64,000 bases of DNA from Thiobacillus sp. 65-29 (lineage in GTDB: Bacteria; Pseudomonadota; Gammaproteobacteria; Burkholderiales; Thiobacillaceae), in the NCBI GenBank assembly GCA_001899775.1, contig MKWN01000038.1, forward strand, positions 1-64,000, read 5' to 3'. Below the pieces are notes generated by a model that had not been told where the DNA came from, did no database searches, and saw only the letters and a list, made by a program, of their open reading frames with translations. Numbering within the stretch: position 1 is the stretch's first letter; every line of letters starts with the position of its first letter. Positions 1-64,000 of this stretch are shown in pieces. The position numbers were made by a program, and so were the translations under genes.

Positions 1-96
1 AGCCGCCGCAGCAACGGATCATAGCTTGCATCAAAATCACGAAAAATGGCTAATGGACAATCTGGGATTATCCCGCATCACACAGGCAAGTCGCAC

Positions 97-1923
97 ATGG
101 ATGGTATCTACGGCTGGCTGGGCGAGCACGGCGCCCATCAGGAACTGATTCGACAGATGGGCATGGCATCGGGTATCCCACCCGATGCCATGCCCGACGT
201 GCATGCCAGCCCCCTTGCCGGAGTGGGCGCTTGCTCGCGCCTGGGCAAGGCCGCCATCCATCTGGAAAACGGCATCATCGCGGCAGTTTTTGGCCGTCCA
301 CGCTTTCTCGACGAAGAGCTTGCGTCGATGGCGCGCGAGCGCAATACGGCGGCCGCCGTATTGCGTGGCTGGTCGCGCCATGGCGTGACGTTGCCCACGC
401 GGATACAGGGCAATTTCGCGCTGGCAGTGATCGACCCCCAGAAGGACCAGGCCTTCCTTGCGCTCGACCGCATGGGCATCGAACGCCTGTGTTTGGCCAA
501 CCGCGGCGGGCATTTCGTGTTCGGCACCAGCGTGCAGGCGGTGGCCGCGCATCCGGCCGTCGGTCGTACCCTCGACACGCAGGCGATCTACGACTACCTC
601 TATTTCCACGGTATCCCGGCGCCGCGCAGCCTCTACCAGAACGTGCACAAGCTGCTGCCGGGACAGTGCGTGACACTGCGCAACGGCCGTGTCGACACGG
701 GCTTCTACTGGCATGCCGACTATGCTCCGGCGAAGCCCGATTTCGAGACCTTGCGCGCGGAATTTCGCAGCCTGCTCGACGAGGCCGTACGCGCGGCCGA
801 CGCGCCGTCGACGGCGGCATTCCTGTCCGGCGGTACCGACAGTTCCACGGTCGTCGGCGCGCTCACCGCGGCACGCGGCGCGCCGGTCGACACCTTCTCG
901 ATCGGTTTCGACGCCAGCGGGTTCGACGAAATGGAGTACGCGCGCTGCGCGGTCGAGCGCTATGCCAGCCGTGCCAACGAGTACTACCTGAAGCCGGCCG
1001 ACATCGTCACGGCCGTCCCGCTCATCGCCCGCGCCTACGACGAGCCCTTCGGCAACGCCTCGGCGGTGCCGGCGTATTTCTGCGCACGCAACGCGCGCGA
1101 AGCCGGTTTCGCGTTCATGCTGGCCGGCGACGGCGGCGACGAGATTTTCGGCGGCAACGTGCGCTATGCGAAGCAGGGCCTGTTCGAACTCTACGGCCGC
1201 ATCCCCGCCATCCTGCGGCATACACTCATCGAGCCGGTCGCGCATTTTCCGGGCTTGTCGAACCGGTTTCCGCTGTCCAAGCTGAAAAGCTACGTCACCC
1301 AGGCCAGGATTGGCCTGCCGCTACGGCTGGAAACCTACAACTTCCTGCATCGCACGCCGCTCGACGAAATCTTCACGCAGGATTTCATGCGCGCGGTCGA
1401 CCCAGCATCCACCGATGCCGCACTCACCGAAGTCTATGCACGCACCGCCTCGGACCATTACATCAACCGCATGATGCACGTCGACCTGAAATTCACCCTC
1501 GCCGACAGCGATCTGCGCAAGGTCGGCACGATGACCGAGAGCGCGGGAATCGAGGTGCACTACCCGCTGCTCGACGATCGTCTGGTCGCCTTCGCCAACC
1601 ATCTTCCGGTGGATTACAAGGTGCGCGGACAGACGCTGCGCTGGTTCTTCAAGGCAGCGCTCACCGATCTGCTGCCGGAGAAGATCATCAACAAGAGCAA
1701 GCACGGTTTCGGTCTGCCGTTCGGCGTATGGAGCAACCAGCACGCGCCACTGGGCGAAATGGTCGGTGACAGCCTGGCCGACTTCAAGCGGCGCGGCTGG
1801 CTGCAACCGGCGTATCTGGACCACATGCTGGCGATGGCGAAAGGTCCGCACGCCAGCTATTACGGGGTGATGATCTGGGTGACCATGATGCTGGAGCGCT
1901 GGTTGCAGGAGAACGGGCACTGA
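97..1923 (+). CDS. Asparagine-synthetase-like protein lacking the glutaminase cysteine
   Basis: Two-domain asparagine synthetase fold, 608 aa from the ATG at 97. That start is preferred over the one at 46 because it aligns with the Met-Cys-Gly-Ile start of the AsnB family. The second residue is Asp (GAT), not the catalytic Cys, giving MDGIYGWLG. The Gln-binding motifs of AsnB (RRLSI, NGEIYN, SDTE) are also not recognisable. The C-terminal ATP-pyrophosphatase domain is kept, with SGGTDS at residues 244-249 and a GDGGDE motif further on. Known relatives without Cys include beta-lactam synthetase and lasso-peptide cyclase; an ammonia-dependent synthetase is also possible. It converges on the exopolysaccharide locus (43-bp gap). 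The substrate is unknown. Its upstream partner genes, if any, lie outside the window. Confidence 0.85.
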   Translation: MDGIYGWLGEHGAHQELIRQMGMASGIPPDAMPDVHASPLAGVGACSRLGKAAIHLENGIIAAVFGRPRFLDEELASMARERNTAAAVLRGWSRHGVTLPTRIQGNFALAVIDPQKDQAFLALDRMGIERLCLANRGGHFVFGTSVQAVAAHPAVGRTLDTQAIYDYLYFHGIPAPRSLYQNVHKLLPGQCVTLRNGRVDTGFYWHADYAPAKPDFETLRAEFRSLLDEAVRAADAPSTAAFLSGGTDSSTVVGALTAARGAPVDTFSIGFDASGFDEMEYARCAVERYASRANEYYLKPADIVTAVPLIARAYDEPFGNASAVPAYFCARNAREAGFAFMLAGDGGDEIFGGNVRYAKQGLFELYGRIPAILRHTLIEPVAHFPGLSNRFPLSKLKSYVTQARIGLPLRLETYNFLHRTPLDEIFTQDFMRAVDPASTDAALTEVYARTASDHYINRMMHVDLKFTLADSDLRKVGTMTESAGIEVHYPLLDDRLVAFANHLPVDYKVRGQTLRWFFKAALTDLLPEKIINKSKHGFGLPFGVWSNQHAPLGEMVGDSLADFKRRGWLQPAYLDHMLAMAKGPHASYYGVMIWVTMMLERWLQENGH

Positions 1924-1966
1924 GCCAAGCCGTCCCTTCGGGCACGCTACGAAGACCGGAACCCGC

Positions 1967-3193
1967 TCATCCGTCGCCACCGAGACGCTTGACCGCCGCA
2001 GGGTTCGCCTGCATGAAACCGCGCAGATCATTCCTTAACCGATCCAGCTCACCGGGCAGCGATACCGGGATGAGCCTTGTCCCGAATCCGTGTGTCACCG
2101 ATGCCCCGCACCGGCGGTCCAGCATGGCGGCAAGCATGAGATCGCCCAGTTCGCTGCGGTAGTGCGCCGGCTCCCAGAACCAGCGCAGCATGGCACGCCG
2201 GTCATGGGGAGGCGGCGGGTCTTCCGTCGAGTACGCGTCGACGGTGTTGAAATCCCACAACGGCACATCGAATTCCGCCGCGATGTCACTCAGCTGGCGC
2301 TTCCATTCCTCGAACAGGGGCCAGTGCCCAGACATCTCGACAAGAATCAGATAGTCGACATGGTAGGGATTGACGAACAACACGGCCTCGACACCCTCGG
2401 TCTTCGCCCACTGCAGGAACTGCCGCAACGCCTGCAGCGGCTGGCCGCGCCGGCCGTCGGCGTAGCGCACGCCAAGATTCTGCGCATGCAGCCGGCTGCG
2501 CACTTCGCGGTCTTTCTGTGCGAACAGCACGGACTGTCCTTCGCTGCGGATGATCGGCACATAATCGAGGCCCGGGTTGAAGCCGTCCTCGCGGCGCGTG
2601 GCAGCGTAGGCGTCGTGCTGCGCGGTGACGGTCGTCAGTGAGTCGGCGAGCGCGGTAAGGGAAAACAGGCCGCTTGCCACGTCCTCCGCCTTTTGCAGGC
2701 TCACGCCGGGGCCGAGGCGCCCGTCGAAGCTCTTGCCGAGCGCGCGCCAGTCGATGCTGCCCGCGGCCTCGTTGCGGTCGACGAGAAAATCGAGGAAGTC
2801 GACGCCGAACAGCACGCGCCTGGATTTGCCTTGCGCCACCGCATGCTGGACGTAGCGGGTCTGCATGAACACGCTGCTACCGGGCACGCCCATGTTGAAC
2901 ACGGGCTGTTCCGTCTTGTCCCAGCAGGCGCTCTGCGGATCCAGGCCGATCTCCGGCCGTGAATTGCCGCCGATCACCACCGTCGGCCGGACACGCGCAG
3001 CCATGTAGGGCTTGGTGACGCGCACCCGTTCGGTGGACGCCGGCTTGCGTTCGTTGAAGCCGGCGATGCGGCGCGTACCGAACAGGCCGTACGGGTCCAC
3101 GAAATAGTTGACGCCGGCGCCAAGCAGGCAGACCGCCAGGAACGCCCCGACGAACACGGAGACGAAACGCTTGTGTGCGGAAGCGGGCTGCAT
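1967..3193 (-). CDS. Membrane-anchored SGNH/AlgJ-like protein, partner of MBOAT acyltransferase
   Basis: A 408-aa protein with one N-terminal membrane anchor (about residues 10-32) and a periplasmic domain. It carries a GNSR block that could hold the nucleophilic Ser of an SGNH-type fold, an FNMGVPGSS block, and a C-terminal EPAHY block in the place of the usual D-x-x-H. It starts 3 bp after the MBOAT gene ends, the same pairing as AlgI with AlgJ/AlgX in alginate acetylation. Inference: it transfers an acyl group, delivered across the membrane by the MBOAT protein, onto the exopolysaccharide. It is the last gene of the leftward locus. The family assignment rests on motif shape and context only. 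Confidence 0.7.
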   Translation of the reverse strand: MQPASAHKRFVSVFVGAFLAVCLLGAGVNYFVDPYGLFGTRRIAGFNERKPASTERVRVTKPYMAARVRPTVVIGGNSRPEIGLDPQSACWDKTEQPVFNMGVPGSSVFMQTRYVQHAVAQGKSRRVLFGVDFLDFLVDRNEAAGSIDWRALGKSFDGRLGPGVSLQKAEDVASGLFSLTALADSLTTVTAQHDAYAATRREDGFNPGLDYVPIIRSEGQSVLFAQKDREVRSRLHAQNLGVRYADGRRGQPLQALRQFLQWAKTEGVEAVLFVNPYHVDYLILVEMSGHWPLFEEWKRQLSDIAAEFDVPLWDFNTVDAYSTEDPPPPHDRRAMLRWFWEPAHYRSELGDLMLAAMLDRRCGASVTHGFGTRLIPVSLPGELDRLRNDLRGFMQANPAAVKRLGGDG

Positions 3194-3196
3194 GAC

Positions 3197-4783
3197 TCAG
3201 AACTGGAAATACAGGAATTCGGAAATCCGGCTCATCGCCAACACGCCAAGCGCCGCAATCACCCCGGTCGCCAACGCCCAGCGGCTGCTCGGCTTCCAGC
3301 TCAGTGCGGAGTGCAGGTGTTGCAGCAAACGCAGCTCGCTTGCCTCCTCGGTACGATACCGCTGCAGCGCCGGTTCGAAGCGGTGCAGTATCTGCTGTGT
3401 GTTGGGCGTGGCGACGACGATCGTCAGCAGGGTGATCGTCCACAACCAGGTGAAAATGAACTGGCTGCCACCGCCAAGATAAGTGCTGAAACCATGCTCG
3501 GCGAGCATCGGCCAGGCTCCGCCCAGCCTGGCGGCAAGCGCGTTCGGTAGGGCAACGCCGTTCAGGCCGGCCATGCCCTGCAGCATGGCGATCGCCGCGT
3601 CGAAACCGGCGGCGCGAAAGAACACCCAGCCAACGACGACGGCGGTGAAGGTCACCAGCCAGGCCAGCAGCTTGACCGCGCGTGATGCAAGGAAACGGCC
3701 AGGCAGGCGACGGCCGGCAAGATGCGTCCAGGCATGGTTGACGCACAGATACAGTCCATGCAGACCACCCCAGACCACGAAGGTCCAGCCGGCGCCATGC
3801 CACAGTCCGCCGAGCAGCATGGTTACCATGAGATTGACGTAGCGCCGCGCCCGGCCCTTGCGATTGCCGCCGAGGGCGAAGTAGAGGTAGTCACGCAGAA
3901 AGCGGGACAGCGTCATGTGCCAGCGGCGCCAGAACTCGACGATGCTGGTCGCCTTGTAGGGGGAGTGGAAATTCAGCGGCAGTCTGACACCGAACAGGCG
4001 CGACAGGCCGATGGCCATGTCGGAATAACCGGAGAAATCAAAGTAGAGCTGCAGGGTGTAGGCCAGCGCGCCGCCCCAGGCCTCGAAAAGAGTCAGCACC
4101 TGCCCCGCGGCAGCGGCATCGAACACGGGGGTCGAATACTGGCCGACGCCGTCGGCAAGCACGGTCTTCTTGAACAGCCCGATGAAGAAAATGCTCAGTC
4201 CGACCGACAGGTTTTCCCAGTGCAGGCGATAGGTCCGGGGCTCCGCGAACTGCGGCATCATTTCCTTGTGATGCAGCACCGGACCGGCGATGAGATGTGG
4301 AAAGTAGGTGACGAACAGGCCGTAATGGATGAAGTTGCGCTCCTTCACCTCGCCGCGGTAGGCGTCGACCAGGAAGGCGATCTGCGTGAAGGTGAAGAAG
4401 GAAATGCCCAGCGGCAGGATCACCTCCTGCACGTGCCAGCCGGTTCCCAGCAGCTGATTGGTGCTGGCAAGGAAGAAATTCGCGTACTTGTAAAAGCCGA
4501 GCAGAGCCAGGTCACCGCCGATGGCAGCACACAGCAGACCCTTCGCGCGGGTCGCTGTGCCGCGCCGATGTGCCGCGGAGATGGCCGAACCCATGGCGAA
4601 ATTGAACAGGATGGAACCGATCAGCAAGCCGACGTAAGCCGGGTTCCACCAGCCGTAGAAAAACAGCGAGGCGGCGAACAGCCAGAGCGCCGCCAGCGGA
4701 CGGCTGAACCGGCCGATGGCGAAAAACGCCGCGAGCACGACCGGGAGGTACAGGAGCAGGAAGGGGTAGGAGTTGAACAACAT
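3197..4783 (-). CDS. MBOAT family O-acyltransferase (AlgI-like)
   Basis: A 528-aa polytopic inner-membrane protein with many hydrophobic segments. The AlgI/DltB signatures are visible: a segment with EFWRRWHMTLS and RDYLYFALGGNRKG, followed by LLGGLWHGAGWTFVVWGGLHG, whose His is the conserved MBOAT catalytic residue. The family moves acyl groups (usually acetyl) across the inner membrane to decorate extracellular polysaccharide. Together with the SGNH-like protein encoded 3 bp downstream it forms a likely O-acetylation pair for the polymer made by this locus. The acyl donor and acceptor cannot be read from sequence. A hairpin lies about 80 bp upstream. Confidence 0.93.
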   Translation of the reverse strand: MLFNSYPFLLLYLPVVLAAFFAIGRFSRPLAALWLFAASLFFYGWWNPAYVGLLIGSILFNFAMGSAISAAHRRGTATRAKGLLCAAIGGDLALLGFYKYANFFLASTNQLLGTGWHVQEVILPLGISFFTFTQIAFLVDAYRGEVKERNFIHYGLFVTYFPHLIAGPVLHHKEMMPQFAEPRTYRLHWENLSVGLSIFFIGLFKKTVLADGVGQYSTPVFDAAAAGQVLTLFEAWGGALAYTLQLYFDFSGYSDMAIGLSRLFGVRLPLNFHSPYKATSIVEFWRRWHMTLSRFLRDYLYFALGGNRKGRARRYVNLMVTMLLGGLWHGAGWTFVVWGGLHGLYLCVNHAWTHLAGRRLPGRFLASRAVKLLAWLVTFTAVVVGWVFFRAAGFDAAIAMLQGMAGLNGVALPNALAARLGGAWPMLAEHGFSTYLGGGSQFIFTWLWTITLLTIVVATPNTQQILHRFEPALQRYRTEEASELRLLQHLHSALSWKPSSRWALATGVIAALGVLAMSRISEFLYFQF

Positions 4784-4866
4784 GCGGGAATGAACACCGG
4801 CACACCGGCCCGGTCGCCGGCCTCAGGCCACCGGGAGCCCGGGCAGATGGTTCTGTGGTCGCGTCA

Positions 4867-4892
4867 GCCCGAAGCTACGGTCTGCTTCGGGC
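4867..4892. repeat. Perfect 9-bp hairpin between the MBOAT and O-ligase genes
   Basis: GCCCGAAGC and GCTTCGGGC flank an 8-nt loop in the 152-bp gap between the O-ligase-like gene and the MBOAT gene. A weaker outer match (CTGTGGT with ACCACAG) extends the stem. No T-run follows on either strand, so it is not a classical intrinsic terminator. It could attenuate or process the leftward transcript. Confidence 0.4.
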
Positions 4893-4935
4893 GGTAATTG
4901 CCGACACCACAGGAATGTCACGCTTCTCCTCCTTG

Positions 4936-6249
4936 TCAGGCTTGCCGCTGTCGGTTGATGCCACGCGGATGCGGCAACGGCGTTTCCGTCCGGCCCTGCG
5001 GCACGACCGGACGGCCACGGTCCAGCACCCCGGCCAGTTTGGCGGCGATGACCACGATGATCATCAAGTGATACGTCAAGTCGAAATAGGCCAGCCCCAG
5101 AAATGCGCCGCCGGCACCATATCCGACCAGGCTCACCTGGATCATTGCCGCGAGGTCCGCGGCCCATTTTCGTTCGGGATCGTTCCTGCACTGGCTGATG
5201 ACCTGGCTGGCGCGCCGCCAGGTGAACAGCGCCAGCAGGAGGAACATCGCCAGTCCGATGAAGCCATGCTCGCCCAGCACCTCGAAATAGATGCTGTGCA
5301 CGTCGTGGATCCTGAAGGGGTCGGGGGCATAGCGCCGGAACGTCGGCGCCTGGAACATGTTGTAGCCGCCCCCGGTTATCCTGTCCTTGGCCACGTTGAA
5401 CGCGGTGTGCCAGGCATTGATGCGGCCCAGAGCCGACTCGTCTTCCTGATACGTCTTGATGGTATACATGCGGTCATACCATTCCTGCGGCATGACGGCA
5501 TGAATGATTCCGACAGCGAGCACGATGTAGATGCCGGTGACCAACTTGTGGCGGCTTTTCAGCCAGAGGAACAATCCCATCGCCGCCATCGCCAGCAAGC
5601 CGCCTCGCGACTGGCTGCCAATGGCGGCAATACCAGACAGCACCATGGCGGAAGCGAGCCCGAGGCGTACCCACTTGCGTGGTTCCTGCAGATGGAGATA
5701 GCGGATGAGCGGAACGAGCATCGCGAGCACGAGCGCCATTTCGTTGTTGCCGCCGAAGAAGGTGCCCGTGGGCCCCTGCACCCTGAACTGCCCGCCATGG
5801 GCAATGGTGAAAATACCGCCCTTGACGCCGTAATAACCCAGCGACAGCGCGATGACCCAGATCATCCAGTGAAGATGCTTGCGTTCCTTGATGATCATGG
5901 CCGTGAGGAACACCATGAGCTGGATTTTCCAGACCGTGTTCCATTGCGTCCACGCAAGGTCGGGATAGAAGGCGAAGAGGGTGGTAAAGAACATCCAGCC
6001 TATGAACAGCAGGAGCAGGATCGTCTCGCGCGTCCAGATCATCGTCTTCTGCTCTTTGGAGAACACGAAGGCCGTGATCGTGACGAGGGCCGTGATCATG
6101 GCGAAGGGCATGTCATAGGCGAAGCCCCAGGCTTGGCGATGCGGGTTCATGTAACCGAGCCAGCACCAGAGCAGGATGCCGACCCACGGTCGTCTGAAGA
6201 TGAACGGCAGCACACCGAAGACGATCGCGGTGACGAGAATGTCTCTCAT
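4936..6249 (-). CDS. O-antigen ligase/polymerase-like protein, exosortase A-associated
   Basis: A 437-aa protein with about ten membrane segments and a large loop containing GRINAWHTAFNVAKDR, an HDVHSIYFEVLGEHG block and a GSQSRGG block. These are typical of the Wzy/WaaL superfamily and of the putative O-glycosylation ligase found next to exosortase A systems. Its probable role is polymerising or ligating lipid-linked glycan on the periplasmic side, either building the exopolysaccharide or glycosylating exosortase substrates. Its start overlaps the formyltransferase stop by 4 bp (ATGA), so the two are probably translationally coupled. The tail is short, basic and proline-rich. Confidence 0.87.
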   Translation of the reverse strand: MRDILVTAIVFGVLPFIFRRPWVGILLWCWLGYMNPHRQAWGFAYDMPFAMITALVTITAFVFSKEQKTMIWTRETILLLLFIGWMFFTTLFAFYPDLAWTQWNTVWKIQLMVFLTAMIIKERKHLHWMIWVIALSLGYYGVKGGIFTIAHGGQFRVQGPTGTFFGGNNEMALVLAMLVPLIRYLHLQEPRKWVRLGLASAMVLSGIAAIGSQSRGGLLAMAAMGLFLWLKSRHKLVTGIYIVLAVGIIHAVMPQEWYDRMYTIKTYQEDESALGRINAWHTAFNVAKDRITGGGYNMFQAPTFRRYAPDPFRIHDVHSIYFEVLGEHGFIGLAMFLLLALFTWRRASQVISQCRNDPERKWAADLAAMIQVSLVGYGAGGAFLGLAYFDLTYHLMIIVVIAAKLAGVLDRGRPVVPQGRTETPLPHPRGINRQRQA

Positions 6250-7073
6250 ACCTTCTGCCCCGATGTTTCACGATTGAACCAGCGCACCCGCCGCGGCAGC
6301 GCGATGTCCCGCAGCATGCCGGCGGCGAGGTTCGCCTCCAGTTTCTTCTCGTGACGCAGACCACGATCCCTCACCTGGTACAGCCTTCCCTTGCCCGGCT
6401 GCGGCGCGCCGAACTGCTCGCCGCAGGCGATGCGTTCGACGGCCTCGGCGTAGATTTCGGCGCTGTCCCGCACCGCGCGCCAGAACAGTACCAGCTCGGT
6501 GTCGCCGGCACCGACCTCGGGGCGGATGTGGGCGATGAGGCGGCCCGTATCGATGCCGGCGTCGATGTAGTGCAGCGTGCAGCCGACCTTGTCGGGCTCG
6601 TTGTTGTACAGGGCCCAGAAGGTGCAGTCGGCGCCGCGGTATTCAGGCGAGAGGCCACCGTGCAGATTGACGATGCCCAGACGCCCTTCGTCGAGCAGTT
6701 CGCCGCGGATGAGCGAAGTGCCGAACACGCAGATGAGGTCGGGCTGCAGGTCGCGCGCCAGCTTCACCACGTCGGGGTGGTTGATGTGCGGCACCTCGCG
6801 CACCCGTTCGGGGTGGTCGAGTCGTGGGCCTGCGCCGGGAAAGAAGAATTTCGCCTCAGGGTTGCCCGTGTAGCGGCGCCGGTCGCGCAGCCAGCGCCAG
6901 GCCTTGCGCCAGAGATTCGCCGGCCGCAGTTTCTTCAGGGTCTTGCCCAGACTCCAGTCGCCCCCGGTTTCCTGCACGATGGCGACAACCTCGCCGGCGC
7001 GGCACAGGGCGTTGGCGACATACAGGTGGCGCGCACTGCGCCCGCACAGGACCAGCAGCCGCAGCCGGCTCAT
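6246..7073 (-). CDS. Formyltransferase-family protein (sugar or amine N-formyltransferase)
   Basis: A 275-aa protein of the formyl-transferase fold that uses 10-formyltetrahydrofolate. The catalytic triad is visible: Asn136 and His138 in VNLHGGLSPEYRG, and Asp171 in HYIDAGIDTG. A C-terminal tRNA-binding domain like that of Fmt is absent, so it is not the initiator-tRNA enzyme. Small formyltransferases in polysaccharide loci usually N-formylate amino sugars on nucleotide carriers. That is the likely role here, though the sugar is unknown and no dedicated aminotransferase is nearby. It overlaps both neighbours by 4 bp. Confidence 0.85.
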   Translation of the reverse strand: MSRLRLLVLCGRSARHLYVANALCRAGEVVAIVQETGGDWSLGKTLKKLRPANLWRKAWRWLRDRRRYTGNPEAKFFFPGAGPRLDHPERVREVPHINHPDVVKLARDLQPDLICVFGTSLIRGELLDEGRLGIVNLHGGLSPEYRGADCTFWALYNNEPDKVGCTLHYIDAGIDTGRLIAHIRPEVGAGDTELVLFWRAVRDSAEIYAEAVERIACGEQFGAPQPGKGRLYQVRDRGLRHEKKLEANLAAGMLRDIALPRRVRWFNRETSGQKV

Positions 7074-8284
7074 TGCCCTTTTCCCTTCGCGCCCGCCGGC
7101 ACGGGCGGCACGGCGACATTGGCCATGTCCATCATGAGCGCATCGGCAAAGAACTTGGCCGCCCAGTTGGGAAACTCGAAGCGCGAATACGCGCCCCAGA
7201 TCGGCGCCGAGCCGGGAATCGCGCCACGCACGACCCCATCATCGTCTTCCAGACGCTGCGTGCGCTTGACGTAGGCAATCGCCTTCCACGCGGCGTCACG
7301 GTAGGTCTTGTCGCCGGTGATCTGCGCCAGCCGCAGCCAGCACAGCGCCATTTGCGCCACGCCGGTGACGCAGGCATAGTCCGCGCTCGGCGTCCAGCCG
7401 TCATCGTAGGTGCCGGCAAGCCAGCCGTCGCCACGTTGGCGCACCATCAATCCGCGCGCTGCCTTTTCCGCGGCGGCGAGATAGCGCTCCTCGCCGAGCA
7501 GCACGGCGACTTCGAGAAAGCCCCGGATCGCATACGCGATGGTGTGGGTAAAGGGATGCCGCCCCGGCACGAAGGCGTTGGTGGCGAACCAGCCACTCGG
7601 TGTCTGCTGCGTCAGTGCCCAGTCGAGATTGCGTCGTGTCGCGGCGATGAAGTCCGCTTCACCCGCCACCACGCCGACCGCCGCCAGTGCCCACAGTGCG
7701 CGCGTGTTGTAGACGTGCGGCACGCCGTTGTGCTCGAAACGGCGGTAGCAGCCATCGCTGTCCTGTTGCGCCACCAGCCAGCGTCCGGCGCGCACGCCGG
7801 CTTCGAGACAGTCGTCGCGGCCGAGCGAGGCGTGGCCCGCGACGAGGCCATGCATGATCTGACCCTGGTTGAAAATCACCGGATGGCTGCCCGGCTCGCC
7901 AAAGTGACCGGGGAAGGCGCCGTCCGTGGCCTGCAGCGAGAGTTCCCAATCGATCATCCGGTGCGCACGCTGCACGAGTTCCGGTCGGTCGAGGTATTGC
8001 GCCGCGGCGATGAAGGTCTCGATGATATAGCCGGTCGTTTCCGGATAGCCGGGCAGCCAGCCGTCCTCGAAGCTCCAGCCGGCGGCCACCCCTCCGGCAT
8101 CGGACTTGCCGTTGCGCACGTCCTGCGCCCGGCACAGCCAGTCGATGGCGCCGCGCAGATGGGTGCGATGATCGTGCTCCGGCTGACGCGCCGGGCCTGC
8201 GAGATCCTGGAACACCAGACGCAGATTGCGGCCCTGCCAGGGTTTGTAACGCAGAGGCAGATGGAGAAGTGCGGAAGGTTTCAT
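7070..8284 (-). CDS. Alpha/alpha-toroid protein of unknown function
   Basis: A 404-aa soluble protein without a signal peptide. It shows repeating helical hairpins with Trp/Gly-rich turns (GWSFEDGWLPGYPETTGY, DGAFPGHF, SGWFATNAF, GDGWLAGTYDDGW), a pattern seen in six-hairpin glycosidase, polysaccharide lyase and terpenoid cyclase toroids. No catalytic assignment is possible by eye. It lies in the decoration block between the CapK-like ligase (21-bp gap) and the formyltransferase (ATGA overlap). A cytoplasmic role in modifying a sugar, a lipid-linked sugar or another polymer precursor is inference only. Confidence 0.6.
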   Translation of the reverse strand: MKPSALLHLPLRYKPWQGRNLRLVFQDLAGPARQPEHDHRTHLRGAIDWLCRAQDVRNGKSDAGGVAAGWSFEDGWLPGYPETTGYIIETFIAAAQYLDRPELVQRAHRMIDWELSLQATDGAFPGHFGEPGSHPVIFNQGQIMHGLVAGHASLGRDDCLEAGVRAGRWLVAQQDSDGCYRRFEHNGVPHVYNTRALWALAAVGVVAGEADFIAATRRNLDWALTQQTPSGWFATNAFVPGRHPFTHTIAYAIRGFLEVAVLLGEERYLAAAEKAARGLMVRQRGDGWLAGTYDDGWTPSADYACVTGVAQMALCWLRLAQITGDKTYRDAAWKAIAYVKRTQRLEDDDGVVRGAIPGSAPIWGAYSRFEFPNWAAKFFADALMMDMANVAVPPVPAGAKGKGQ

Positions 8285-8305
8285 ACTGAAGTCATTACCG
8301 TGAAT

Positions 8306-9691
8306 TCATGCCGCCGCGTGTTTCAGCACGTCGGCGAGGGGAACGTGGCTGACGACGTAGCGGTGCTTGCCGGACGCCTCGGGCGGGATGTCGTCGACCA
8401 CGCGCAGATCGACCGTGAGCGCCTCGCCCAGCCGCGCACGCAAGCCGTCGATCACCGCCAGGCGGCCCGCCTCGCCCCAGCCCGCTGCAGGCACCACCAG
8501 CACCTCCATGTGCAGGGGCGTGTGCTGGATGCACTTGAACCGGGCAATGCCGGCTGCCGCGCGCAACACGTAGATGACGGCCAGCGCATGCATCATGCGT
8601 CCGTCGGCCGCCACCACGAAGTCGGTCTGACGCCCACTCACTTCGGCGATCACGTGCAGGCCCTGGCCGCCCGTTGCCGGTTGCGTCGACATGCGCACGA
8701 CATCGCCGGTGCGATAGCGGATGAAGGGCTGCGCCGTCGAGGTGAGGCCCGTGATCACCGCTTCACCCGCCTCGCCCGGCGTCACCGCTTCGCCCGCCGC
8801 ATCCAGCACCTCGACGATGTGGCTCTCGCTCATCAGCAGTATCTGTCCGCCCGGCGCTTCGTGCGCGGTGAAGCCGATGTCGCGGCTGCCGAACTCGTTG
8901 GCCACCGGCACATCGAACACGCGGCCGATGAGTTCGCGCTGGTGGGGGTAGAGTGGCTCGCCGGTGGTGCACACCACGCGCAGGGCCGGCAGGCGCAGCG
9001 TACGCCCGCGCGCCTCGGCGTGCGCCGCGAGCAGCGCGATGCTCGATGCGTAACCGTACAGGCAATGCGGCTGCCACGCCACCAGTGCGTCGAGATAGGC
9101 ATCCATGCGCGCCGGCGACATGGCGAAGGCGTTCAGCACCATCTGGTTCACCAGGCGATCGCGCAGGGTCTTGATGCGGTCCGTCTTGTTCAGCTCGACC
9201 GGTGCGCCCCACAGATAGGCCTCGCGTGCGCCCGGCTCGACCCCCCACCAGTGCCGCGCACGCATGCGTCCGGCGGCATCGGAGGCCTGGCGTTCGCGTC
9301 CGAAATGGAAGATCAGCGGTTCGCCGCTGGAACCGCCCGTGGTGTAGGGAAACGCGCCACCCGGCACGCCGCGCCACACCAGACGCTCGGCATTTTCGCG
9401 CGCGTCGCGTTTGCTCATGGTCGGCAGCCGCGAAAGATCGGCGAGGCCGACCGCATACTCGCGCACCGCCGCCTCCAGGCCGGCGGCGCGCAGGCGCTCT
9501 GCGTGCCATGGGCTGTGCGTCAGCGCACTGGCCAGCAGACGGTTGAGACGACGCGCCTGGTACGCCTCGATGTCGGTGCGTGACAGCCATTGCGTGCGCT
9601 CGATCTCGGCCAGCATGGCGAAGGTGGGACGACGCATCGCCGCTTCCTGCGCACGATAGATGCCACGGGCCAACCAGGCGGGCAGGTTCAT
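8306..9691 (-). CDS. CapK/PaaK-like adenylate-forming ligase of the exopolysaccharide locus
   Basis: A 461-aa member of the phenylacetate-CoA ligase/CapK superfamily, with the ATP-binding motif YTTGGSSGEP at residues 116-125 and a later FIRYRTGDVV block typical of the hinge region. The ATG at 9691 overlaps the sulfotransferase stop by 4 bp and is chosen over a start 51 bp upstream that would lie inside that gene. CapK-like proteins recur in capsule and exosortase loci without a proven reaction. Activation of a carboxylate for attachment to the glycan is a reasonable inference. It is not a phenylacetate degradation gene: no paa genes are nearby. Confidence 0.82.
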   Translation of the reverse strand: MNLPAWLARGIYRAQEAAMRRPTFAMLAEIERTQWLSRTDIEAYQARRLNRLLASALTHSPWHAERLRAAGLEAAVREYAVGLADLSRLPTMSKRDARENAERLVWRGVPGGAFPYTTGGSSGEPLIFHFGRERQASDAAGRMRARHWWGVEPGAREAYLWGAPVELNKTDRIKTLRDRLVNQMVLNAFAMSPARMDAYLDALVAWQPHCLYGYASSIALLAAHAEARGRTLRLPALRVVCTTGEPLYPHQRELIGRVFDVPVANEFGSRDIGFTAHEAPGGQILLMSESHIVEVLDAAGEAVTPGEAGEAVITGLTSTAQPFIRYRTGDVVRMSTQPATGGQGLHVIAEVSGRQTDFVVAADGRMMHALAVIYVLRAAAGIARFKCIQHTPLHMEVLVVPAAGWGEAGRLAVIDGLRARLGEALTVDLRVVDDIPPEASGKHRYVVSHVPLADVLKHAAA

Positions 9692-10533
9692 GGGCGTGGT
9701 CCCGCCGCCACGGCCCTGAAACGCGCCAGCAGGTTGTCGCACAGATCGACGACCGCCGGGGCGATATCGGGTGGGGTACGATGCTTCACCGAACGTGCGT
9801 GGATCCTTGCGGCGACGGCGGAACTGAAGCCGGGAAGGCCGAGAAATTCGTAGATGGCCGCCACTTCGCGCGCAGGCCGTTGCACCAGATCTTCGTAGAA
9901 CATCAGGCGCACGCGCGGATCCGCGGCGAGCTGCTGCTCAAAATACAGCACATTCCGATAGAACCACATGATCGCCGCGCCCTCGGTCTCGCTGGCGTCG
10001 GATCGGTACAGCGCCGCCAACAGCTCGCGCGTCGCCGCCTGCATCCCGCGCCCGCGCCAGTCGCGGGCGTCGCCCTGCGCCAGGCGTTTCCACTGCGGCA
10101 CGAAATTCCCGAACGACCTGACCGCCGAATGGGCGCTGTCGCGCCAGTCGCGTACCAGCCACAAGGTCCGCGCCGGCGCGAAACCATCCATCAGCGCACG
10201 AATGCGGTCGAGCTCGCACAGGGCCTTGATCACGAACACAGGGGCAGAACTTGTCCGTACCAGTTCGCGAATCACGCTTTCGTCGCGCATTTCGTAATTG
10301 TCGAAGGCGCGCGGATCCGTCTCGTGAAACACCTGCGTCGCCGCGCTTGCATCGAGCACGTCCATCAACAGATTGGTACCCGAGCGCTGCACGCCGGCGA
10401 CGAACACATGCAGCGCGACGGGCTGCGGGCGCAGACGCTGCCGCAGGGCCTTGCCATGGCGCCAGGCCGTGCGCCGCAGCCGTGCCGCCAGGCTGCGCGC
10501 GTCGTGTCCGGTGGCAGCCGTGCGCCCGCTCAT
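9688..10533 (-). CDS. Sulfotransferase (PAPS-dependent type)
   Basis: A 281-aa protein starting at the ATG at 10533, which overlaps the stop of the glycosyltransferase behind it. The 5'-phosphosulfate-binding loop is RSGTNLL at residues 50-56, preceded by a beta strand (LHVFVAGVQ). A middle segment with VRDWRDSAHSAVRSF fits the 3'-phosphate-binding region (Arg and Ser). It probably sulfates a sugar of the exopolysaccharide or a small-molecule precursor. No PAPS synthesis genes are in the window. It sits in the decoration block with formyl and acyl transferases. Confidence 0.83.
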   Translation of the reverse strand: MSGRTAATGHDARSLAARLRRTAWRHGKALRQRLRPQPVALHVFVAGVQRSGTNLLMDVLDASAATQVFHETDPRAFDNYEMRDESVIRELVRTSSAPVFVIKALCELDRIRALMDGFAPARTLWLVRDWRDSAHSAVRSFGNFVPQWKRLAQGDARDWRGRGMQAATRELLAALYRSDASETEGAAIMWFYRNVLYFEQQLAADPRVRLMFYEDLVQRPAREVAAIYEFLGLPGFSSAVAARIHARSVKHRTPPDIAPAVVDLCDNLLARFRAVAAGPRP

Positions 10534-11786
10534 GACCCGGCCACCAGCGAATCGGCACCCGCCGTACCGCCCCCGCGCAGCAGTGGCGCATAGGCGCGCA
10601 ACAGCTGCGCGATGCGTGTGTCCCACTGATTGGCGCGTGCGTAGTCGAGGATGGCGCCCCGATCCCACTGCGCATCGAGCGCCGCATCGAGCGCGTGTTG
10701 CAACGCCAACGCATCGCCGAACGGCACGATGCGCCCCAGTTCCGCGCGACACACCACCTCGGCGTTGCCGCCGACATCGGTGGTCACCACGGGCAGGCCG
10801 CACGCCATCGCTTCGAGAAAGACGTTCGCCCAGCCTTCGTTGCGCGTGGCCAGCACGAACACGTCCGCCGCCGACAAGGGCGTCTTCAGTTCGTCCGGCG
10901 GCAACGCGCCGAGAAAATGCACGCGCCCGGCAAGCCCCAGGCGCGCGACCTGCGCATCGAGTTCGCCACGATTGTCACCTTCCGGGCTGGCGCCGCCGAC
11001 GATGAGGTAATGCAGGCGCGGATGCTGTTCGATCAGCGCCGGCAGGCAGTCGATGACGCGGTGCATGCCCTTGCGTTCGACCAAGGCGCCGACCGAGATG
11101 AGCACCTGCGCATCCAGCGGCAGCCCGAGCGCCTGCCGCGCGGCAACCCGGTCGACCGGATGGAAGCGCGCCAGATCGACGCCGTTGCCGACGACTTCGC
11201 TTTTCGCGGCATCGGCGCCCAGGCCCAGCGCGAGCCGGCGCAACGAATCGGACACCGTGAAGACTCGTGCCGCCGCACGCAGTGTGCGCACGAGACGCGG
11301 GCGCAACGCCGGATTGCGGCTGTGCGGCACTTCGGTGCCACGCAGGGTCAGCGTCACCGGGAGCTTCAGCCAGCGGCCCAGATGCACCGCGGCCTCGCCA
11401 TCGGGATAGGCGAAATGCGCGTCGATCAGGCGTGCGCCCTGGGTCTTGAGACGACGCAGCAGGACGAGGCTCGCCCACGCCATCGACCAGCCGTCGAGGC
11501 GGCGCAGCAGGCCGGGCAGCGCGAGATAACGCGGATGGTAGACACGGATGCCATCCTGAACTTCCAGCGCCGGCGCCTGCGGCCGATAGCCGGGACGCCA
11601 GCGGCGGAGCACGCCCTGCCCCGGAAACCACGGCTGCGGCGACACCACCGCGAGCGGATGATGGCGCGCGACGCGGAACATGCGCTCGCGAATGAACAGC
11701 CCGGCGCCCGGTCGCACGCTGCTGGGAAAGAGCGCGCTGAACACGACGAGCTCGATGGCGCCGGCGCGCGTCTGCGAATCAACCAA
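10530..11786 (-). CDS. GT4-family glycosyltransferase
   Basis: A 418-aa GT-B fold glycosyltransferase. The N-terminal domain begins ELVVFSALFPSSVRPGAGLFIRERM and the C-terminal group-1 domain holds LISVGALVERKGMH and EGWANVFLEAMACGLPVVTTDVGGNAEVV, with the donor-binding Glu residues. The start at 11786 is a TTG overlapping the end of the upstream transferase; no better start lies before the conserved beta strand. It probably adds one sugar to the lipid-linked repeat unit on the cytoplasmic face. Donor and acceptor are unknown. Confidence 0.88.
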   Translation of the reverse strand: MVDSQTRAGAIELVVFSALFPSSVRPGAGLFIRERMFRVARHHPLAVVSPQPWFPGQGVLRRWRPGYRPQAPALEVQDGIRVYHPRYLALPGLLRRLDGWSMAWASLVLLRRLKTQGARLIDAHFAYPDGEAAVHLGRWLKLPVTLTLRGTEVPHSRNPALRPRLVRTLRAAARVFTVSDSLRRLALGLGADAAKSEVVGNGVDLARFHPVDRVAARQALGLPLDAQVLISVGALVERKGMHRVIDCLPALIEQHPRLHYLIVGGASPEGDNRGELDAQVARLGLAGRVHFLGALPPDELKTPLSAADVFVLATRNEGWANVFLEAMACGLPVVTTDVGGNAEVVCRAELGRIVPFGDALALQHALDAALDAQWDRGAILDYARANQWDTRIAQLLRAYAPLLRGGGTAGADSLVAGS

Positions 11787-13005
11787 GCGCGTGCTCCATC
11801 GTGGGCTTCACCAGCTCGCCGTAGACGCCACGATAGCGCGCGACGCTGGCCGCCCAGTTGCGCTCCGTTTCGACGAAACGGCGCCCGTTCTGCTTCATGC
11901 TGTCCCAGCCCTGCTCGTATTTCAGCAGTGCGACCACCTTGCTCGCGAGATCCCCGGCGTTGCCGGCCCGAAACAGCACGCCGGTCTTGCCGTCCTGGAT
12001 CAGCTCCTTGTGGCCGCCGACGTCGGAGGCGACCATCAGCCGCCCCTGCGCCATCGCTTCCAGCGGCTTCAAGGGCGTGACCAGTTCGGTCAGCCGCATG
12101 GGATGGCGCGCGTACACCAGCACGTCGACGAGATCGTAGTAGCGGTTGACTTCCGCATGCGGTACGCGGCCGGTGAACACCACACGGTCCTTCAGATCGA
12201 GCGCCATCACCTGCTGCTTGAGCGCGGCCTCCTGCGGCCCGCCACCGACCAGCAGCAGCTTGACGTCGGGAATCTGCCTGAGGATCGCGGGCAGTGCCGC
12301 CACCAAAAGGTCCAGACCCTCGTAAGCGTAGAACGAGCCGATGAAGCCGAGCACGCGGCTGGTGCCCAGGCCGAGCCGCAGCTTCAGCTCGGGGTCGGGC
12401 TTGCCGCCCATGTCGAACTTGTCGATATCGACCGCGTTCGGAATGACGGTGATCTTGCCCGGCGCAATGCCACGCGCCACCAGGTCGCGGCGCAGGCCTT
12501 CGCAGATCACCGTGACGGCGTCGGCACGCTTCACCGCCCAGGTTTCCAGCGCACGCGTCAGACGATAGCGCAGGCTGCCCTCGCGCGTCGTGCCATGATC
12601 GACCGCGGCGTCTTCCCAGAACGCGCGGATTTCATAAACCACCGGGATGCCCAGCTTGCGCCCGACGCGAATCGCCGGCACCGCATCGAGCACGGGGGAA
12701 TGCGCATGCAGGATGTCAGGTTGCAGTTGGCGCGCAAGGCCGAGCAGGCGTCGCTCGATCGCGCCCATGACGGCAAAGGGATCACCGCCGGGCAGACGCG
12801 CAAGCAGACCCACGGGCTGCGGCGTGCGATAGAAATGCAGGCCGTCGGCGTCTTCCTCGCTGGCTTCGCAGTGCAATTGCCTGGGGCCCGACAGGTGGAA
12901 GGTTTCCCAGCCGAGCTTGCGCTGGTTGCGCAGGATGGCCGCGCTGCGGAAGGTGTAACCGGAGTGCAGCGGCAGGGTGTGGTCGAAGATATGGAGGATT
13001 TTCAT
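11779..13005 (-). CDS. Exosortase A-associated glycosyltransferase (Daro_2409 type)
   Basis: A 408-aa GT4 transferase beginning MKILHIFDHTLPLHSGYTFR. The HSGYTFRS segment is the hallmark of the exosortase-A glycosyltransferase subfamily often called stp3. The C-terminal domain has VLGFIGSFYAYEGLDLLVAALP and a GVLFRAGNAGDLASKV region. It belongs to the conserved core of exosortase A polysaccharide loci and is assumed to assemble the repeat unit. It lies 25 bp after the amidotransferase gene and overlaps the next transferase by 8 bp. Confidence 0.9.
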   Translation of the reverse strand: MKILHIFDHTLPLHSGYTFRSAAILRNQRKLGWETFHLSGPRQLHCEASEEDADGLHFYRTPQPVGLLARLPGGDPFAVMGAIERRLLGLARQLQPDILHAHSPVLDAVPAIRVGRKLGIPVVYEIRAFWEDAAVDHGTTREGSLRYRLTRALETWAVKRADAVTVICEGLRRDLVARGIAPGKITVIPNAVDIDKFDMGGKPDPELKLRLGLGTSRVLGFIGSFYAYEGLDLLVAALPAILRQIPDVKLLLVGGGPQEAALKQQVMALDLKDRVVFTGRVPHAEVNRYYDLVDVLVYARHPMRLTELVTPLKPLEAMAQGRLMVASDVGGHKELIQDGKTGVLFRAGNAGDLASKVVALLKYEQGWDSMKQNGRRFVETERNWAASVARYRGVYGELVKPTMEHALG

Positions 13006-13030
13006 GGTGTTCGTCAGCGCGCCGATGGCG

Positions 13031-14950
13031 TCATGCCGCCTCCCGCTGCGTGGTTTGCACGCCCAGCACCTGGGCGAGGAAAGCGTCGAACATCAGCACC
13101 GTCCACAGCACGACCGAATAGTCGCGCCGTCCCGACTGGTGCGCCTCGACCACTTCGCGCAGGTAGGCGGTGTTGAACAATCCGGTCGACGCCAGCCGCT
13201 CGCCCAGCACCACGCTGCGGATCGTCGCCGCGAGGGGGCCGCGAAACCAGGCCGCCAGCGGCACAGCGAAGCCCATTTTCCTGCGATACAGCACGTCGTG
13301 CGGCAGATAGGGTTCCATGGCCTTTTTCAGCAAATATTTGCCCTCCGTGCCGCGCAGCTTGAGATCGACCTGCAGCCCGGACACCCAGCCCATCAGTTCG
13401 TGATCGAGCAGCGGCTCGCGCACTTCGAGCGCATGCGCCATGCTGGCGCGGTCGACCTTGGTGAGGATGTCGCCGACGAGGTAGGTTTTCATGTCCAGAT
13501 ACTGCACCAGCGACAGCGGGTCGTCGGTCGGCGCGACGGCGGCGTGGCGGCGCAACACCTCGACCGCCTGATAACCCTGCAACTCGCGCCGGAACGCCGG
13601 GGAGAAGAGCTGCCGACGCTGCGCGTCGGACAACAGCGAAACGCCGTGGAAATAGCCCTCGACGGTGTCGCGCGCCAGTGCCTCGAAGGTGGTCTTGGCG
13701 CGGAACACCTTCGGCGCCCAGTCGGCCTTGGGATAGAGCCGGCCCAGCGCGCCGAACAGCGGCCGGCGCAGCGCCAGCGGCATGACCGAACGCATGCGCT
13801 CCTCGTAGCGGAACCAGCGGTAGCGTCGGTAGCCGGCGAAATGCTCGTCGCCGCCGTCGCCGGACAGCGCGACTTTCACGTGTTTGCGCGCCAGCTCGCA
13901 TACGCGGTAGGTCGGCAGCGCCGACGAGTCCGCATACGGTTCGTCATACACCTGCGCGAGCCGCCCGACCAGGCCGAAATCGTCGGCAGCGACGGTCTCG
14001 ACATGATGTGCGGTGCGATAGCGTTCGGCAACCTGTTGCGCGAATTCGACCTCGTCGTAGGCCGGGTCGTCGAAGCCGATCGAGCAGGTGTTGACCGGCG
14101 TCGCCGACTGCGTCGCCATCATCGCCACCACGGCGCTGGAATCGACGCCACCGGAGAGAAAGGCGCCCAGCGGCACGTCGGCGATCATGCGCAGGCGGAC
14201 CGATTCCCTGAGACGCGTGACGAGTTCCTCGCACGCCTCGGCCTCGTCCCGCACCGCCACCGGGGTGAACGGCATGTCCCAATACTGCTTCGGCAGCGCA
14301 CGCGGCTGGCCGCGCTTCAGGGTCATCGTGAAGCCGGGCGGCAGTTTGTACACCCGCCGGAAAATGGTGCGCGGCTCCGGCACGTAGCCATAGCCGAAAT
14401 ATTCTTCCACCGCGAGCGGGTCGATGTCGCGCGGCAGGCCGGGGTGCGCCATCAGCGACTTCAGCTCCGAGCCGAAGACGAAATGGCCGTCGTCGAGAAA
14501 GGCGTAATAGAGCGGCTTGACACCAAAGCGGTCGCGCACGACGAACAGGGTTTCAGCCTTGCGGTCCCACAGCGCGAAGGCGAACATGCCGCGAAAGCGC
14601 GCCACGCAGGCCTCGCCCCAGGCTTCCCAGGCATGCACGATGACTTCGGTGTCAGAATGCGTGCGGAACACGTGGCCGAGCGCTTCCAACTCCGGCACCA
14701 GTTCCTGGAAGTTGTAGATCTCGCCGTTGAACACCACGACCACCGAGCCGTCTTCGTTGCACAGCGGCTGCTGGCCGGTCGACAGGTCGATGATCGACAG
14801 GCGGCGATGGCCAAGCCCGAGTCCCGGCTCCCGATGCAGTCCGCCTTCGTCGGGACCACGATGGAACTGGGTCTCGTTCATGCGATCGAGGAGCGCATGC
14901 GGAATGTCCCTGCACTCGCGTGTATCGAAGATGCCAGTGATGCCGCACAT
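13031..14950 (-). CDS. asnB: Asparagine-synthetase-type amidotransferase, exosortase A-associated
   Basis: A 639-aa glutamine-hydrolysing synthetase, start at 14950. The glutaminase domain is intact: Cys2 (MCGITGIFD), Arg50 (RRLSIIDLS), Asn75 (FNGEIYN) and Asp100 (HSDTEV). The synthetase domain has SGGVDS at 266-271 and GDGGDEHFAGYRRYR. This matches the amidotransferase that is a core member of exosortase A loci, thought to amidate a uronic-type carboxylate or related group in the glycan rather than to make free asparagine. A longer open frame reaches 15904, but that extension is antisense shadow of the upstream glycosyltransferase. Compare the Cys-less paralogue at the left edge. Confidence 0.93.
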   Translation of the reverse strand: MCGITGIFDTRECRDIPHALLDRMNETQFHRGPDEGGLHREPGLGLGHRRLSIIDLSTGQQPLCNEDGSVVVVFNGEIYNFQELVPELEALGHVFRTHSDTEVIVHAWEAWGEACVARFRGMFAFALWDRKAETLFVVRDRFGVKPLYYAFLDDGHFVFGSELKSLMAHPGLPRDIDPLAVEEYFGYGYVPEPRTIFRRVYKLPPGFTMTLKRGQPRALPKQYWDMPFTPVAVRDEAEACEELVTRLRESVRLRMIADVPLGAFLSGGVDSSAVVAMMATQSATPVNTCSIGFDDPAYDEVEFAQQVAERYRTAHHVETVAADDFGLVGRLAQVYDEPYADSSALPTYRVCELARKHVKVALSGDGGDEHFAGYRRYRWFRYEERMRSVMPLALRRPLFGALGRLYPKADWAPKVFRAKTTFEALARDTVEGYFHGVSLLSDAQRRQLFSPAFRRELQGYQAVEVLRRHAAVAPTDDPLSLVQYLDMKTYLVGDILTKVDRASMAHALEVREPLLDHELMGWVSGLQVDLKLRGTEGKYLLKKAMEPYLPHDVLYRRKMGFAVPLAAWFRGPLAATIRSVVLGERLASTGLFNTAYLREVVEAHQSGRRDYSVVLWTVLMFDAFLAQVLGVQTTQREAA

Positions 14951-15000
14951 GGTGTTGTTGGTCCTGTCCCTGTCGAGTTCTCGCGCCGTTCGGCGGGCTT

Positions 15001-16125
15001 TCAGCGCCGGCGCGCGAGTGTCTTGTCGTACACCGCCGCGTAGGCGTCCGCCATGACCGGAATGCTGTAGCGCTGTTCCGCCTGCCGCCGCGCGCTGGCG
15101 CCATGCTCGGCGATACGCGCCGGCGCGTCCAGATAGAAAAGCAATGCCTGTACCAGCGCCGCCATGTCGCCGGAGGGTACCAGGCGGCCGGTGACGCCGT
15201 CCTCCACCAGTTCGACGTTGCCGCCCACCGCCGTGGCGATCACCGGCAGGCCGCTGGCGAAGGCTTCGAGGATGGTATTGGATATGCCCTCGTTCCTCGA
15301 TGGCAGCACGAACACGTCGATGGCCTGCATGATATCCGGTATGTCGTCGCGCGCGCCGGGCAGCCAGGCCAGATGCGCCAGCCCCGCGCCCTGCAGCATG
15401 TCCAGACAGGTCTGGCACGCGGGACCCTCGCCGACGATGACCAGCCGCGCACGCTCGGACCGTTCGGGCTGCTGGCGCATCAACTGAATGAAGGCGCGCA
15501 CCAGCGCAGGATAATCCTTCACCTCGACCATGCGCCCCACCGAACCGAACACGATGCTGTCCGGGTGCGCGAAGTCGGGACGTGGTCCAATGCGTGGATG
15601 GAATTTCACGCTGTCGACCCCGTTGTAGATCTGGTGGATTTTCCGCGGCGGCACGCCGATCGTTTCGTGTAGCCAGTGTTCCAGATCGCGGCTTACCGCG
15701 ATGTAGTTCGATACCAGCGGGCGCGCGGCGCGGCGCAGCAGGTTGTATTTCCAGTTGCGGCCGTGCAGGTCGAATACATCGCGCCCATGCTCGCCATGCA
15801 CGGTGGCGCGTATGCCCGCCGCGGCGGCAACGAACTGGGCTTCCAGGGCCGCGAGATTGCGCGTGTGCACGAGGTCGGGCTGCAACTGGCGCAACAGCCG
15901 CCACAGGCGCACCATCCAGCCGAGGCCATTGCCGGGTGGACGCTGGAGCGCATGAAAATCGACCCGCTGCGCCGTGATGCGGTGGCGGAATCCGCTGTAA
16001 TCGGTGAGCGCGACCACCGTATGGCGATAGCGCTGCGGCGACAGGGTGTTGAACAGGTTGACCATGCCGTTTTCCATGCCGCCGGTATCGAAGCGATGGA
16101 CGACGTGGACGATATGCGCCGTCAC
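15001..16125 (-). CDS. Exosortase A-associated sugar transferase (stp2 type)
   Basis: A 374-aa GT4 glycosyltransferase beginning IVHVVHRFDTGGMENGMVNL, the N-terminal pattern of the stp2 subfamily of exosortase A loci. The C-terminal donor site has FGSVGRMVEVKDYPALVRAF and LPSRNEGISNTILEAFASGLP. The start is a GTG at 16125 overlapping the exosortase stop (GTGA). It probably adds a sugar in repeat-unit assembly at the inner membrane. A 50-bp gap separates it from the amidotransferase downstream. Confidence 0.9.
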   Translation of the reverse strand: MTAHIVHVVHRFDTGGMENGMVNLFNTLSPQRYRHTVVALTDYSGFRHRITAQRVDFHALQRPPGNGLGWMVRLWRLLRQLQPDLVHTRNLAALEAQFVAAAAGIRATVHGEHGRDVFDLHGRNWKYNLLRRAARPLVSNYIAVSRDLEHWLHETIGVPPRKIHQIYNGVDSVKFHPRIGPRPDFAHPDSIVFGSVGRMVEVKDYPALVRAFIQLMRQQPERSERARLVIVGEGPACQTCLDMLQGAGLAHLAWLPGARDDIPDIMQAIDVFVLPSRNEGISNTILEAFASGLPVIATAVGGNVELVEDGVTGRLVPSGDMAALVQALLFYLDAPARIAEHGASARRQAEQRYSIPVMADAYAAVYDKTLARRR

Positions 16126-17663
16126 GGCCCGTCGACCCGGTCGAGCGCCGCGGTGATGGCCGGTTCCATGTCGGCGGCGAAGCGCGCCAGGATGGCCGTC
16201 GCGGCTTCCACGCTGCTCTCGTCGTAGGGCGTGGCGATCAGCACGGAGAGCCCGTCGTCACGCTGCAGGCGCACGCGGTCGAAGGCAAGCACGAGCTTGG
16301 CGAGGTGATCGCTGACCGTGACGCGTTCACCGATGCGGTTCCACTGCCACACCAGCAGGCGTTCGCCGTCGCGTGACTTCAGCTTGGCCTGACGGACCTG
16401 GCGCGGCGTGCCGGCAATGTCGACCGAAACGACCTGCTCGCCGACGTTCGACCAGACCTCGTCCTTTTGCCGGATCATGAAATTCTGCGAATTGATGAGC
16501 TCGGCGCCCTGGCGCTGCGTCACGTAGTAATCGAGTTCGAGCATCGCCTCGCGTCCGGCGCGGGTATAAGCCTGGCGGACCTGGCGATCGGCGCCCACCC
16601 AGTGCGGCGTCCAGCCGGTGAACGGCTCGCGCGGCTGCCAGTCGCCGCACGCTTCGACCCGCAGATCGGGCATCGCCGGCAGCGGGCGCGCCGCGAGCCA
16701 GGTCGCATACGCCGGCCACAGGCCGGCCACGCCGACCACGGCGAGGGCAAGCGGCCACATGGAACGCGTCGCTGCGCCCTCGTCATCCTGGCGCCGCACC
16801 GCCGCAATCTGCGGCTGGTCGTCCTCGCGCCAGAAGCTGCCGGCCCAGAACAGCAGCAGCATGACGAGACCGAAAAACACCCAGCCGTAGATGTAGTGAT
16901 CGACACCGAGCGCAAGCTTCATGTCGGACAGGTGGGCGATCATCACGATCATGTAGGCGCGGCCACCGTTGGCCAGGATCGGCACGATGACGGCGGCGAG
17001 CGTGAACAACAGCCGCCGCGTCCACGAGCGGTAGGTGAGATAGGCGTACAGCAGCCCGAGCGTGATGGACGCGATCAGGTAGCGCAGGCCGGAGCAGCCT
17101 TCGACCACCGACCAGTCGCCGCTGGGGATGCTGAAAAACGTCCCCTCGCGGTACACCGGGATGCCGGTGAACTGCAGGGCGAGCACGGTGAAATCCGCGG
17201 TGAACTCCATCAGCGGAGGAATGAGGAACTCGCCGACCGGCACCGCAAAGAACAGGAACATCAACGGGAAGAACGCCGCGCGCACGAAGTCCCCGCCGAG
17301 CAGCGTCCACACGGTTCCGATCAGCAGCGCGATGAAGGCATATTGCGCCACGACGTTGACGCTTCCGGCATCCGCGAGCAACCAGGCGGCGCCCGCGCCG
17401 GCCAGCAGCAGCAAGCCGCGCACATCCGGGCGCGGCGTCAGTTGCGCGAGCTCACGACGCTGGCGCCAGATCAGCCACAGGCTGATGGGAAACACGAGGT
17501 AGCCATGCGCAAAGGTCTCGGAACGTTCCCAGATTTCCGCCATGGAAAGGAAAGTCGGCCAGAACAGGCCGAACACCACGAACAGCACCCCCGCCGTCAG
17601 CAGTCCGGGCAGGCGCCAGCGGCTGGCAACGGCGTGGGGCAGGGATTGGGGCAAGGCACTCAT
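16122..17663 (-). CDS. xrtA: Exosortase A fused to an EpsI domain
   Basis: A 513-aa protein. Residues 1-275 form an eight-to-nine-helix exosortase domain with the Cys-Arg-His catalytic set: Cys190 in VVEGCSGLRY, Arg235 in ILANGGRAYMIV and His256 in VDHYIYGWVFF. After a further membrane segment, residues about 300-513 form the periplasmic EpsI domain. XrtA cleaves proteins carrying a C-terminal PEP-CTERM signal and hands them on for attachment or glycosylation at the outer surface. The fusion with EpsI is the usual arrangement in betaproteobacteria. No PEP-CTERM substrate is encoded in this window. It overlaps both neighbours by 4 bp. Confidence 0.95.
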   Translation of the reverse strand: MSALPQSLPHAVASRWRLPGLLTAGVLFVVFGLFWPTFLSMAEIWERSETFAHGYLVFPISLWLIWRQRRELAQLTPRPDVRGLLLLAGAGAAWLLADAGSVNVVAQYAFIALLIGTVWTLLGGDFVRAAFFPLMFLFFAVPVGEFLIPPLMEFTADFTVLALQFTGIPVYREGTFFSIPSGDWSVVEGCSGLRYLIASITLGLLYAYLTYRSWTRRLLFTLAAVIVPILANGGRAYMIVMIAHLSDMKLALGVDHYIYGWVFFGLVMLLLFWAGSFWREDDQPQIAAVRRQDDEGAATRSMWPLALAVVGVAGLWPAYATWLAARPLPAMPDLRVEACGDWQPREPFTGWTPHWVGADRQVRQAYTRAGREAMLELDYYVTQRQGAELINSQNFMIRQKDEVWSNVGEQVVSVDIAGTPRQVRQAKLKSRDGERLLVWQWNRIGERVTVSDHLAKLVLAFDRVRLQRDDGLSVLIATPYDESSVEAATAILARFAADMEPAITAALDRVDGP

Positions 17664-18886
17664 GCGGGACAGGTCTCCAGCGGGGTGGCCGCGGGCGCGG
17701 CGGCATCGAGCAGCGGGTCGATCGCCGCGACGTTGTGGTCCCAGTCGTAGCGCGCCAGCACGCAGGCGCGTGCGTCGGGGTTGCTCGCGCCGGTGCGCAG
17801 GGTGGCGACCACGGCGGCGGCAAAAGCCGTCTCGTCGTCGGCACGCTGGAAGTCACGTCCGTCGACGGCACGAATACCCTCCGCCGCCTGCGGCGTCACC
17901 ACCACCGGGCGCGCCATCGCCATCGCTTCCAGCACCTTGTTCTGCACGCCGCGCGCAATCCTCAATGGCGCCACCACGCAGACCGCGTGCGCGAGATACG
18001 GCCGCACGTCGGGAACGCCGCCGGTGACGCTGACACCCGGCTGACGCGCCAGTCCACGCACGGCCTCCGGCGGCCGGCTGCCGACGATGGTGAACTGCGC
18101 CGCCGGCACGGCCGCGCGCACCGCGGGGAAGACCCGTTCTGCGAACCAGCTCACGGCGTCGATGTTCGGCCAGTAGTCCATCGCGCCGGTGAACGCCACG
18201 TTGAGCGTATCCGTCGCATAGGGGTTCGGATAATCACGCGCCGGCGAAAAATACTCGGCATCGACGCCGTTCTCGAAAGCGCCGATGCGCGCGCACGCAG
18301 CCGGGGCGCGCTGGCGCAGCAGTTCCGCCTCATCGTGTGACACCAGCAGGGTGGCGTCAAAATCGGCGGCGACACGCGCCTCCCACGTGGCGAGCTTGCG
18401 CCCTTCGCGCGCATAGATCCACGACAGCGGCCAGCGCTGCGTCGCCGCGTACTGCGTCCACTTGTCGGAATCGACGTCGACCATGTCGACCACCCGCCGC
18501 GCCAGCGTTCGCGGCATGAATTGCGCCATGGCCGAGGAATACGCCACGCCGCGCGTAACCGTGCCCTCGGCCGCCCGCGCTGCCGCCCAGCCCGACAGTT
18601 CGCGGTTGTGGTAGTACGGCAGCGTCAGCGCCTCACCGGTCAGCAATCCCCTGAGGCTTGCCAGTTTTGCGCGGCGCGGCACCAGCGGCACGAGCTTCAC
18701 CTCGGCACACCAGGTCTCCAGCGTCTGCGCATGCTGCCAGTCGTCCGGATCGTCGACGAAGGCGCCAAGATGCACGCGATAGCGCGTGGCGAGGTGACGC
18801 AGCAGATGGAACGAGCGAATCTTGTCGCCCTTGTTGGGCGGATAGGGAATGCGGTGGGCGAGGAAGAGCAGGCCGTCCACGCTCAC
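17660..18886 (-). CDS. Exosortase A-associated sugar transferase (stp1 type)
   Basis: A 408-aa glycosyltransferase starting with GTG at 18886, which overlaps the FemAB-like stop by 4 bp (GTGA). The N-terminus LLFLAHRIPYPPNKGDKIRSFHLL is the signature of the stp1 family. The C-terminal part has FTGAMDYWPNIDAVSWFAE, and VAPLRIARGVQNKVLEAMAMARPVV for the donor site. A longer frame begins at 19132, but it would lie inside the neighbouring gene. Likely role: cytoplasmic repeat-unit assembly. Confidence 0.9.
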   Translation of the reverse strand: MSVDGLLFLAHRIPYPPNKGDKIRSFHLLRHLATRYRVHLGAFVDDPDDWQHAQTLETWCAEVKLVPLVPRRAKLASLRGLLTGEALTLPYYHNRELSGWAAARAAEGTVTRGVAYSSAMAQFMPRTLARRVVDMVDVDSDKWTQYAATQRWPLSWIYAREGRKLATWEARVAADFDATLLVSHDEAELLRQRAPAACARIGAFENGVDAEYFSPARDYPNPYATDTLNVAFTGAMDYWPNIDAVSWFAERVFPAVRAAVPAAQFTIVGSRPPEAVRGLARQPGVSVTGGVPDVRPYLAHAVCVVAPLRIARGVQNKVLEAMAMARPVVVTPQAAEGIRAVDGRDFQRADDETAFAAAVVATLRTGASNPDARACVLARYDWDHNVAAIDPLLDAAAPAATPLETCPA

Positions 18887-19956
18887 CCCAGATTCTTCAC
18901 GATGTGCGGCCCGATCACGTTGGCGAGCGGCAGGGGCAGCTTCTTCCATGCCTGGATGAACAGCCGGTATTTCGGGTTGAGCGGATTGATCTCGGGGACC
19001 TCGCGATCCTTCACCAGGAAGTATTCGTAGAACAGCGGTGCCGGCTCGAAACCCCAGTTCTTCTTGAAATCGAACGACCCGGTGCCGTGCTTGCTGCGCC
19101 CGAAATCGAACACCTTGACGCCACGCTCGCACGCGCGCCGCATCAGGTCCCAGTACATGAAGTCGTTGCCGGCCACGCCGCGCGCCTCGGCCACGCCGCC
19201 GCCGTAGTACGGCAGCACCTCGTCACGGAAATAGAACGACAGCACGCTGGCGATCAGCCGGCCTTCGAGGGTGATGGTGAGCACCTCGCAGTCGTCGCCG
19301 AAGACCTCCTTCAGCAGGCGGAAGTAGCGGCGCGAAAATACCGGCGTGCCGAGCCGGTGCACGCTCGCCGAATAGGCCTGGAAAAAACGCGTGGTGTCAC
19401 TGTCGATCTCGCCGACGAGTCCCGCCTTGATGCCCTTGCGCACCATCGCCCGCTGCTTGCGCGGAATGGCGTTCATGTTGGCCTCGATTTCCGGGTCGAT
19501 GGTTTTCCTGAAGGTGACGTAGAGGTCCTTGGTCGGCCAGTGGGCATGCTGCGCCGCAAGGTTGCGGTATTCCAGCGCGCCGACGTTCAGCCGATGGGCG
19601 AGCGCCTGCGCCACGGCATCGAGCGCGCGGTACGCGGCATCGTCGTCCGCGAGAATGCCGCCGTAGGCGCAGAACGGCAGGGAAGCCAGGCTGTGGCCGA
19701 ACAGGTGACTCCTGATTTCGGCAAGCGGCAGTACGCCGACGATGTGGCCATTGCACTCGGCGAGCAGAAAATGCGTACGGTGGCCGAACGCGCCCTCGAT
19801 CACCCGCTTCCAGCCGGCGCGGTGGAAAAAAGTGGCATCGGGGTGCGCCAGCACATAGGCGTCCCAGCGTGCCGCATCGACCCCGGCAAACGACCGCACC
19901 GTCACCTCGGCCGCTGGGGCGGCGGCCAGAACGAGCGGGTCGGTATGCGTATTCAC
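18883..19956 (-). CDS. FemAB-related protein of exosortase A locus
   Basis: A 357-aa GNAT-like FemAB-family protein. The start chosen is GTG at 19956, overlapping the deacetylase stop (GTGA), like its neighbours. Recognisable blocks are DATFFHRAGWKRVIEGAF, a middle FYFRDEVLPYYGGG block and KVFDFGRSKHGTGSFDFKKNWG near the end. FemAB proteins classically transfer amino acids from aminoacyl-tRNA to peptidoglycan. The exosortase-associated subfamily is conserved in these loci but has no proven reaction; transfer of an aminoacyl group to the glycan or to an exosortase substrate is inferred. Confidence 0.9.
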   Translation of the reverse strand: MNTHTDPLVLAAAPAAEVTVRSFAGVDAARWDAYVLAHPDATFFHRAGWKRVIEGAFGHRTHFLLAECNGHIVGVLPLAEIRSHLFGHSLASLPFCAYGGILADDDAAYRALDAVAQALAHRLNVGALEYRNLAAQHAHWPTKDLYVTFRKTIDPEIEANMNAIPRKQRAMVRKGIKAGLVGEIDSDTTRFFQAYSASVHRLGTPVFSRRYFRLLKEVFGDDCEVLTITLEGRLIASVLSFYFRDEVLPYYGGGVAEARGVAGNDFMYWDLMRRACERGVKVFDFGRSKHGTGSFDFKKNWGFEPAPLFYEYFLVKDREVPEINPLNPKYRLFIQAWKKLPLPLANVIGPHIVKNLG

Positions 19957-20789
19957 TTTTCCGAAAGGAACACGCGGTCGACGCGGTCCCATGCAAAATC
20001 GCTCAGTAGCTGGCGCAGTCTACCGGGCATGCGTTGCAGATTGACGTAGTGGCGGAAACGCGTCCTGGCCGACAGGCCCCGTGGACGCGGTTGCTCGGTA
20101 TCGAGCTCCCAGGGATGGAAGTAGAACATGCACGGCGCCCGTTCGCTGATGTTGACGCGGCGCAGCATCCAGCGCGACACCTCGTAGGGCAGCAGGCGGA
20201 ACCAGCCGCCGCCCGCGGCAGGCAGGTTGCGGCCGAACAGCGGCACGGTCGTCGGCGGCAGTTCGAGAATACCGTCCGCGCCGCGCGGCCGATACGGATG
20301 CCGCGGCGCATCGGGCATGCCGTAGTGGTCGTGGCGCACCGGATAGATGCTGGAGCTGTAGGCGTAGCCCGCATCCTGCAACTCGTCGATCGCCCAGACG
20401 TTGTTGCCGTTGATGGAGAAACTCGGCGCGCGGTAGCCCCGTACCGCGACGCCGCCGAGGTCCTCGAGCAGGTGCTTGGCGCGCACGATGTCGTGGCGGA
20501 ACGAATTGGGCGTCAGATCGCTCGCGCGCTCGTGGCCGTAACCATGGCTGGCGAGTTCGTGGCCACTGTCGACGATGCGTCGCACCACCTGCGGATAGCG
20601 TTCGGCGATCCAGCCCAGGGTGAAAAAGGTCGCCTGGGTGTCGGCATCGTCGAGCAGGGCGAGAATGACATCGACATTGCGCTCGACCCGGCACGGCAGC
20701 CGGTCCCAGTCGTCGCGCTTGATGCAGGGGGCGAACGCGGAAACCTGGAAGTAGTCTTCCACGTCGATCGACATCGCATTCTTGATCAT
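19953..20789 (-). CDS. Polysaccharide deacetylase, exosortase A locus type
   Basis: A 278-aa NodB-fold carbohydrate esterase beginning MIKNAMSIDVEDYFQVSAF, typical of the exosortase-associated deacetylase family. The metal-binding Asp-His-His set is visible as SIDVEDYF (Asp) and ELASHGYGHERA (two His), with RGYRAPSFSI completing motif 3. It has no signal peptide, so it may act on cytoplasmic or lipid-linked N-acetylated sugars. It overlaps wecB by 4 bp, consistent with acting on GlcNAc or ManNAc residues made available by WecB. Confidence 0.93.
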   Translation of the reverse strand: MIKNAMSIDVEDYFQVSAFAPCIKRDDWDRLPCRVERNVDVILALLDDADTQATFFTLGWIAERYPQVVRRIVDSGHELASHGYGHERASDLTPNSFRHDIVRAKHLLEDLGGVAVRGYRAPSFSINGNNVWAIDELQDAGYAYSSSIYPVRHDHYGMPDAPRHPYRPRGADGILELPPTTVPLFGRNLPAAGGGWFRLLPYEVSRWMLRRVNISERAPCMFYFHPWELDTEQPRPRGLSARTRFRHYVNLQRMPGRLRQLLSDFAWDRVDRVFLSEK

Positions 20790-21889
20790 GCGCTGCGCCG
20801 GCCTTTCTGCATGGGCAACCAGCCCTTCAGGGTGTAGGCGATGCGCATCGCCGCACGGCCGTCCCAGTATTCGGGAATGCGCCCCGCCTTGCCCCCGCCC
20901 GCCATCACCTCGGCGAAGGCGGCGCGGATCGCGGCCGGATCGGGGCCGACCAGGGTGTTGGTGCCTTCGCTGAGGGTGATCGGGCGTTCGGTGTTTTCGC
21001 GCAGGGTGAGACAGGGCACGCCGAGTGCGGTCGTCTCCTCCTGGATGCCGCCGGAATCGGTGAGCACCAATCGGGCGTCACGCATCAGGCCCAGCATTTC
21101 CAGATAGCCCACCGGCGGCAGCAGATGCAGGCCGTCGAGCCGGGCGGTGAAACCGAATTTCTCGATGTTGGCGCGGGTGCGCGGATGCAGCGGCAGCACC
21201 ACCGGCAGGCTGCGGTTGATCTCGCCGACGACGTCGAGCAGCGCGGCAAGCGTATGCGGGTCGTCGACGTTCGACGGGCGGTGCAGGGTCAGCACGGCAT
21301 ACTGCGGCAACGCGGTGCCGAGTGTGCGCGCCGCCGGTACCGCGCGTTCCAGATTGCGGTACAAGGTGTCGATCATGACGTTGCCGACGAACTCGACGCG
21401 CGCGGGATCGATCCCCTCGCGCACCAGGTTGGCGAGCGCGCTCTTTTCCGTGGTGAACAGCAGATCGGAAATCTGGTCGGTGAGCACGCGGTTGATTTCC
21501 TCCGGCATGCTGCGGTCGTAGCTGCGCAGGCCCGCCTCGACGTGGATCACGCGCACCCCGCGCTTGGCCGCCACCAGCGCACAGGCAAGGGTGGAATTGA
21601 CGTCACCCACCACCAGCACCGCGGCCGGCTGCACGTTTTCCAGCACGGGTTCGAAGCGTTTCATCACCTCCGCGGTCTGCACGGCGTGGCTGCCCGAGCC
21701 GACTTCCAGATGATGGTCGGGCGGCGGAATGCCGAGATCGGCGAAGAAGCCGTCGCTCATCGCCGCGTCGTAATGCTGCCCGGTGTGGAGCAGCTGGGCG
21801 GCGATGCCGGTCTCCGCCAGCGCCGCCATCACCGGCGCGATCTTCATGAAATTGGGGCGCGCCCCGGCGATGCACAATACCTGGGTCAT
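20786..21889 (-). CDS. wecB: UDP-N-acetylglucosamine 2-epimerase (non-hydrolysing)
   Basis: A 367-aa GT-B-like epimerase that interconverts UDP-GlcNAc and UDP-ManNAc in the cytoplasm. Family motifs are CIAGARPNFMKIAPVM at the N-terminus, HVEAGLRSYDRSMPEEINR in the middle and LTDSGGIQEETTALGVPCLTLR near the end, including the Asp, Glu and His positions needed for catalysis. It starts 7 bp after the ATPase gene ends and overlaps the deacetylase. It supplies a ManNAc-type precursor for the exopolysaccharide. Confidence 0.95.
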   Translation of the reverse strand: MTQVLCIAGARPNFMKIAPVMAALAETGIAAQLLHTGQHYDAAMSDGFFADLGIPPPDHHLEVGSGSHAVQTAEVMKRFEPVLENVQPAAVLVVGDVNSTLACALVAAKRGVRVIHVEAGLRSYDRSMPEEINRVLTDQISDLLFTTEKSALANLVREGIDPARVEFVGNVMIDTLYRNLERAVPAARTLGTALPQYAVLTLHRPSNVDDPHTLAALLDVVGEINRSLPVVLPLHPRTRANIEKFGFTARLDGLHLLPPVGYLEMLGLMRDARLVLTDSGGIQEETTALGVPCLTLRENTERPITLSEGTNTLVGPDPAAIRAAFAEVMAGGGKAGRIPEYWDGRAAMRIAYTLKGWLPMQKGRRSA

Positions 21890-21895
21890 GGCCGC

Positions 21896-22927
21896 TTACG
21901 GTTCCGCGTCGTGCGGCACGTCTCCACCCTGCACGCTGTCGGCATGACGTTCGCTCACCGTGTAGAGAATCTTGCGCACGATGGGCAGGATGCGGTTGAC
22001 CGAGCGCTCCACCTGCTCGATGCGCTGCGCGAGATGCGCCGTATCCTCGCTGTGCAGAGCGTTACCCGATGTCGCGGTGTGGTTGATGCCCGTCGGCCCG
22101 CGAAACTCCTGGTGTGCCACCTCGTTCTTGAGATCAGCGATCACCTCGTTCACCTCGGCTTCGCCGAAGTGGTTCTTCTCTTCCAGGTAGCCCAGCAGCA
22201 GCAACCGGTCGCTGGTGGTGTTGATGCGGCGCGGTATGCCACCGGTGAAACGGTGCAGGGCGGCGAAGGCTGCGTCATCGAAGGAAGGGTTGCCCTGCCA
22301 GCCGACCGTGCGCAGGCGATGCTCGATATAGCCGCGCGTCTCGTCGGGATCGAGCGGGCCGAGGTGGTAGGACGCCACGACGCGCTGGCGCAGCTGCTGC
22401 ATGTCCGGACTCTGCAGGATGCCGCGGAATTCCGGCTGCCCGAGCAGGAAGGTCTGGATCAGCGAGCGCTCCTCGTTCTGGAAATTCGACAGCATGCGCA
22501 GCTCTTCGACCGCACGCGGCGTGAGGTTCTGCGCCTCGTCGACGACGAGCAGCGCGCGCCGGCCCTGGCGCGCCGCCGCGGCAAGAAAGCTCTCCAGGTT
22601 CTTCAGCAGCGAGGACTTGGCGAGCCCCTCGTGCTCCAGTCCGAACGAGGCCGCCACGCTGCGCAGCGTGTCTTCGGCATCGAGCTGGGTCGACACCAGT
22701 TGCGCCGCCACCAGGCTGTGGGCGTCGATCTGGCGGAACAGGTTGCGCACCAGCGTGGTCTTCCCGGCACCCACCTCGCCGGTGATGACGATGAAGCCTT
22801 CACCGAGCGAAAGGCCGTAATCCAGGTAGGCCATCGCCCGCTTGTGTCCCTTGGACCCGAAGAAGAAACGCGGGTCCGGGTTGAGCTGAAATGGCTTGGC
22901 ACTAAAGCGGTAATAGTCTTCGTACAT
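21896..22927 (-). CDS. ExeA-like AAA ATPase, exosortase A-associated
   Basis: A 343-aa ATPase beginning MYEDYYRFSAKPFQLNPDPRF, characteristic of the exosortase-associated ATPase family related to ExeA. Walker A is GEVGAGKT at residues 50-57 and Walker B is ALLVVDEAQNL with Asp130-Glu131. The C-terminal 70 residues look like a charged coiled region (AHLAQRIEQVERSVNRI). It probably energises assembly or regulation of the exopolysaccharide export complex at the inner membrane. It is a core gene of the locus, lying 80 bp after the outer-membrane barrel gene. Confidence 0.92.
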   Translation of the reverse strand: MYEDYYRFSAKPFQLNPDPRFFFGSKGHKRAMAYLDYGLSLGEGFIVITGEVGAGKTTLVRNLFRQIDAHSLVAAQLVSTQLDAEDTLRSVAASFGLEHEGLAKSSLLKNLESFLAAAARQGRRALLVVDEAQNLTPRAVEELRMLSNFQNEERSLIQTFLLGQPEFRGILQSPDMQQLRQRVVASYHLGPLDPDETRGYIEHRLRTVGWQGNPSFDDAAFAALHRFTGGIPRRINTTSDRLLLLGYLEEKNHFGEAEVNEVIADLKNEVAHQEFRGPTGINHTATSGNALHSEDTAHLAQRIEQVERSVNRILPIVRKILYTVSERHADSVQGGDVPHDAEP

Positions 22928-23007
22928 GGGTAATCCGTGGTCGGGGCAATCCGTGCCCGCGTGCGCATCCTGGATTTAGCAATGGCCATGCCATGCCGGC
23001 AGGCCGG

Positions 23008-24561
23008 TCAGAAGCGCAGGCTGACCGAGGCCGTGAGGCTGTTCTCGTCGTAATCCGCGGTGGCGACGTTCGAATCCCGTTGCGTGTGGCGGAAAGTCAA
23101 CGCGCCGCTCAGATCTTCCGCAAACCGGTGGCTCACACCCAGGCTCAGGCTGAAAAGGTCGTCGTCGCGCGCCACCGGGGACAGCGGCGTGGGCGACACC
23201 TGGGTGCGCGTGAGCGTCAACCCGGCATTCGCCGTCGTTTGCCGCGACATGCGGTAGGTGGTGGTCAGGCCGAGGACACGCGTGCGATCCTCGATGCCGC
23301 TGGCGACATAATCGCGCCGGGAATCGCTGTAGCCCAAGGTATGCGTCACCTTGCCGAGCGTCCAGCCGACGCTGCCGCGCAAGGTCCTGGCGACGAAGAC
23401 GCCGCTGCGCAGGTCGAACAACAGCCCGGGCGTGCCGCCGAAAGCGATGCAACCCGACGTCGCCGGCGGGAAGGCGTAGGGCCAGTTCTCGATCAGGGAC
23501 AGGGAACCATCCGCGCCCACGCACAGATAGTTGTATACCGTGCCGCTGGCCTGCAGGAACTGCGCCATGTCGCTCACGTCGTCCGCATAGCTGAGATTCC
23601 AGTTCGTCGTGCGGGTACGATGGCGCGCGGTCAGGCCATAGCTCCTGCCATAGGAACGTTCCCCCGCCGACGCTTCGATGCTGGTGCGCCGCGACGGCGA
23701 CCAGCCCACACCCATGCTGTAGAACGGACCATCGATGTCGGTGCCGGGCGGGGCCGGGTAATCGTTCCACTCCTCGCCGACCGTACCGAACACCCGGAAT
23801 TTGCGCGTCAGCGTATGACCCAGCGTGAGGCCGGCGCGCTCGAATCTGGTGTCGATGTTGTTGCGATTGCGCGCGTCGCGGATGGAATAATCGAGCGCCC
23901 AGGTGAAATCGGCGAACCGCGTCCCGCTGGCGAGTCCGGCCGCGAATGAATTGACGCGCTGCGTCGACGCCACATTGTTCTCGAATATCGCGCCGCTCGC
24001 CGTATACCGGGCGCTGGCGTTGGCGAACGTGCCGAGGCGCTTCATCACATACGGGCTCAGCGAATACGTACCGACGGTGGCGCGGTTGCTGCTGCTCGTC
24101 GTCGCGTCGGCCTGTGAACCGAGCAGGTCGATGAGTTCCTGTGACACGCGTGCATTGCCTTCGACGAACAGGAAATCCTCGACCAGCTCGGCCTTTCCGC
24201 TGGCGTTGAGGGTGTGGAACAGATCGTCGCTCTGTTCGTCGCCGAAACGCTTCACGCCCGACAAGCCGTAATGCATGCCCGCTTCGACACGCGGCGATTT
24301 TTCCGATCGCAGCGTGAATCCCGGCGCCACCCGCAGGATCATCGCCTCGTCCTTGTTGCTCGCGGTATTTCCTGCGTTGTCGGTAAAGGTCGCCGAGGCA
24401 TCGAGCGCGGGTTCGAAACGCCAGTCGAGCGCCTGAGCCGGCACTGCCCAGGCGAGCGCCATGAAAACGGAAAAGGCTCCGGCCAGGGGAGCTTGTCTGC
24501 GCAGGCGACGCTTCCCGGCGCCGGATTCCCGTTTATTTTCCGTAACTGCCATAGTAGCCAT
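23008..24561 (-). CDS. Outer-membrane beta-barrel protein, exosortase A-associated
   Basis: A 517-aa protein with a long n-region signal peptide ending at AQA before LDWRFEPALDASATFTDN. Alternating amphipathic beta strands follow, and the last residues are SVSLRF with a terminal Phe, the classic outer-membrane insertion signal. It matches the hypothetical outer-membrane protein found between the kinase and ATPase genes of exosortase A loci, and probably forms or assists the outer-membrane port for the polysaccharide. Its first 29 bases lie inside the end of the kinase gene, in a different frame. The in-frame ATG at 24552 is an alternative start. Confidence 0.88.
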   Translation of the reverse strand: MATMAVTENKRESGAGKRRLRRQAPLAGAFSVFMALAWAVPAQALDWRFEPALDASATFTDNAGNTASNKDEAMILRVAPGFTLRSEKSPRVEAGMHYGLSGVKRFGDEQSDDLFHTLNASGKAELVEDFLFVEGNARVSQELIDLLGSQADATTSSSNRATVGTYSLSPYVMKRLGTFANASARYTASGAIFENNVASTQRVNSFAAGLASGTRFADFTWALDYSIRDARNRNNIDTRFERAGLTLGHTLTRKFRVFGTVGEEWNDYPAPPGTDIDGPFYSMGVGWSPSRRTSIEASAGERSYGRSYGLTARHRTRTTNWNLSYADDVSDMAQFLQASGTVYNYLCVGADGSLSLIENWPYAFPPATSGCIAFGGTPGLLFDLRSGVFVARTLRGSVGWTLGKVTHTLGYSDSRRDYVASGIEDRTRVLGLTTTYRMSRQTTANAGLTLTRTQVSPTPLSPVARDDDLFSLSLGVSHRFAEDLSGALTFRHTQRDSNVATADYDENSLTASVSLRF

Positions 24562-25474
24562 AGTAGTAATCCGCCCCCGGAGTCGGGGTGCTCTTGTTGA
24601 GCAGCATGCCCACCACCTCGCACGATTGGATGTGGGAGAGCGCCTCGCGCACCGCCTCCTGCGACGTACGTTCGGCCTCGACCACCATGACGATCTGGCC
24701 CATGTGCGTCGCCAGCACGCTGGATTCGCTGGTCGCCAGAAGCGGCGGCGAATCGAACAGGATTATACGATCCGGGTAGCGGTTGCCGATATCCTCCACC
24801 AGGCGCGTCATCGCCGCGCTCGCCAGCAGTTCGGTGGCGCGCTTGTAGGTACGCCCCGCCGGCAGCACGGTGAGCTTGGCGATGTCGGTGCGGATGAGCA
24901 CGTCGGACAGCTTCAGATTCGGATCCTGGAGCACGTCGAGCAAGCCCTTGTCGGCGTGGATGCCGAGGTATTCCGGCACACGCGGCTTGGCGACGTCGGC
25001 GTCGACCAGGAGCACGGTCCGGTCCATTTCCATCGCCATCGAGATCGCCAGGTTGATCGCGCAGAAGCTCTTGCCCTCTCCGGGCAGAGAGCTCGTGATC
25101 ATGATGAGGTTGCCGTTCTTCACACGCGCCGCGCCCTGACCGAAGGCATTGGCGATGAGCGGGCGCTTGATGATGCGAAATTCCTCGGCGATCTGGCTCT
25201 TCTCGGCGTCGGGCGAGACCACGCCCATGCGATGCAGGCGCGCCAGATTGATCGACTGCACCTGGCTGCTGCCTTCCGCCGGTTCGGTTTCGGGCACGCT
25301 GAATACCGGTTCGACCGGGGTGGCGACGAAGCCCGCCGGCTCGCTCGTGCGTTGCTTGTCGAGCGCGTGCTCGATCAGGCTGTCGCGCGCGCGTCCGTTT
25401 GCAGAGTCGACGGCCGGGGCAGGATGGGATACGCCGCCCCCCAGTTTACCTGCCGCTTTTTCGATGATGCTCAT
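24533..25474 (-). CDS. Exopolysaccharide tyrosine-protein kinase (BY-kinase), exosortase A-associated
   Basis: A 313-aa bacterial tyrosine kinase of the CpsD/Wzc-cytoplasmic type. Walker A is SSLPGEGKS at about residues 128-136, Walker A' is VLLVDAD at 154-160 and Walker B is IILFDSPPLL. The tail is Tyr-rich (DYYYGYYGSYGK), the autophosphorylation cluster. It pairs with the Wzz-like protein encoded upstream, which lacks a kinase domain. The phosphorylation cycle controls polymer length and export. The Tyr-cluster codons also encode the start of the outer-membrane protein gene in another frame. Confidence 0.94.
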   Translation of the reverse strand: MSIIEKAAGKLGGGVSHPAPAVDSANGRARDSLIEHALDKQRTSEPAGFVATPVEPVFSVPETEPAEGSSQVQSINLARLHRMGVVSPDAEKSQIAEEFRIIKRPLIANAFGQGAARVKNGNLIMITSSLPGEGKSFCAINLAISMAMEMDRTVLLVDADVAKPRVPEYLGIHADKGLLDVLQDPNLKLSDVLIRTDIAKLTVLPAGRTYKRATELLASAAMTRLVEDIGNRYPDRIILFDSPPLLATSESSVLATHMGQIVMVVEAERTSQEAVREALSHIQSCEVVGMLLNKSTPTPGADYYYGYYGSYGK

Positions 25475-25482
25475 GCTGTCTC

Positions 25483-27015
25483 CTAGGCCGCGCGCGACAT
25501 CAGCAGGTAGAGGACCAGGACCCCGCCGTAGGCGGCGAGCAACCCGCCCAGGGTGGCGAGGTAGGCCAGCAGTCCCTTGCGCCGGCGGCGCCGGCTTTCC
25601 GCGGTCTCGACCCGCGACACCGCACCGAGCAGCGGCAGGCCGGTGAGTTCGCGCAGGGCGCGGCGGTCGGTCACGGTGCGACGCAACTGGCTCAGCAGGA
25701 ACGCCACCGCGACACCCGCGGCGAGCCCGCCCAGGGTAACCAGCGACAGCAGCAGCGGCCGGTTCGGCCAGGCCGGCTGGCTCGGCACGAAAGGCGGGTC
25801 GATGACGCGGAAGTCGACGGTGTCGGTCTTGCTCTCGACCTCACCCGACATGGTGACCGATTCGCGGCGCTTCAGCAGCGCATCGTAATTCTGCTTGTAG
25901 ACGTCGTAGTCGCGCATCAGCTGGGTGAATTCCTGTTCGACCTGCGGAATCATGTTCGAGGCGTTGCGCAGTTCGTTGTAGCGGCGCTGGTATTCGGCGA
26001 CACGCGCACCCAGCGAGGACACTGTGGCGTCCGCCTCGGCGATGGCGATGGTGAGCTGCTGGTAGACCGGGTTCTGGATTTTCGCCCCGGCCGGATCGGC
26101 CTTGCTGGCGGTCGCGTCGGTCTTTTTCTGCGCCTCCAGTTTCTCGATCAACCGCTTGGTTGCCTGAATATCGGGATGCAGGTCGGTGTATTGCAGGCGC
26201 AGCTGATCCATCTGCTTCTGCAGAGCCTGGATCCGACCGTCGATCTCCGGATTGCTGACCGCAGCAGCCGCCGCCGACAGTTCGGGTTCCTCGTCGGACA
26301 GCTGCCGCTTCAACTGGTTGCGCCGGTTGGTCGCCTCCTGCTGGTCGAGCTGCGCCTGCCGCAGCAGCGCCGCGGCCTCCGACAGCTTGCTGTAGTAATT
26401 GCCGCCCTCGCCCGGCATCATGCCGATGTGCCTGCGCTTGAATTCGGTCAGCGCGTTTTCCGCCTCGACGAGTTTCTGCTGGTACTGCTGCAACTGTTCC
26501 TCGATGAAACGCTGCGAACTCGAAATGTCCTGGCGTGTCTTGCCAAGGCTCGTTTCGACGAAGATGGTCAGCAGCGACTGCACCACCTTCTTCGCCAAAT
26601 CGGCGTTCGGGTCCTGATAGGCGATGGTGTAGAGGTTTTCGCGCCCGGCGTCGGCGATGGAAATCTTGCTCGCCAGGTCGTTGAGCATCGTCTCGGTCTG
26701 CTCCGGCGTCTTCGCCTTGACGTCGAGATCGGTCATGCGCGCCACCTTCTCCAGCGTCGGACGGCTGACGAGTTGACGCGTCATGAGCTTGATCTGCTGG
26801 TCGATGTCGGGTGCCACCGTCAACCCGGTGAGCAGAGGCTTCAACAGCGTTTGCGTATCGACATACACGCGCGCCGAGGCTTCGTAGCGGTCCGGAATCA
26901 GCATCACCCAGGTCCAGCCGACGATGCATACCAGCCAGGCCACCGCCACCCCCCACCAGCGGCGGTGCCAGGCCGCCTTGGCGTACGCGAGGATTTGTTG
27001 CAGGACTTGATCCAT
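25483..27015 (-). CDS. Chain-length determinant (Wzz/PCP-2 type), exosortase A-associated
   Basis: A 510-aa inner-membrane polysaccharide co-polymerase. A TM helix at about residues 18-40 is followed by the Wzz domain (YEASARVYVDTQTLLKPLL), a long coiled-coil periplasmic domain (about residues 160-390), and a C-terminal pair of membrane segments around a short cytoplasmic loop. There is a proline-rich segment before the last helices (DPPFVPSQPAWPNRP). It sets chain length and couples polymerisation to export, working with the separate kinase downstream. The gap to the kinase gene is 8 bp. Confidence 0.94.
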   Translation of the reverse strand: MDQVLQQILAYAKAAWHRRWWGVAVAWLVCIVGWTWVMLIPDRYEASARVYVDTQTLLKPLLTGLTVAPDIDQQIKLMTRQLVSRPTLEKVARMTDLDVKAKTPEQTETMLNDLASKISIADAGRENLYTIAYQDPNADLAKKVVQSLLTIFVETSLGKTRQDISSSQRFIEEQLQQYQQKLVEAENALTEFKRRHIGMMPGEGGNYYSKLSEAAALLRQAQLDQQEATNRRNQLKRQLSDEEPELSAAAAAVSNPEIDGRIQALQKQMDQLRLQYTDLHPDIQATKRLIEKLEAQKKTDATASKADPAGAKIQNPVYQQLTIAIAEADATVSSLGARVAEYQRRYNELRNASNMIPQVEQEFTQLMRDYDVYKQNYDALLKRRESVTMSGEVESKTDTVDFRVIDPPFVPSQPAWPNRPLLLSLVTLGGLAAGVAVAFLLSQLRRTVTDRRALRELTGLPLLGAVSRVETAESRRRRRKGLLAYLATLGGLLAAYGGVLVLYLLMSRAA

Positions 27016-27065
27016 ACGAGACGTTCCGCCTTACAAAAGGCGCCGCCGGGGCGGCACCAGCCGCC

Positions 27066-27689
27066 TTAGAACAGACTTTCGGGGATGACCAGGACGTCGC
27101 CCGGCCGCATGTCGACGTTGGCGGCGATGTCGCCACCCTTGAGCAGGTCTTCCAGGCGCACGCCCAGACGCTCCTGCTTGCCTTCGCCGCCGCGCAGGAT
27201 GTAGGCCTTGTTGCCGGCCGCGAAATCCGTGAGACCGCCGACCGCGATCATCAGGTCGATCAGGCTCATCTTCTCGCGGTAGTTGAGCGCCTGCGGCTTG
27301 GCCGCCTCGCCCACCACGCGGATCTGCTGGTCGAATGGGCCGATGCCGCCACCGACGATGACGGTGGCGATCGGTTCCTGGATGTACTTGCCGAGCGCCT
27401 TCTCGATGTCGCGCGCGAGCTGGGTGGGTGTCTTGCCCGACGCCTGCAGGTCCTCGACCAGGTTCATGGTCATCTTGCCGTCCGGACGCACCGGGAAGCT
27501 GCCCGACACTTCCGGGTTGCGCCACACGAAGACCTGCACCGTATCGCCGGGGCCGATCAGGTAGTTCCATTCGACCTGGCCGGTGCGCTCGGGCGCGGGC
27601 GGATAGGTCGGCGTCGTGGAGCAGCCGGCGAGAAGGGCTGCGGCCAGCGCGATGCCGGCGCGTGCGATGGGCTTGTCGATCAAGAACAT
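27066..27689 (-). CDS. Polysaccharide export lipoprotein (Wza-like), exosortase A-associated
   Basis: A 207-aa lipoprotein. The signal peptide ends with lipobox LLAGC (Cys23). A poly-export domain follows (YLIGPGDTVQVFVWRNPEVSGSFPVRPDGK), then a SLBB-like domain (GEAAKPQALNYREKMSLIDLMIAVGGLTDFA). It probably forms the outer-membrane or periplasmic part of the export channel. It is the first gene of the leftward exopolysaccharide transcription unit, so its upstream region (27690-27893) should hold the main promoter. It is shorter than E. coli Wza, as usual for this family. Confidence 0.94.
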   Translation of the reverse strand: MFLIDKPIARAGIALAAALLAGCSTTPTYPPAPERTGQVEWNYLIGPGDTVQVFVWRNPEVSGSFPVRPDGKMTMNLVEDLQASGKTPTQLARDIEKALGKYIQEPIATVIVGGGIGPFDQQIRVVGEAAKPQALNYREKMSLIDLMIAVGGLTDFAAGNKAYILRGGEGKQERLGVRLEDLLKGGDIAANVDMRPGDVLVIPESLF

Positions 27690-27893
27690 GGTCCGTCTCC
27701 CTGTGTTATGCAGTTGGTCGGCGCAATATTATGCCAAATCGAATTGTACAACTGCCTGTTTCGGTCCAGATGGCAAGCAAACCACGGGCCATCCCCGGCA
27801 CCACGGCCCGGCGTGGATTGCCGACCCGCCGCACGGGGCGGGACGTCGATCCACCGACACCCCTGTCGTAAGCCCGCCACCCGTCGCGGTATC
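27690..27893. promoter_or_regulatory. Divergent intergenic region driving the exopolysaccharide locus
   Basis: This 204-bp region lies between the divergent export lipoprotein gene and the MazG-like gene. On the minus strand it has an A/T-rich patch at about 27724-27752 that includes CATAAT and the palindrome TTGTACAA, about 40-60 bp before the lipoprotein start. I could not find a well-spaced -35/-10 pair. A TGGC...TTGC pair resembles a sigma-54 site but is one base too short. The right half is GC-rich with nothing recognisable. Confidence 0.45.
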
Positions 27894-28274
27894 ATGGCGG
27901 CCATGGACACCCTGCCCCCCGCTGCCATCGACTCGCTCGACACCCTGCGCGAGCGCATCCGCGCCTTCGCCGAAGCGCGCGCCTGGGAACGGTATCACAC
28001 GCCGAAGAACCTGGCGATCGCGCTCGCGGTCGAGGCCGCCGAGCTGCTCGAACCGTTCCAGTGGCTGACCCCGGAGGAAAGCGCGGCGCTCGACACCACG
28101 CAGCGCGAGGCGGTGCGCCAGGAAATCGCCGACGTCCTCATTTATCTTACCCGCCTGGCCGACCTGCTCGACATCGACCTGCTCGAGGCCGCCGCCGACA
28201 AGCTCGCGCTCAACGCGCGCAAGTATCCGGTCGAGAAAGCCCACGGCAACGCCCTCAAATACACGGATTTCTAA
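27894..28274 (+). CDS. MazG-like nucleotide pyrophosphohydrolase (dCTPase type)
   Basis: A 126-aa all-alpha NTP-PPase. The helix with KNLAIALAVEAAELLEPFQWLT carries the EXXE metal-binding pair, and a second helix with EIADVLIYLTRLADLL carries the downstream E and D ligands. The small single-domain size matches the RS21-C6/DCTPP group that removes abnormal or excess dCTP-type nucleotides. ATGs at 27894 and 27903 are both possible starts; the first is listed. The gene leads a tight rightward run with the ferredoxin-like gene 1 bp after its stop. Confidence 0.85.
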   Translation: MAAMDTLPPAAIDSLDTLRERIRAFAEARAWERYHTPKNLAIALAVEAAELLEPFQWLTPEESAALDTTQREAVRQEIADVLIYLTRLADLLDIDLLEAAADKLALNARKYPVEKAHGNALKYTDF

Positions 28275-28275
28275 A

Positions 28276-28593
28276 ATGAGCGAATCGTATTACGCCCACC
28301 ATGTGTTCTTCTGCACCAACCAGCGCGAGGACGGCGCCAAGTGCTGCGGTGCGGCCGGCGGCCAGCGCATGCGCGACTATCTGAAGAAGAAGATCAAGCA
28401 GGCCGATCTCAACGGCAAGGGCAAGTGCCGCATCAATACCGCGGGCTGCATGGACCGTTGCGCGGAAGGTCCGCTGCTGGTGGTGTATCCTGAAGGGGTC
28501 TGGTACACCTACGTCGACGAGGCCGACATCGACGAGATCTTCGAGTCCCATCTCAAGGAGGGGCGTATCGTCGAGCGCTTGCGGGTGAAGTGA
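28276..28593 (+). CDS. Thioredoxin-like [2Fe-2S] ferredoxin
   Basis: A 105-aa protein. The N-terminal [22 protein letters not shown] and later [27 protein letters not shown] supply the Cys ligands of the thioredoxin-fold [2Fe-2S] family (Shethna/NuoE-like). The physiological partner is unknown. Its stop overlaps the GTG start of the alpha/beta hydrolase, so the two are co-translated. Confidence 0.92.
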
Positions 28594-29192
28594 AACGCTA
28601 CAAGCTGCGCATCCCGGTGCCGGCGGGCAAGCTGGAGACCGTGATCGACGACCCCGAGACCGACCGCCGCGGCCTCTTGCTGGTGGCGCACCCGCACCCG
28701 CTGCACGGCGGCAGCCTCGACAACAAGGTGGTCACCACGCTCGCCAAGGCGGCCAACGAGGCGGGCTGGGTCAGCGTGCGGCCGAACTTCCGCGGCGTCG
28801 GCATGAGCGACGGCGAATTCGATGCCGGCGTCGGCGAAACCGACGATCTGCTCGCCGTGGCGCGTTTCGTCGAGGCCAGCTACCCGGGCCTGCCGTGGGC
28901 GCTCGCCGGCTTCTCCTTCGGCGCCTTCGTGCAGCACCGGCTGCGCCAGGAACTGCCGGCGGTGCGCCTCATCCTCGTCGCCCCGGCAGTCACCATGTAC
29001 GAATTCGATCCCGTCCCCACGGATACGGTGGTCATCTACGGCGACGACGACGAACTCATCCCGCCCGCGGCGATGCGCCAGTGGGCCGCGCAGCAAGGCC
29101 TCACGGTGAAGGAAATTGCCGGTGCGAGCCACTTCTTCCACGGCAAGCTGAAGGAACTGAAGCAGGTTTTTCTGGAGTCCTGCCCGTGCTGA
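28590..29192 (+). CDS. Alpha/beta hydrolase (COG2945-type)
   Basis: A 200-aa serine hydrolase. The GTG start at 28590 overlaps the ferredoxin stop by 4 bp. The oxyanion region is [14 protein letters not shown], the nucleophile elbow GFSFG, and the acid and base residues sit in [12 protein letters not shown] and GASHFFHGK. The family is widespread but its substrates are undefined. The gene overlaps the following ABC ATPase by 7 bp. Confidence 0.9.
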
Positions 29193-30091
29193 GCGTGCGC
29201 GGCCTGACCAAGCGCTACGGCACCACCACCGTGGTGCGCGGCCTCGATCTCACCGTGCGGCGCGGCGAATGTTTCGGGCTCCTCGGCCCCAATGGCGCCG
29301 GCAAGACCACCACGCTGCGCCTGCTGCTCGGGCTCATCGAGCCGGATGCCGGCAGCATCGAACTCGCCGGCCTGGCGGTGCCGCAACTGGCGCGCGAAGC
29401 ACGCGGCAAGGTCGGCGTCGTGCCGCAACTGGACAACCTCGATCCGGACTTCACCGTACGCGAGAACCTCATCGCCTACGGCCGCTACTTCGGCCTGTCG
29501 AAAGCGCAAATCACCGCGCGCGTGCCCGCGCTGCTCGACTTCGCGGGCCTTGCCAACAAGGCCGACGCGCCGATCGCGCAACTGTCCGGCGGCATGAAAC
29601 GGCGCCTGACGCTGGCGCGCGCGCTCGTGAACGATCCCGACATCCTGTTCCTCGACGAGCCCACCACCGGTCTTGACCCGCAGGCGCGCCACCTCATCTG
29701 GCAGGGTCTGCGACGGCTGATCGGCGAGGGCAAGACCATCGTCCTCACCACCCACTTCATGGACGAGGCGGAACGGCTCGCTGACCGCCTCGCCATCCTC
29801 GACCACGGCGCCATCGTCGCCGAGGGCGCGCCGCGCGCGCTCATCGAGTCGAACATCGAACCCGCGGTCGTCGAAGTGTTCGGCGAGGGGCTGGAAAACT
29901 GGGCGCGCGAACACGCGCCTTCGATCTGCCAGCGCTTCGAGCGCGTCGGCGAGACCCTGTTCTGCTACACGGGCGACGCCGACTGCGTGATCGACGCCCT
30001 CCACCACGTGCACGGCCTGCGCTACGTGCACCGCCCCTCGAACCTGGAGGACGTGTTCCTCAAGCTCACCGGGCGCGATCTCAGGGATTGA
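29186..30091 (+). CDS. ABC transporter ATP-binding protein (NodI/DrrA-like)
   Basis: A 301-aa ABC-2-type exporter ATPase. The GTG start at 29186 lies inside the hydrolase stop region and gives [12 protein letters not shown], the usual beginning. Walker A is GPNGAGKTT, the signature is LSGGMKRRL, and Walker B is [13 protein letters not shown] with the switch His in [14 protein letters not shown]-terminal dimerisation extension ends in [12 protein letters not shown], typical of NodI-type exporters. It pairs with the NodJ-like permease 153 bp downstream, beyond an inverted repeat. Cargo unknown. Confidence 0.95.
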
Positions 30092-30104
30092 GCGTGAGGG
30101 AGAG

Positions 30105-30245
30105 TCTTTTTTATCCGCGAAGGACGCGAAGGGGCGCGAAGAAAACCTTGAACCTGAAAACCGTGCCCGTATATGGCATAGGTACATGCCTGTGTTTCGG
30201 CGAAATTCCCTTCGTGTTCCTTCGCGCCCTTCGCGGATAGAAAAA
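30105..30245. repeat. Inverted pair of REP-like CCGCGAAGG repeats
   Basis: Two approximately 30-bp arms face each other: one at about 30107-30144 (ATCCGCGAAGGACGCGAAGG onward) and its imperfect reverse complement at about 30210-30245 (ending CCCTTCGCGGATAG). About 65 bp separate them. This sits in the gap between the two ABC exporter genes. The arms read as mobile, REP-like repeats. As RNA they would pair into a long stem that might alter the ATPase:permease ratio. Confidence 0.7.
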
Positions 30246-31030
30246 TGACCGGCTCCCTGCGACTCCCCCGTCTGTCCTGGCGCTTCGTCCCGGTGTGGCA
30301 GCGCAACTATCTGGTGTGGAAAAAACTCGCCATTCCGTCCATCCTCGGCAATCTCGCCGACCCGATGCTCTACATGCTCGGGCTGGGTTACGGCCTCGGC
30401 CGGCTCTTGCCGGACGTCGACGGCATGCCTTACCTCACTTTTCTTGCCGCCGGCACGGTCGCCTACAGCACCATGAACGCGGCGACCTTCGAGGTGCTGT
30501 ATTCGAGTTTCTCGCGCATGCACGTGCAGCGTACCTGGGACGCGCTGCTCAACGCGCCGCTCACGCTCGACGACATCCTGGCGGGCGAACTCGCCTGGGC
30601 GGTGTCGAAGAGCCTGCTCTCCGGACTGGCGATTCTGGCGGTGATCTGGGGGCTGGGCCTGTACGGCCACTTCTGGATGACGCTGTGGATCGTCCCGGTG
30701 GTGGCGATGGTGGGCTTCTGCTTCGGCGGCCTGGGCCTGGTGATGAACGCCGTGTCGCCGAGCTACGATTTCTTCCTCTACTACTTCACCCTGGCGATCA
30801 CGCCCATGGTGCTGCTGTGCGGCGTGTTCTTTCCGGTGTCGCAGTTGCCGCTTCCGGTGCAGGCGGTGTCGGCCTGGCTGCCGCTCACCCACGCCATCGA
30901 TCTCGCGCGCCCGCTGGTCGTCGGCGACCTGCCCGCGAATATTCCGCTGCATGTCGCCGCGCTGCTCCTCTACGGCAGCGTCGGCTACGTCATCGCGCTG
31001 GCGCTGACGCGCCGGCGGCTGCTCCGGTAG
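30245..31030 (+). CDS. ABC-2 type transporter permease (NodJ-like)
   Basis: A 261-aa permease with six hydrophobic segments. It has a typical ABC-2 middle (MNAATFEVLYSSFSRMHVQRTWDALLNAPL) and a C-terminal FPVSQLPLPVQAVSAWLPLTHAIDLARPL block, the NodJ-family motif. It forms the membrane part of an exporter with the upstream NodI-like ATPase. Cargo could be a lipid-linked glycan or another amphiphile. Its ATG is right at the edge of an inverted repeat, so its ribosome-binding site (if any) is inside or beside that repeat arm. Confidence 0.94.
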   Translation: MTGSLRLPRLSWRFVPVWQRNYLVWKKLAIPSILGNLADPMLYMLGLGYGLGRLLPDVDGMPYLTFLAAGTVAYSTMNAATFEVLYSSFSRMHVQRTWDALLNAPLTLDDILAGELAWAVSKSLLSGLAILAVIWGLGLYGHFWMTLWIVPVVAMVGFCFGGLGLVMNAVSPSYDFFLYYFTLAITPMVLLCGVFFPVSQLPLPVQAVSAWLPLTHAIDLARPLVVGDLPANIPLHVAALLLYGSVGYVIALALTRRRLLR

Positions 31031-31173
31031 GAGGGCCGCCCTCGGCCCGATGGGGTGATGATTGTGGCGTCCGAAAATCGCGGCGAGGGCGCCGCTCCTA
31101 CAGAGGGCCCTTGGTGGGCGGCCCCCGGCGCGATGAGATAATGGTTATGGTGTCCGACAATCGCGGTGAGTAC
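31027..31173. repeat. REP-like palindrome plus degenerate direct repeat
   Basis: GTAGGAGGGCCGCCCTCG at about 31027-31044 faces CGAGGGCGCCGCTCCTAC at about 31083-31100. This is the GTAGGAGCGGC class of REP familiar from many proteobacteria. A roughly 48-bp unit (31043-31090, ending CCGAAAATCGCGGCGAG) is repeated degenerately at 31125-31173 (CCGACAATCGCGGTGAG). The whole block lies at the convergent ends of the ABC permease gene and lipA, and may serve as a bidirectional terminator. Confidence 0.65.
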
Positions 31174-31190
31174 CCGGAAGGCATAAAGGC

Positions 31191-32117
31191 TCACACCCCC
31201 GCCGCCTGCCGATCCGCGTGATAGCTCGAGCGCACCATCGGGCCGCAGGCCGCGTGTTTGAAACCCATTGCCAGCGCCTCCCGTTCGAACTCGGCAAAAC
31301 GCTCGGGGGTGACGAAGCGCAGCACCGGCAGGTGATGTTGCGAGGGTTGCAGGTACTGGCCGAGGGTGAGCATGTCGACGTCGTGCGCACGCAGGTCGCG
31401 CATGACTTCGAGGATTTCCTCGTCGGTTTCACCCACGCCGAGCATGAGGCCGGACTTGGTGGGGATGTCCGGGTGGCGCACCTTGAAGTCCTTGAGGAGC
31501 TTCAGCGAATGCGCGTAGTCGGCGCCCGGGCGCACCGCCTTGTACAGGCGCGGCACGGTTTCGAGATTGTGGTTCATGACGTCCGGCGGCGCGGCGTCCA
31601 GCGCGTCGAGCGCCTTCTCCAGGCGGCCACGAAAATCCGGGGTGAGAATTTCGATGCGCGTGGCGGGCGAAGTCTCGCGCACCGCCGCGATGCACCGGGC
31701 AAAATGCTCCGCCCCGCCGTCCCTCAGGTCGTCGCGATCGACGCTGGTGATGACCACGTATTTCAACGCCATCAATGCGATGGTCTCGGCCAGATGACGC
31801 GGTTCGTCGGCGTCGGGCGGCAGCGGCGTGCCGTGGCCGACGTCGCAGAACGGGCAGCGCCGCGTGCACAGGTCACCGAGGATCATGAACGTGGCGGTGC
31901 CGTGGCCGAAACATTCGCCGAGGTTGGGGCAGGAGGCTTCCTCGCATACGGTGTACAGCTTCGCTTCGCGCAGAATGCCCTTGAGCCGCCCGACATTGGG
32001 CAGGCTCGGCGATTTGGCGCGGATCCACGGCGGCAGGCGTTGTCTTTCCTGCGGCACGATCTTGATCGGGATGCGCGCGGTCTTCGCGGCGCCCTTGTGC
32101 TGGACGGGGTCTGCCAT
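31191..32117 (-). CDS. lipA: Lipoyl synthase
   Basis: A 308-aa radical SAM enzyme that inserts two sulfurs into octanoyl groups on E2 and GcvH proteins. Both iron-sulfur sites are visible: the auxiliary cluster in [13 protein letters not shown] and the radical SAM CxxxCxxC in [10 protein letters not shown]. Other family blocks are [19 protein letters not shown], and [20 protein letters not shown]. The lipB partner is about 2.3 kb away on the same strand, separated by three rightward genes, so the two are not one transcript. Confidence 0.97.
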
Positions 32118-32151
32118 AATCTCTTTCCAGTATGAAAAGGAATTCTAACGC

Positions 32152-32712
32152 ATGCGCCTCCTTGCCCTGACCCTGCTGGCCGCGGGGCCGCTCGCCGCGG
32201 CCCCGGTGACGCCGAGCGTCGACCCCGAGACCGGCCTTGCCACCTGGCAGACCGAGTCGGCGGGCGCGCAGATACGGCTCACCCAGATCGGTCCGGACCA
32301 GGCGCGCGCCTTCTATCAGGCGCGCGGCTTTGCCGCCGCGGCGGCGGAGCGCTACGCGGCGGAATGCGTGTTCATGACCGTGGTGCGCAACGTCGGCGAC
32401 ACGCCGATCCGCCACCGTCTGGCCGACTGGCGCTACGTCACGGCGGACCAGGCGCCGCGCACGATCCGCAGCAAGGCCGAATGGGAACGTCTGTGGCGAC
32501 GCCTGGAGGTACCCGAGGCGGCGCGCATCGCGTTCAACTGGGCGCAGTTTCCCGCGACGCAGACCTTCGCGCCCGGCGACTGGAATCAGGGCATGACGAC
32601 CTACAGCGTGCCGCGCGGCGGCGAGTTCGACCTGCGCGTCACGTGGCGCGCCGGCGGCGCGACGCATTCAACCACCCTCGAAAAAGTGAGATGTGCCAAT
32701 GACGCTTCGTGA
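32152..32712 (+). CDS. Uncharacterised exported protein
   Basis: A 186-aa protein with a short signal peptide (MRLLALTLLAAGPLAAA) and no family that I recognise. The mature part has a Trp-rich beta-like character (LATWQTESAGAQIRLTQIGPDQARAFYQARGF; FNWAQFPATQTFAPGDWNQGMTTY). Its stop overlaps the start of the TlpA-like gene by 14 bp, so the two are probably made together in the periplasm. A role linked to periplasmic redox folding is only a context guess. Confidence 0.75.
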   Translation: MRLLALTLLAAGPLAAAPVTPSVDPETGLATWQTESAGAQIRLTQIGPDQARAFYQARGFAAAAAERYAAECVFMTVVRNVGDTPIRHRLADWRYVTADQAPRTIRSKAEWERLWRRLEVPEAARIAFNWAQFPATQTFAPGDWNQGMTTYSVPRGGEFDLRVTWRAGGATHSTTLEKVRCANDAS

Positions 32713-33244
32713 CACCCTCATCGCCGCACTGGCAGCGCTTGCGCTTGCCGGCGGCGCCACCGCACCGGCACGGGCGGCCGACCTGCCGCCGCTGTCGCAC
32801 AGCCTGACCCGGCTCGCCCCGCAGCCGGCGCCGGCGCTTAAACTCAAGGACCTCGACGGCAAGCTTCACGATCTCGCGAGCCTGCGCGGCAAGGTCGTGC
32901 TGATCAATTTCTGGGCGACCTGGTGTCCGCCGTGCCGCCGTGAAATGCCGTCGATGGAGCGGCTGCGGCAGGCGCTGGCGAACGAGGCTTTCGTCGTGCT
33001 TGCGGTGGATGTCGGCGAGAATGCCGACACCATCGAGACGTTCACCAGCCAGCTCGACACCACGCCGGGCTTCCCGATCCTGCTCGACACCACCAGCCGC
33101 GCCATGCGGGCGTGGAAGGTCGGCGGCCTGCCGACGACCTTCCTCGTCGACACGCGCGGCCGCATCGTCGCCAGTGCCGTCGGCGGGCGCGAGTTCGACC
33201 ATGCGGAGATCGTGAGCACCGTCCGCAGCCTGCTGAAAAAATAG
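32699..33244 (+). CDS. TlpA/ResA-like periplasmic thioredoxin
   Basis: A 181-aa protein with an N-terminal signal sequence (ALAALALAGGATAPARA), then a thioredoxin fold with active site WCPPC in VVLINFWATWCPPCRREMPSME and a cis-Pro loop GGLPTTFLVD. It probably reduces disulfides in the periplasm, for example in cytochrome c maturation or in specific client proteins. ATG at 32699 is preferred over the GTG at 32693. It is coupled to the exported protein encoded just upstream. Confidence 0.92.
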   Translation: MTLRDTLIAALAALALAGGATAPARAADLPPLSHSLTRLAPQPAPALKLKDLDGKLHDLASLRGKVVLINFWATWCPPCRREMPSMERLRQALANEAFVVLAVDVGENADTIETFTSQLDTTPGFPILLDTTSRAMRAWKVGGLPTTFLVDTRGRIVASAVGGREFDHAEIVSTVRSLLKK

Positions 33245-33324
33245 GCGGCGGCGCAAGGCCGCGCGCTCAAGCTTTCTTCCGGTCTGCCGATTGACCTCGT
33301 ATAGCCGTTTCTTCGGACATCGAT

Positions 33325-34374
33325 ATGAGGATCGTCAGCAGCGACATTCAGCTTGCCAGCCAGCACGCCGCCATCAGCCGGGATACGGTGAGGGAATCGC
33401 TGCGCGTGTGGGCGCGCCCGCCCGCGGACAGCGGCCGGTCCGGCAGCGCCAACGGCCTGCCCGAGCCGGACACCACCCTTCGCATATCCCCCGAGGCGCG
33501 CAGCGCGCTAAAGACCGCCCCCGCCAGCAAAGCCGATCCGGACGAGGCCCTCGAACTCGATCTGCGCTACCTGCTCGTCAAACGCATGGTCGAACAACTC
33601 ATCGGTCACGAAACCAGGCATCTGCGCGCGTCGGATCTACGCGCCGCCCCGCCGGCAGCCCCGCCTGCTCCGGCAACGGCTGGCGCGTCCGCGCCGCAGG
33701 CGGCCGGATTCGGTATCGAATACGAGCGCCACGAAAGCCACTACGAGGCGGAACAGACGCAGTTCTCTGCACAAGGCATGGTGAAAACGGCAGACGGCCG
33801 CGCCATCCGCTTCCAGCTCGAACTCGCCATGAGCCGGACATATTACCGCGAGGAAACGGTCAGCGTGCGCGCGGGTGATGCCGCGGCGAAAGACCCGCTG
33901 GTCATCAATTTCGCTGGCCAGACCGCGCAATTCGACGGCGCCCGCTTCTCGTTCGATCTCGATGCCGACGGCGTAGAGGACTCCATCGCCTTCGTCGCAT
34001 CCGGCAGCGGTTTCCTCGTCCTCGATCGCAACCGCGACGGGATCATGAACGACGGCAGCGAACTGTTCGGCCCGCGCACCGGCGACGGCTTCCAGGAACT
34101 GGCGCAGCACGACGCGGACGGCAACGGCTGGATCGACGACGCCGATGCGGTGTTCAGCGAACTCCAGGTCTGGACCCGCGACGCCGAAGGCCGGGACCGG
34201 CTCACCCCCCTCGCCGCGATGGGTATCGGCGCAATCGGTCTGGCGCACGTCGCCACGCCCTTCAGCCTGAAGACCGATGACAACGCACTGCTCGGCCAGG
34301 TCCGCAGCAGCAGCGTGTACCTGAATGAAAACGGCACGGTCGGCAGCGTGCAGCAGATCGATCTGGTCGTCTGA
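33325..34374 (+). CDS. Acidic protein with EF-hand-like calcium-binding loops
   Basis: A 349-aa protein without a signal peptide. The N-terminal half is low-complexity with an Ala/Pro-rich linker (about residues 108-128). The C-terminal half has Asp-rich loops: DLDADGVEDSIAF, DRNRDGIMNDGSELFG and DADGNGWIDDADAVF, which look like EF-hand or dockerin-type Ca2+ sites. The block LDRNRDGIMNDGSELFGPRTGDGF recurs in large secreted or regulatory proteins of proteobacteria. The function is unknown; it stands alone between the tlpA-like gene and the convergent lipB. Confidence 0.75.
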   Translation: MRIVSSDIQLASQHAAISRDTVRESLRVWARPPADSGRSGSANGLPEPDTTLRISPEARSALKTAPASKADPDEALELDLRYLLVKRMVEQLIGHETRHLRASDLRAAPPAAPPAPATAGASAPQAAGFGIEYERHESHYEAEQTQFSAQGMVKTADGRAIRFQLELAMSRTYYREETVSVRAGDAAAKDPLVINFAGQTAQFDGARFSFDLDADGVEDSIAFVASGSGFLVLDRNRDGIMNDGSELFGPRTGDGFQELAQHDADGNGWIDDADAVFSELQVWTRDAEGRDRLTPLAAMGIGAIGLAHVATPFSLKTDDNALLGQVRSSSVYLNENGTVGSVQQIDLVV

Positions 34375-34392
34375 ACCGAACAGCCGCTCCCG

Positions 34393-34992
34393 TCAGGCGT
34401 AGACCCCATCCAGCAAGGCACGGGCAAGCGCCTGTCCGGCCTCCACCGGCAACAGGCTCACACCGAGATCGCGACATTGCGTCACCCGCATCCCCGCGTA
34501 TCCGCACGGGTTGATGGCGGCAAACGGAGCAAGGTCCATGTCGACGTTGAGCGCGAGGCCGTGATAGGTGCAGCCACGCTTCACCCGCAGGCCGAGCGCG
34601 GCGATCTTGGCGCCCTCGACGTACACGCCGGGCGCGCCCGCCAGGCGTTGCGCCGCCACCGCGTGTGCGGCCAGCAGCTCGATCACCGCCTGCTCCATGC
34701 GCGCCACCAGTTCACGAACGCCGTAGCCGCGCCGGCGCAGGTCGACCAGCACATAGATGACGACCTGTCCCGGCCCATGGTAGGTGATCTGTCCACCGCG
34801 GTCGATCGGCACCAGCGGAATGTCGGTCGCCGCGAGCAGGTGCTCGCGCCTGCCCGCCTGTCCCAGCGTATACACCGGCGGATGCTCGAGCAGCCACAGT
34901 TCGTCCGGCGTGTCGGCATCGCGCCGTGCGGTGAAATCCTGCATCGCCCGCCAGGTCGGCTCGTACTCGACGCACCCCAGGCTGCGCACCAC
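34393..34992 (-). CDS. lipB: Octanoyltransferase
   Basis: LipB transfers octanoate from ACP to lipoyl-dependent proteins. The family blocks are [13 protein letters not shown] at the start, [32 protein letters not shown] (catalytic Lys) and [13 protein letters not shown] (catalytic Cys). The start is uncertain: GTG at 34992 lies just before the conserved VVRSLG, while GTG at 35034 overlaps the upstream stop and would translate a heptamer repeat as extra N-terminus. The shorter form (199 aa) is listed. Confidence 0.93.
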
Positions 34993-34999
34993 CGCCTTT

Positions 35000-35030
35000 C
35001 CCTGACCCCTGAATCCTGAATCCTGATCCC
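35000..35030. repeat. Heptamer-type tandem repeat between the ybeD-like gene and lipB
   Basis: CCTGACC-CCTGAAT-CCTGAAT-CCTGATC reads as a short tandem of degenerate CCTGAAT heptamers at the ybeD-lipB junction. A close copy sits at 62637-62671 at the junction of the P-loop gene and metA. The first 16 bases are identical in both places. Confidence 0.7.
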
Positions 35031-35294
35031 TCACAAGGCCATCTTCACCCACGGATGCGCAGTGATGTCGCGGTACAACGCATCCAGTTGCGCCTTCGAC
35101 GTCGCGCGCACCACCACAGTGACGGACAGATAGGTGCCGTTGCGCGAGGCGCGCATCTCCACGGTCTCGGGCCTGAAATCGGGGGCGTGGCGCAACACCA
35201 GCCCGACCATGGTCTGGGCGAAGTCGTCGCGCCGCTCACCCATGATCTTGATGGGGAAGTCGACCGGGAATTCCAGCAGCGTGTCCTCGCTCAT
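35031..35294 (-). CDS. ybeD: YbeD/DUF493-family protein
   Basis: An 87-aa ACT-like small protein ([63 protein letters not shown]). The family is encoded beside lipB in many proteobacteria and is thought to be regulatory, with no proven activity. The ATG at 35294 overlaps the stop of dat by 4 bp. Confidence 0.93.
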
Positions 35295-36142
35295 GCCCGC
35301 ATCACCTCGCGCTTGAAGGTCTGGTAGAGCGCATCCATGCGCTGCGCGAGCGGCCCCGGCACGCCGGAGCCCACCGGCACGCCGTCGAGCGTGACGATGG
35401 CCATGATCTCCCGCGTCGACGAGGTCATCCACAACTCGTCGGCGCCGCGCACCTCGGCTTCGGCGAGGGCGCGGACTTCATGCGCAATGCCATGCGCCTG
35501 CGCCAGTTCCAGCACCACGTCGTAGGTGATGCCGGTGAGCATGAGACGGGACGGCGGCGGCGCACGCAGCACGCCGTCCTTCACCACGAAGATGTTGCTC
35601 GCCGCGCCTTCGCTGAGGAAACCGTCGCGCAGCATCACGGTTTCCGCACAGCCCGCGTCGATCGCCTGCTGGCGCAGCAGGATATTGGCGAGCAGGGAAA
35701 TTGCCTTGATGTCGCAGCGCTGCCAGCGGTAGTCGACCGCCGTCACCGCGCACACCCCGGCGGCCTTCTGTTCGGCGGTCGCGGTGACCAGCGGCTGGGT
35801 GAACATGAACACCGTCGGCGCCGTATTCTGGGGAAAGGGATGATCGCGCGGCGCGACGCCGCGGGTGACCTGGATGTAGACCGACTGATCGTCCGCGTCG
35901 TAGTGCGCCACCAGCGTTCCGATCAGCTCACGCCATGCGTCGGCGGAATGCGGATTGGCCAGACGGATCCCGTCCAGACTCGCCTGCAGCCGGCGCAGGT
36001 GGTCGTCGAGGCGAAACGGCTTTTTCGAATACACCGGCACCAGTTCGTACACGCCGTCGCCGAAAACGAAGCCGCGGTCGAGCACGGGTACCGTGGCCTC
36101 GGCGAGCGGCAGGAAGCGGCCGTTGAGATAGGCGTCGTTCAT
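35291..36142 (-). CDS. dat: D-amino-acid transaminase-like class IV PLP aminotransferase
   Basis: A 283-aa fold-type IV PLP enzyme. The N-terminal block is MNDAYLNGRFLPLAEATVPVLDRGFVFGDGVYE. The PLP Lys is in RCDIKAISLLANILLRQQA, and a Glu-containing ETVMLRDGFLSEGAASNIFVVKDG block binds the cofactor. The sequence looks more like D-alanine transaminase than IlvE, supplying D-Ala or D-Glu. Its position next to a D,D-carboxypeptidase homologue and the lipoate genes is common in betaproteobacteria. It overlaps both neighbours by 4 bp. Confidence 0.88.
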   Translation of the reverse strand: MNDAYLNGRFLPLAEATVPVLDRGFVFGDGVYELVPVYSKKPFRLDDHLRRLQASLDGIRLANPHSADAWRELIGTLVAHYDADDQSVYIQVTRGVAPRDHPFPQNTAPTVFMFTQPLVTATAEQKAAGVCAVTAVDYRWQRCDIKAISLLANILLRQQAIDAGCAETVMLRDGFLSEGAASNIFVVKDGVLRAPPPSRLMLTGITYDVVLELAQAHGIAHEVRALAEAEVRGADELWMTSSTREIMAIVTLDGVPVGSGVPGPLAQRMDALYQTFKREVMRA

Positions 36143-37254
36143 CGCGCGAAGAACAGCCGGATCGAATCCCAGCCGCGGCCGAAAATGCCCGCCACGGACA
36201 CGTCGTGCAGCGCCGCCAGCGGAAATTCGCCAAGCGTCTTGCCGTCGAGCGTCAGCCTCAGCGTGCCGAGCGACTGCCCGCGGTGAACGGGCGCCACCAC
36301 GGGCTGCTGCGTGATCACCTCGGCGCGGATGCGCCCGGCGCTACCACGCGGCGCGAGCAGATGAAAATCCTCGGTGAAACCGATGCTCACGCTGGCGCGC
36401 GTGCCCCGATACAGGCTCACGACCTTGACCGGCTGCTGCGCGCGATAGAGCAGCACGCTGTCGAAATTCTCGAAACCGTAGTTCAACAGACGCAAAGCGT
36501 CCTGGGTGCGCTGCGCGTCGGAGCGGCTGCCCAACACCACGGCGATGCGACGCTGCTCGCCGCGCTGCGCCGACGCCACGATGCAATACCCCGCCTCGGT
36601 GGTGCGGCCGACCTTGAGGCCGGCGACGGTACGATCGCGCCACAGCAGACGGTTGCCGTTGTAGTAGGTGATACCCTTGAAAGCCAGTTCCTTCTGTGCG
36701 AAATACGCCATGCGTGCGGGAAAGTCGCGTGCCAGCGCGCGCGCCAGACGCGCGAGATCCCCCGCGCTCGACTCGTGGCCGGGCTCGCTGAGTCCGGTGG
36801 CGTTCATGAAGCGGGTGCGGGTCAGACCGAGCCGCTTCGCCTCGCGGTTCATGCGCGCGACGAACGCCGCTTCGCTGCCATCGCTCCCCACCACCAGGGC
36901 AAGCGTCGCATCGACCGCCGACTGCAGCAGCATCGCCTGGATCAGCGTATCCACGCTCACTTCCTCGCCAGGCTTGAGGAACACGCGCGCGCCGTCGACC
37001 TGCGTCGCCGCGTCCGGAATCTTGATCGGCTCGACGAGCGTGAGCTTGTTCTTCGCCAGGTCGCCGAACAGGACGTAAGCCGTCATCAACTGCGTCAACG
37101 ATGCCGGTGCCAGCGGCAGATCCGCCTGGTGCGAGCCCAGCTCACGCCCGCTGGCGCTGTCGATCACGGTCCACGCGCGCGCCACGATACCTGCGGGCTG
37201 CGCCCACGCCGGAGCGGTAAACAGGAGCAGCAGCCCCAGCCAGATGCTTCTCAT
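36139..37254 (-). CDS. PBP5-like (peptidase S11) protein with altered active-site motifs
   Basis: The overall fold and length (371 aa from ATG 37254, signal peptide MRSIWLGLLLLFTAPAWA) match periplasmic D-Ala-D-Ala carboxypeptidases of the PBP5/6 group, including the C-terminal beta domain and amphipathic tail (WDSIRLFFAR). The three catalytic motifs are all changed. SxxK is SLTQ at residues 52-55 (Lys to Gln), SxN is SAV at 112-114, and KTG is KVG at 214-216. Ser52 remains. Without the general-base Lys, normal acylation is unlikely, so this may be a structural or regulatory pseudoenzyme. The frame is intact, which argues against simple decay. Confidence 0.9.
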   Translation of the reverse strand: MRSIWLGLLLLFTAPAWAQPAGIVARAWTVIDSASGRELGSHQADLPLAPASLTQLMTAYVLFGDLAKNKLTLVEPIKIPDAATQVDGARVFLKPGEEVSVDTLIQAMLLQSAVDATLALVVGSDGSEAAFVARMNREAKRLGLTRTRFMNATGLSEPGHESSAGDLARLARALARDFPARMAYFAQKELAFKGITYYNGNRLLWRDRTVAGLKVGRTTEAGYCIVASAQRGEQRRIAVVLGSRSDAQRTQDALRLLNYGFENFDSVLLYRAQQPVKVVSLYRGTRASVSIGFTEDFHLLAPRGSAGRIRAEVITQQPVVAPVHRGQSLGTLRLTLDGKTLGEFPLAALHDVSVAGIFGRGWDSIRLFFAR

Positions 37255-37270
37255 GCCTCGATTGATTCCT

Positions 37271-38098
37271 CTAACCATCACGCCTCACCAGGACTGCATT
37301 GAGATCGAGACGTTCCCTTACCCGCGCACGGTCGGCGAGTGCCTCGTCGTCGCTGGAATACGGCCCAAGCTGCACGCGATGCAGGCTGTCGCGCAGCACC
37401 ACGCGCGTGCGCTCCGGGTCGACGGCGAGCTCGCGCGCGAGCCGTGCCACCAGTTGCTGCGCGTTGTCGGCACGCGAAAAGGCGCCGATCTGCAGGAACA
37501 CGCCTTCGGACAGCGCCTCGCCCCGGGTGTCGTAGGCGTCCGGGTCGAGACTTTCCACCCGCACCCGCGCGCTGCCGCGCGCGACCAGGCCAAGCCTGTG
37601 CGCAGCGGTGTACGACACATCGACGAGGCGGTTCTTGTGGAAGGGGCCACGATCGTTGATGCGCACCACCACCGAGCGTCCGCTGTCGAGCGCGGTGACG
37701 CGCGCATAGCTGGGGATCGGCAGGGTGGGATGCGCGGCGGTCATCGCGTACATGTCGTACAGTTCGCCGGACGCGGTTTTCTTGCCATGGAAGCGGCGGC
37801 CGTACCACGACGCCAGGCCTTCCTCGCGGTAGCCACCCGCGCTGGACAGCGGCGTGTAGGTATTGCCCAGCGCGACATAGGTGCGGTTGGCAAAGCGGTG
37901 CAGCGGCTCGCGGCGCGGTACGGCATCGGGCACGGCATCGAGGTCGACGGGCGGATTCGCGTCCGGGCCATCATCCAGGTAATAGCCACCACGGGCGCTC
38001 CCTGCCGGCTTGCCGACCGGCGGCGTGGTCCCGCAGGCACCGACGGCCAGGGCAATCCCGGCCACGACGAGAAGACGCAAGGTGTGCATGGGGGTCAT
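37271..38098 (-). CDS. rlpA: RlpA-type septal-ring lytic transglycosylase with SPOR domain
   Basis: A 275-aa lipoprotein: signal peptide with lipobox VGAC, then a double-psi beta-barrel domain (EGLASWYGRRFHGKKTASGE; RVTALDSGRSVVVRINDRGPF) and a C-terminal SPOR domain (VFLQIGAFSRADNAQQLVARLA) for denuded septal peptidoglycan. RlpA cleaves glycan strands lacking stem peptides. In this operon it precedes the PBP5-like gene, whose product would normally act on stem peptides. ATG at 38098 or 38089 are both possible. Confidence 0.94.
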   Translation of the reverse strand: MTPMHTLRLLVVAGIALAVGACGTTPPVGKPAGSARGGYYLDDGPDANPPVDLDAVPDAVPRREPLHRFANRTYVALGNTYTPLSSAGGYREEGLASWYGRRFHGKKTASGELYDMYAMTAAHPTLPIPSYARVTALDSGRSVVVRINDRGPFHKNRLVDVSYTAAHRLGLVARGSARVRVESLDPDAYDTRGEALSEGVFLQIGAFSRADNAQQLVARLARELAVDPERTRVVLRDSLHRVQLGPYSSDDEALADRARVRERLDLNAVLVRRDG

Positions 38099-38107
38099 TC
38101 TAGCCGC

Positions 38108-39208
38108 TCACGTCTTGTTGAGCTGGCGGTGCGTCGCCACGCTCATGACAATGCCGACGCCGAGCAGCAGCGTAACGAGCGCGGTGCCACCGTAGCTCAT
38201 CAGCGGCAGGGGCACACCGACCACCGGCAGGATGCCCGACACCATGCCGATGTTGACGAACACGTAGGTGAAGAGATTGAGACTGAGCGTGGCCGCCATC
38301 AGGCGCCCGAACAGGGTCGGCGCGCGCGCGGCGATGGTGAGCCCGCGCGCCACCAGCGCGAGATGAAGCGCCACCAGCAGCACCATGCCGACGTAGCCGA
38401 ATTCCTCGCCGAATACGGCGAACACGAAATCGGTGGTGCGCTCGGGAATGAAGTCGAGCTGATTCTGCGTGCCCTGCGCCCAGCCCTTGCCGAACAAACC
38501 GCCCGAGCCGATCGCGATGGTCGACTGGATGATGTGATAGCCGGCGCCCAGCGGATCGGTCGACGGATCGAGCAGGGTCAGCACACGACGTTGCTGATAG
38601 TCGTGCAGGAAGCCCCACGCCAGCGGCAGGCTGGCCCCAGCCAGCACCCCGCCGCCGAGAATGAACTTCCAGGGCAGGCCGGCAAAGAACAGCAGGTAAA
38701 CACCCGACACGCCGATCATCATCGCTGTGCCGAGATCGGGCTGACGCAGAATCAGCAGGAAGGGCAGGGCCAGCAGGCCGGCCGCGGCAAGATAGTGTTT
38801 CACCCGCAGCACCGCTTCGTTGTGCTGGAAATACCAGGCGAGCATCAAGGGCAGCGCCAGCTTCAGGAGTTCCGAGGGCTGGAACGCCACGACACCCAGG
38901 TCGAGCCAGCGTCGCGAGCCGTTGCGCACCTCGCCGAACAGCGCCACCGCGACCAGCAGTATGACGCCCGTCACATAGAGCGGCATCCCCACCCGGGACA
39001 GCAGGTGCGGTGGCACGTTGGCCATCACCACCATCGCGCCGAGGGCAAGACCGATATTCATCAGGTGGCCGCTGATGCGCGCCGCACTTTGCCCCGACGC
39101 GCTCGCCACCACCGCCACGCTGATCCCCAGCAGCACCAGCACGAGCAGCAACAGAACGGGATCGAGATGGCTCAGGCGGCGTGCGATCCAGTGGCTAATC
39201 CGCGGCAT
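38108..39208 (-). CDS. mrdB: RodA, SEDS peptidoglycan glycosyltransferase
   Basis: A 366-aa polytopic SEDS protein. The start is ATG 39208, which overlaps the end of mrdA by 14 bp. Blocks include DLGTAMMIGVSGVYLLFFAGL, where the Asp is at the SEDS catalytic site, and TDFVFAVFGEEFGYVGMVLLVALHLALVARG near the C-terminus. It polymerises glycan strands for rod elongation together with PBP2, encoded directly upstream, and MreBCD. Confidence 0.95.
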   Translation of the reverse strand: MPRISHWIARRLSHLDPVLLLLVLVLLGISVAVVASASGQSAARISGHLMNIGLALGAMVVMANVPPHLLSRVGMPLYVTGVILLVAVALFGEVRNGSRRWLDLGVVAFQPSELLKLALPLMLAWYFQHNEAVLRVKHYLAAAGLLALPFLLILRQPDLGTAMMIGVSGVYLLFFAGLPWKFILGGGVLAGASLPLAWGFLHDYQQRRVLTLLDPSTDPLGAGYHIIQSTIAIGSGGLFGKGWAQGTQNQLDFIPERTTDFVFAVFGEEFGYVGMVLLVALHLALVARGLTIAARAPTLFGRLMAATLSLNLFTYVFVNIGMVSGILPVVGVPLPLMSYGGTALVTLLLGVGIVMSVATHRQLNKT

Positions 39209-41087
39209 TGTCGTCTCCGAATTGCATGTCGCCCGGGCGCTTGCCGGTGAGGTAATAGTCGAACACGGCGCGTGCGATCGGCGCGGCGGTGCCGCTGCCC
39301 GATCCACCGTTTTCGACCATCACCGCCAGCGCCAGCGTGGGCTTGTCGGCTGGCGCATAGGCGATGAACAGGGCGTGGTCACGATGCTCGCGTGCCAGCC
39401 TGCTGGCGTCGTAGCGCGCGCCCTGCTTGATCCCCACGACCTGCGCGGTTCCGGTCTTGCCGGCGATGGCATACGGCGCCCCCGCCGCCGACGCGGCCGC
39501 GGTACCGCCCGGCCGGGTGACGTCGAGCATGCCCTGGCGCACCACCTCCAGGTGCGCCGGTGCGATCGCCAGCGCGGGCCGGGCCGGTGGCGGTGCAACC
39601 GGCGCCCATGTCCGCGTCACCGGATCGCGCACGGCCGCGACGAGACGCGGTGGCACCGGCCGGCCGCCGTTGGCGAGCATGGCGACTGCCGCGGCGAGTT
39701 GCAGCGGCGTGGTGAGATGGTACCCCTGGCCGATGCCGGCGATTACGGTCTCGCCCGGATACCAGGGCTTTTTCCAGCGGCGCTGCTTCCATTCGCGGGA
39801 TGGCAGCAGGCCGGCCGATTCTCCTTCAAGATCGATGCCAGTTTTCTCGCCAAAACCGAATTGCGCGAGAAAATCATGCATGCGATCAATACCCATGTCG
39901 ACCGCGAGTCGGTAGTAGTACGTGTCGCACGACTGCGCGATCGACCTGCGCAGGTCGACGACGCCATGTCCGCCACGCTTCCAGTCGCGGAACTGGTGGC
40001 TGCTGTTGGGCAGCATGAAATATCCCGGGTCGACAATGCTGTCTTCCGGGCGGCGCACACCGAGTTCCAGTCCGGCCAGCGCCATGAAGGGCTTGATGGT
40101 CGACCCCGGCGGATAGATGCCGCGCAGCACACGGTTCACCATCGGGCGCGCAGCCGATTCGTTGAGTTCCTTCCACGTATCGGGATCGATGCCGTCGATG
40201 AACAGATTGGGGTCGAAGCCGGGTTTCGATACCAGCGCCAGCACGCCGCCGGTATTGGGATCGAGCGCCACCAGCCCGCCAAGGTAATCGCCGAACGCAT
40301 GCTCGGCCACCGCCTGCAGCTCCGCGTCCAGGTACAGTCGCAGATCCTTGCCCGGCACCGGCGGAATGCGCGACAGCACGCGCACCGCGCGGCCGCCGGC
40401 GTCGGTCTCCATCTGGTCGAAACCGGTGCGCCCGTGCAGCAGGGCCTCGTAGCTCTGCTCGAGCCCGGTCTTGCCGATGTGGACGCTGCCGCGATAGTTC
40501 TGTTCCCGCCCGCCTTCGCGCAGCGTGGCGAGATCGCGATCGTTGATGCGGCCGATGAAGCCGACCACGTGCGCCATCCCCGGCCCCGCGCGGTAGTTGC
40601 GGAACAGGCGCGCCTTGACCTCCACGCCCGGCAGGCGATAGCGGTTGGCCGCCACGATCGCCACCTCCTCGTCGCTCAGCCGGCTTTTCAGCGGCACCGT
40701 CTCGAATTCATTCGACTCGGTGAGAAGGCGCCGGAAGCGGCGCAACTGACCGGGCGTGATCTCGATCAGCGCCTGCAGTTCCGTGAGCGTGCGTTCCAGG
40801 CTCGCCATCTGCGCGCGGTTGATTTCCAGCGTATACGCGGAATAGTTGTCGGCGAGAATCCGCTCGTTGCGGTCGAGGATGAGGCCGCGATGGGGGGCGG
40901 CGGGCACCAGCGAAATGCGGTTGCTCTCGGCGCGCTGGACGTAATACTCGTGCTGCACGCGCTGCAGGTAGTAGCCACGCACCAGCAGCGCCGCCGCGAG
41001 CAGCGCGACGAAGCCCGCGCCGACTTTCAGGCGCAGTTGGAAGCGCGCCAGTTCGCGGTCGAGGTTCTTCAGCGAGGTGATGGCCAT
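39195..41087 (-). CDS. mrdA: Penicillin-binding protein 2 (transpeptidase)
   Basis: A 630-aa class B PBP with one N-terminal TM (about residues 20-45), a pedestal domain and a transpeptidase domain. The three motifs are intact: STIK in GIYPPGSTIKPFMALAGLE, SCD (SxD form) in SIAQSCDTYYYRLA, and KTG in AIAGKTGTAQVVG. This contrasts with the degenerate motifs of the PBP5-like gene 2 kb away in the same run. It is coupled to rodA by overlap. Confidence 0.96.
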   Translation of the reverse strand: MAITSLKNLDRELARFQLRLKVGAGFVALLAAALLVRGYYLQRVQHEYYVQRAESNRISLVPAAPHRGLILDRNERILADNYSAYTLEINRAQMASLERTLTELQALIEITPGQLRRFRRLLTESNEFETVPLKSRLSDEEVAIVAANRYRLPGVEVKARLFRNYRAGPGMAHVVGFIGRINDRDLATLREGGREQNYRGSVHIGKTGLEQSYEALLHGRTGFDQMETDAGGRAVRVLSRIPPVPGKDLRLYLDAELQAVAEHAFGDYLGGLVALDPNTGGVLALVSKPGFDPNLFIDGIDPDTWKELNESAARPMVNRVLRGIYPPGSTIKPFMALAGLELGVRRPEDSIVDPGYFMLPNSSHQFRDWKRGGHGVVDLRRSIAQSCDTYYYRLAVDMGIDRMHDFLAQFGFGEKTGIDLEGESAGLLPSREWKQRRWKKPWYPGETVIAGIGQGYHLTTPLQLAAAVAMLANGGRPVPPRLVAAVRDPVTRTWAPVAPPPARPALAIAPAHLEVVRQGMLDVTRPGGTAAASAAGAPYAIAGKTGTAQVVGIKQGARYDASRLAREHRDHALFIAYAPADKPTLALAVMVENGGSGSGTAAPIARAVFDYYLTGKRPGDMQFGDDNAAD

Positions 41088-41198
41088 CCGGATTCCAGGC
41101 AGATCAAGGCGCCACCCGGCTGCGAGCGGCTCGCGAATTGACCGGAATCAGGCGCGATGGTTGCAGCCATGCACGCGGTGCGGACCCCAAGTAGCGCA

Positions 41199-41699
41199 TC
41201 ACGTCGTATCCCGCAGGCTCTTGCCGTGCCACAGGCGCAGAAATCCCGCCACGAGGAACCACAGCACGACGCTGCTCGGGCCCACCAGCAGGATTTCCAG
41301 CCCCCCCGGCGGATTGATCGCCAGCCAGCCCACCAGCAGCACGACGACCTGCACGGCCAGCAGGATTGGAAACACCTGGGCCGCCTGCCGCAGCGGGTCG
41401 AACTGCAGCAGCCGCAAGCGCAGGAACTGCACGAGATAGACACCGATCACGTAGGCCGTCGCGTATTGGCCAAACGCGACGCCGTCCTGGAAATCGGCAA
41501 TGAGACCGAGCGCGAAAGCCACACCGAAACCGACGCGCAAGGGTTGATACAGCGCCCAGAACAGCAGCGCCACCAGCACGAAATCGGGACGCAGCGCCAG
41601 CGCCCAGCCCGACCACGGCATCTGCTCCAGCAACACGGCCAGCGCCAGGCTGCCGAAAATCCGCCCCATGCCGACGGGGTTGCGGTCGCGCGTACTCAT
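41199..41699 (-). CDS. mreD: MreD, rod-shape membrane protein
   Basis: A 166-aa protein with five to six TM helices (SLALAVLLEQMPWSGWALALRPDFVLVALLFWALYQ). The GLIADFQDGVAFGQYA block matches MreD. ATG 41699 overlaps the mreC stop (ATGA). A 111-bp stretch with nothing recognisable separates it from mrdA. Confidence 0.93.
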   Translation of the reverse strand: MSTRDRNPVGMGRIFGSLALAVLLEQMPWSGWALALRPDFVLVALLFWALYQPLRVGFGVAFALGLIADFQDGVAFGQYATAYVIGVYLVQFLRLRLLQFDPLRQAAQVFPILLAVQVVVLLVGWLAINPPGGLEILLVGPSSVVLWFLVAGFLRLWHGKSLRDTT

Positions 41700-42541
41700 C
41701 GGGCGGCGTCTCCGGCCACGCTCGTCATCACCAGCACCGAGCGCGCCCGGTCGAGGCCCGCAAGCGGCGCGCACTCGATGCGCAGGTAGGGCCCCGCCTG
41801 CGGCTGGGTAACCCGCAGCACGCGCGCCACCGGAATGCCGGACGGGTAGACGCGGTCGATGCCGGACGTGAGCAGGCGGTCCCCCACGCGGACGTCCGCA
41901 TGGATCGGCATGTAGCGCAGTTCCATGCGTCCCTGCCCGCTTCCTGCGGCGAGGCCGCGCTGCCCGGTGCGTTCGATGTAGACCGGCGTCAGCTGCTCGG
42001 AATTGCTGACCAGCATGACTTCGCTGGTGTCCGGATAGACGCGGATCACCTGCCCCACCAGCCCCGTACCATCGATCACCGGCAGGCCTCCCCGCAGTCC
42101 CGCGCGCGCGCCGCGGTCGAGGGTGATGCGCTGAGCGAACCAGTCATGCCCCTGATACAGGAGCGAGGCCGCCACCGCCTTGTGCCCCGGCAGGCGTTCG
42201 AGCGCCAGCATGGCCCGCAGTTCCGCGTTCTCGCGCGCCAGATCGGCCGCCGTGTCGAGTGCCAGGCGTTGTCGCCGCTGCTCGGCAAGCAGCGCGTCGC
42301 GCTCCTTCTGCAGCGTGCGATGGCGGGTGAAGAACCCCCCCAGTTCGCTCGCCACCACGGTCGGTGCGCGCGTCGCTTCGCGCACCGGCTGGAGCAGGAC
42401 GGACAGGCCGCTGCGCAAGCCTTCGAGCGCATGAAAGCGGGTATCGAGCACGACACAGGCGAGCCCCACCACGATCCAGATGATCAGGCGCGCGGCCGGC
42501 CCCAGCCGGCGCACGAACATGAACTGGCCGGCGGCTGCCAT
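41696..42541 (-). CDS. mreC: MreC, rod-shape periplasmic protein
   Basis: A 281-aa protein with one N-terminal TM (LIIWIVVGLACVVLDTRF), a coiled coil (about residues 70-105, LQKERDALLAEQRRQRLALDTAADL) and the MreC beta domain. The ATG at 42541 directly touches the end of a 167-bp inverted-repeat element, so its leader is supplied by that element. The only SD-like run is GGAAG, 11 nt upstream and inside the terminal repeat. ATG at 42520 (MFVRRLGPAARL) is an alternative start, independent of the element. Confidence 0.94.
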   Translation of the reverse strand: MAAAGQFMFVRRLGPAARLIIWIVVGLACVVLDTRFHALEGLRSGLSVLLQPVREATRAPTVVASELGGFFTRHRTLQKERDALLAEQRRQRLALDTAADLARENAELRAMLALERLPGHKAVAASLLYQGHDWFAQRITLDRGARAGLRGGLPVIDGTGLVGQVIRVYPDTSEVMLVSNSEQLTPVYIERTGQRGLAAGSGQGRMELRYMPIHADVRVGDRLLTSGIDRVYPSGIPVARVLRVTQPQAGPYLRIECAPLAGLDRARSVLVMTSVAGDAAR

Positions 42542-42708
42542 CTAGTGGTCTGCTTCCGAAATAACGTGACAGGATGAAACGGATGGCTTTTTCTGCAGGG
42601 CAAGGCGCGAGGAGGCGCCATAGCCCGGACTATGGCAACGACGAGCAACGCCGCCATGCGGAAAAAGACGCCGTTTCATGTTGCGTTATTTCGGAAGCAG
42701 ACCACTAG
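42542..42708. mobile_element. 167-bp MITE-like element, copy A, between mreB and mreC
   Basis: A non-coding element bounded by CTAG at both ends, with perfect 25-bp terminal inverted repeats beginning CTAGTGGTCTGCTTCCGAAA. The interior has a small palindrome (CCATAG-CCCGGA-CTATGG). The reverse complement matches copy B (55005-55171) over all 167 bases with five mismatches and no gaps by my alignment. It encodes no transposase, so it would need one acting in trans. It fills most of the 204-bp gap between mreB and mreC; the remaining 37 bp next to mreB show nothing. Confidence 0.9.
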
Positions 42709-42745
42709 CGCCGCACCCCGAACGGCATGCCACGGAAAACCGCGC

Positions 42746-47064
<4,319 letters not shown>

Positions 47065-47130
47065 CCGCCCGCCAGCACCGCGCGGCGTTCGCCAGCGGGG
47101 CGGAGAGCGAGCAGCGAATCACCCTGAACG

Positions 47131-47775
47131 TCACGGCTTGCCGGTAAGCTCGCGAAAGCGCAGCTTGTCGGCTTCGTACCTCGCGCGCACCGCGTCCATC
47201 GCCTCCAGGTTCTTCTGGATGGTGCGCTTCAATTCCGCACTTTCCTTGTTGGCCTGCGTCAGATCGTCGCGCAGGCCGACGGGGATCGTGCGGCCTGCCT
47301 TCTCGATGCGCGCCACGCGTTCGTTCATTTCTGCGAGGTTCGCGTCAACCGCCACCGCGCGTGCCTCCGCGCTCTTGATCGCCAGCTTGTGGTGCTCCAG
47401 CGCGCGGTCGCGTGCGAGGTCGATTTCCGCCTCGCTGGTATAGGTCTGGGTCAGCGCGCGGTCACGCTGCGCCTGCTTCTGCTGTTCGGCCTGGATGCGC
47501 TTCGCCTCGGCCTGGCGCTCGGCTTCGGCGCGCCGCTCGGCCTCGGACTGGGTGCGGCGGATCACCTGGCCCTGCTTGTTCAGTTCGGCGCCACCGCTCT
47601 GGTTGTAACTCGTCGGCGGCGTGTCGCTGTAATGCACCCGGCCGCTGCCGTCGACCCAGCGGTACAGCGCCGCGTGCGCGCTTCCAGCGAGCACGACGGC
47701 CAGTGCGAAAACGCTAAACGCCGTACTTCTCGCGGTAGGCCGCCACGGCTTGCAACTCGGCTTGTCGACTCGCAT
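47131..47775 (-). CDS. DUF4124-type exported coiled-coil protein
   Basis: A 214-aa protein from ATG 47775. The signal peptide ends GSAHA before [19 protein letters not shown], the DUF4124 motif. A Glu/Arg/Ala-rich coiled coil follows (about residues 75-190: [22 protein letters not shown]). The function is unknown; the family is periplasmic or envelope-associated in beta- and gammaproteobacteria. The chosen start lies 62 bp inside pyrE; no start is available after the pyrE stop that keeps the signal peptide. Confidence 0.8.
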
Positions 47776-48352
47776 CACGCTCCAGGAACTCCACCAGATT
47801 GTCCAGGGTGACCACCGCCACCACCGGAATGCCATACTGCCCGCGCACTTCCTGCACCGCGGATGTCTGCCCGCTGCCGCGCTCCATGCGGTCCAGCGCG
47901 ATCACCACACCGGCCGGTTCGGCGCCCGCGGCGCGGATCAGGTCCACCGACTCACGCACCGAAGTGCCCGCCGAAATCACGTCGTCGACGATCAGCACCC
48001 GCCCTTTCAGCGCCGCGCCGACCACCGTGCCGCCTTCGCCGTGGTCCTTCGCCTCCTTGCGGTTGAAGGCGAACGGCACGTTGCGGCCCATCGCCGACAG
48101 CGCGATCGCGATGCTCGCCGCCAGCGGAATGCCCTTGTAGGCCGGACCGAACAGCACGTCGAACGCGATGCCCGAGTCGACGATGGCTTTCGCGTAAAAT
48201 TCGCCCAGCCTTCGCAGCTTTTCGCCGTCGTTGAACAGCCCCGCGTTGAAGAAATACGGCGACAGCCGCCCCGCCTTGGTCTTGAACTCGCCAAAACACA
48301 ACACGTTCGACGCGACGGCGAACGCCACGAACTCGGCCTTGTAATCGGACAT
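47714..48352 (-). CDS. pyrE: Orotate phosphoribosyltransferase
   Basis: A 212-aa enzyme that makes OMP from orotate and PRPP in pyrimidine synthesis. The PRPP-binding motif is [21 protein letters not shown]. The catalytic-loop region is [19 protein letters not shown], and the N-terminal [18 protein letters not shown] block is typical. It is divergent from xth by 29 bp. Confidence 0.97.
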
Positions 48353-48381
48353 TTCCCGGCTTTTCTTGAATAAGGATCGAC

Positions 48382-49161
48382 ATGCGCATTATATCGGCCA
48401 ACCTCAACGGCATCCGGTCCGCCGCCAGCAAGGGTTTCTTCGACTGGCTGCCCACGCAGCGCGCCGACGTCGTCTGCGTGCAGGAACTGAAGGCGCAGGC
48501 CGCCGACATGAAGCCCGAATTCCTCCACTGCGACGGCCTCGCCGGCGCCTTCCACTACGCGGAGAAGAAAGGCTACAGCGGAGTGGGCATTTACACCCGA
48601 TCCTCGCCGCAGCGCATCGTCGAAGGGCTCGGCGTCGCGGAATTCGACGCCGAAGGCCGCTACGTGGAGGCCGACTATGGACACGTCGCCGTCATCTCGC
48701 TCTACCAGCCCTCCGGGTCCAGCAGCGAGGAACGCCAGCAGGCGAAGTTCCGTTTCATGGACGCCTTTTTTCCGCATCTCGAAGCGCTGATGAAATCCGG
48801 CCGCGAAGTCATCATCTGCGGCGACTGGAACATCGCCCACCGCGAAATCGACCTCAAGAACTGGAAATCGAACCAGAAGAACTCCGGCTTCCTGCCCGAG
48901 GAGCGCGCGTGGATGACGCGCCTGTTCGACGAACTCGGCTGGGTCGACGTCTACCGCAGCCTCTACCCCCAGCACGAAGGCGAGGCCTACACCTGGTGGA
49001 GCAACCGCGGCCAGGCGTGGGCGAAGAACGTCGGCTGGCGCATCGACTACCAGATCGCCACGCCGGGCATCGCCGCGAAAGCCAGATCGGCCTTCGTGTA
49101 CAAGGACCAGCGCTTCTCCGATCATGCGCCGCTGGTTGTGGATTACGATTACGCTCCATAA
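48382..49161 (+). CDS. xth: Exodeoxyribonuclease III
   Basis: A 259-aa AP endonuclease/3' exonuclease of the ExoIII family for base-excision repair. Motifs: [15 protein letters not shown] (Asn), VCVQELKAQ (metal Glu), [29 protein letters not shown] (Asp, Asn), and [11 protein letters not shown] (Asp-His). It is the last conserved housekeeping gene before the accessory island. Confidence 0.96.
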
Positions 49162-49187
49162 CCCGTTACTCAAAAAAATCCAACGGG
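49162..49187. promoter_or_regulatory. Inverted repeat in front of dinD
   Basis: CCCGTT and AACGGG are separated by 14 A-rich bases in the 45-bp gap between xth and dinD. A strong SD (GGGAGG) follows. It is not followed by a T-run, so an operator or mRNA structure is more likely than a terminator. No LexA-type CTG-N10-CAG box is present. Confidence 0.35.
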
Positions 49188-49206
49188 GAAAAAAGGGAGG
49201 AACGAC

Positions 49207-50097
49207 ATGGCAAAAAATGAGCTGCCAAGCATCGGTGGGCTATCCTTCGAGAGCCTTAAACAGGTCAACGACCACGGCGCCGAGTACTGGAGTGCACGCG
49301 ACCTTCAGCCCCTGCTGGGTTACAGCCAGTGGCGGCGGTTTGAAGATGCCGTCAGGCGCGCCATAACCTCTTGTGAGCAATCAGGAAACAATCCGGAGCA
49401 TCACTTTGCCGGCGCCGGCAAACCGATCACCGGCGGCAAAGGTGCCGTCCAGATCGTGCAGGACTATCAACTGTCGCGCTTCGCCTGTTACCTCATCGCC
49501 CAGAACGGCGACCCGCGCAAGCCGGAAATCGCTCAGGCCCAAAAATACTTTGCCATCCAGACCCGGCGCCAGGAATTGTCCGAACGGCTTGCCGCGGACA
49601 GGGAGCGCCTGGAACTGCGCAAACAGACCTCCGAAGAATTCAAGACGCTATCCGGTGCGGCTCGACAAGCGGGCGTGCAGAACCGCATGTTCGGCATTTT
49701 TCACGATGCCGTCTACAAAGGCCTGTACGGCGGCCTGGGCAATGAACAGATCAAGGCCAGGAAAAACGTCCCCGCCAACGAACAACTGATGGACCGGATG
49801 AACGCCACCGAGCTGGCCGCCAATCAGTTCCGCATGACCCAGACCCGCGACAAACTCGCACGCGAAGGCATACGCGATCAACAACAGGCCATCCGCGCCC
49901 ACGAACAGGTCGGCAAGGAAGTCCGCGCGGCCATCAAGCGCATTGGCGGCGAACGCCCAGAAAACATTCCCGCCGCCGAACACATCAAGGAGGTGGAGAA
50001 GCGCATCAAGACCGCCACGCCCAGGCTGGAACTGGACGAGCGTGATGCCAGTGGCTTGCTCGGTGGCAAATCCGAAGGCAAGGATACAAACAAATAG
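49207..50097 (+). CDS. dinD: DinD-like DNA-damage-inducible protein
   Basis: A 296-aa protein of the BRO-N/DinD family. The N-terminal BRO-like domain is visible: GAEYWSARDLQPLLGYSQWRRFEDAVRRAI, then DYQLSRFACYLIAQNGDPRKPEIAQAQKYFAIQTRRQEL. The C-terminal half is helical and charged, as in DinD, which in E. coli modulates RecA filament activity. It lies 5 bp before the restriction-modification gene and appears to be co-transcribed with it. DinD homologues are frequent in accessory islands. Confidence 0.93.
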   Translation: MAKNELPSIGGLSFESLKQVNDHGAEYWSARDLQPLLGYSQWRRFEDAVRRAITSCEQSGNNPEHHFAGAGKPITGGKGAVQIVQDYQLSRFACYLIAQNGDPRKPEIAQAQKYFAIQTRRQELSERLAADRERLELRKQTSEEFKTLSGAARQAGVQNRMFGIFHDAVYKGLYGGLGNEQIKARKNVPANEQLMDRMNATELAANQFRMTQTRDKLAREGIRDQQQAIRAHEQVGKEVRAAIKRIGGERPENIPAAEHIKEVEKRIKTATPRLELDERDASGLLGGKSEGKDTNK

Positions 50098-50102
50098 CCG
50101 CC

Positions 50103-52973
50103 ATGCCGCTCTCCTGGAACGAAATCAAGTCCCGCGCCCTCGCCTTCTCCCGCGAGTGGGCCGACGCCGCCGACGAGGCCAGCCAGGCCAAGCCGTTCTG
50201 GATCGCCTTCTTCGAAATCTTCGGCATCACCAACAAGCGCGTCGCCACGTTCGAGCACGCGGTGAAAAAATTCGGCGGCGGGCAGGGCTACGTCGACCTG
50301 TTCTGGCCCGGCGTGCTGCTGGTCGAACAGAAGTCGCGCGGACGCGACCTCGACCGCGCCTTCGACCAGGCGCTCGATTATTTCCCCGGCATCAGGGAAC
50401 GCGACCTGCCGCGCCACATCGTGGTGTGCGACTTCGCCCGCTTTCGTCTGTATGACCTCACACACTCCGGCCCCGCTCGCGGGGAAGGCGAGAACGCCTG
50501 CATCGAATTCGCGCTGAAGGACCTACACAGGCACATCCGCCACTTCGCCTTCATCGCCGGCTACGAAACACAGGACATCAAGCCGCAGGACCCGGTCAAC
50601 GTGCAGGCGGCCGAGCGCATGGGGCGGCTGCACGACGCGCTGAAGGCATCCGGCTACGACGGCCACGCGCTCGAAGTGCTGCTGGTGCGCCTGCTGTTCT
50701 GCCTGTTCGCCGACGACACCGGCATCTTCCAGCCTGCGCAGGCGCTGCGCACCTACATCGAGGAACGCACCCGCGAGGACGGCTCCGATCTCGGCCCGCT
50801 GCTCGCGCAACTGTTCCAGGTGCTGAACACGCCGGAGAACAAGCGCAGCGCGGCGCTCGACGAGCAGCTCGCCGCCTTCCCCTACGTCAACGGCCGCCTG
50901 TTCGAGGAAGCCATCCCCATCGCCGACTTCGACGCCGCCATGCGCGAGGCCCTGCTCGATGCCTGTGCCCTCGACTGGAGCGCGATCTCGCCGGCCATTT
51001 TCGGCGCGCTGTTCCAGTCCATCATGGACCGGACCGCGCGGCGCAACCTCGGCGCGCACTACACCAGCGAGGAAAATATCCTCAAGCTCATCAAGCCGCT
51101 GTTCCTCGACGCGCTGTGGGCCGAGTTCGACAAGGTGAAGAAGAACCGCAACCGCCTGTTCGAATTTCACCAGAAGCTGCGTTCGCTGACATTCTTCGAC
51201 CCGGCCTGCGGCTGCGGCAATTTCCTCGTCATCGCCTACCGCGAACTGCGCCTGCTGGAACTGGAAATCCTGCGCGCCTCGCTCGCGCTGGAGCGCGAAT
51301 TCAAGCAGGCGCTGATCGACGTCTTCCAGCTGCTCTCGATCGACGTCGACCAGTTCCACGGCATCGAGATCGAGGAATTCCCCGCGCAGATCGCCCAGGT
51401 CGCGCTGTGGCTGGTCGACCACCAGATGAACCTTCGGGTGGGCGAGGAATTCGGCATGTACTTCGCCCGCATTCCGCTGAAGACCAGTCCGAAGATCGTC
51501 CACGGCAACGCACTCACGCTCGACTGGAACGCCGTGCTGCCGGCGGAGCGGGCGAGCTACGTCATGGGCAATCCGCCCTTCATCGGCGCCAAGTTCATGA
51601 GCGAGGCCCAGCGCGCCGACGCGCGCGCCGTGTTCGAGGGTATAGCCAACGCCGGCCTGCTCGATTTCGTCGCCGCCTGGTACGTGAAAGCGGCGCGCTA
51701 CCTCCAACACACCCCCTCTCCCTTCAAGGGAGAGGGCCGGGGAGAGGGTGAGCGTTCCGCGACCCGCTGCGCCTTCGTCTCCACCAACTCCATCACCCAG
51801 GGCGAGCAGGTCGGCGTGCTGTGGGACTGGCTGCTGGCGCAGGGCATCAAGATCCACTTCGCCCATCGCACCTTCTCGTGGAGCAACGAGGCGCGCGGCA
51901 AGGCCGCCGTGCACTGCGTCATCGTCGGCTTCGGACTGGGCAACGTGGCGGAGAAGACGATCTACGAATACGCCGACATCAAGGGCGAACCGCACGCGGT
52001 GAAGGCGGCCAACATCAATCCGTATCTGGTGGATGCGCCGGATGTGGTGCTGGAGAAGCGCAACAAACCAATTTCGAATATTCCAAGCATGTGTTTCGGA
52101 AACCAGCCCATTGATGGTGGCAATCTGATTCTGTCCGAGGACGAGAAAAACGAACTCTTGGCACTTGAACCACTGGCCGCGTCGTTTGTGCGCGCTTTCT
52201 TGGGGGCTGATGAATTCCTAAACAATCTGCCGCGCTACTGCCTTTGGCTCAAGGAGGCCACACCGGACGAGCTTCGTCGGATGCCCGAGGTCCGGAAGCG
52301 GATCGAAGCTGTTCGAACGTTTCGCAATGCGAGCAAACGTGCTGCAACCCGAGAACTCGCACTGACGCCCGCGCAATTTGCATTCGTGTCGCACCCGAAC
52401 ACCGATTATTTGCTCATTCCAAGCGTAAGCTCCGAGCGGCGGCAATTCGTGCCTATCGGTTTCATGCCCTCGGAGGTAATCGCGAGCAATCTTTGTCTGA
52501 TCGTGCCGGGTGCGACGCTCTTCCACTTCGCCATTCTGACCTCGTCCATGCACATGGCCTGGGTGCGCGCCGTGTGCGGACGGCTGAAAAGCGACTTCCG
52601 CTACTCCGCCGGCATCGTCTACAACAACTTCCCCTGGCCTGAAGCCGCCCTCTCCCCCAGCCCCTCTCCCGCAAGCGGGCGAGGGGAGCCACTACGCGCC
52701 GCTATCGAATCGGCCGCCCAGGCCGTGCTCGACGCCCGCGCCCAATTCCCCGGCGCCTCGCTCGCCGACCTCTACGATCCGCTGACCATGCCGCCCGCAC
52801 TATTGAAGGCGCACCAGAAGCTCGACGCGGCAGTGGACAAGGCTTACGGCAAATCCGGCTTCAAGTCCGACGCCGAGCGCGTGGCCTTCCTGTTCGAGCG
52901 TTATCAGGCGCTGACGTCGCTGCTGCCCGCTGCCCGTTCCAAACGGGGCAGGAAAGAACCCAACGCTCAGTGA
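50103..52973 (+). CDS. Single-polypeptide Type IIL/IIG (MmeI-like) restriction-modification enzyme
   Basis: A 956-aa protein. The N-terminal nuclease has Asp65-X9-Glu75-Gln-Lys77 (YVDLFWPGVLLVEQKSRG), the same D-X9-EXK spacing as MmeI. The adenine methyltransferase core has motif I DPACGCGNF at about 366-374 and motif IV NPPF at 490-493, followed by a target-recognition region and a C-terminal helical part. The family modifies one strand and cuts some 20 bases away. Two palindromic repeat segments are translated in frame, at about residues 537-550 and 848-862. Its stop overlaps the convergent ParE-like toxin gene by 7 bp. Restriction activity itself is inferred. Confidence 0.88.
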   Translation: MPLSWNEIKSRALAFSREWADAADEASQAKPFWIAFFEIFGITNKRVATFEHAVKKFGGGQGYVDLFWPGVLLVEQKSRGRDLDRAFDQALDYFPGIRERDLPRHIVVCDFARFRLYDLTHSGPARGEGENACIEFALKDLHRHIRHFAFIAGYETQDIKPQDPVNVQAAERMGRLHDALKASGYDGHALEVLLVRLLFCLFADDTGIFQPAQALRTYIEERTREDGSDLGPLLAQLFQVLNTPENKRSAALDEQLAAFPYVNGRLFEEAIPIADFDAAMREALLDACALDWSAISPAIFGALFQSIMDRTARRNLGAHYTSEENILKLIKPLFLDALWAEFDKVKKNRNRLFEFHQKLRSLTFFDPACGCGNFLVIAYRELRLLELEILRASLALEREFKQALIDVFQLLSIDVDQFHGIEIEEFPAQIAQVALWLVDHQMNLRVGEEFGMYFARIPLKTSPKIVHGNALTLDWNAVLPAERASYVMGNPPFIGAKFMSEAQRADARAVFEGIANAGLLDFVAAWYVKAARYLQHTPSPFKGEGRGEGERSATRCAFVSTNSITQGEQVGVLWDWLLAQGIKIHFAHRTFSWSNEARGKAAVHCVIVGFGLGNVAEKTIYEYADIKGEPHAVKAANINPYLVDAPDVVLEKRNKPISNIPSMCFGNQPIDGGNLILSEDEKNELLALEPLAASFVRAFLGADEFLNNLPRYCLWLKEATPDELRRMPEVRKRIEAVRTFRNASKRAATRELALTPAQFAFVSHPNTDYLLIPSVSSERRQFVPIGFMPSEVIASNLCLIVPGATLFHFAILTSSMHMAWVRAVCGRLKSDFRYSAGIVYNNFPWPEAALSPSPSPASGRGEPLRAAIESAAQAVLDARAQFPGASLADLYDPLTMPPALLKAHQKLDAAVDKAYGKSGFKSDAERVAFLFERYQALTSLLPAARSKRGRKEPNAQ
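51712..51752. repeat. Palindromic CCCTCTCCC repeat inside the restriction-modification gene (first)
   Basis: CCCTCTCCCTT and AAGGGAGAGGG form an 11-bp perfect stem at 51714-51736 with a one-base centre. It is followed by a GGCCGGGGAGAGGGTGAG tail, a layout typical of dispersed intergenic REP-like repeats. It is read in frame as TPSPFKGEGRGEGE, with no stop. Confidence 0.75.
52645..52690. repeat. Palindromic CCCTCTCCC repeat inside the restriction-modification gene (second)
   Basis: CCCTCTCCCCCAGCCCCTCT runs into CCCGCAAGCGGG and GAGGGGAG. The CCCGC-AA-GCGGG core hairpin is flanked by complementary pyrimidine and purine runs. It is the same repeat class as the copy 0.9 kb upstream, in the other orientation, and is read in frame as ALSPSPSPASGRGEPL. 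Confidence 0.7.
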
Positions 52974-53242
52974 TAGCGCTTCTGCGCGACGTGCCAGATC
53001 TGCAGGATTTCGACGGCTTCGCTGCTGACGCGGTAGCTCAGCAGGTAGTTGCGGTGCAGCATCAGTTCGCGGGTGCCTTCGAGCTCGCCGCGCCGGCCGA
53101 TGAAAGGATGCCGGGTCAGGTGTTCGGCGGTGTTCTTGAAACCCGCCGCCAGTGCGCGCGCGGCTTGCGGGTTGTCTTGTGCGATGAAATCCAGAATCTG
53201 CTGTAAATCAGCCAGTGCGGCATGCGTCCATTCAAGTTTCAT
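52967..53242 (-). CDS. ParE/RelE-superfamily toxin
   Basis: A 91-aa toxin (MKLEWTHAALADLQQILDFIAQDN; HPFIGRRGELEGTRELMLHRNYLLSYRV; VEILQIWHVAQKRY). The C-terminal RV...VEIL..WH pattern is typical of ParE/RelE toxins. It overlaps its antitoxin gene by 11 bp and converges on the restriction-modification gene, with 3' ends overlapping by 7 bp. Whether it targets gyrase (ParE) or mRNA (RelE) cannot be decided by eye; ParE-like is favoured. Confidence 0.9.
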   Translation of the reverse strand: MKLEWTHAALADLQQILDFIAQDNPQAARALAAGFKNTAEHLTRHPFIGRRGELEGTRELMLHRNYLLSYRVSSEAVEILQIWHVAQKRYH

Positions 53243-53495
53243 ACGCTTTGAAGAACTTCTCGACGTCGTCGGCGCTGGCAAACTCGCCCCGGTCGGCGGC
53301 GGCGACCGCCTGTTTGAGCGCTTCGATCTGCGGTATGCGCCAGTCGAGATAATCGGCCAACGCCTCGCTCGCCACGCTGGCCTGGGGACGGTCAATCATT
53401 CGGGCGTAGTTTTCCAGCCGGGCTTTGAGTTCGGTGGGCAGGCGCACGTTGAACTGCGTCAGATCAGGGGCCGGGGGTTTGGTTTTGCTGCTCAT
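53232..53495 (-). CDS. Ribbon-helix-helix antitoxin
   Basis: An 87-aa antitoxin: the RHH DNA-binding part is TQFNVRLPTELKARLENYARMIDRPQASVASEALADYLDWR, and the acidic C-terminal tail (AAADRGEFASADDVEKFFKAYE) should wrap the toxin. It precedes and overlaps the toxin gene. An 8-bp inverted repeat 31 bp upstream is a good operator for autorepression. Confidence 0.9.
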   Translation of the reverse strand: MSSKTKPPAPDLTQFNVRLPTELKARLENYARMIDRPQASVASEALADYLDWRIPQIEALKQAVAAADRGEFASADDVEKFFKAYET

Positions 53496-53525
53496 GAGGT
53501 CGTCTCCAAACAGGATGTAGCATCA

Positions 53526-53544
53526 CGCTAGCATGTTGCTAGCG
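53526..53544. promoter_or_regulatory. Operator-like inverted repeat upstream of the RHH antitoxin
   Basis: CGCTAGCA-TGT-TGCTAGCG is a perfect 8-bp inverted repeat, 31-49 bp before the antitoxin start. Its position and symmetry suit an RHH-protein operator. The rest of the 156-bp gap to the next gene holds the second operator at 53620-53638. Confidence 0.65.
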
Positions 53545-53619
53545 TTTCACCAACCCGACAATGGCGGGGCTTGCCTGGTTGCGCACCAGAACCTTGGCTT
53601 GCGCCGCATCACGGGCTAA

Positions 53620-53638
53620 TATAACAACCGTTATAACG
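53620..53638. promoter_or_regulatory. Operator/promoter-like palindromes upstream of AbrB-Doc pair
   Basis: ATAAC-AACC-GTTAT (53621-53634) overlaps the perfect 10-bp palindrome CGTTATAACG (53629-53638), 14-31 bp before the antitoxin start, in an A/T-rich island of a GC-rich region. It probably combines the -10 region and the binding site of the AbrB-like antitoxin. Confidence 0.55.
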
Positions 53639-53651
53639 TGCGGAGTCCATC

Positions 53652-53876
53652 ATGCATGCGCTCAAACTCACCCAGATCGGCAATTCGGTCGGTCTCATCC
53701 TGCCCAAGGACGTGCTGGCGCGGCTGAAGCTGGAAAAGGGCGATACGGTGTTCTTGACCGAGACGCCGGATGGCGTGGCGGTGCGCGCCTACGACCCGGC
53801 CTTCGAGGACCAGATGGAAGCCGCCCGGACGATCATGAAAAAACGCCGTGCCGTGCTGCACGAGCTGGCAAAGTGA
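53652..53876 (+). CDS. AbrB/MazE-like antitoxin
   Basis: A 74-aa swapped-hairpin AbrB-type protein: LKLTQIGNSVGLILPKDVLARLKLEKGDTVFLTETPDGVAVRAYD, followed by a charged helix that should neutralise the toxin. Its stop overlaps the GTG start of the Doc toxin by 4 bp. Confidence 0.9.
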   Translation: MHALKLTQIGNSVGLILPKDVLARLKLEKGDTVFLTETPDGVAVRAYDPAFEDQMEAARTIMKKRRAVLHELAK

Positions 53877-54262
53877 CGCACTGGGTCTGGCTCGACCGCG
53901 CGGTGCTGATTGCTGCGCACGACGAGCAACTGGCCGAACACGGTGGGGCGGCGGGTTTCCGCGACGAGGGACTGTTCGATTCCGCGCTGGCGCGACCGCT
54001 CAATCTCGCGAATTACGAATCGCCCGATGTCTCTGCGCTGGCGGCGTCGTATGCCGTGGCACTGGCGAAGAATCACCCCTTCGTGGACGGCAACAAGCGC
54101 ACCGCATTCGTCGCCATGGAACTGTTCCTGTGGCTGAACGGCCAGGATCTGAATGCGGGTGATGCCGAGTGCGTACTCGCCATGCTCGCCGTCGCCGGCG
54201 GCGAATGGGACGAAGCCACGCTGGCCGCCTGGCTGCGCGAACGCATCGCCGCGCGCACCTGA
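53873..54262 (+). CDS. Death-on-curing (Doc/Fic-fold) toxin
   Basis: A 129-aa Fic-fold toxin from GTG 53873. The catalytic motif is HPFVDGNKRTAF, i.e. the Doc form with NKR instead of the NGR of AMPylating Fic proteins, so a kinase-type activity on a translation factor is expected by analogy with P1 Doc. The N-terminal VWLDRAVLIAAHDEQLAEHGGAAGFRDEGLFDSALARP is the standard start. Pairing with an AbrB-type antitoxin instead of Phd is common outside phage P1. Confidence 0.92.
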   Translation: MTHWVWLDRAVLIAAHDEQLAEHGGAAGFRDEGLFDSALARPLNLANYESPDVSALAASYAVALAKNHPFVDGNKRTAFVAMELFLWLNGQDLNAGDAECVLAMLAVAGGEWDEATLAAWLRERIAART

Positions 54263-54292
54263 TCCGCATTACGGAATTTCCGCAATGCGGAT
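54262..54292. promoter_or_regulatory. 31-bp near-perfect palindromic operator upstream of VapBC
   Basis: ATCCGCATT at one end and AATGCGGAT at the other enclose CGGAA-T-TTCCG. Only one position pair breaks the 31-bp symmetry. It starts at the last base of the doc gene and lies 40-70 bp before the antitoxin start. A TATGAT at 54300-54305 could be the -10 element, which would place the operator over the -35 region. Confidence 0.7.
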
Positions 54293-54331
54293 TATCGGAT
54301 ATGATGGATATTCCCCTTGAAGGAGATTCCC

Positions 54332-54604
54332 ATGCGCCAGACCCTGATCGTTTCCAGCCGCGGCCAGATCACGCTGCCAGCTGAGGTGCGCAAGCAGTTC
54401 GGCATCAAGAGCGGCGAGCCGGTGATCATCGAGGAACGCAACGGCGAACTGGTGCTGAAGCCGGCGACCGTGCTGGAGATCGAGATGTACACGCCGGAGC
54501 AGGTCGCCGCGTGGGATCGCGAAGACCGGCTCGACGAGGCCGAGCGGCAGCGCGTGCTCGCCCGCATGAAGAAACCCGCCAGGACCCGTTCCACGCGCGG
54601 CTGA
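54332..54604 (+). CDS. vapB: AbrB-type VapB antitoxin
   Basis: A 90-aa protein from ATG 54332, with a good SD (AAGGAG at 54320-54325); this start matches the family better than the one 15 bp upstream. The swapped-hairpin domain is QTLIVSSRGQITLPAEVRKQFGIKSGEPVIIEERNGELVLKPA, followed by an acidic then basic helical tail. It overlaps the toxin start by one base (TGATG). Confidence 0.9.
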   Translation: MRQTLIVSSRGQITLPAEVRKQFGIKSGEPVIIEERNGELVLKPATVLEIEMYTPEQVAAWDREDRLDEAERQRVLARMKKPARTRSTRG

Positions 54605-55008
54605 TGCGGCTGTTCTTCGACGCCAACACGCTGTTCACCGCAGCGCACAATCCGAAGGGGAAGGCTGCGTTCGTGATCGAACTCGGCGGCGCCGGTCACT
54701 GGATGCTGTGCACCAGCGCCTATGCGATCGAGGAAGCGCGGCGCAACCTCGCAGCCAAGTTTCCCGATGCGCTCCCGGTGCTGATGGAATCCCTGACCCG
54801 ATTCGAGATCGGGCACGAAAGCCGCACGCACGCCTGTCCCGAAAGCTTGCCCGCAAAGGACCGCCCGATCTATCTGGCCGCGCTCGGCTGCCGCGCAACG
54901 CATCTGCTCACCGGTGACATCCGGGACTTCGGCCCGCTGATGAACCAGCCGGACAAAACCGGCGGGATCCTGGTCCAGACCGTCTCCCACTTTCTGGAGT
55001 GTCTCTAG
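54604..55008 (+). CDS. vapC: PIN-domain (VapC-like) toxin
   Basis: A 134-aa PIN ribonuclease. The acidic residues appear in RLFFDANTLFTAA (Asp), AIEEARRNL (Glu) and HLLTGDIRDFG (Asp residues). Its last codon reads straight into the CTAG of the 167-bp element, whose TAG is its stop codon, so the native C-terminus may have been altered by insertion. Partner of the AbrB-type antitoxin just upstream. Confidence 0.87.
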   Translation: MRLFFDANTLFTAAHNPKGKAAFVIELGGAGHWMLCTSAYAIEEARRNLAAKFPDALPVLMESLTRFEIGHESRTHACPESLPAKDRPIYLAALGCRATHLLTGDIRDFGPLMNQPDKTGGILVQTVSHFLECL

Positions 55009-55171
55009 TGGTCTGCTTCCGAAATAGCACAACATGAAACGGCGTCTTTTTCCGCATGGCGGCGTTGCTCGTCGTTGCCATAGTCCGGGCTATGGCGCCT
55101 CCTCGCGCCTTGCCCTGCAGAAAAATCCATCCGTTTCATTCAGTCACGTTATTTCGGAAGCAGACCACTAG
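55005..55171. mobile_element. 167-bp MITE-like element, copy B, between vapC and ampG
   Basis: Same family as copy A, in the opposite chromosomal orientation, bounded by CTAG and with imperfect terminal repeats beginning CTAGTGGTCTGCTTCCGAAA. The left repeat carries two substitutions relative to copy A. It supplies the vapC stop codon at one end and ends 3 bp before the ampG start at the other. It has no open reading frame of its own. Confidence 0.9.
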
Positions 55172-55174
55172 CTC

Positions 55175-56482
55175 ATGACCGCCCACCCCTGGCTCGCCGC
55201 CCTCAAGGTCTACATCCACCCCCGCGTCGTCGGCATGCTGTTTCTCGGCTTCTCGGCCGGCCTGCCGCTGCTGCTGGTGCTCGGCACGCTGTCGTTCTGG
55301 CTTTCGGAAGCGGGCATCGCGCGCGCGACGATCGGACATCTCTCCTGGGTGGGGCTGGCCTACGGCTTCAAGTTTTTGTGGTCGCCGCTGGTCGACCGGC
55401 TGACATTGCCGCTGTTGACGCGCACGCTGGGCAAGCGGCGGGCGTGGCTGCTGCTCTCGCAGGTGTGCATCGCGGCGGCGCTGCTCGGCATGGCGAACAC
55501 CGACCCGGTGATGAACCTGACCCACACGGTGTATTTCGCACTGGCGGTGGCCTTCGCTTCGGCGACGCAGGACATCGCGCTTGACGCCTACCGCATCGAA
55601 GCCGTGGAAACCGAAAAACAGGGGGCGATGGCGGCGACCTACCAGGCCGGTTACCGCATCGCGATGATCACCGCGGGCGCGGGCGCGCTGTGGATCGCCG
55701 CGGCGGTCGATCCGAGTGAGGCGACCTACGATTTCCGTCCGTGGCAGGTGGCCTACACGGTCATGGCGGCGCTGATGGGTGTTGGCATGCTCACCACGCT
55801 GATCATCCGCGAACCGGCGCACGCCACGCCGCTGCCGCGCATCGCGGAACAGGGATTCGGCGCCTGGCTGGCGACGAGCTTCGTGCAGCCGTTCGTGGAT
55901 TTCTTCGCGCGCTACAGGTGGCAGGCGCTGCTGCTGCTGGCGCTGATCGCGGTCTATCGCATCTCCGACGTGGTGATGGGCGTGATGAGCAATCCGTTCT
56001 ACCAGGAACTGGGCTTCACCAAGAGCGAGGTGGCGACGGTGTCCAAGGTGTATGGCGTGATCATGACCATCACCGGCGCGGCGCTCGGCGGCCTGCTGGT
56101 GATGCGCGTGGGGGTGATGCGCACGCTGATGCTCGGCGCGCTGCTGTCGGCGGCGACCAACCTGCTGTTCGTCTGGCTCGCCGGACGTGGCCATGACGTC
56201 TCCGCGCTGGTGTTCACGGTGTCGGCCGACAACCTCTCGGCCGGCATCGCCTCCAGCGCCTTCGTCGCCTACCTTTCCAGCCTGGTGAACCAGGCGTACT
56301 CGGCGACGCAGTACGCGCTTTTCACCTCGGTGATGCTGCTCCTGCCGAAGTTCATCGCGGGTTTTTCCGGCGAATTCGTCGACGCCTTCGGCTGGGCGAG
56401 TTTCTTCACCAGTACCGCGGCACTGGGGATTCCCGTGCTGGTGCTGGTGTGGCTGGCGGGACGCAAGCCACCTGCCGGCTGA
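55175..56482 (+). CDS. ampG: AmpG-like MFS muropeptide permease
   Basis: A 435-aa protein with about 12 TM helices. AmpG-type blocks are GFSAGLPLLLVLGTLSFWLSEAGI, WSPLVDRL, ASATQDIALDAYRIE and YSATQYALFTSVMLLLPKFI. It imports anhydromuropeptides for cell-wall recycling. The ATG at 55175 is 3 bp after the 167-bp element, so its leader lies inside the element; the only SD-like run is GGAAG, 14 nt upstream. Confidence 0.92.
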   Translation: MTAHPWLAALKVYIHPRVVGMLFLGFSAGLPLLLVLGTLSFWLSEAGIARATIGHLSWVGLAYGFKFLWSPLVDRLTLPLLTRTLGKRRAWLLLSQVCIAAALLGMANTDPVMNLTHTVYFALAVAFASATQDIALDAYRIEAVETEKQGAMAATYQAGYRIAMITAGAGALWIAAAVDPSEATYDFRPWQVAYTVMAALMGVGMLTTLIIREPAHATPLPRIAEQGFGAWLATSFVQPFVDFFARYRWQALLLLALIAVYRISDVVMGVMSNPFYQELGFTKSEVATVSKVYGVIMTITGAALGGLLVMRVGVMRTLMLGALLSAATNLLFVWLAGRGHDVSALVFTVSADNLSAGIASSAFVAYLSSLVNQAYSATQYALFTSVMLLLPKFIAGFSGEFVDAFGWASFFTSTAALGIPVLVLVWLAGRKPPAG

Positions 56483-56499
56483 TGTGCTACGCTTTCGCC

Positions 56500-56715
56500 A
56501 TGCCGAATCCTGACACCCTCGCCCAACTGCCGCTCGCCGAACGCCTCGCCGCGATGGAATCCCTGTGGGACTCGCTGTGCCGCGACGACGCGGCCGAACT
56601 GAGCCCACCGTGGCATGCGCAGGTGCTGGAGGAGCGTGTACGGGAACTCACCGACGGCCAGCATCGTGACTGGCACACCGCCAAACAGTCCTTGCGCAAG
56701 CTGACCGAACGCTGA
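56500..56715 (+). CDS. Addiction-module antitoxin (unstable-antitoxin family)
   Basis: A 71-aa protein: DTLAQLPLAERLAAMESLWDSLC, followed by LSPPWHAQVLEERVRELTDGQ. This is the pattern of the putative addiction module component family that pairs with ParE/RelE toxins. It lies 17 bp after ampG and 6 bp before the toxin gene. Confidence 0.88.
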   Translation: MPNPDTLAQLPLAERLAAMESLWDSLCRDDAAELSPPWHAQVLEERVRELTDGQHRDWHTAKQSLRKLTER

Positions 56716-56721
56716 CCGTCC

Positions 56722-57039
56722 ATGCACGCGGTACGGATCGGCGCATCGGCCGAGCGCGACTTGCTACTCGGCTTCGAGTTCTATGAATCCCGGTCCGACG
56801 GACTCGGCCAGTACTTCCTCGACAGCCTGTTCGCCGATATCGATGCGCTGGCCCTCTACGCAGGGATGCACCCGAAACCGCTCGCGGGTCTTTATCGCAG
56901 CCTGGCCAAGCGGTTTCCGTTCGCGGTCTATTACGATTTCGACGGTCACACCGCCGTCGTGCTGGCCGTGCTCGACTGCCGCCGCAACCCGCGCTCGATT
57001 CGCGGCACGCTCCACGCGCGACGCACTGCCCGGCGATGA
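56722..57039 (+). CDS. ParE/RelE-superfamily toxin
   Basis: A 105-aa toxin: VRIGASAERDLLLGFEFYESRSDGLGQYFLDSLFADIDAL, then LAKRFPFAVYYDFDGHTAVVLAVLDCRRNPRS, matching the RelE/ParE fold that pairs with the antitoxin just upstream. Its stop overlaps the start of the TauE/SafE-like gene by 4 bp (ATGA), an unusual coupling of a toxin to a transporter. Confidence 0.88.
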   Translation: MHAVRIGASAERDLLLGFEFYESRSDGLGQYFLDSLFADIDALALYAGMHPKPLAGLYRSLAKRFPFAVYYDFDGHTAVVLAVLDCRRNPRSIRGTLHARRTARR

Positions 57040-57710
57040 TCGAATTCTCCCTGTTCACCGCCCTCCTCGCCGGTCTGCTCGGCGGGGTGCACTGCGTCGG
57101 CATGTGCGGCGGCATCGTCGCGGCGTTCTCCTTCCGTGCCGACGGCACGCAGCCGCCGTTTCGCCTGCATCTGGCCTACAACCTGGGGCGGATTTTCTCC
57201 TACGCGATGTTCGGTGCGCTGGCCGGGGCGCTGGGCGCCTCGCTCAAGCTGGCGACCTTCCTGCCGGCGCAGACGCTCCTCTACGTGCTGGCACAGGTCG
57301 TGATGATCCTGCTCGGGCTGTACCTGGCGGGCCTCAACCGCTGGGTACTGGTGTTCGAGCGCGCCGGCGGCGCGCTGTGGCGCGTGGTGCAGCCGCTGTT
57401 CCGCCGCCTGCTGCCGGTGCGCTCGCTGCCGCAGGCGCTGCTGGCGGGCATGGCGTGGGGCTGGCTGCCGTGCGGGCTGGTGTATTCGGTGCTGGTGTCG
57501 GCGCTGGCCGCGGGTAGCGCCACGTCGGGCGCGGCGCTGATGCTGGCGTTCGGCCTCGGCACGCTGCCCAATCTGCTGGGCATGGGCCTGTTCGCGCGCC
57601 AGTTGCAGCCCTTCATGCAGCGGCTGTGGGTGCGCCGTGCGGCCGGACTGATGGTGGCCGGCTTCGGCGTATGGGGACTGGCGCGCGGCGCGCTGGCGGT
57701 GCTTGCCTGA
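57036..57710 (+). CDS. TauE/SafE-like (COG2836) membrane protein
   Basis: A 224-aa protein with six TM helices. The motif GLLGGVHCVGMCGGIVAAFSF at the N-terminus and GMAWGWLPCGLVYSVLVSA in the second half each contain conserved Cys, as in DsbD_2/COG2836 proteins linked to metal handling and cytochrome oxidase assembly. Function not proven. The ATG at 57036 overlaps the toxin stop; it is convergent with the DUF4426-type gene (2-bp gap). Confidence 0.88.
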   Translation: MIEFSLFTALLAGLLGGVHCVGMCGGIVAAFSFRADGTQPPFRLHLAYNLGRIFSYAMFGALAGALGASLKLATFLPAQTLLYVLAQVVMILLGLYLAGLNRWVLVFERAGGALWRVVQPLFRRLLPVRSLPQALLAGMAWGWLPCGLVYSVLVSALAAGSATSGAALMLAFGLGTLPNLLGMGLFARQLQPFMQRLWVRRAAGLMVAGFGVWGLARGALAVLA

Positions 57711-57712
57711 GC

Positions 57713-58141
57713 CTATTGGAAAAACTTCTGCTCGAATTTCAGTTCGCGCTTCGGTTCGCCGTTGGCCTCCACGGTGGCGGTGAATTTCAGCGTTTCCGGC
57801 GGAACCATGCGGAATTCACCGAGATAGTAGATGGCGGTGCCCTCGCGCACTTCGCGCATGTCGATGTTGGCGAGCTGCTGCTGCGGGTTGACGACGTAGG
57901 CCGACAGTTTCGCCGGGACCGGGTTGAGCGCGCCAAGCTTGTTGCGCTTGAGCACGGACATGGTGAGCAGGCCGCGCGTCTTGCTGCGCTCGATCTTGTA
58001 GCTGCGGGCGACCTCGGGCAGCAGGTCGTCGGTCGACAGGGCGTTGTAATGGATCTCGATGTCCCCGAACTTCTGCGCAATCTCGGCATGTGCGGCGAAT
58101 GCGGTCAGGCTGAGGCACAGGACGGCAAGCAGGTGTTTCAT
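57713..58141 (-). CDS. DUF4426-type exported protein
   Basis: A 142-aa protein with a signal peptide (MKHLLAVLCLSLTAFAAHA), followed by EIAQKFGDIEIHYNALSTDDLLPEVARSYKIERSKTRGLLTMSVLK. This agrees with the DUF4426 family of small periplasmic proteins in proteobacteria. Function unknown. It is the last leftward gene after the lipid transport operon, 44 bp away. Confidence 0.85.
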   Translation of the reverse strand: MKHLLAVLCLSLTAFAAHAEIAQKFGDIEIHYNALSTDDLLPEVARSYKIERSKTRGLLTMSVLKRNKLGALNPVPAKLSAYVVNPQQQLANIDMREVREGTAIYYLGEFRMVPPETLKFTATVEANGEPKRELKFEQKFFQ

Positions 58142-58185
58142 GGCGTGTCTCCTTTTCTTGTGGATGCCATCCCCATTCTAGATGT

Positions 58186-58791
58186 TTATCGCAGGCTGGC
58201 GAGCCACGCCGTGAGGGCGTCGAGCGCCTGCCCCACGGCAACATCGGCGGCCGCGGCAGCACCGGCGGCATCGAAGCGCGCGAGCGGCACCGTGTGTTCG
58301 AAGGTCTGGCGCCCAAGCAGGGTGCGTTGCCGGAGGTCGATCAGTTCGGCGCGCAACACCAGACGCATCGTACCGGGCTCGCTGCTGGCGTCGTGATAGA
58401 AGTCGATGAGCTCGGTATCGAGCAGCAGGTCGCCAAGCACGTAGCCGCCGGCGGCCGCGACCCGGTACGCGCCCTGGCCGTCGAGGCGGGCACGCATCAG
58501 TTCGGCGAAGCGCTTGCCGGGACGGTCGGTCCACCGCGCGAACTGGTAGTAGCCGCGCGTCGCGGGGCTGCGCGCGAACACCATCTGATCGGTGTCGTAA
58601 AAGCCGCCGGCGGTGGTGTCGAGCACCAGCAGCAACGGCGCCCCCGCGCGCACGGGCGTGCGCGAGGCCAGCGCGGTGCCATCGTTGAGGACGTAATTCA
58701 CCACTTCCGGACTCTTCCCGGAGGGATCGGCGAAGTTGACGCAGCCGCCAAGTGACAGCGCAACCGCCAGCACAAACAGGGCGCGTCTCAT
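58186..58791 (-). CDS. ABC-type auxiliary lipoprotein (PqiC/MlaD-partner type)
   Basis: A 201-aa lipoprotein with a signal and lipobox LGGC (MRRALFVLAVALSLGGC). The PqiC-like fold is suggested by VVNYVLNDG, VFARSPATRGYYQFARWTDRPGKRFAELM and a later YVLGDLLLDTELIDFYHD. Such lipoproteins sit in the outer membrane and dock MCE rings. The ATG at 58791 overlaps the MlaD-like stop by 4 bp. Confidence 0.87.
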   Translation of the reverse strand: MRRALFVLAVALSLGGCVNFADPSGKSPEVVNYVLNDGTALASRTPVRAGAPLLLVLDTTAGGFYDTDQMVFARSPATRGYYQFARWTDRPGKRFAELMRARLDGQGAYRVAAAGGYVLGDLLLDTELIDFYHDASSEPGTMRLVLRAELIDLRQRTLLGRQTFEHTVPLARFDAAGAAAAADVAVGQALDALTAWLASLR

Positions 58792-59735
58792 GGCAGTTTT
58801 TCTCCGGGCCCGAGCTGCTGCCGGGTCGGGCCGAACAGGATGGCGCGCGGATCGCTGAGGCGCTGCCCCGCAGTGGTGAGCGCGTCGGCGCTGGTGCGCA
58901 CGTCACGGCTGACATTGGTCATTTCCAGTGAGCCGGTGTCGGTGAACTGCTGGACGCGCGCGGCGATGAGGGTGGCATCGCGCTGAAGTTTTTCCATCGC
59001 GACCACGGCTTCCTTGAGCGCAACGCTGGCATGGTCGCCGACGCCGACGATGCTGCCCTCGGCACGGGTGGCGGCCTGGCCGATGCTGGCACCAGCAAAG
59101 CGGAATTCGTCGGCGGCGTCGCGCATGGCCTGCACCAGGGTATCGAGGCTCTGCTTGTTGGCCGCAAGGTGGGACGACAGTTCGTCGAGGTTGGCAAGCG
59201 TACGGCCCAGCGCGCGCTGGTTGTCCTCCGACAGCAGGGTGTTCATTTTTTCCAGCACCTGCGCGCCGTTCACCGACAGGCGCGACACGGCGGTGGCGAC
59301 CCGGTCGATATCGGAACTGCCTTCGGCGATGACCGGGTAGCGCTCGCCTTGCGGCACCTGGACGAGAAGCGGGCTGCCGCTGGGGCCGTTGTCGATCTCG
59401 ACCGCGGCTATGCCGGTGACCAGGTTGCGCTTGATGTAGGCGACCGCACCGGTGTGTACGGGCACGCCCTCGTCGATGCGCGCGGTGACGCTCACCGCCT
59501 CGTCACCGCCACGCGCGAAACGGTAGCCGTCGACGATGCCGACCTTGATGCCGCGCATCTTGACGGGACTGCCGACCGCCAGGCCGTCGAGCGACTGTTT
59601 CTCGAAATACAGGGTGTAGGTCTGGTAGGCGATGCGGTCCGCGGCACCCGCAAGCCACACGAGGGCCGCCGCCATGACAGCAACCACCGCCAGCACCAGC
59701 GTGCCGACGAGGGTGTAGCGACCTTCAGTTTCCAT
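58788..59735 (-). CDS. mlaD: MlaD/MCE-domain lipid-binding protein
   Basis: A 315-aa protein with one N-terminal TM (YTLVGTLVLAVVAVMAAALVWL) and a single MCE domain (YTLYFEKQSLDGLAVGSPVKMRGIKVGIV), then a helical C-terminal region that may form the tunnel. It forms a hexameric periplasmic lipid shuttle with the MlaF ATPase and MlaE permease. It is larger than E. coli MlaD (183 aa) because of the helical extension. ATG 59735 overlaps the ATPase gene by 11 bp. Confidence 0.93.
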   Translation of the reverse strand: METEGRYTLVGTLVLAVVAVMAAALVWLAGAADRIAYQTYTLYFEKQSLDGLAVGSPVKMRGIKVGIVDGYRFARGGDEAVSVTARIDEGVPVHTGAVAYIKRNLVTGIAAVEIDNGPSGSPLLVQVPQGERYPVIAEGSSDIDRVATAVSRLSVNGAQVLEKMNTLLSEDNQRALGRTLANLDELSSHLAANKQSLDTLVQAMRDAADEFRFAGASIGQAATRAEGSIVGVGDHASVALKEAVVAMEKLQRDATLIAARVQQFTDTGSLEMTNVSRDVRTSADALTTAGQRLSDPRAILFGPTRQQLGPGEKLP

Positions 59736-60492
59736 GCGCGGGCTCTCTCCCCGACGAACGTGCGGCAAAATAATCCCGCAGCCACGGATCGTCGATGTGT
59801 TTCAGTTCGTCCACGGTGCCGCTGCCCAGCACGTGGCCGGCCGACAGCACAATGACGCGATCAATGATCGAAAACAGTGTATCCAAGTCGTGGGTGATGA
59901 GGAATACCGTGAGTCCCAGGCTATCGGCGAGCAGACGGATGAGACGGTCGAAGGCACGCGCGGAAATGGGGTCGAGGCCGGAGGTGGGTTCGTCGAGAAA
60001 CAGCAGTTCGGGATCGAGCGCCAGGGCGCGTGCCAGCGCGACGCGCTTCCTCATGCCACCGGACAGTTCACTGGGGCGCTTGCGCGCGACGTCGGCGGGC
60101 AGCCCCGCGAGGGCGAGCTTCAGCCGCGCCAGCCGCCGGCAGGTCGCGCGCGGCAACGCGGTGTGCTCGAACAAGGGCGCGGCGACGTTGTCCTCGACAC
60201 TCAACGAGGAAAACAGTGCGCCGTCCTGGAACAGCACGCCGAAGCGCCGGCGCAGCGCGTTCATCTGCTCCGGCGTGGCGTCCCACACCGGCTGCCCGAA
60301 CAGGGCAATATGCCCCGATTGCGGGCGCAAAAAACCGATGATTTCACGCATCAGCACGGACTTGCCGGTGCCGCTGCCGCCGATGAGGGCGACCACCTCG
60401 CCACGTGCGACGGACAGGCTGAGGCCGCGATGAATCGCGTGCCCACCCAGGGTGGTGGACACCTCGCGCACGTCGATCACGGCGTCCGCCAT
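59725..60492 (-). CDS. mlaF: MlaF-like ABC ATPase
   Basis: A 255-aa ATPase with Walker A GGSGTGKSV, signature LSGGMRKRVALARAL, and Walker B LLFLDEPTSGLDPIS with the switch His in ITHDLDTLF. MlaF energises lipid transport with MlaE and MlaD. The start overlaps mlaE by one base. Confidence 0.95.
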   Translation of the reverse strand: MADAVIDVREVSTTLGGHAIHRGLSLSVARGEVVALIGGSGTGKSVLMREIIGFLRPQSGHIALFGQPVWDATPEQMNALRRRFGVLFQDGALFSSLSVEDNVAAPLFEHTALPRATCRRLARLKLALAGLPADVARKRPSELSGGMRKRVALARALALDPELLFLDEPTSGLDPISARAFDRLIRLLADSLGLTVFLITHDLDTLFSIIDRVIVLSAGHVLGSGTVDELKHIDDPWLRDYFAARSSGREPAHGN

Positions 60493-61586
60493 CAGATGCC
60501 CAGCCGCACGAAGGCCACCGCAAAGGCGGCATTGAGGATGATGATCGCGACCAGGCTCTGCACCACCGTGGAAGTGGTGTGCTCGCCGACGCTGCGTGCG
60601 TCGCGGCTCACTGTCATGCCCATGCGGCAGGCGATCATCGCGATGAAAACGGCGAATACCGGCGCTTTCCCCAGCCCCACGAGCAGCGTCTTCAGCTTGA
60701 TGACGTCGAGCATGCGGTCTGAAAACATGCGGTAGGACAGGTCGAGCTGCTCCTTGGCGACCAGCATGCCGCCTGCCATGCCGGCGATGTCGCCGATGAA
60801 CACCAGCATGGGCAGCGCGATGAGCAGGGCAACGATGCGCGGAATGACCAGCACCGCGAGCGGGGACAACCCCAGCGTGGCGATGGCGTCGATTTCCTCG
60901 TTGACTTTCATGGTGCCGATCTGCGCGGTGATCGCGGCGCCGGTGCGGCCCGCCACCAGCACCGCGACGATGACCGGCGAGACCTCGCGCAGCATGGCAA
61001 GCAAAAGGCCGTCGACGACGAAGATATTGGCGCCATAGCGCACCGCCTGGTCACCGAGCAAGTAGGCGAACACCACACCGAGCAGGAACATCATGCCGAT
61101 AACGATGGGAATGGCGCCGACGAAGACGTCGCGCACCTGTGCGCCGAATTCGCGCCAGCGCCACTGTCCGGGACGACCGACCAGGGACGCGAGTTCGAAC
61201 GTCAGGCGGCCGACGAAGTCGAGCAGGCCGGCGACGTGGCCCCCCATCGCCACAGCCCCGCGCCCGGTGAGCTCGATCACGCCCTCGCGGCGCGGCGGCG
61301 GCAGGACACCGGTGCGGTCGGCATGCCGGGCGACCAATTCCATGAGCGCGCGGTGCTGCGGGGTGAACGCACGCAGTTCCGGCAGCGCCGCGCCGTCGTG
61401 CACGCCAGCGGCATCGAGCAGCAGCCACGCGCCATTGGTGTCGAGCGCGGTGATGCCGGCGCCGTCGAGCACGCGTACGGCCTTGCCGTGCAGCGCGGGC
61501 AGCGCCACGGCGGATTCGGCATGCCAGGCACCGCCTGCGACCAGCGCGCCCGCGGCCTCGTCAAAGTGTGCGCGCGCGTCGCTCAT
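60492..61586 (-). CDS. mlaE: MlaE permease fused to an N-terminal STAS-like domain
   Basis: A 364-aa fusion. Residues 1-100 resemble a STAS/MlaB-type domain (AVRVLDGAGITALDTNGAWLLLDAAG). Residues about 125-364 are the MlaE permease with five TM helices and the GRTGAAITAQIGTMKVNEEIDAIATLGL motif. In E. coli MlaB is a separate cytoplasmic subunit; here it is joined to the permease, so 1:1 stoichiometry is built in. The ATG overlaps the metA stop by 4 bp. Confidence 0.9.
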   Translation of the reverse strand: MSDARAHFDEAAGALVAGGAWHAESAVALPALHGKAVRVLDGAGITALDTNGAWLLLDAAGVHDGAALPELRAFTPQHRALMELVARHADRTGVLPPPRREGVIELTGRGAVAMGGHVAGLLDFVGRLTFELASLVGRPGQWRWREFGAQVRDVFVGAIPIVIGMMFLLGVVFAYLLGDQAVRYGANIFVVDGLLLAMLREVSPVIVAVLVAGRTGAAITAQIGTMKVNEEIDAIATLGLSPLAVLVIPRIVALLIALPMLVFIGDIAGMAGGMLVAKEQLDLSYRMFSDRMLDVIKLKTLLVGLGKAPVFAVFIAMIACRMGMTVSRDARSVGEHTTSTVVQSLVAIIILNAAFAVAFVRLGI

Positions 61587-62632
61587 GCAAGATTGAGCGG
61601 GTTGTTGGGGTCCACTCCGGGCATGAACGGCAGGCCGCGCTCGGCGTGGGTGACCTGGTAGACGCAGCCGATCCAGTTGCCCACCACGGCCTCGGCGGTG
61701 TCGTGCCAGGTGTTGTCGAGGCGCGGCAGCAGCAGCGCCTCGGGGAATTCCAGCGTCTCGCCCGCCTTGATGCGGTGGCCATATTCACTGAGCAGCGCCT
61801 GCGCCCTGCGGTCGAAATAGCGCTGAGGAAAGGGCGGCCAGTCGAGCTTGCCGGCGGTGGCGAGCAGCAGGTCGCGCTTGTATTCCTTCAGCAGCGACAC
61901 CGTGTCGTATTCGGGATGCCCCTGGAAGAACACGGTTCTCAGACCGTCGGCGGACACCGCCAGATGCACACCGGCCGCGGCGCTTTCCGCCAGCACCTTG
62001 ACGCCGGCCGCCTCGAACTGGGCGCGCGAGACGTCGTTCCAGCGCGAATGCGGCACGTCGAAGCGCGTGTTGACGTCGCCCACCAGCGGGTGGCGCAAGT
62101 CGGTGACGCGGTGTTCGAACACCCCCCAGATCTTGGCGGGCTGCTTCACCCGCGTCTGGCCGTGGCGGAACTGCATCACCGCGTGGGTGGCCAGGCACGA
62201 GCACAGGGTCGAGGTGACGTTGTCCCACGCCCAGTCGATTACTTCGATCAAGGGCTGCCAGAACGGCTCGTCGGCGAGATTCGGATGGGTGACGTTGGCG
62301 CCGGTGATGATGAGTGCATCGAGCCCTTTTGCACGAATCGCGTCGAAGGATTCATAGAACTGCGCGATATGCGCCTGCGCCTTGGCACCGCGCGGCAGGG
62401 TCGGCAGGGTGAAGGGATGCATGTAGAACTGCGCGATCGGATTGGACTCCCCGACCAGGCGGTAGAACTGGCGCTCGGTCGCCTCGATCGCCGCATCCGG
62501 CATCATGTTCAATAGACCGATGTGCAGTTCGCGGATCGTCTGGCCTGCCGCGCGCCCGGTCGACAGTACCGTGATGCCGTCACGGCGCAGGCGTTCGAAC
62601 GTGGGAAGGCTGTTATGCGCGACCAGTGGCAT
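61583..62632 (-). CDS. metA: Homoserine O-succinyl/acetyltransferase (MetA-type)
   Basis: A 349-aa MetA-family enzyme starting at ATG 62632 (MPLVAHNSLPTFERLRRDG). The catalytic Cys is in TSTLCSCLATHAVMQF, and the His-Glu pair in FQGHPEYDTVSLLKEYKRDL. It activates homoserine for methionine synthesis. Acetyl or succinyl preference cannot be called from sequence reading. It overlaps the P-loop gene by 20 bp and the mlaE gene by 4 bp, an uncommon partnership. Confidence 0.92.
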   Translation of the reverse strand: MPLVAHNSLPTFERLRRDGITVLSTGRAAGQTIRELHIGLLNMMPDAAIEATERQFYRLVGESNPIAQFYMHPFTLPTLPRGAKAQAHIAQFYESFDAIRAKGLDALIITGANVTHPNLADEPFWQPLIEVIDWAWDNVTSTLCSCLATHAVMQFRHGQTRVKQPAKIWGVFEHRVTDLRHPLVGDVNTRFDVPHSRWNDVSRAQFEAAGVKVLAESAAAGVHLAVSADGLRTVFFQGHPEYDTVSLLKEYKRDLLLATAGKLDWPPFPQRYFDRRAQALLSEYGHRIKAGETLEFPEALLLPRLDNTWHDTAEAVVGNWIGCVYQVTHAERGLPFMPGVDPNNPLNLA

Positions 62633-63512
62633 CTGCCCCCCCTGACCCCTGAATCCCGACCCCTGACCCCTTTCTGGCGATGGCCGTTTCCAGCAACGCG
62701 ACGAAGTCACGCTCGTCGCGCACCTGCGCCACTTCCTGCGAGGTGACCGTGTAGCCGTGCGGGCCGGCGATCGCCTCATAGCGCGGAATACGCGAATGGA
62801 ACAGGCGCGGAAACACCCAGCGCGCGAAGTCGTCGGGTTCGATCTGCGCGACGTATTCCAGCCCCTTCTCGGTGAGATAGCGCGGTAAATGCTCGGCGAG
62901 AAAGGCTGGGCGAAAGTACAGTGGCTTCGGGTCGGACTGCGCGCGGCGGATGAGGGCTTCCTCCTCTTCGCGCGTGGTGGTCTGGATGTAGAGAATGAGC
63001 GTGTGTTCGGCGAGCAGCTCGATCACGCCGGGCTCGTCGAGTTCGCACAGGCTGCCGCCGACGTCGTTGACGAAATGCGGATAGCCGTAGATTTCCTGGC
63101 CCTTGCGGATGAATTGCGGCACGTCCCGCATCGCCGCGATCTCGGCCTCGCGGTAGGCCGCCTGGCGGCGCGAGAACTCGTCGAGCGACAGCCCGCCCCA
63201 CTCCGGCCCGCCGAGCTTGCCGACGAAGGTCAGCACCGGACCGAGATCACGAATCTTGATGATGTTGCGGATGGAAATCCAGTCGTTGCGCAGGAGATCG
63301 CGCAGGAACGGCACCTGCATCGCCTGCTGCTTGACGAGGTCGAGAATCGGCTCGTCCAGGTAGCGCGTGCCGATGCGGTAGTCGCCGGAATAGTGGAACC
63401 AGTCGTGGGTGCGCAGCATCGACGAGATGTGCGTCTTGCCGACGCCGGACATGCCAAGCAGGGTGATGCGCCGGGTCGGCCACGCGCGGAAGGATTCGGG
63501 GGTGAAATGCAT
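62613..63512 (-). CDS. P-loop ATPase of unknown function
   Basis: A 299-aa cytoplasmic protein with Walker A GMSGVGKT at residues 20-27. Later blocks are GYPHFVNDVGGSLCELDEPGVIELLAEHTLILYI, which contains a probable Walker-B-like Asp, and IPRYEAIAGPHGYTVTSQEVAQVRDERDFVALLE. I do not recognise a characterised family. The last 20 residues (GSGVGIQGSGGADATG) are encoded by a heptamer-type repeat and look like run-on sequence. It heads the metA-mla run. Confidence 0.85.
   Translation of the reverse strand: MHFTPESFRAWPTRRITLLGMSGVGKTHISSMLRTHDWFHYSGDYRIGTRYLDEPILDLVKQQAMQVPFLRDLLRNDWISIRNIIKIRDLGPVLTFVGKLGGPEWGGLSLDEFSRRQAAYREAEIAAMRDVPQFIRKGQEIYGYPHFVNDVGGSLCELDEPGVIELLAEHTLILYIQTTTREEEEALIRRAQSDPKPLYFRPAFLAEHLPRYLTEKGLEYVAQIEPDDFARWVFPRLFHSRIPRYEAIAGPHGYTVTSQEVAQVRDERDFVALLETAIARKGSGVGIQGSGGADATGRA
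62637..62671. repeat. Heptamer-type tandem repeat at the P-loop/metA junction
   Basis: CCCTGACCCCTGAATCC continues as CGACCCCTGACCCCT, a degenerate CCTGACC/CCTGAAT tandem that shares its first 16 bases with the repeat at 35000-35030. It lies immediately upstream of the metA start and inside the last codons of the P-loop gene. Confidence 0.7.
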
Positions 63513-63562
63513 GGTCTCGGTCTGGGGAGGAACATCGCGAAGCCTACCGAAAACCCGTGCAA

Positions 63563-64000
63563 TTAAAAAGGGCGCCCCTCGCGACCTGTTTGTGCTTCGG
63601 ACGCGCGGTCCGCCAGGGCTGCATGCAGCGTAGCCACTTCCGCCGCAAACGCCCGCGCCGGCAGCGGCCGGGCATGCAGATATCCCTGCACCAGCTTGCA
63701 GCCAATCTGCGCCAGATAGTCCTGCTGCGCGCGGGTTTCGATGCCCTCCGCCACCGCCTCCAGGCCGAGGGTGCGCGCGAGCCCGATTACTGCAGCGGCG
63801 ATGGCGCAGTCATTCGGATCGTCGGGAATGTCGCGCACGAACGAGCGGTCGATCTTGAGGTTGTCGATGGGCAGCTGCTTGAGATAGGCCAGACTCGAGT
63901 AGCCGGTGCCGAAGTCGTCGATGGCGACGCGCACGCCATGTTCACGCAGCCGCGTCAGCACCTGCGCGCACCGCTCGATGTCGTGCAGCAGCGTGTTCTC
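63563..64000 (-). CDS. EAL-domain protein, C-terminal part (runs off the window)
   Basis: A partial frame of 145 residues with no start in the window. It holds the second half of an EAL c-di-GMP phosphodiesterase domain: HGVRVAIDDFGTGYSSLAYLKQLP (DDFGTG motif), LKIDRSFVRDIPDDPNDCAIAAAVIGLA, and EAVAEGIETRAQQDYLAQIGCKLVQGYLHARPL. The metal and substrate residues visible in these motifs are intact, so an active phosphodiesterase is expected; upstream sensory domains cannot be seen. Confidence 0.93.
   Translation of the reverse strand, partial: ENTLLHDIERCAQVLTRLREHGVRVAIDDFGTGYSSLAYLKQLPIDNLKIDRSFVRDIPDDPNDCAIAAAVIGLARTLGLEAVAEGIETRAQQDYLAQIGCKLVQGYLHARPLPARAFAAEVATLHAALADRASEAQTGREGRPF

Follow-up and report, generated by a model that had tools for sequence, protein, structure and literature searches.

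Can a penicillin-binding protein that has lost its catalytic motifs still be kept by selection and, if so, for what purpose? No carboxypeptidase of Gram-negative bacteria has been studied more than PBP5, and yet why cells need it is still debated. In Escherichia coli, its loss has little effect by itself (PMC5596342). Lineages that discarded catalysis and kept the protein would allow the question of what the catalysis is for to be separated from the question of what the protein is for. A candidate is found in a 64,000-nucleotide stretch of DNA from Thiobacillus sp. 65-29 (the window), where a first-pass annotation had pointed out a PBP5-like gene with all three catalytic motifs altered.

A complete PBP5 architecture at the ancestral dacA locus

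The gene, its features and its neighbours all lie on the minus strand:

34393–35052, minus strand: lipB
35031–35327, minus strand: ybeD-like gene, part of the dacA-dat-ybeD-lipB run
35291–36142, minus strand: dat, class IV aminotransferase
36139–37254, minus strand: dacA ortholog, a motif-degenerate PBP5-type protein of 371 residues (from open reading frame, Pfam, orthologs and locus)
36145–36186, minus strand: predicted C-terminal amphipathic helix, residues 357–370, a membrane anchor by homology with PBP5
36607–36615, minus strand: motif 3, residues 214–216, KVG for KTG
36913–36921, minus strand: motif 2, residues 112–114, SAV for SxN
37090–37101, minus strand: motif 1, residues 52–55, SLTQ for SxxK (Lys to Gln, codon CAG)
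37201–37254, minus strand: likely Sec signal peptide by eye, residues 1–18, cleavage at about AWA/QP
37271–38098, minus strand: rlpA (DPBB_1 and SPOR domains), the upstream neighbour
38108–39307, minus strand: rodA/mrdB, start codon uncertain
39195–41087, minus strand: mrdA (PBP2), motifs intact

The name ybeD follows the E. coli gene order, and lipB is presumably right by its sequence and the same order. The initial description of the locus holds up well: SLTQ, SAV and KVG replace SxxK, SxN and KTG at residues 52, 112 and 214, the gene lies between dat and rlpA, and the mrdA product keeps its motifs (STIK, SCD and KTG, by eye in the translation). Pfam recognises Peptidase_S11 (E 9.7e-58, 195.9 bits against a cut-off of 27.6) followed by PBP5_C (E 2.5e-17, 63.2 bits against 21.2). 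A PDB sequence search up to E 0.001 gave 35 different sequences, those of PBP5/6 from E. coli and Pseudomonas aeruginosa having E values no higher than 2.6e-74. In the HMMER alignment with PBP5 of P. aeruginosa (4k91), residues 20–356 are matched by residues 9–345, each 337 long, and the motif spacing is therefore that of a real PBP5, as had been claimed. The AlphaFold model has a mean pLDDT of 91.5, with low confidence over the predicted signal peptide; its closest PDB fold is 3ita, E. coli PBP6 (Z 44.2, rmsd 1.8, 339 residues), and other PBP5/6 entries are near. Architecture and predicted fold are those of a complete PBP5. The two ends of the protein, described earlier as intact, are indeed in place, the signal peptide as judged by eye and the C-terminal helix as a prediction that is conserved within Thiobacillus. 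From an abstract perspective, the domain pair of an active S11 carboxypeptidase is present, and SxxK, SxN and KTG are absent. The protein scores below the NCBIfam equivalog cut-offs, though above the Pfam cut-off for carboxypeptidase models, so that annotation pipelines will label such genes carboxypeptidases.

Is this gene the dacA of its lineage? The order rodA-rlpA-dacA-dat-ybeD-lipB recurs across Thiobacillus loci as far as the stretches reach, and the sister genera also have rlpA-dacA-dat, with an intact dacA. In the tree, the gene falls within the family's own dacA group, as sister to that of genus g6 (support 98/92), on a long stem branch (0.90). Gene order and tree placement identify it as a dacA ortholog at the ancestral dacA locus. 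The same gene run contains mreC, mreD, mrdA and rodA. Between lipA and lipB, two opposite-strand open reading frames (33325–34374 and 32152–32712, both plus strand) are without a Pfam match; the former is Asp-rich, with stretches that by eye resemble calcium sites.

Motif loss and constraint across Thiobacillus

Among 56 Thiobacillus genomes searched, 55 contain a gene of the window type, the others being 67 to 92 % identical to that of the window. It is missing only in G034 (81 % complete) and is in pieces in G036 and in the fragmented genome G019, where we take the split for an assembly fault. The motif counts cover 53 full-length orthologs, each from a different genome and one of them that of the window. 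Alignment with neighbours, proposed along with the first observation, finds the altered motifs conserved: motif 1 reads SLTQ in 52 orthologs and SLTH in one; SxN is absent from all 53, with no Asn in any (SAS 36, SAG 11, SAV 3, SAT 2, SAA 1); and KTG is likewise absent from all 53 (KVG 45, KAG 8). Lys55, Asn114 and Thr215 are thus replaced in every ortholog, Ser52, Ser112, Lys214, Gly216 and Arg249 are invariant, and Gln55, Ala113, Arg217 and Tyr198 are nearly fixed as new residues. Chance or assembly error can be rejected as a source of the altered motifs, because they occur in 53 orthologs from separate genomes.

Outside the genus, 23 PBP5-type sequences from the 61 other genomes of the family sample are all intact, as read through the first two motifs, and KTG is present in one additional fragment. 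Genus g6, the nearest one, combines SAN with intact SxxK and KTG, which implies that the Gly-to-Ala step within SxN came first. Going by these orthologs, the losses of the SxxK Lys, the SxN Asn and the KTG Thr are fixed genus-wide, and they are best explained by dacA having become a pseudoenzyme before Thiobacillus diversified, with vertical inheritance since.

How specific is this combination of changes? A DNA pattern scan of genome contigs for PAS-x-T-Q-x-M-T, which needs Ser and Gln and is blind to other losses, gave 84 stretches, assigned by score to the Thiobacillus type (47), to other S11 proteins with SxTQ (five) or to proteins that are not S11 (32). The five S11 proteins (L115, L148, L156, L179, L188) have intact SxN and KTG, so the Lys-to-Gln change alone occurs elsewhere; SxTQ with all three motifs lost was seen in the scan in Thiobacillus only. 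One of the five, in a Sulfuricaulis MAG (L179:2359-3426, minus strand), has SLTQ with intact SAN and KTG and lies directly behind rlpA; its relatives L189 and L190 are intact, with SLTK, which points to a recent and independent loss at that locus. L148 and L156, from rumen Clostridiales MAGs, and L188, which resembles them, have SITQ with SAN and KTG intact and may form a conserved SxxQ group outside Proteobacteria. In L115, from a Rhizobium sp. Q54 MAG, the SLTQ S11 domain shares one open frame with a C-terminal part that by eye resembles a trypsin-type serine protease.

Might the gene simply be decaying, retained only for its operon position and its four-base overlap with dat? The dacA stop codon does overlap the dat ATG, and the gene stays in the dat-ybeD-lipB run in many lineages. 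Its substitution pattern is nonetheless that of a maintained protein. At site 55, the codons are CAG in 47 orthologs, CAA in five and CAC (His) in one, so that synonymous change continues while Gln is kept; Ser52 is encoded by TCG (47), TCC (4) and TCA (2). By the method of Nei and Gojobori, which is simple and ignores base composition, dN/dS is 0.07–0.21 in the 14 closest pairs and has a median of 0.21 over the 1311 of 1378 pairs with dS of 0.1–1.5, compared with a median of 0.27 over 153 pairs for the intact PBP5 paralog of the genus (C16; see below). In 136 pairwise comparisons drawn from 17 genomes, the pseudoenzyme averages 73.2 % identity and the intact paralog 72.0 %, with the pseudoenzyme the more conserved of the two in 78. 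The low dN/dS, the silent substitutions at the Gln codon and a level of conservation like that of an intact paralog together show purifying selection acting on the protein. With the frame open in 53 of 53 orthologs and constraint retained, we reject the idea of a pseudogene. Operon coupling would not conserve protein sequence at this level (73 % genus-wide), nor would it keep the anchor helix and the scaffold, and an informal look at the opposite frame gave no sign of an overlapping coding frame behind the selection data; retention for position alone is thus highly improbable. The earlier proposal of selection as a non-catalytic protein gains support from the conserved altered motifs, from the constraint at the protein level and from the intact second PBP5.

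In 99 intact PBP5s, 75 alignment columns reach 93 % conservation or more; Thiobacillus keeps 52 of these and changes 23, among them Lys55, Ser80, Gly107, Gly113, Asn114, Glu122, Gln197, Arg200, Asp211 and Thr215. Entropy is 0.26 at 19 pocket sites and 0.60 over domain I, and 44 of 10000 random site sets are as low, with the caveat that the sites were picked by hand and may include residues kept for folding. The pocket sites have been changed and yet are maintained in their changed state.

Such a pocket might belong to a protein that has stayed an enzyme or accepts beta-lactams, in which Ser52 is the nucleophile and, for example, Lys214 and Ser112 stand in for the missing Lys, giving a changed, slow or new activity. 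The five invariant residues and the four nearly fixed new ones look as if the pocket were maintained, and retention of Ser52, Ser112 and Lys214 means that some chemistry or beta-lactam acylation is still possible. SxxK enzymes, however, require their Lys for acylation, and this Lys is replaced in all 53 orthologs together with Asn114 and Thr215. Residues that are present in 95–99 of the 99 intact PBP5s are also gone (Glu122, Arg200 and, in all but one, Gln197), and position 114 is free to vary (Ser, Gly, Val or Thr). We consider retained activity unlikely.

Other D,D-peptidases and recurrence in the order

The genome has three S11 genes: the window gene, a PBP5 beside pyrD (contig C16; SLTK/SGN/KTG) and a PBP7-type gene (contig C44; SITK/SDN/KTG). 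A PBP4-type (S13) protein (contig C43) has STMK, SSN and KTG by eye. The intact dacA/dacC that was to be looked for elsewhere in the genome does exist in the form of C16, a distant relative of the window gene. Its type is present in 55 of the 56 Thiobacillus genomes, missing in G027 (75 % complete), and is intact in all 18 genomes in which it was read. The best tree places C16 alongside gammaproteobacterial PBP5s (100/99), whereas the window gene falls in its own family (98/92). C16 was thus probably acquired from Gammaproteobacteria, and its placement suggests that an acquired enzyme took over catalysis. Alternatively, C16 may have arisen by duplication of dacA within Thiobacillus, in which case the two copies would reflect ordinary divergence of paralogs rather than an acquired replacement. 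An AU test does not reject the constraint of a single clade for the two Thiobacillus copies (p 0.072), whereas the best tree separates them with the support values given, the window gene being sister to g6, and C16 resides at a different locus, beside pyrD. We regard a duplication as doubtful.

A degenerate PBP5 is not peculiar to Thiobacillus, and we reject that notion. We sampled 150 genomes of the order and read a full-length PBP5-type protein in 139 of them; 119 of these have intact copies only, and 20, from nine families, have a copy with changed motifs. Of the other 11 genomes, G069 was left out and ten gave PBP7-scale weak matches or none (G514, G523, G524, G557, G566, G567, G569, G571, G606, G627). 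The changed copies come from the family of the window (f1) and from f184 (three), f199 (four), f200 (two), f201 (three), f204 (one), f206 (three), f219 (two) and f225 (one), and the sample also holds intact members of f184, f200, f204, f219, f225 and f1. Changes range from a single Ser-to-Ala substitution in SxxK (G594) to alteration of all three motifs, as in G500 (GLSG/GAH/YAT) and G547 (DLVQ/AAE/MSS). The dacA locus, recognised by adjoining dat and/or ybeD and nearly always lipB, harbours 18 of the 19 changed copies outside Thiobacillus, the exception being G526 (f225); upstream rlpA was recognised only in G505, among the subset of changed-copy loci queried. A tree of 102 proteins, to which a long-branch warning applies for f200 and f201, demands at least eight state changes, five of them forced by well-supported (starred) branches. 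Among changed copies, dN/dS is 0.05 to 0.32 in six of seven measured pairs, and one pair is saturated.

Which parts of the protein survive in these lineages? In the 80 intact rows, 55 columns are conserved to 93 % or more; of these, the changed lineages keep 29 and release 26. The released columns cluster around the motifs (51–55, 80–92, 107–126, 197–199 and 210–222). The kept ones include Asp32, Met57, Leu104, Ala116, Met135, Asn136, Ala139, Gly143, Asp166, Asn201, Leu204, Gly212, Leu256, Pro322 and, mostly, the anchor residue Arg360. Release at the motifs with retention of the scaffold is as expected if catalysis was dropped and the scaffold retained.

Proposed role and known counterparts

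How might a PBP5 without catalytic motifs be of use? Loss of the motifs, retention by selection and recurrence at the same gene mean that the protein probably has a job that does not involve catalysis. We propose, with a probability of about 0.6, that it is a membrane-anchored, non-catalytic PBP5 that acts as a scaffold or regulator of other cell-wall enzymes, its catalysis having been passed on. Export, anchoring, the lack of catalysis and the scaffolding or regulatory action are all parts that we infer. We envision a scenario whereby the protein is exported and then anchored in the inner membrane through the C-terminal helix, where it would be incapable of the acylation-deacylation cycle of a D,D-carboxypeptidase and might serve as a scaffold or regulator in the zone of cell-wall synthesis, contacting the C16 PBP5, PBP4 or the elongasome encoded alongside it. 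The carboxypeptidase work would now be done by other D,D-peptidases. Perhaps the protein also binds stem peptides and leaves them uncut, given that the pocket residues Ser52, Ser112, Lys214, Gly216 and Arg249 show no variation among the 53 orthologs. In several other lineages, Ser52, Ser112 and Lys214 are lost, so a role shared with Thiobacillus, if any, cannot be ligand binding through these three. The effects of E. coli PBP5(S44G) and the gonococcal DacC make a non-catalytic action plausible (PMC5596342, PMC6365954, PMC10269775). A useful scaffold role is not a given, because inactive E. coli PBP5 is mis-localised (PMC2909392) and harmful when overproduced.

Alternatively, binding of stem peptides might be the whole function: the protein would be a pure sensor that holds D-Ala-D-Ala ends uncut and reports or localises synthesis, with no need for a protein partner. 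Lys214, Ser112 and Arg249 are retained, the chosen pocket sites vary little, and active E. coli PBP5 localises through its substrate (PMC2909392). Yet without the SxN Asn and the KTG Thr, the contacts with the substrate ought to be weaker, E. coli PBP5(S44G) has ceased to follow the substrate (PMC2909392, PMC5596342), and pocket residues are also lost in other lineages. We find a pure sensor improbable as an account of the gene.

The preferred reading, that of a scaffold or regulator, can be extended to the dacA-locus PBP5 of Proteobacteria in general. Conceivably, catalysis and an ancestral scaffold job are separable in this protein, and the scaffold alone was kept after a takeover of catalysis, repeatedly in the order; the residues kept in all degenerate lineages would then mark the scaffold surface, and the Thiobacillus pocket would have been rebuilt as a non-hydrolysing binder. 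We offer this extension tentatively, as a possibility that falls short of an even chance.

Thiobacillus is free-living and non-pathogenic, and it provides a case outside Neisseria in which a pseudoenzyme is fixed genus-wide next to an intact second copy; the recurrence in nine families amounts to a comparative experiment. A degenerate protein of the PBP5 type was known before, namely the Neisseria DacC (PMC6365954). In the open-licence literature, we found neither a degenerate PBP5 described for Thiobacillus nor any mention of recurrence in the order. As far as that literature goes, four things are new: that the degenerate state is fixed in Thiobacillus, that it is paired there with a second, intact PBP5, that the Ser/Ser/Lys/Arg pocket is kept, and that such losses recur at one locus in at least eight further families.

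How does the protein compare with its counterparts? With E. coli PBP5 and PBP6 (DacA, DacC) it shares Peptidase_S11 and PBP5_C, the fold, the C-terminal helix and a common dacA gene neighbourhood, but the three catalytic motifs and further active-site residues are replaced. The changed PBP5s of f184, f199, f200, f201, f204, f206, f219 and f225 are likewise full-length and mostly lie beside dat, ybeD and lipB. By the tree, they have separate origins; they often lack the nucleophilic Ser or the KTG Lys, both of which Thiobacillus keeps, and, unlike in Thiobacillus, most of the genomes concerned show no intact second PBP5 among the copies read.

Another counterpart is the laboratory mutant PBP5(S44G) of E. 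coli, in that both would be folded, anchored PBP5s devoid of activity. The mutant causes bulging by its presence and not by its inactivity, absence of PBP5 doing little, and its dimer signal is altered (PMC5596342); inactive PBP5 is mis-localised and active PBP5 finds its place through the substrate (PMC2909392). The mutant is artificial and harmful without active PBP5, whereas the Thiobacillus protein is a natural variant that keeps the Ser and has lost the Lys.

A natural parallel is DacC of Neisseria gonorrhoeae (NGO_0443), which a review describes as lacking SxxK, SxN and KTG, with the gene retained (PMC6365954, citing Obergfell et al. 2018). The same review reports that it is needed together with DacB for piliation, suggests that it is a scaffold and links the change to the turn from rod to coccus (PMC6365954); in another study, DacC was not seen by Bocillin labelling (PMC10269775). 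Going by this description, the two proteins are alike in being of the PBP5/6 type, with three altered motifs and a gene that is kept. The Thiobacillus protein differs in retaining Ser52, Ser112 and Lys214, a comparison with DacC as known by description, and its host differs in that the gene run also contains mreC, mreD, mrdA and rodA and that there is a second PBP5 with intact motifs. Thiobacillus is rod-shaped, and with these four genes in the same run as the degenerate dacA, motif loss does not need a coccal shape. Given that the sister genera of Thiobacillus are intact, a shared degenerate ancestor with Neisseria DacC is unlikely.
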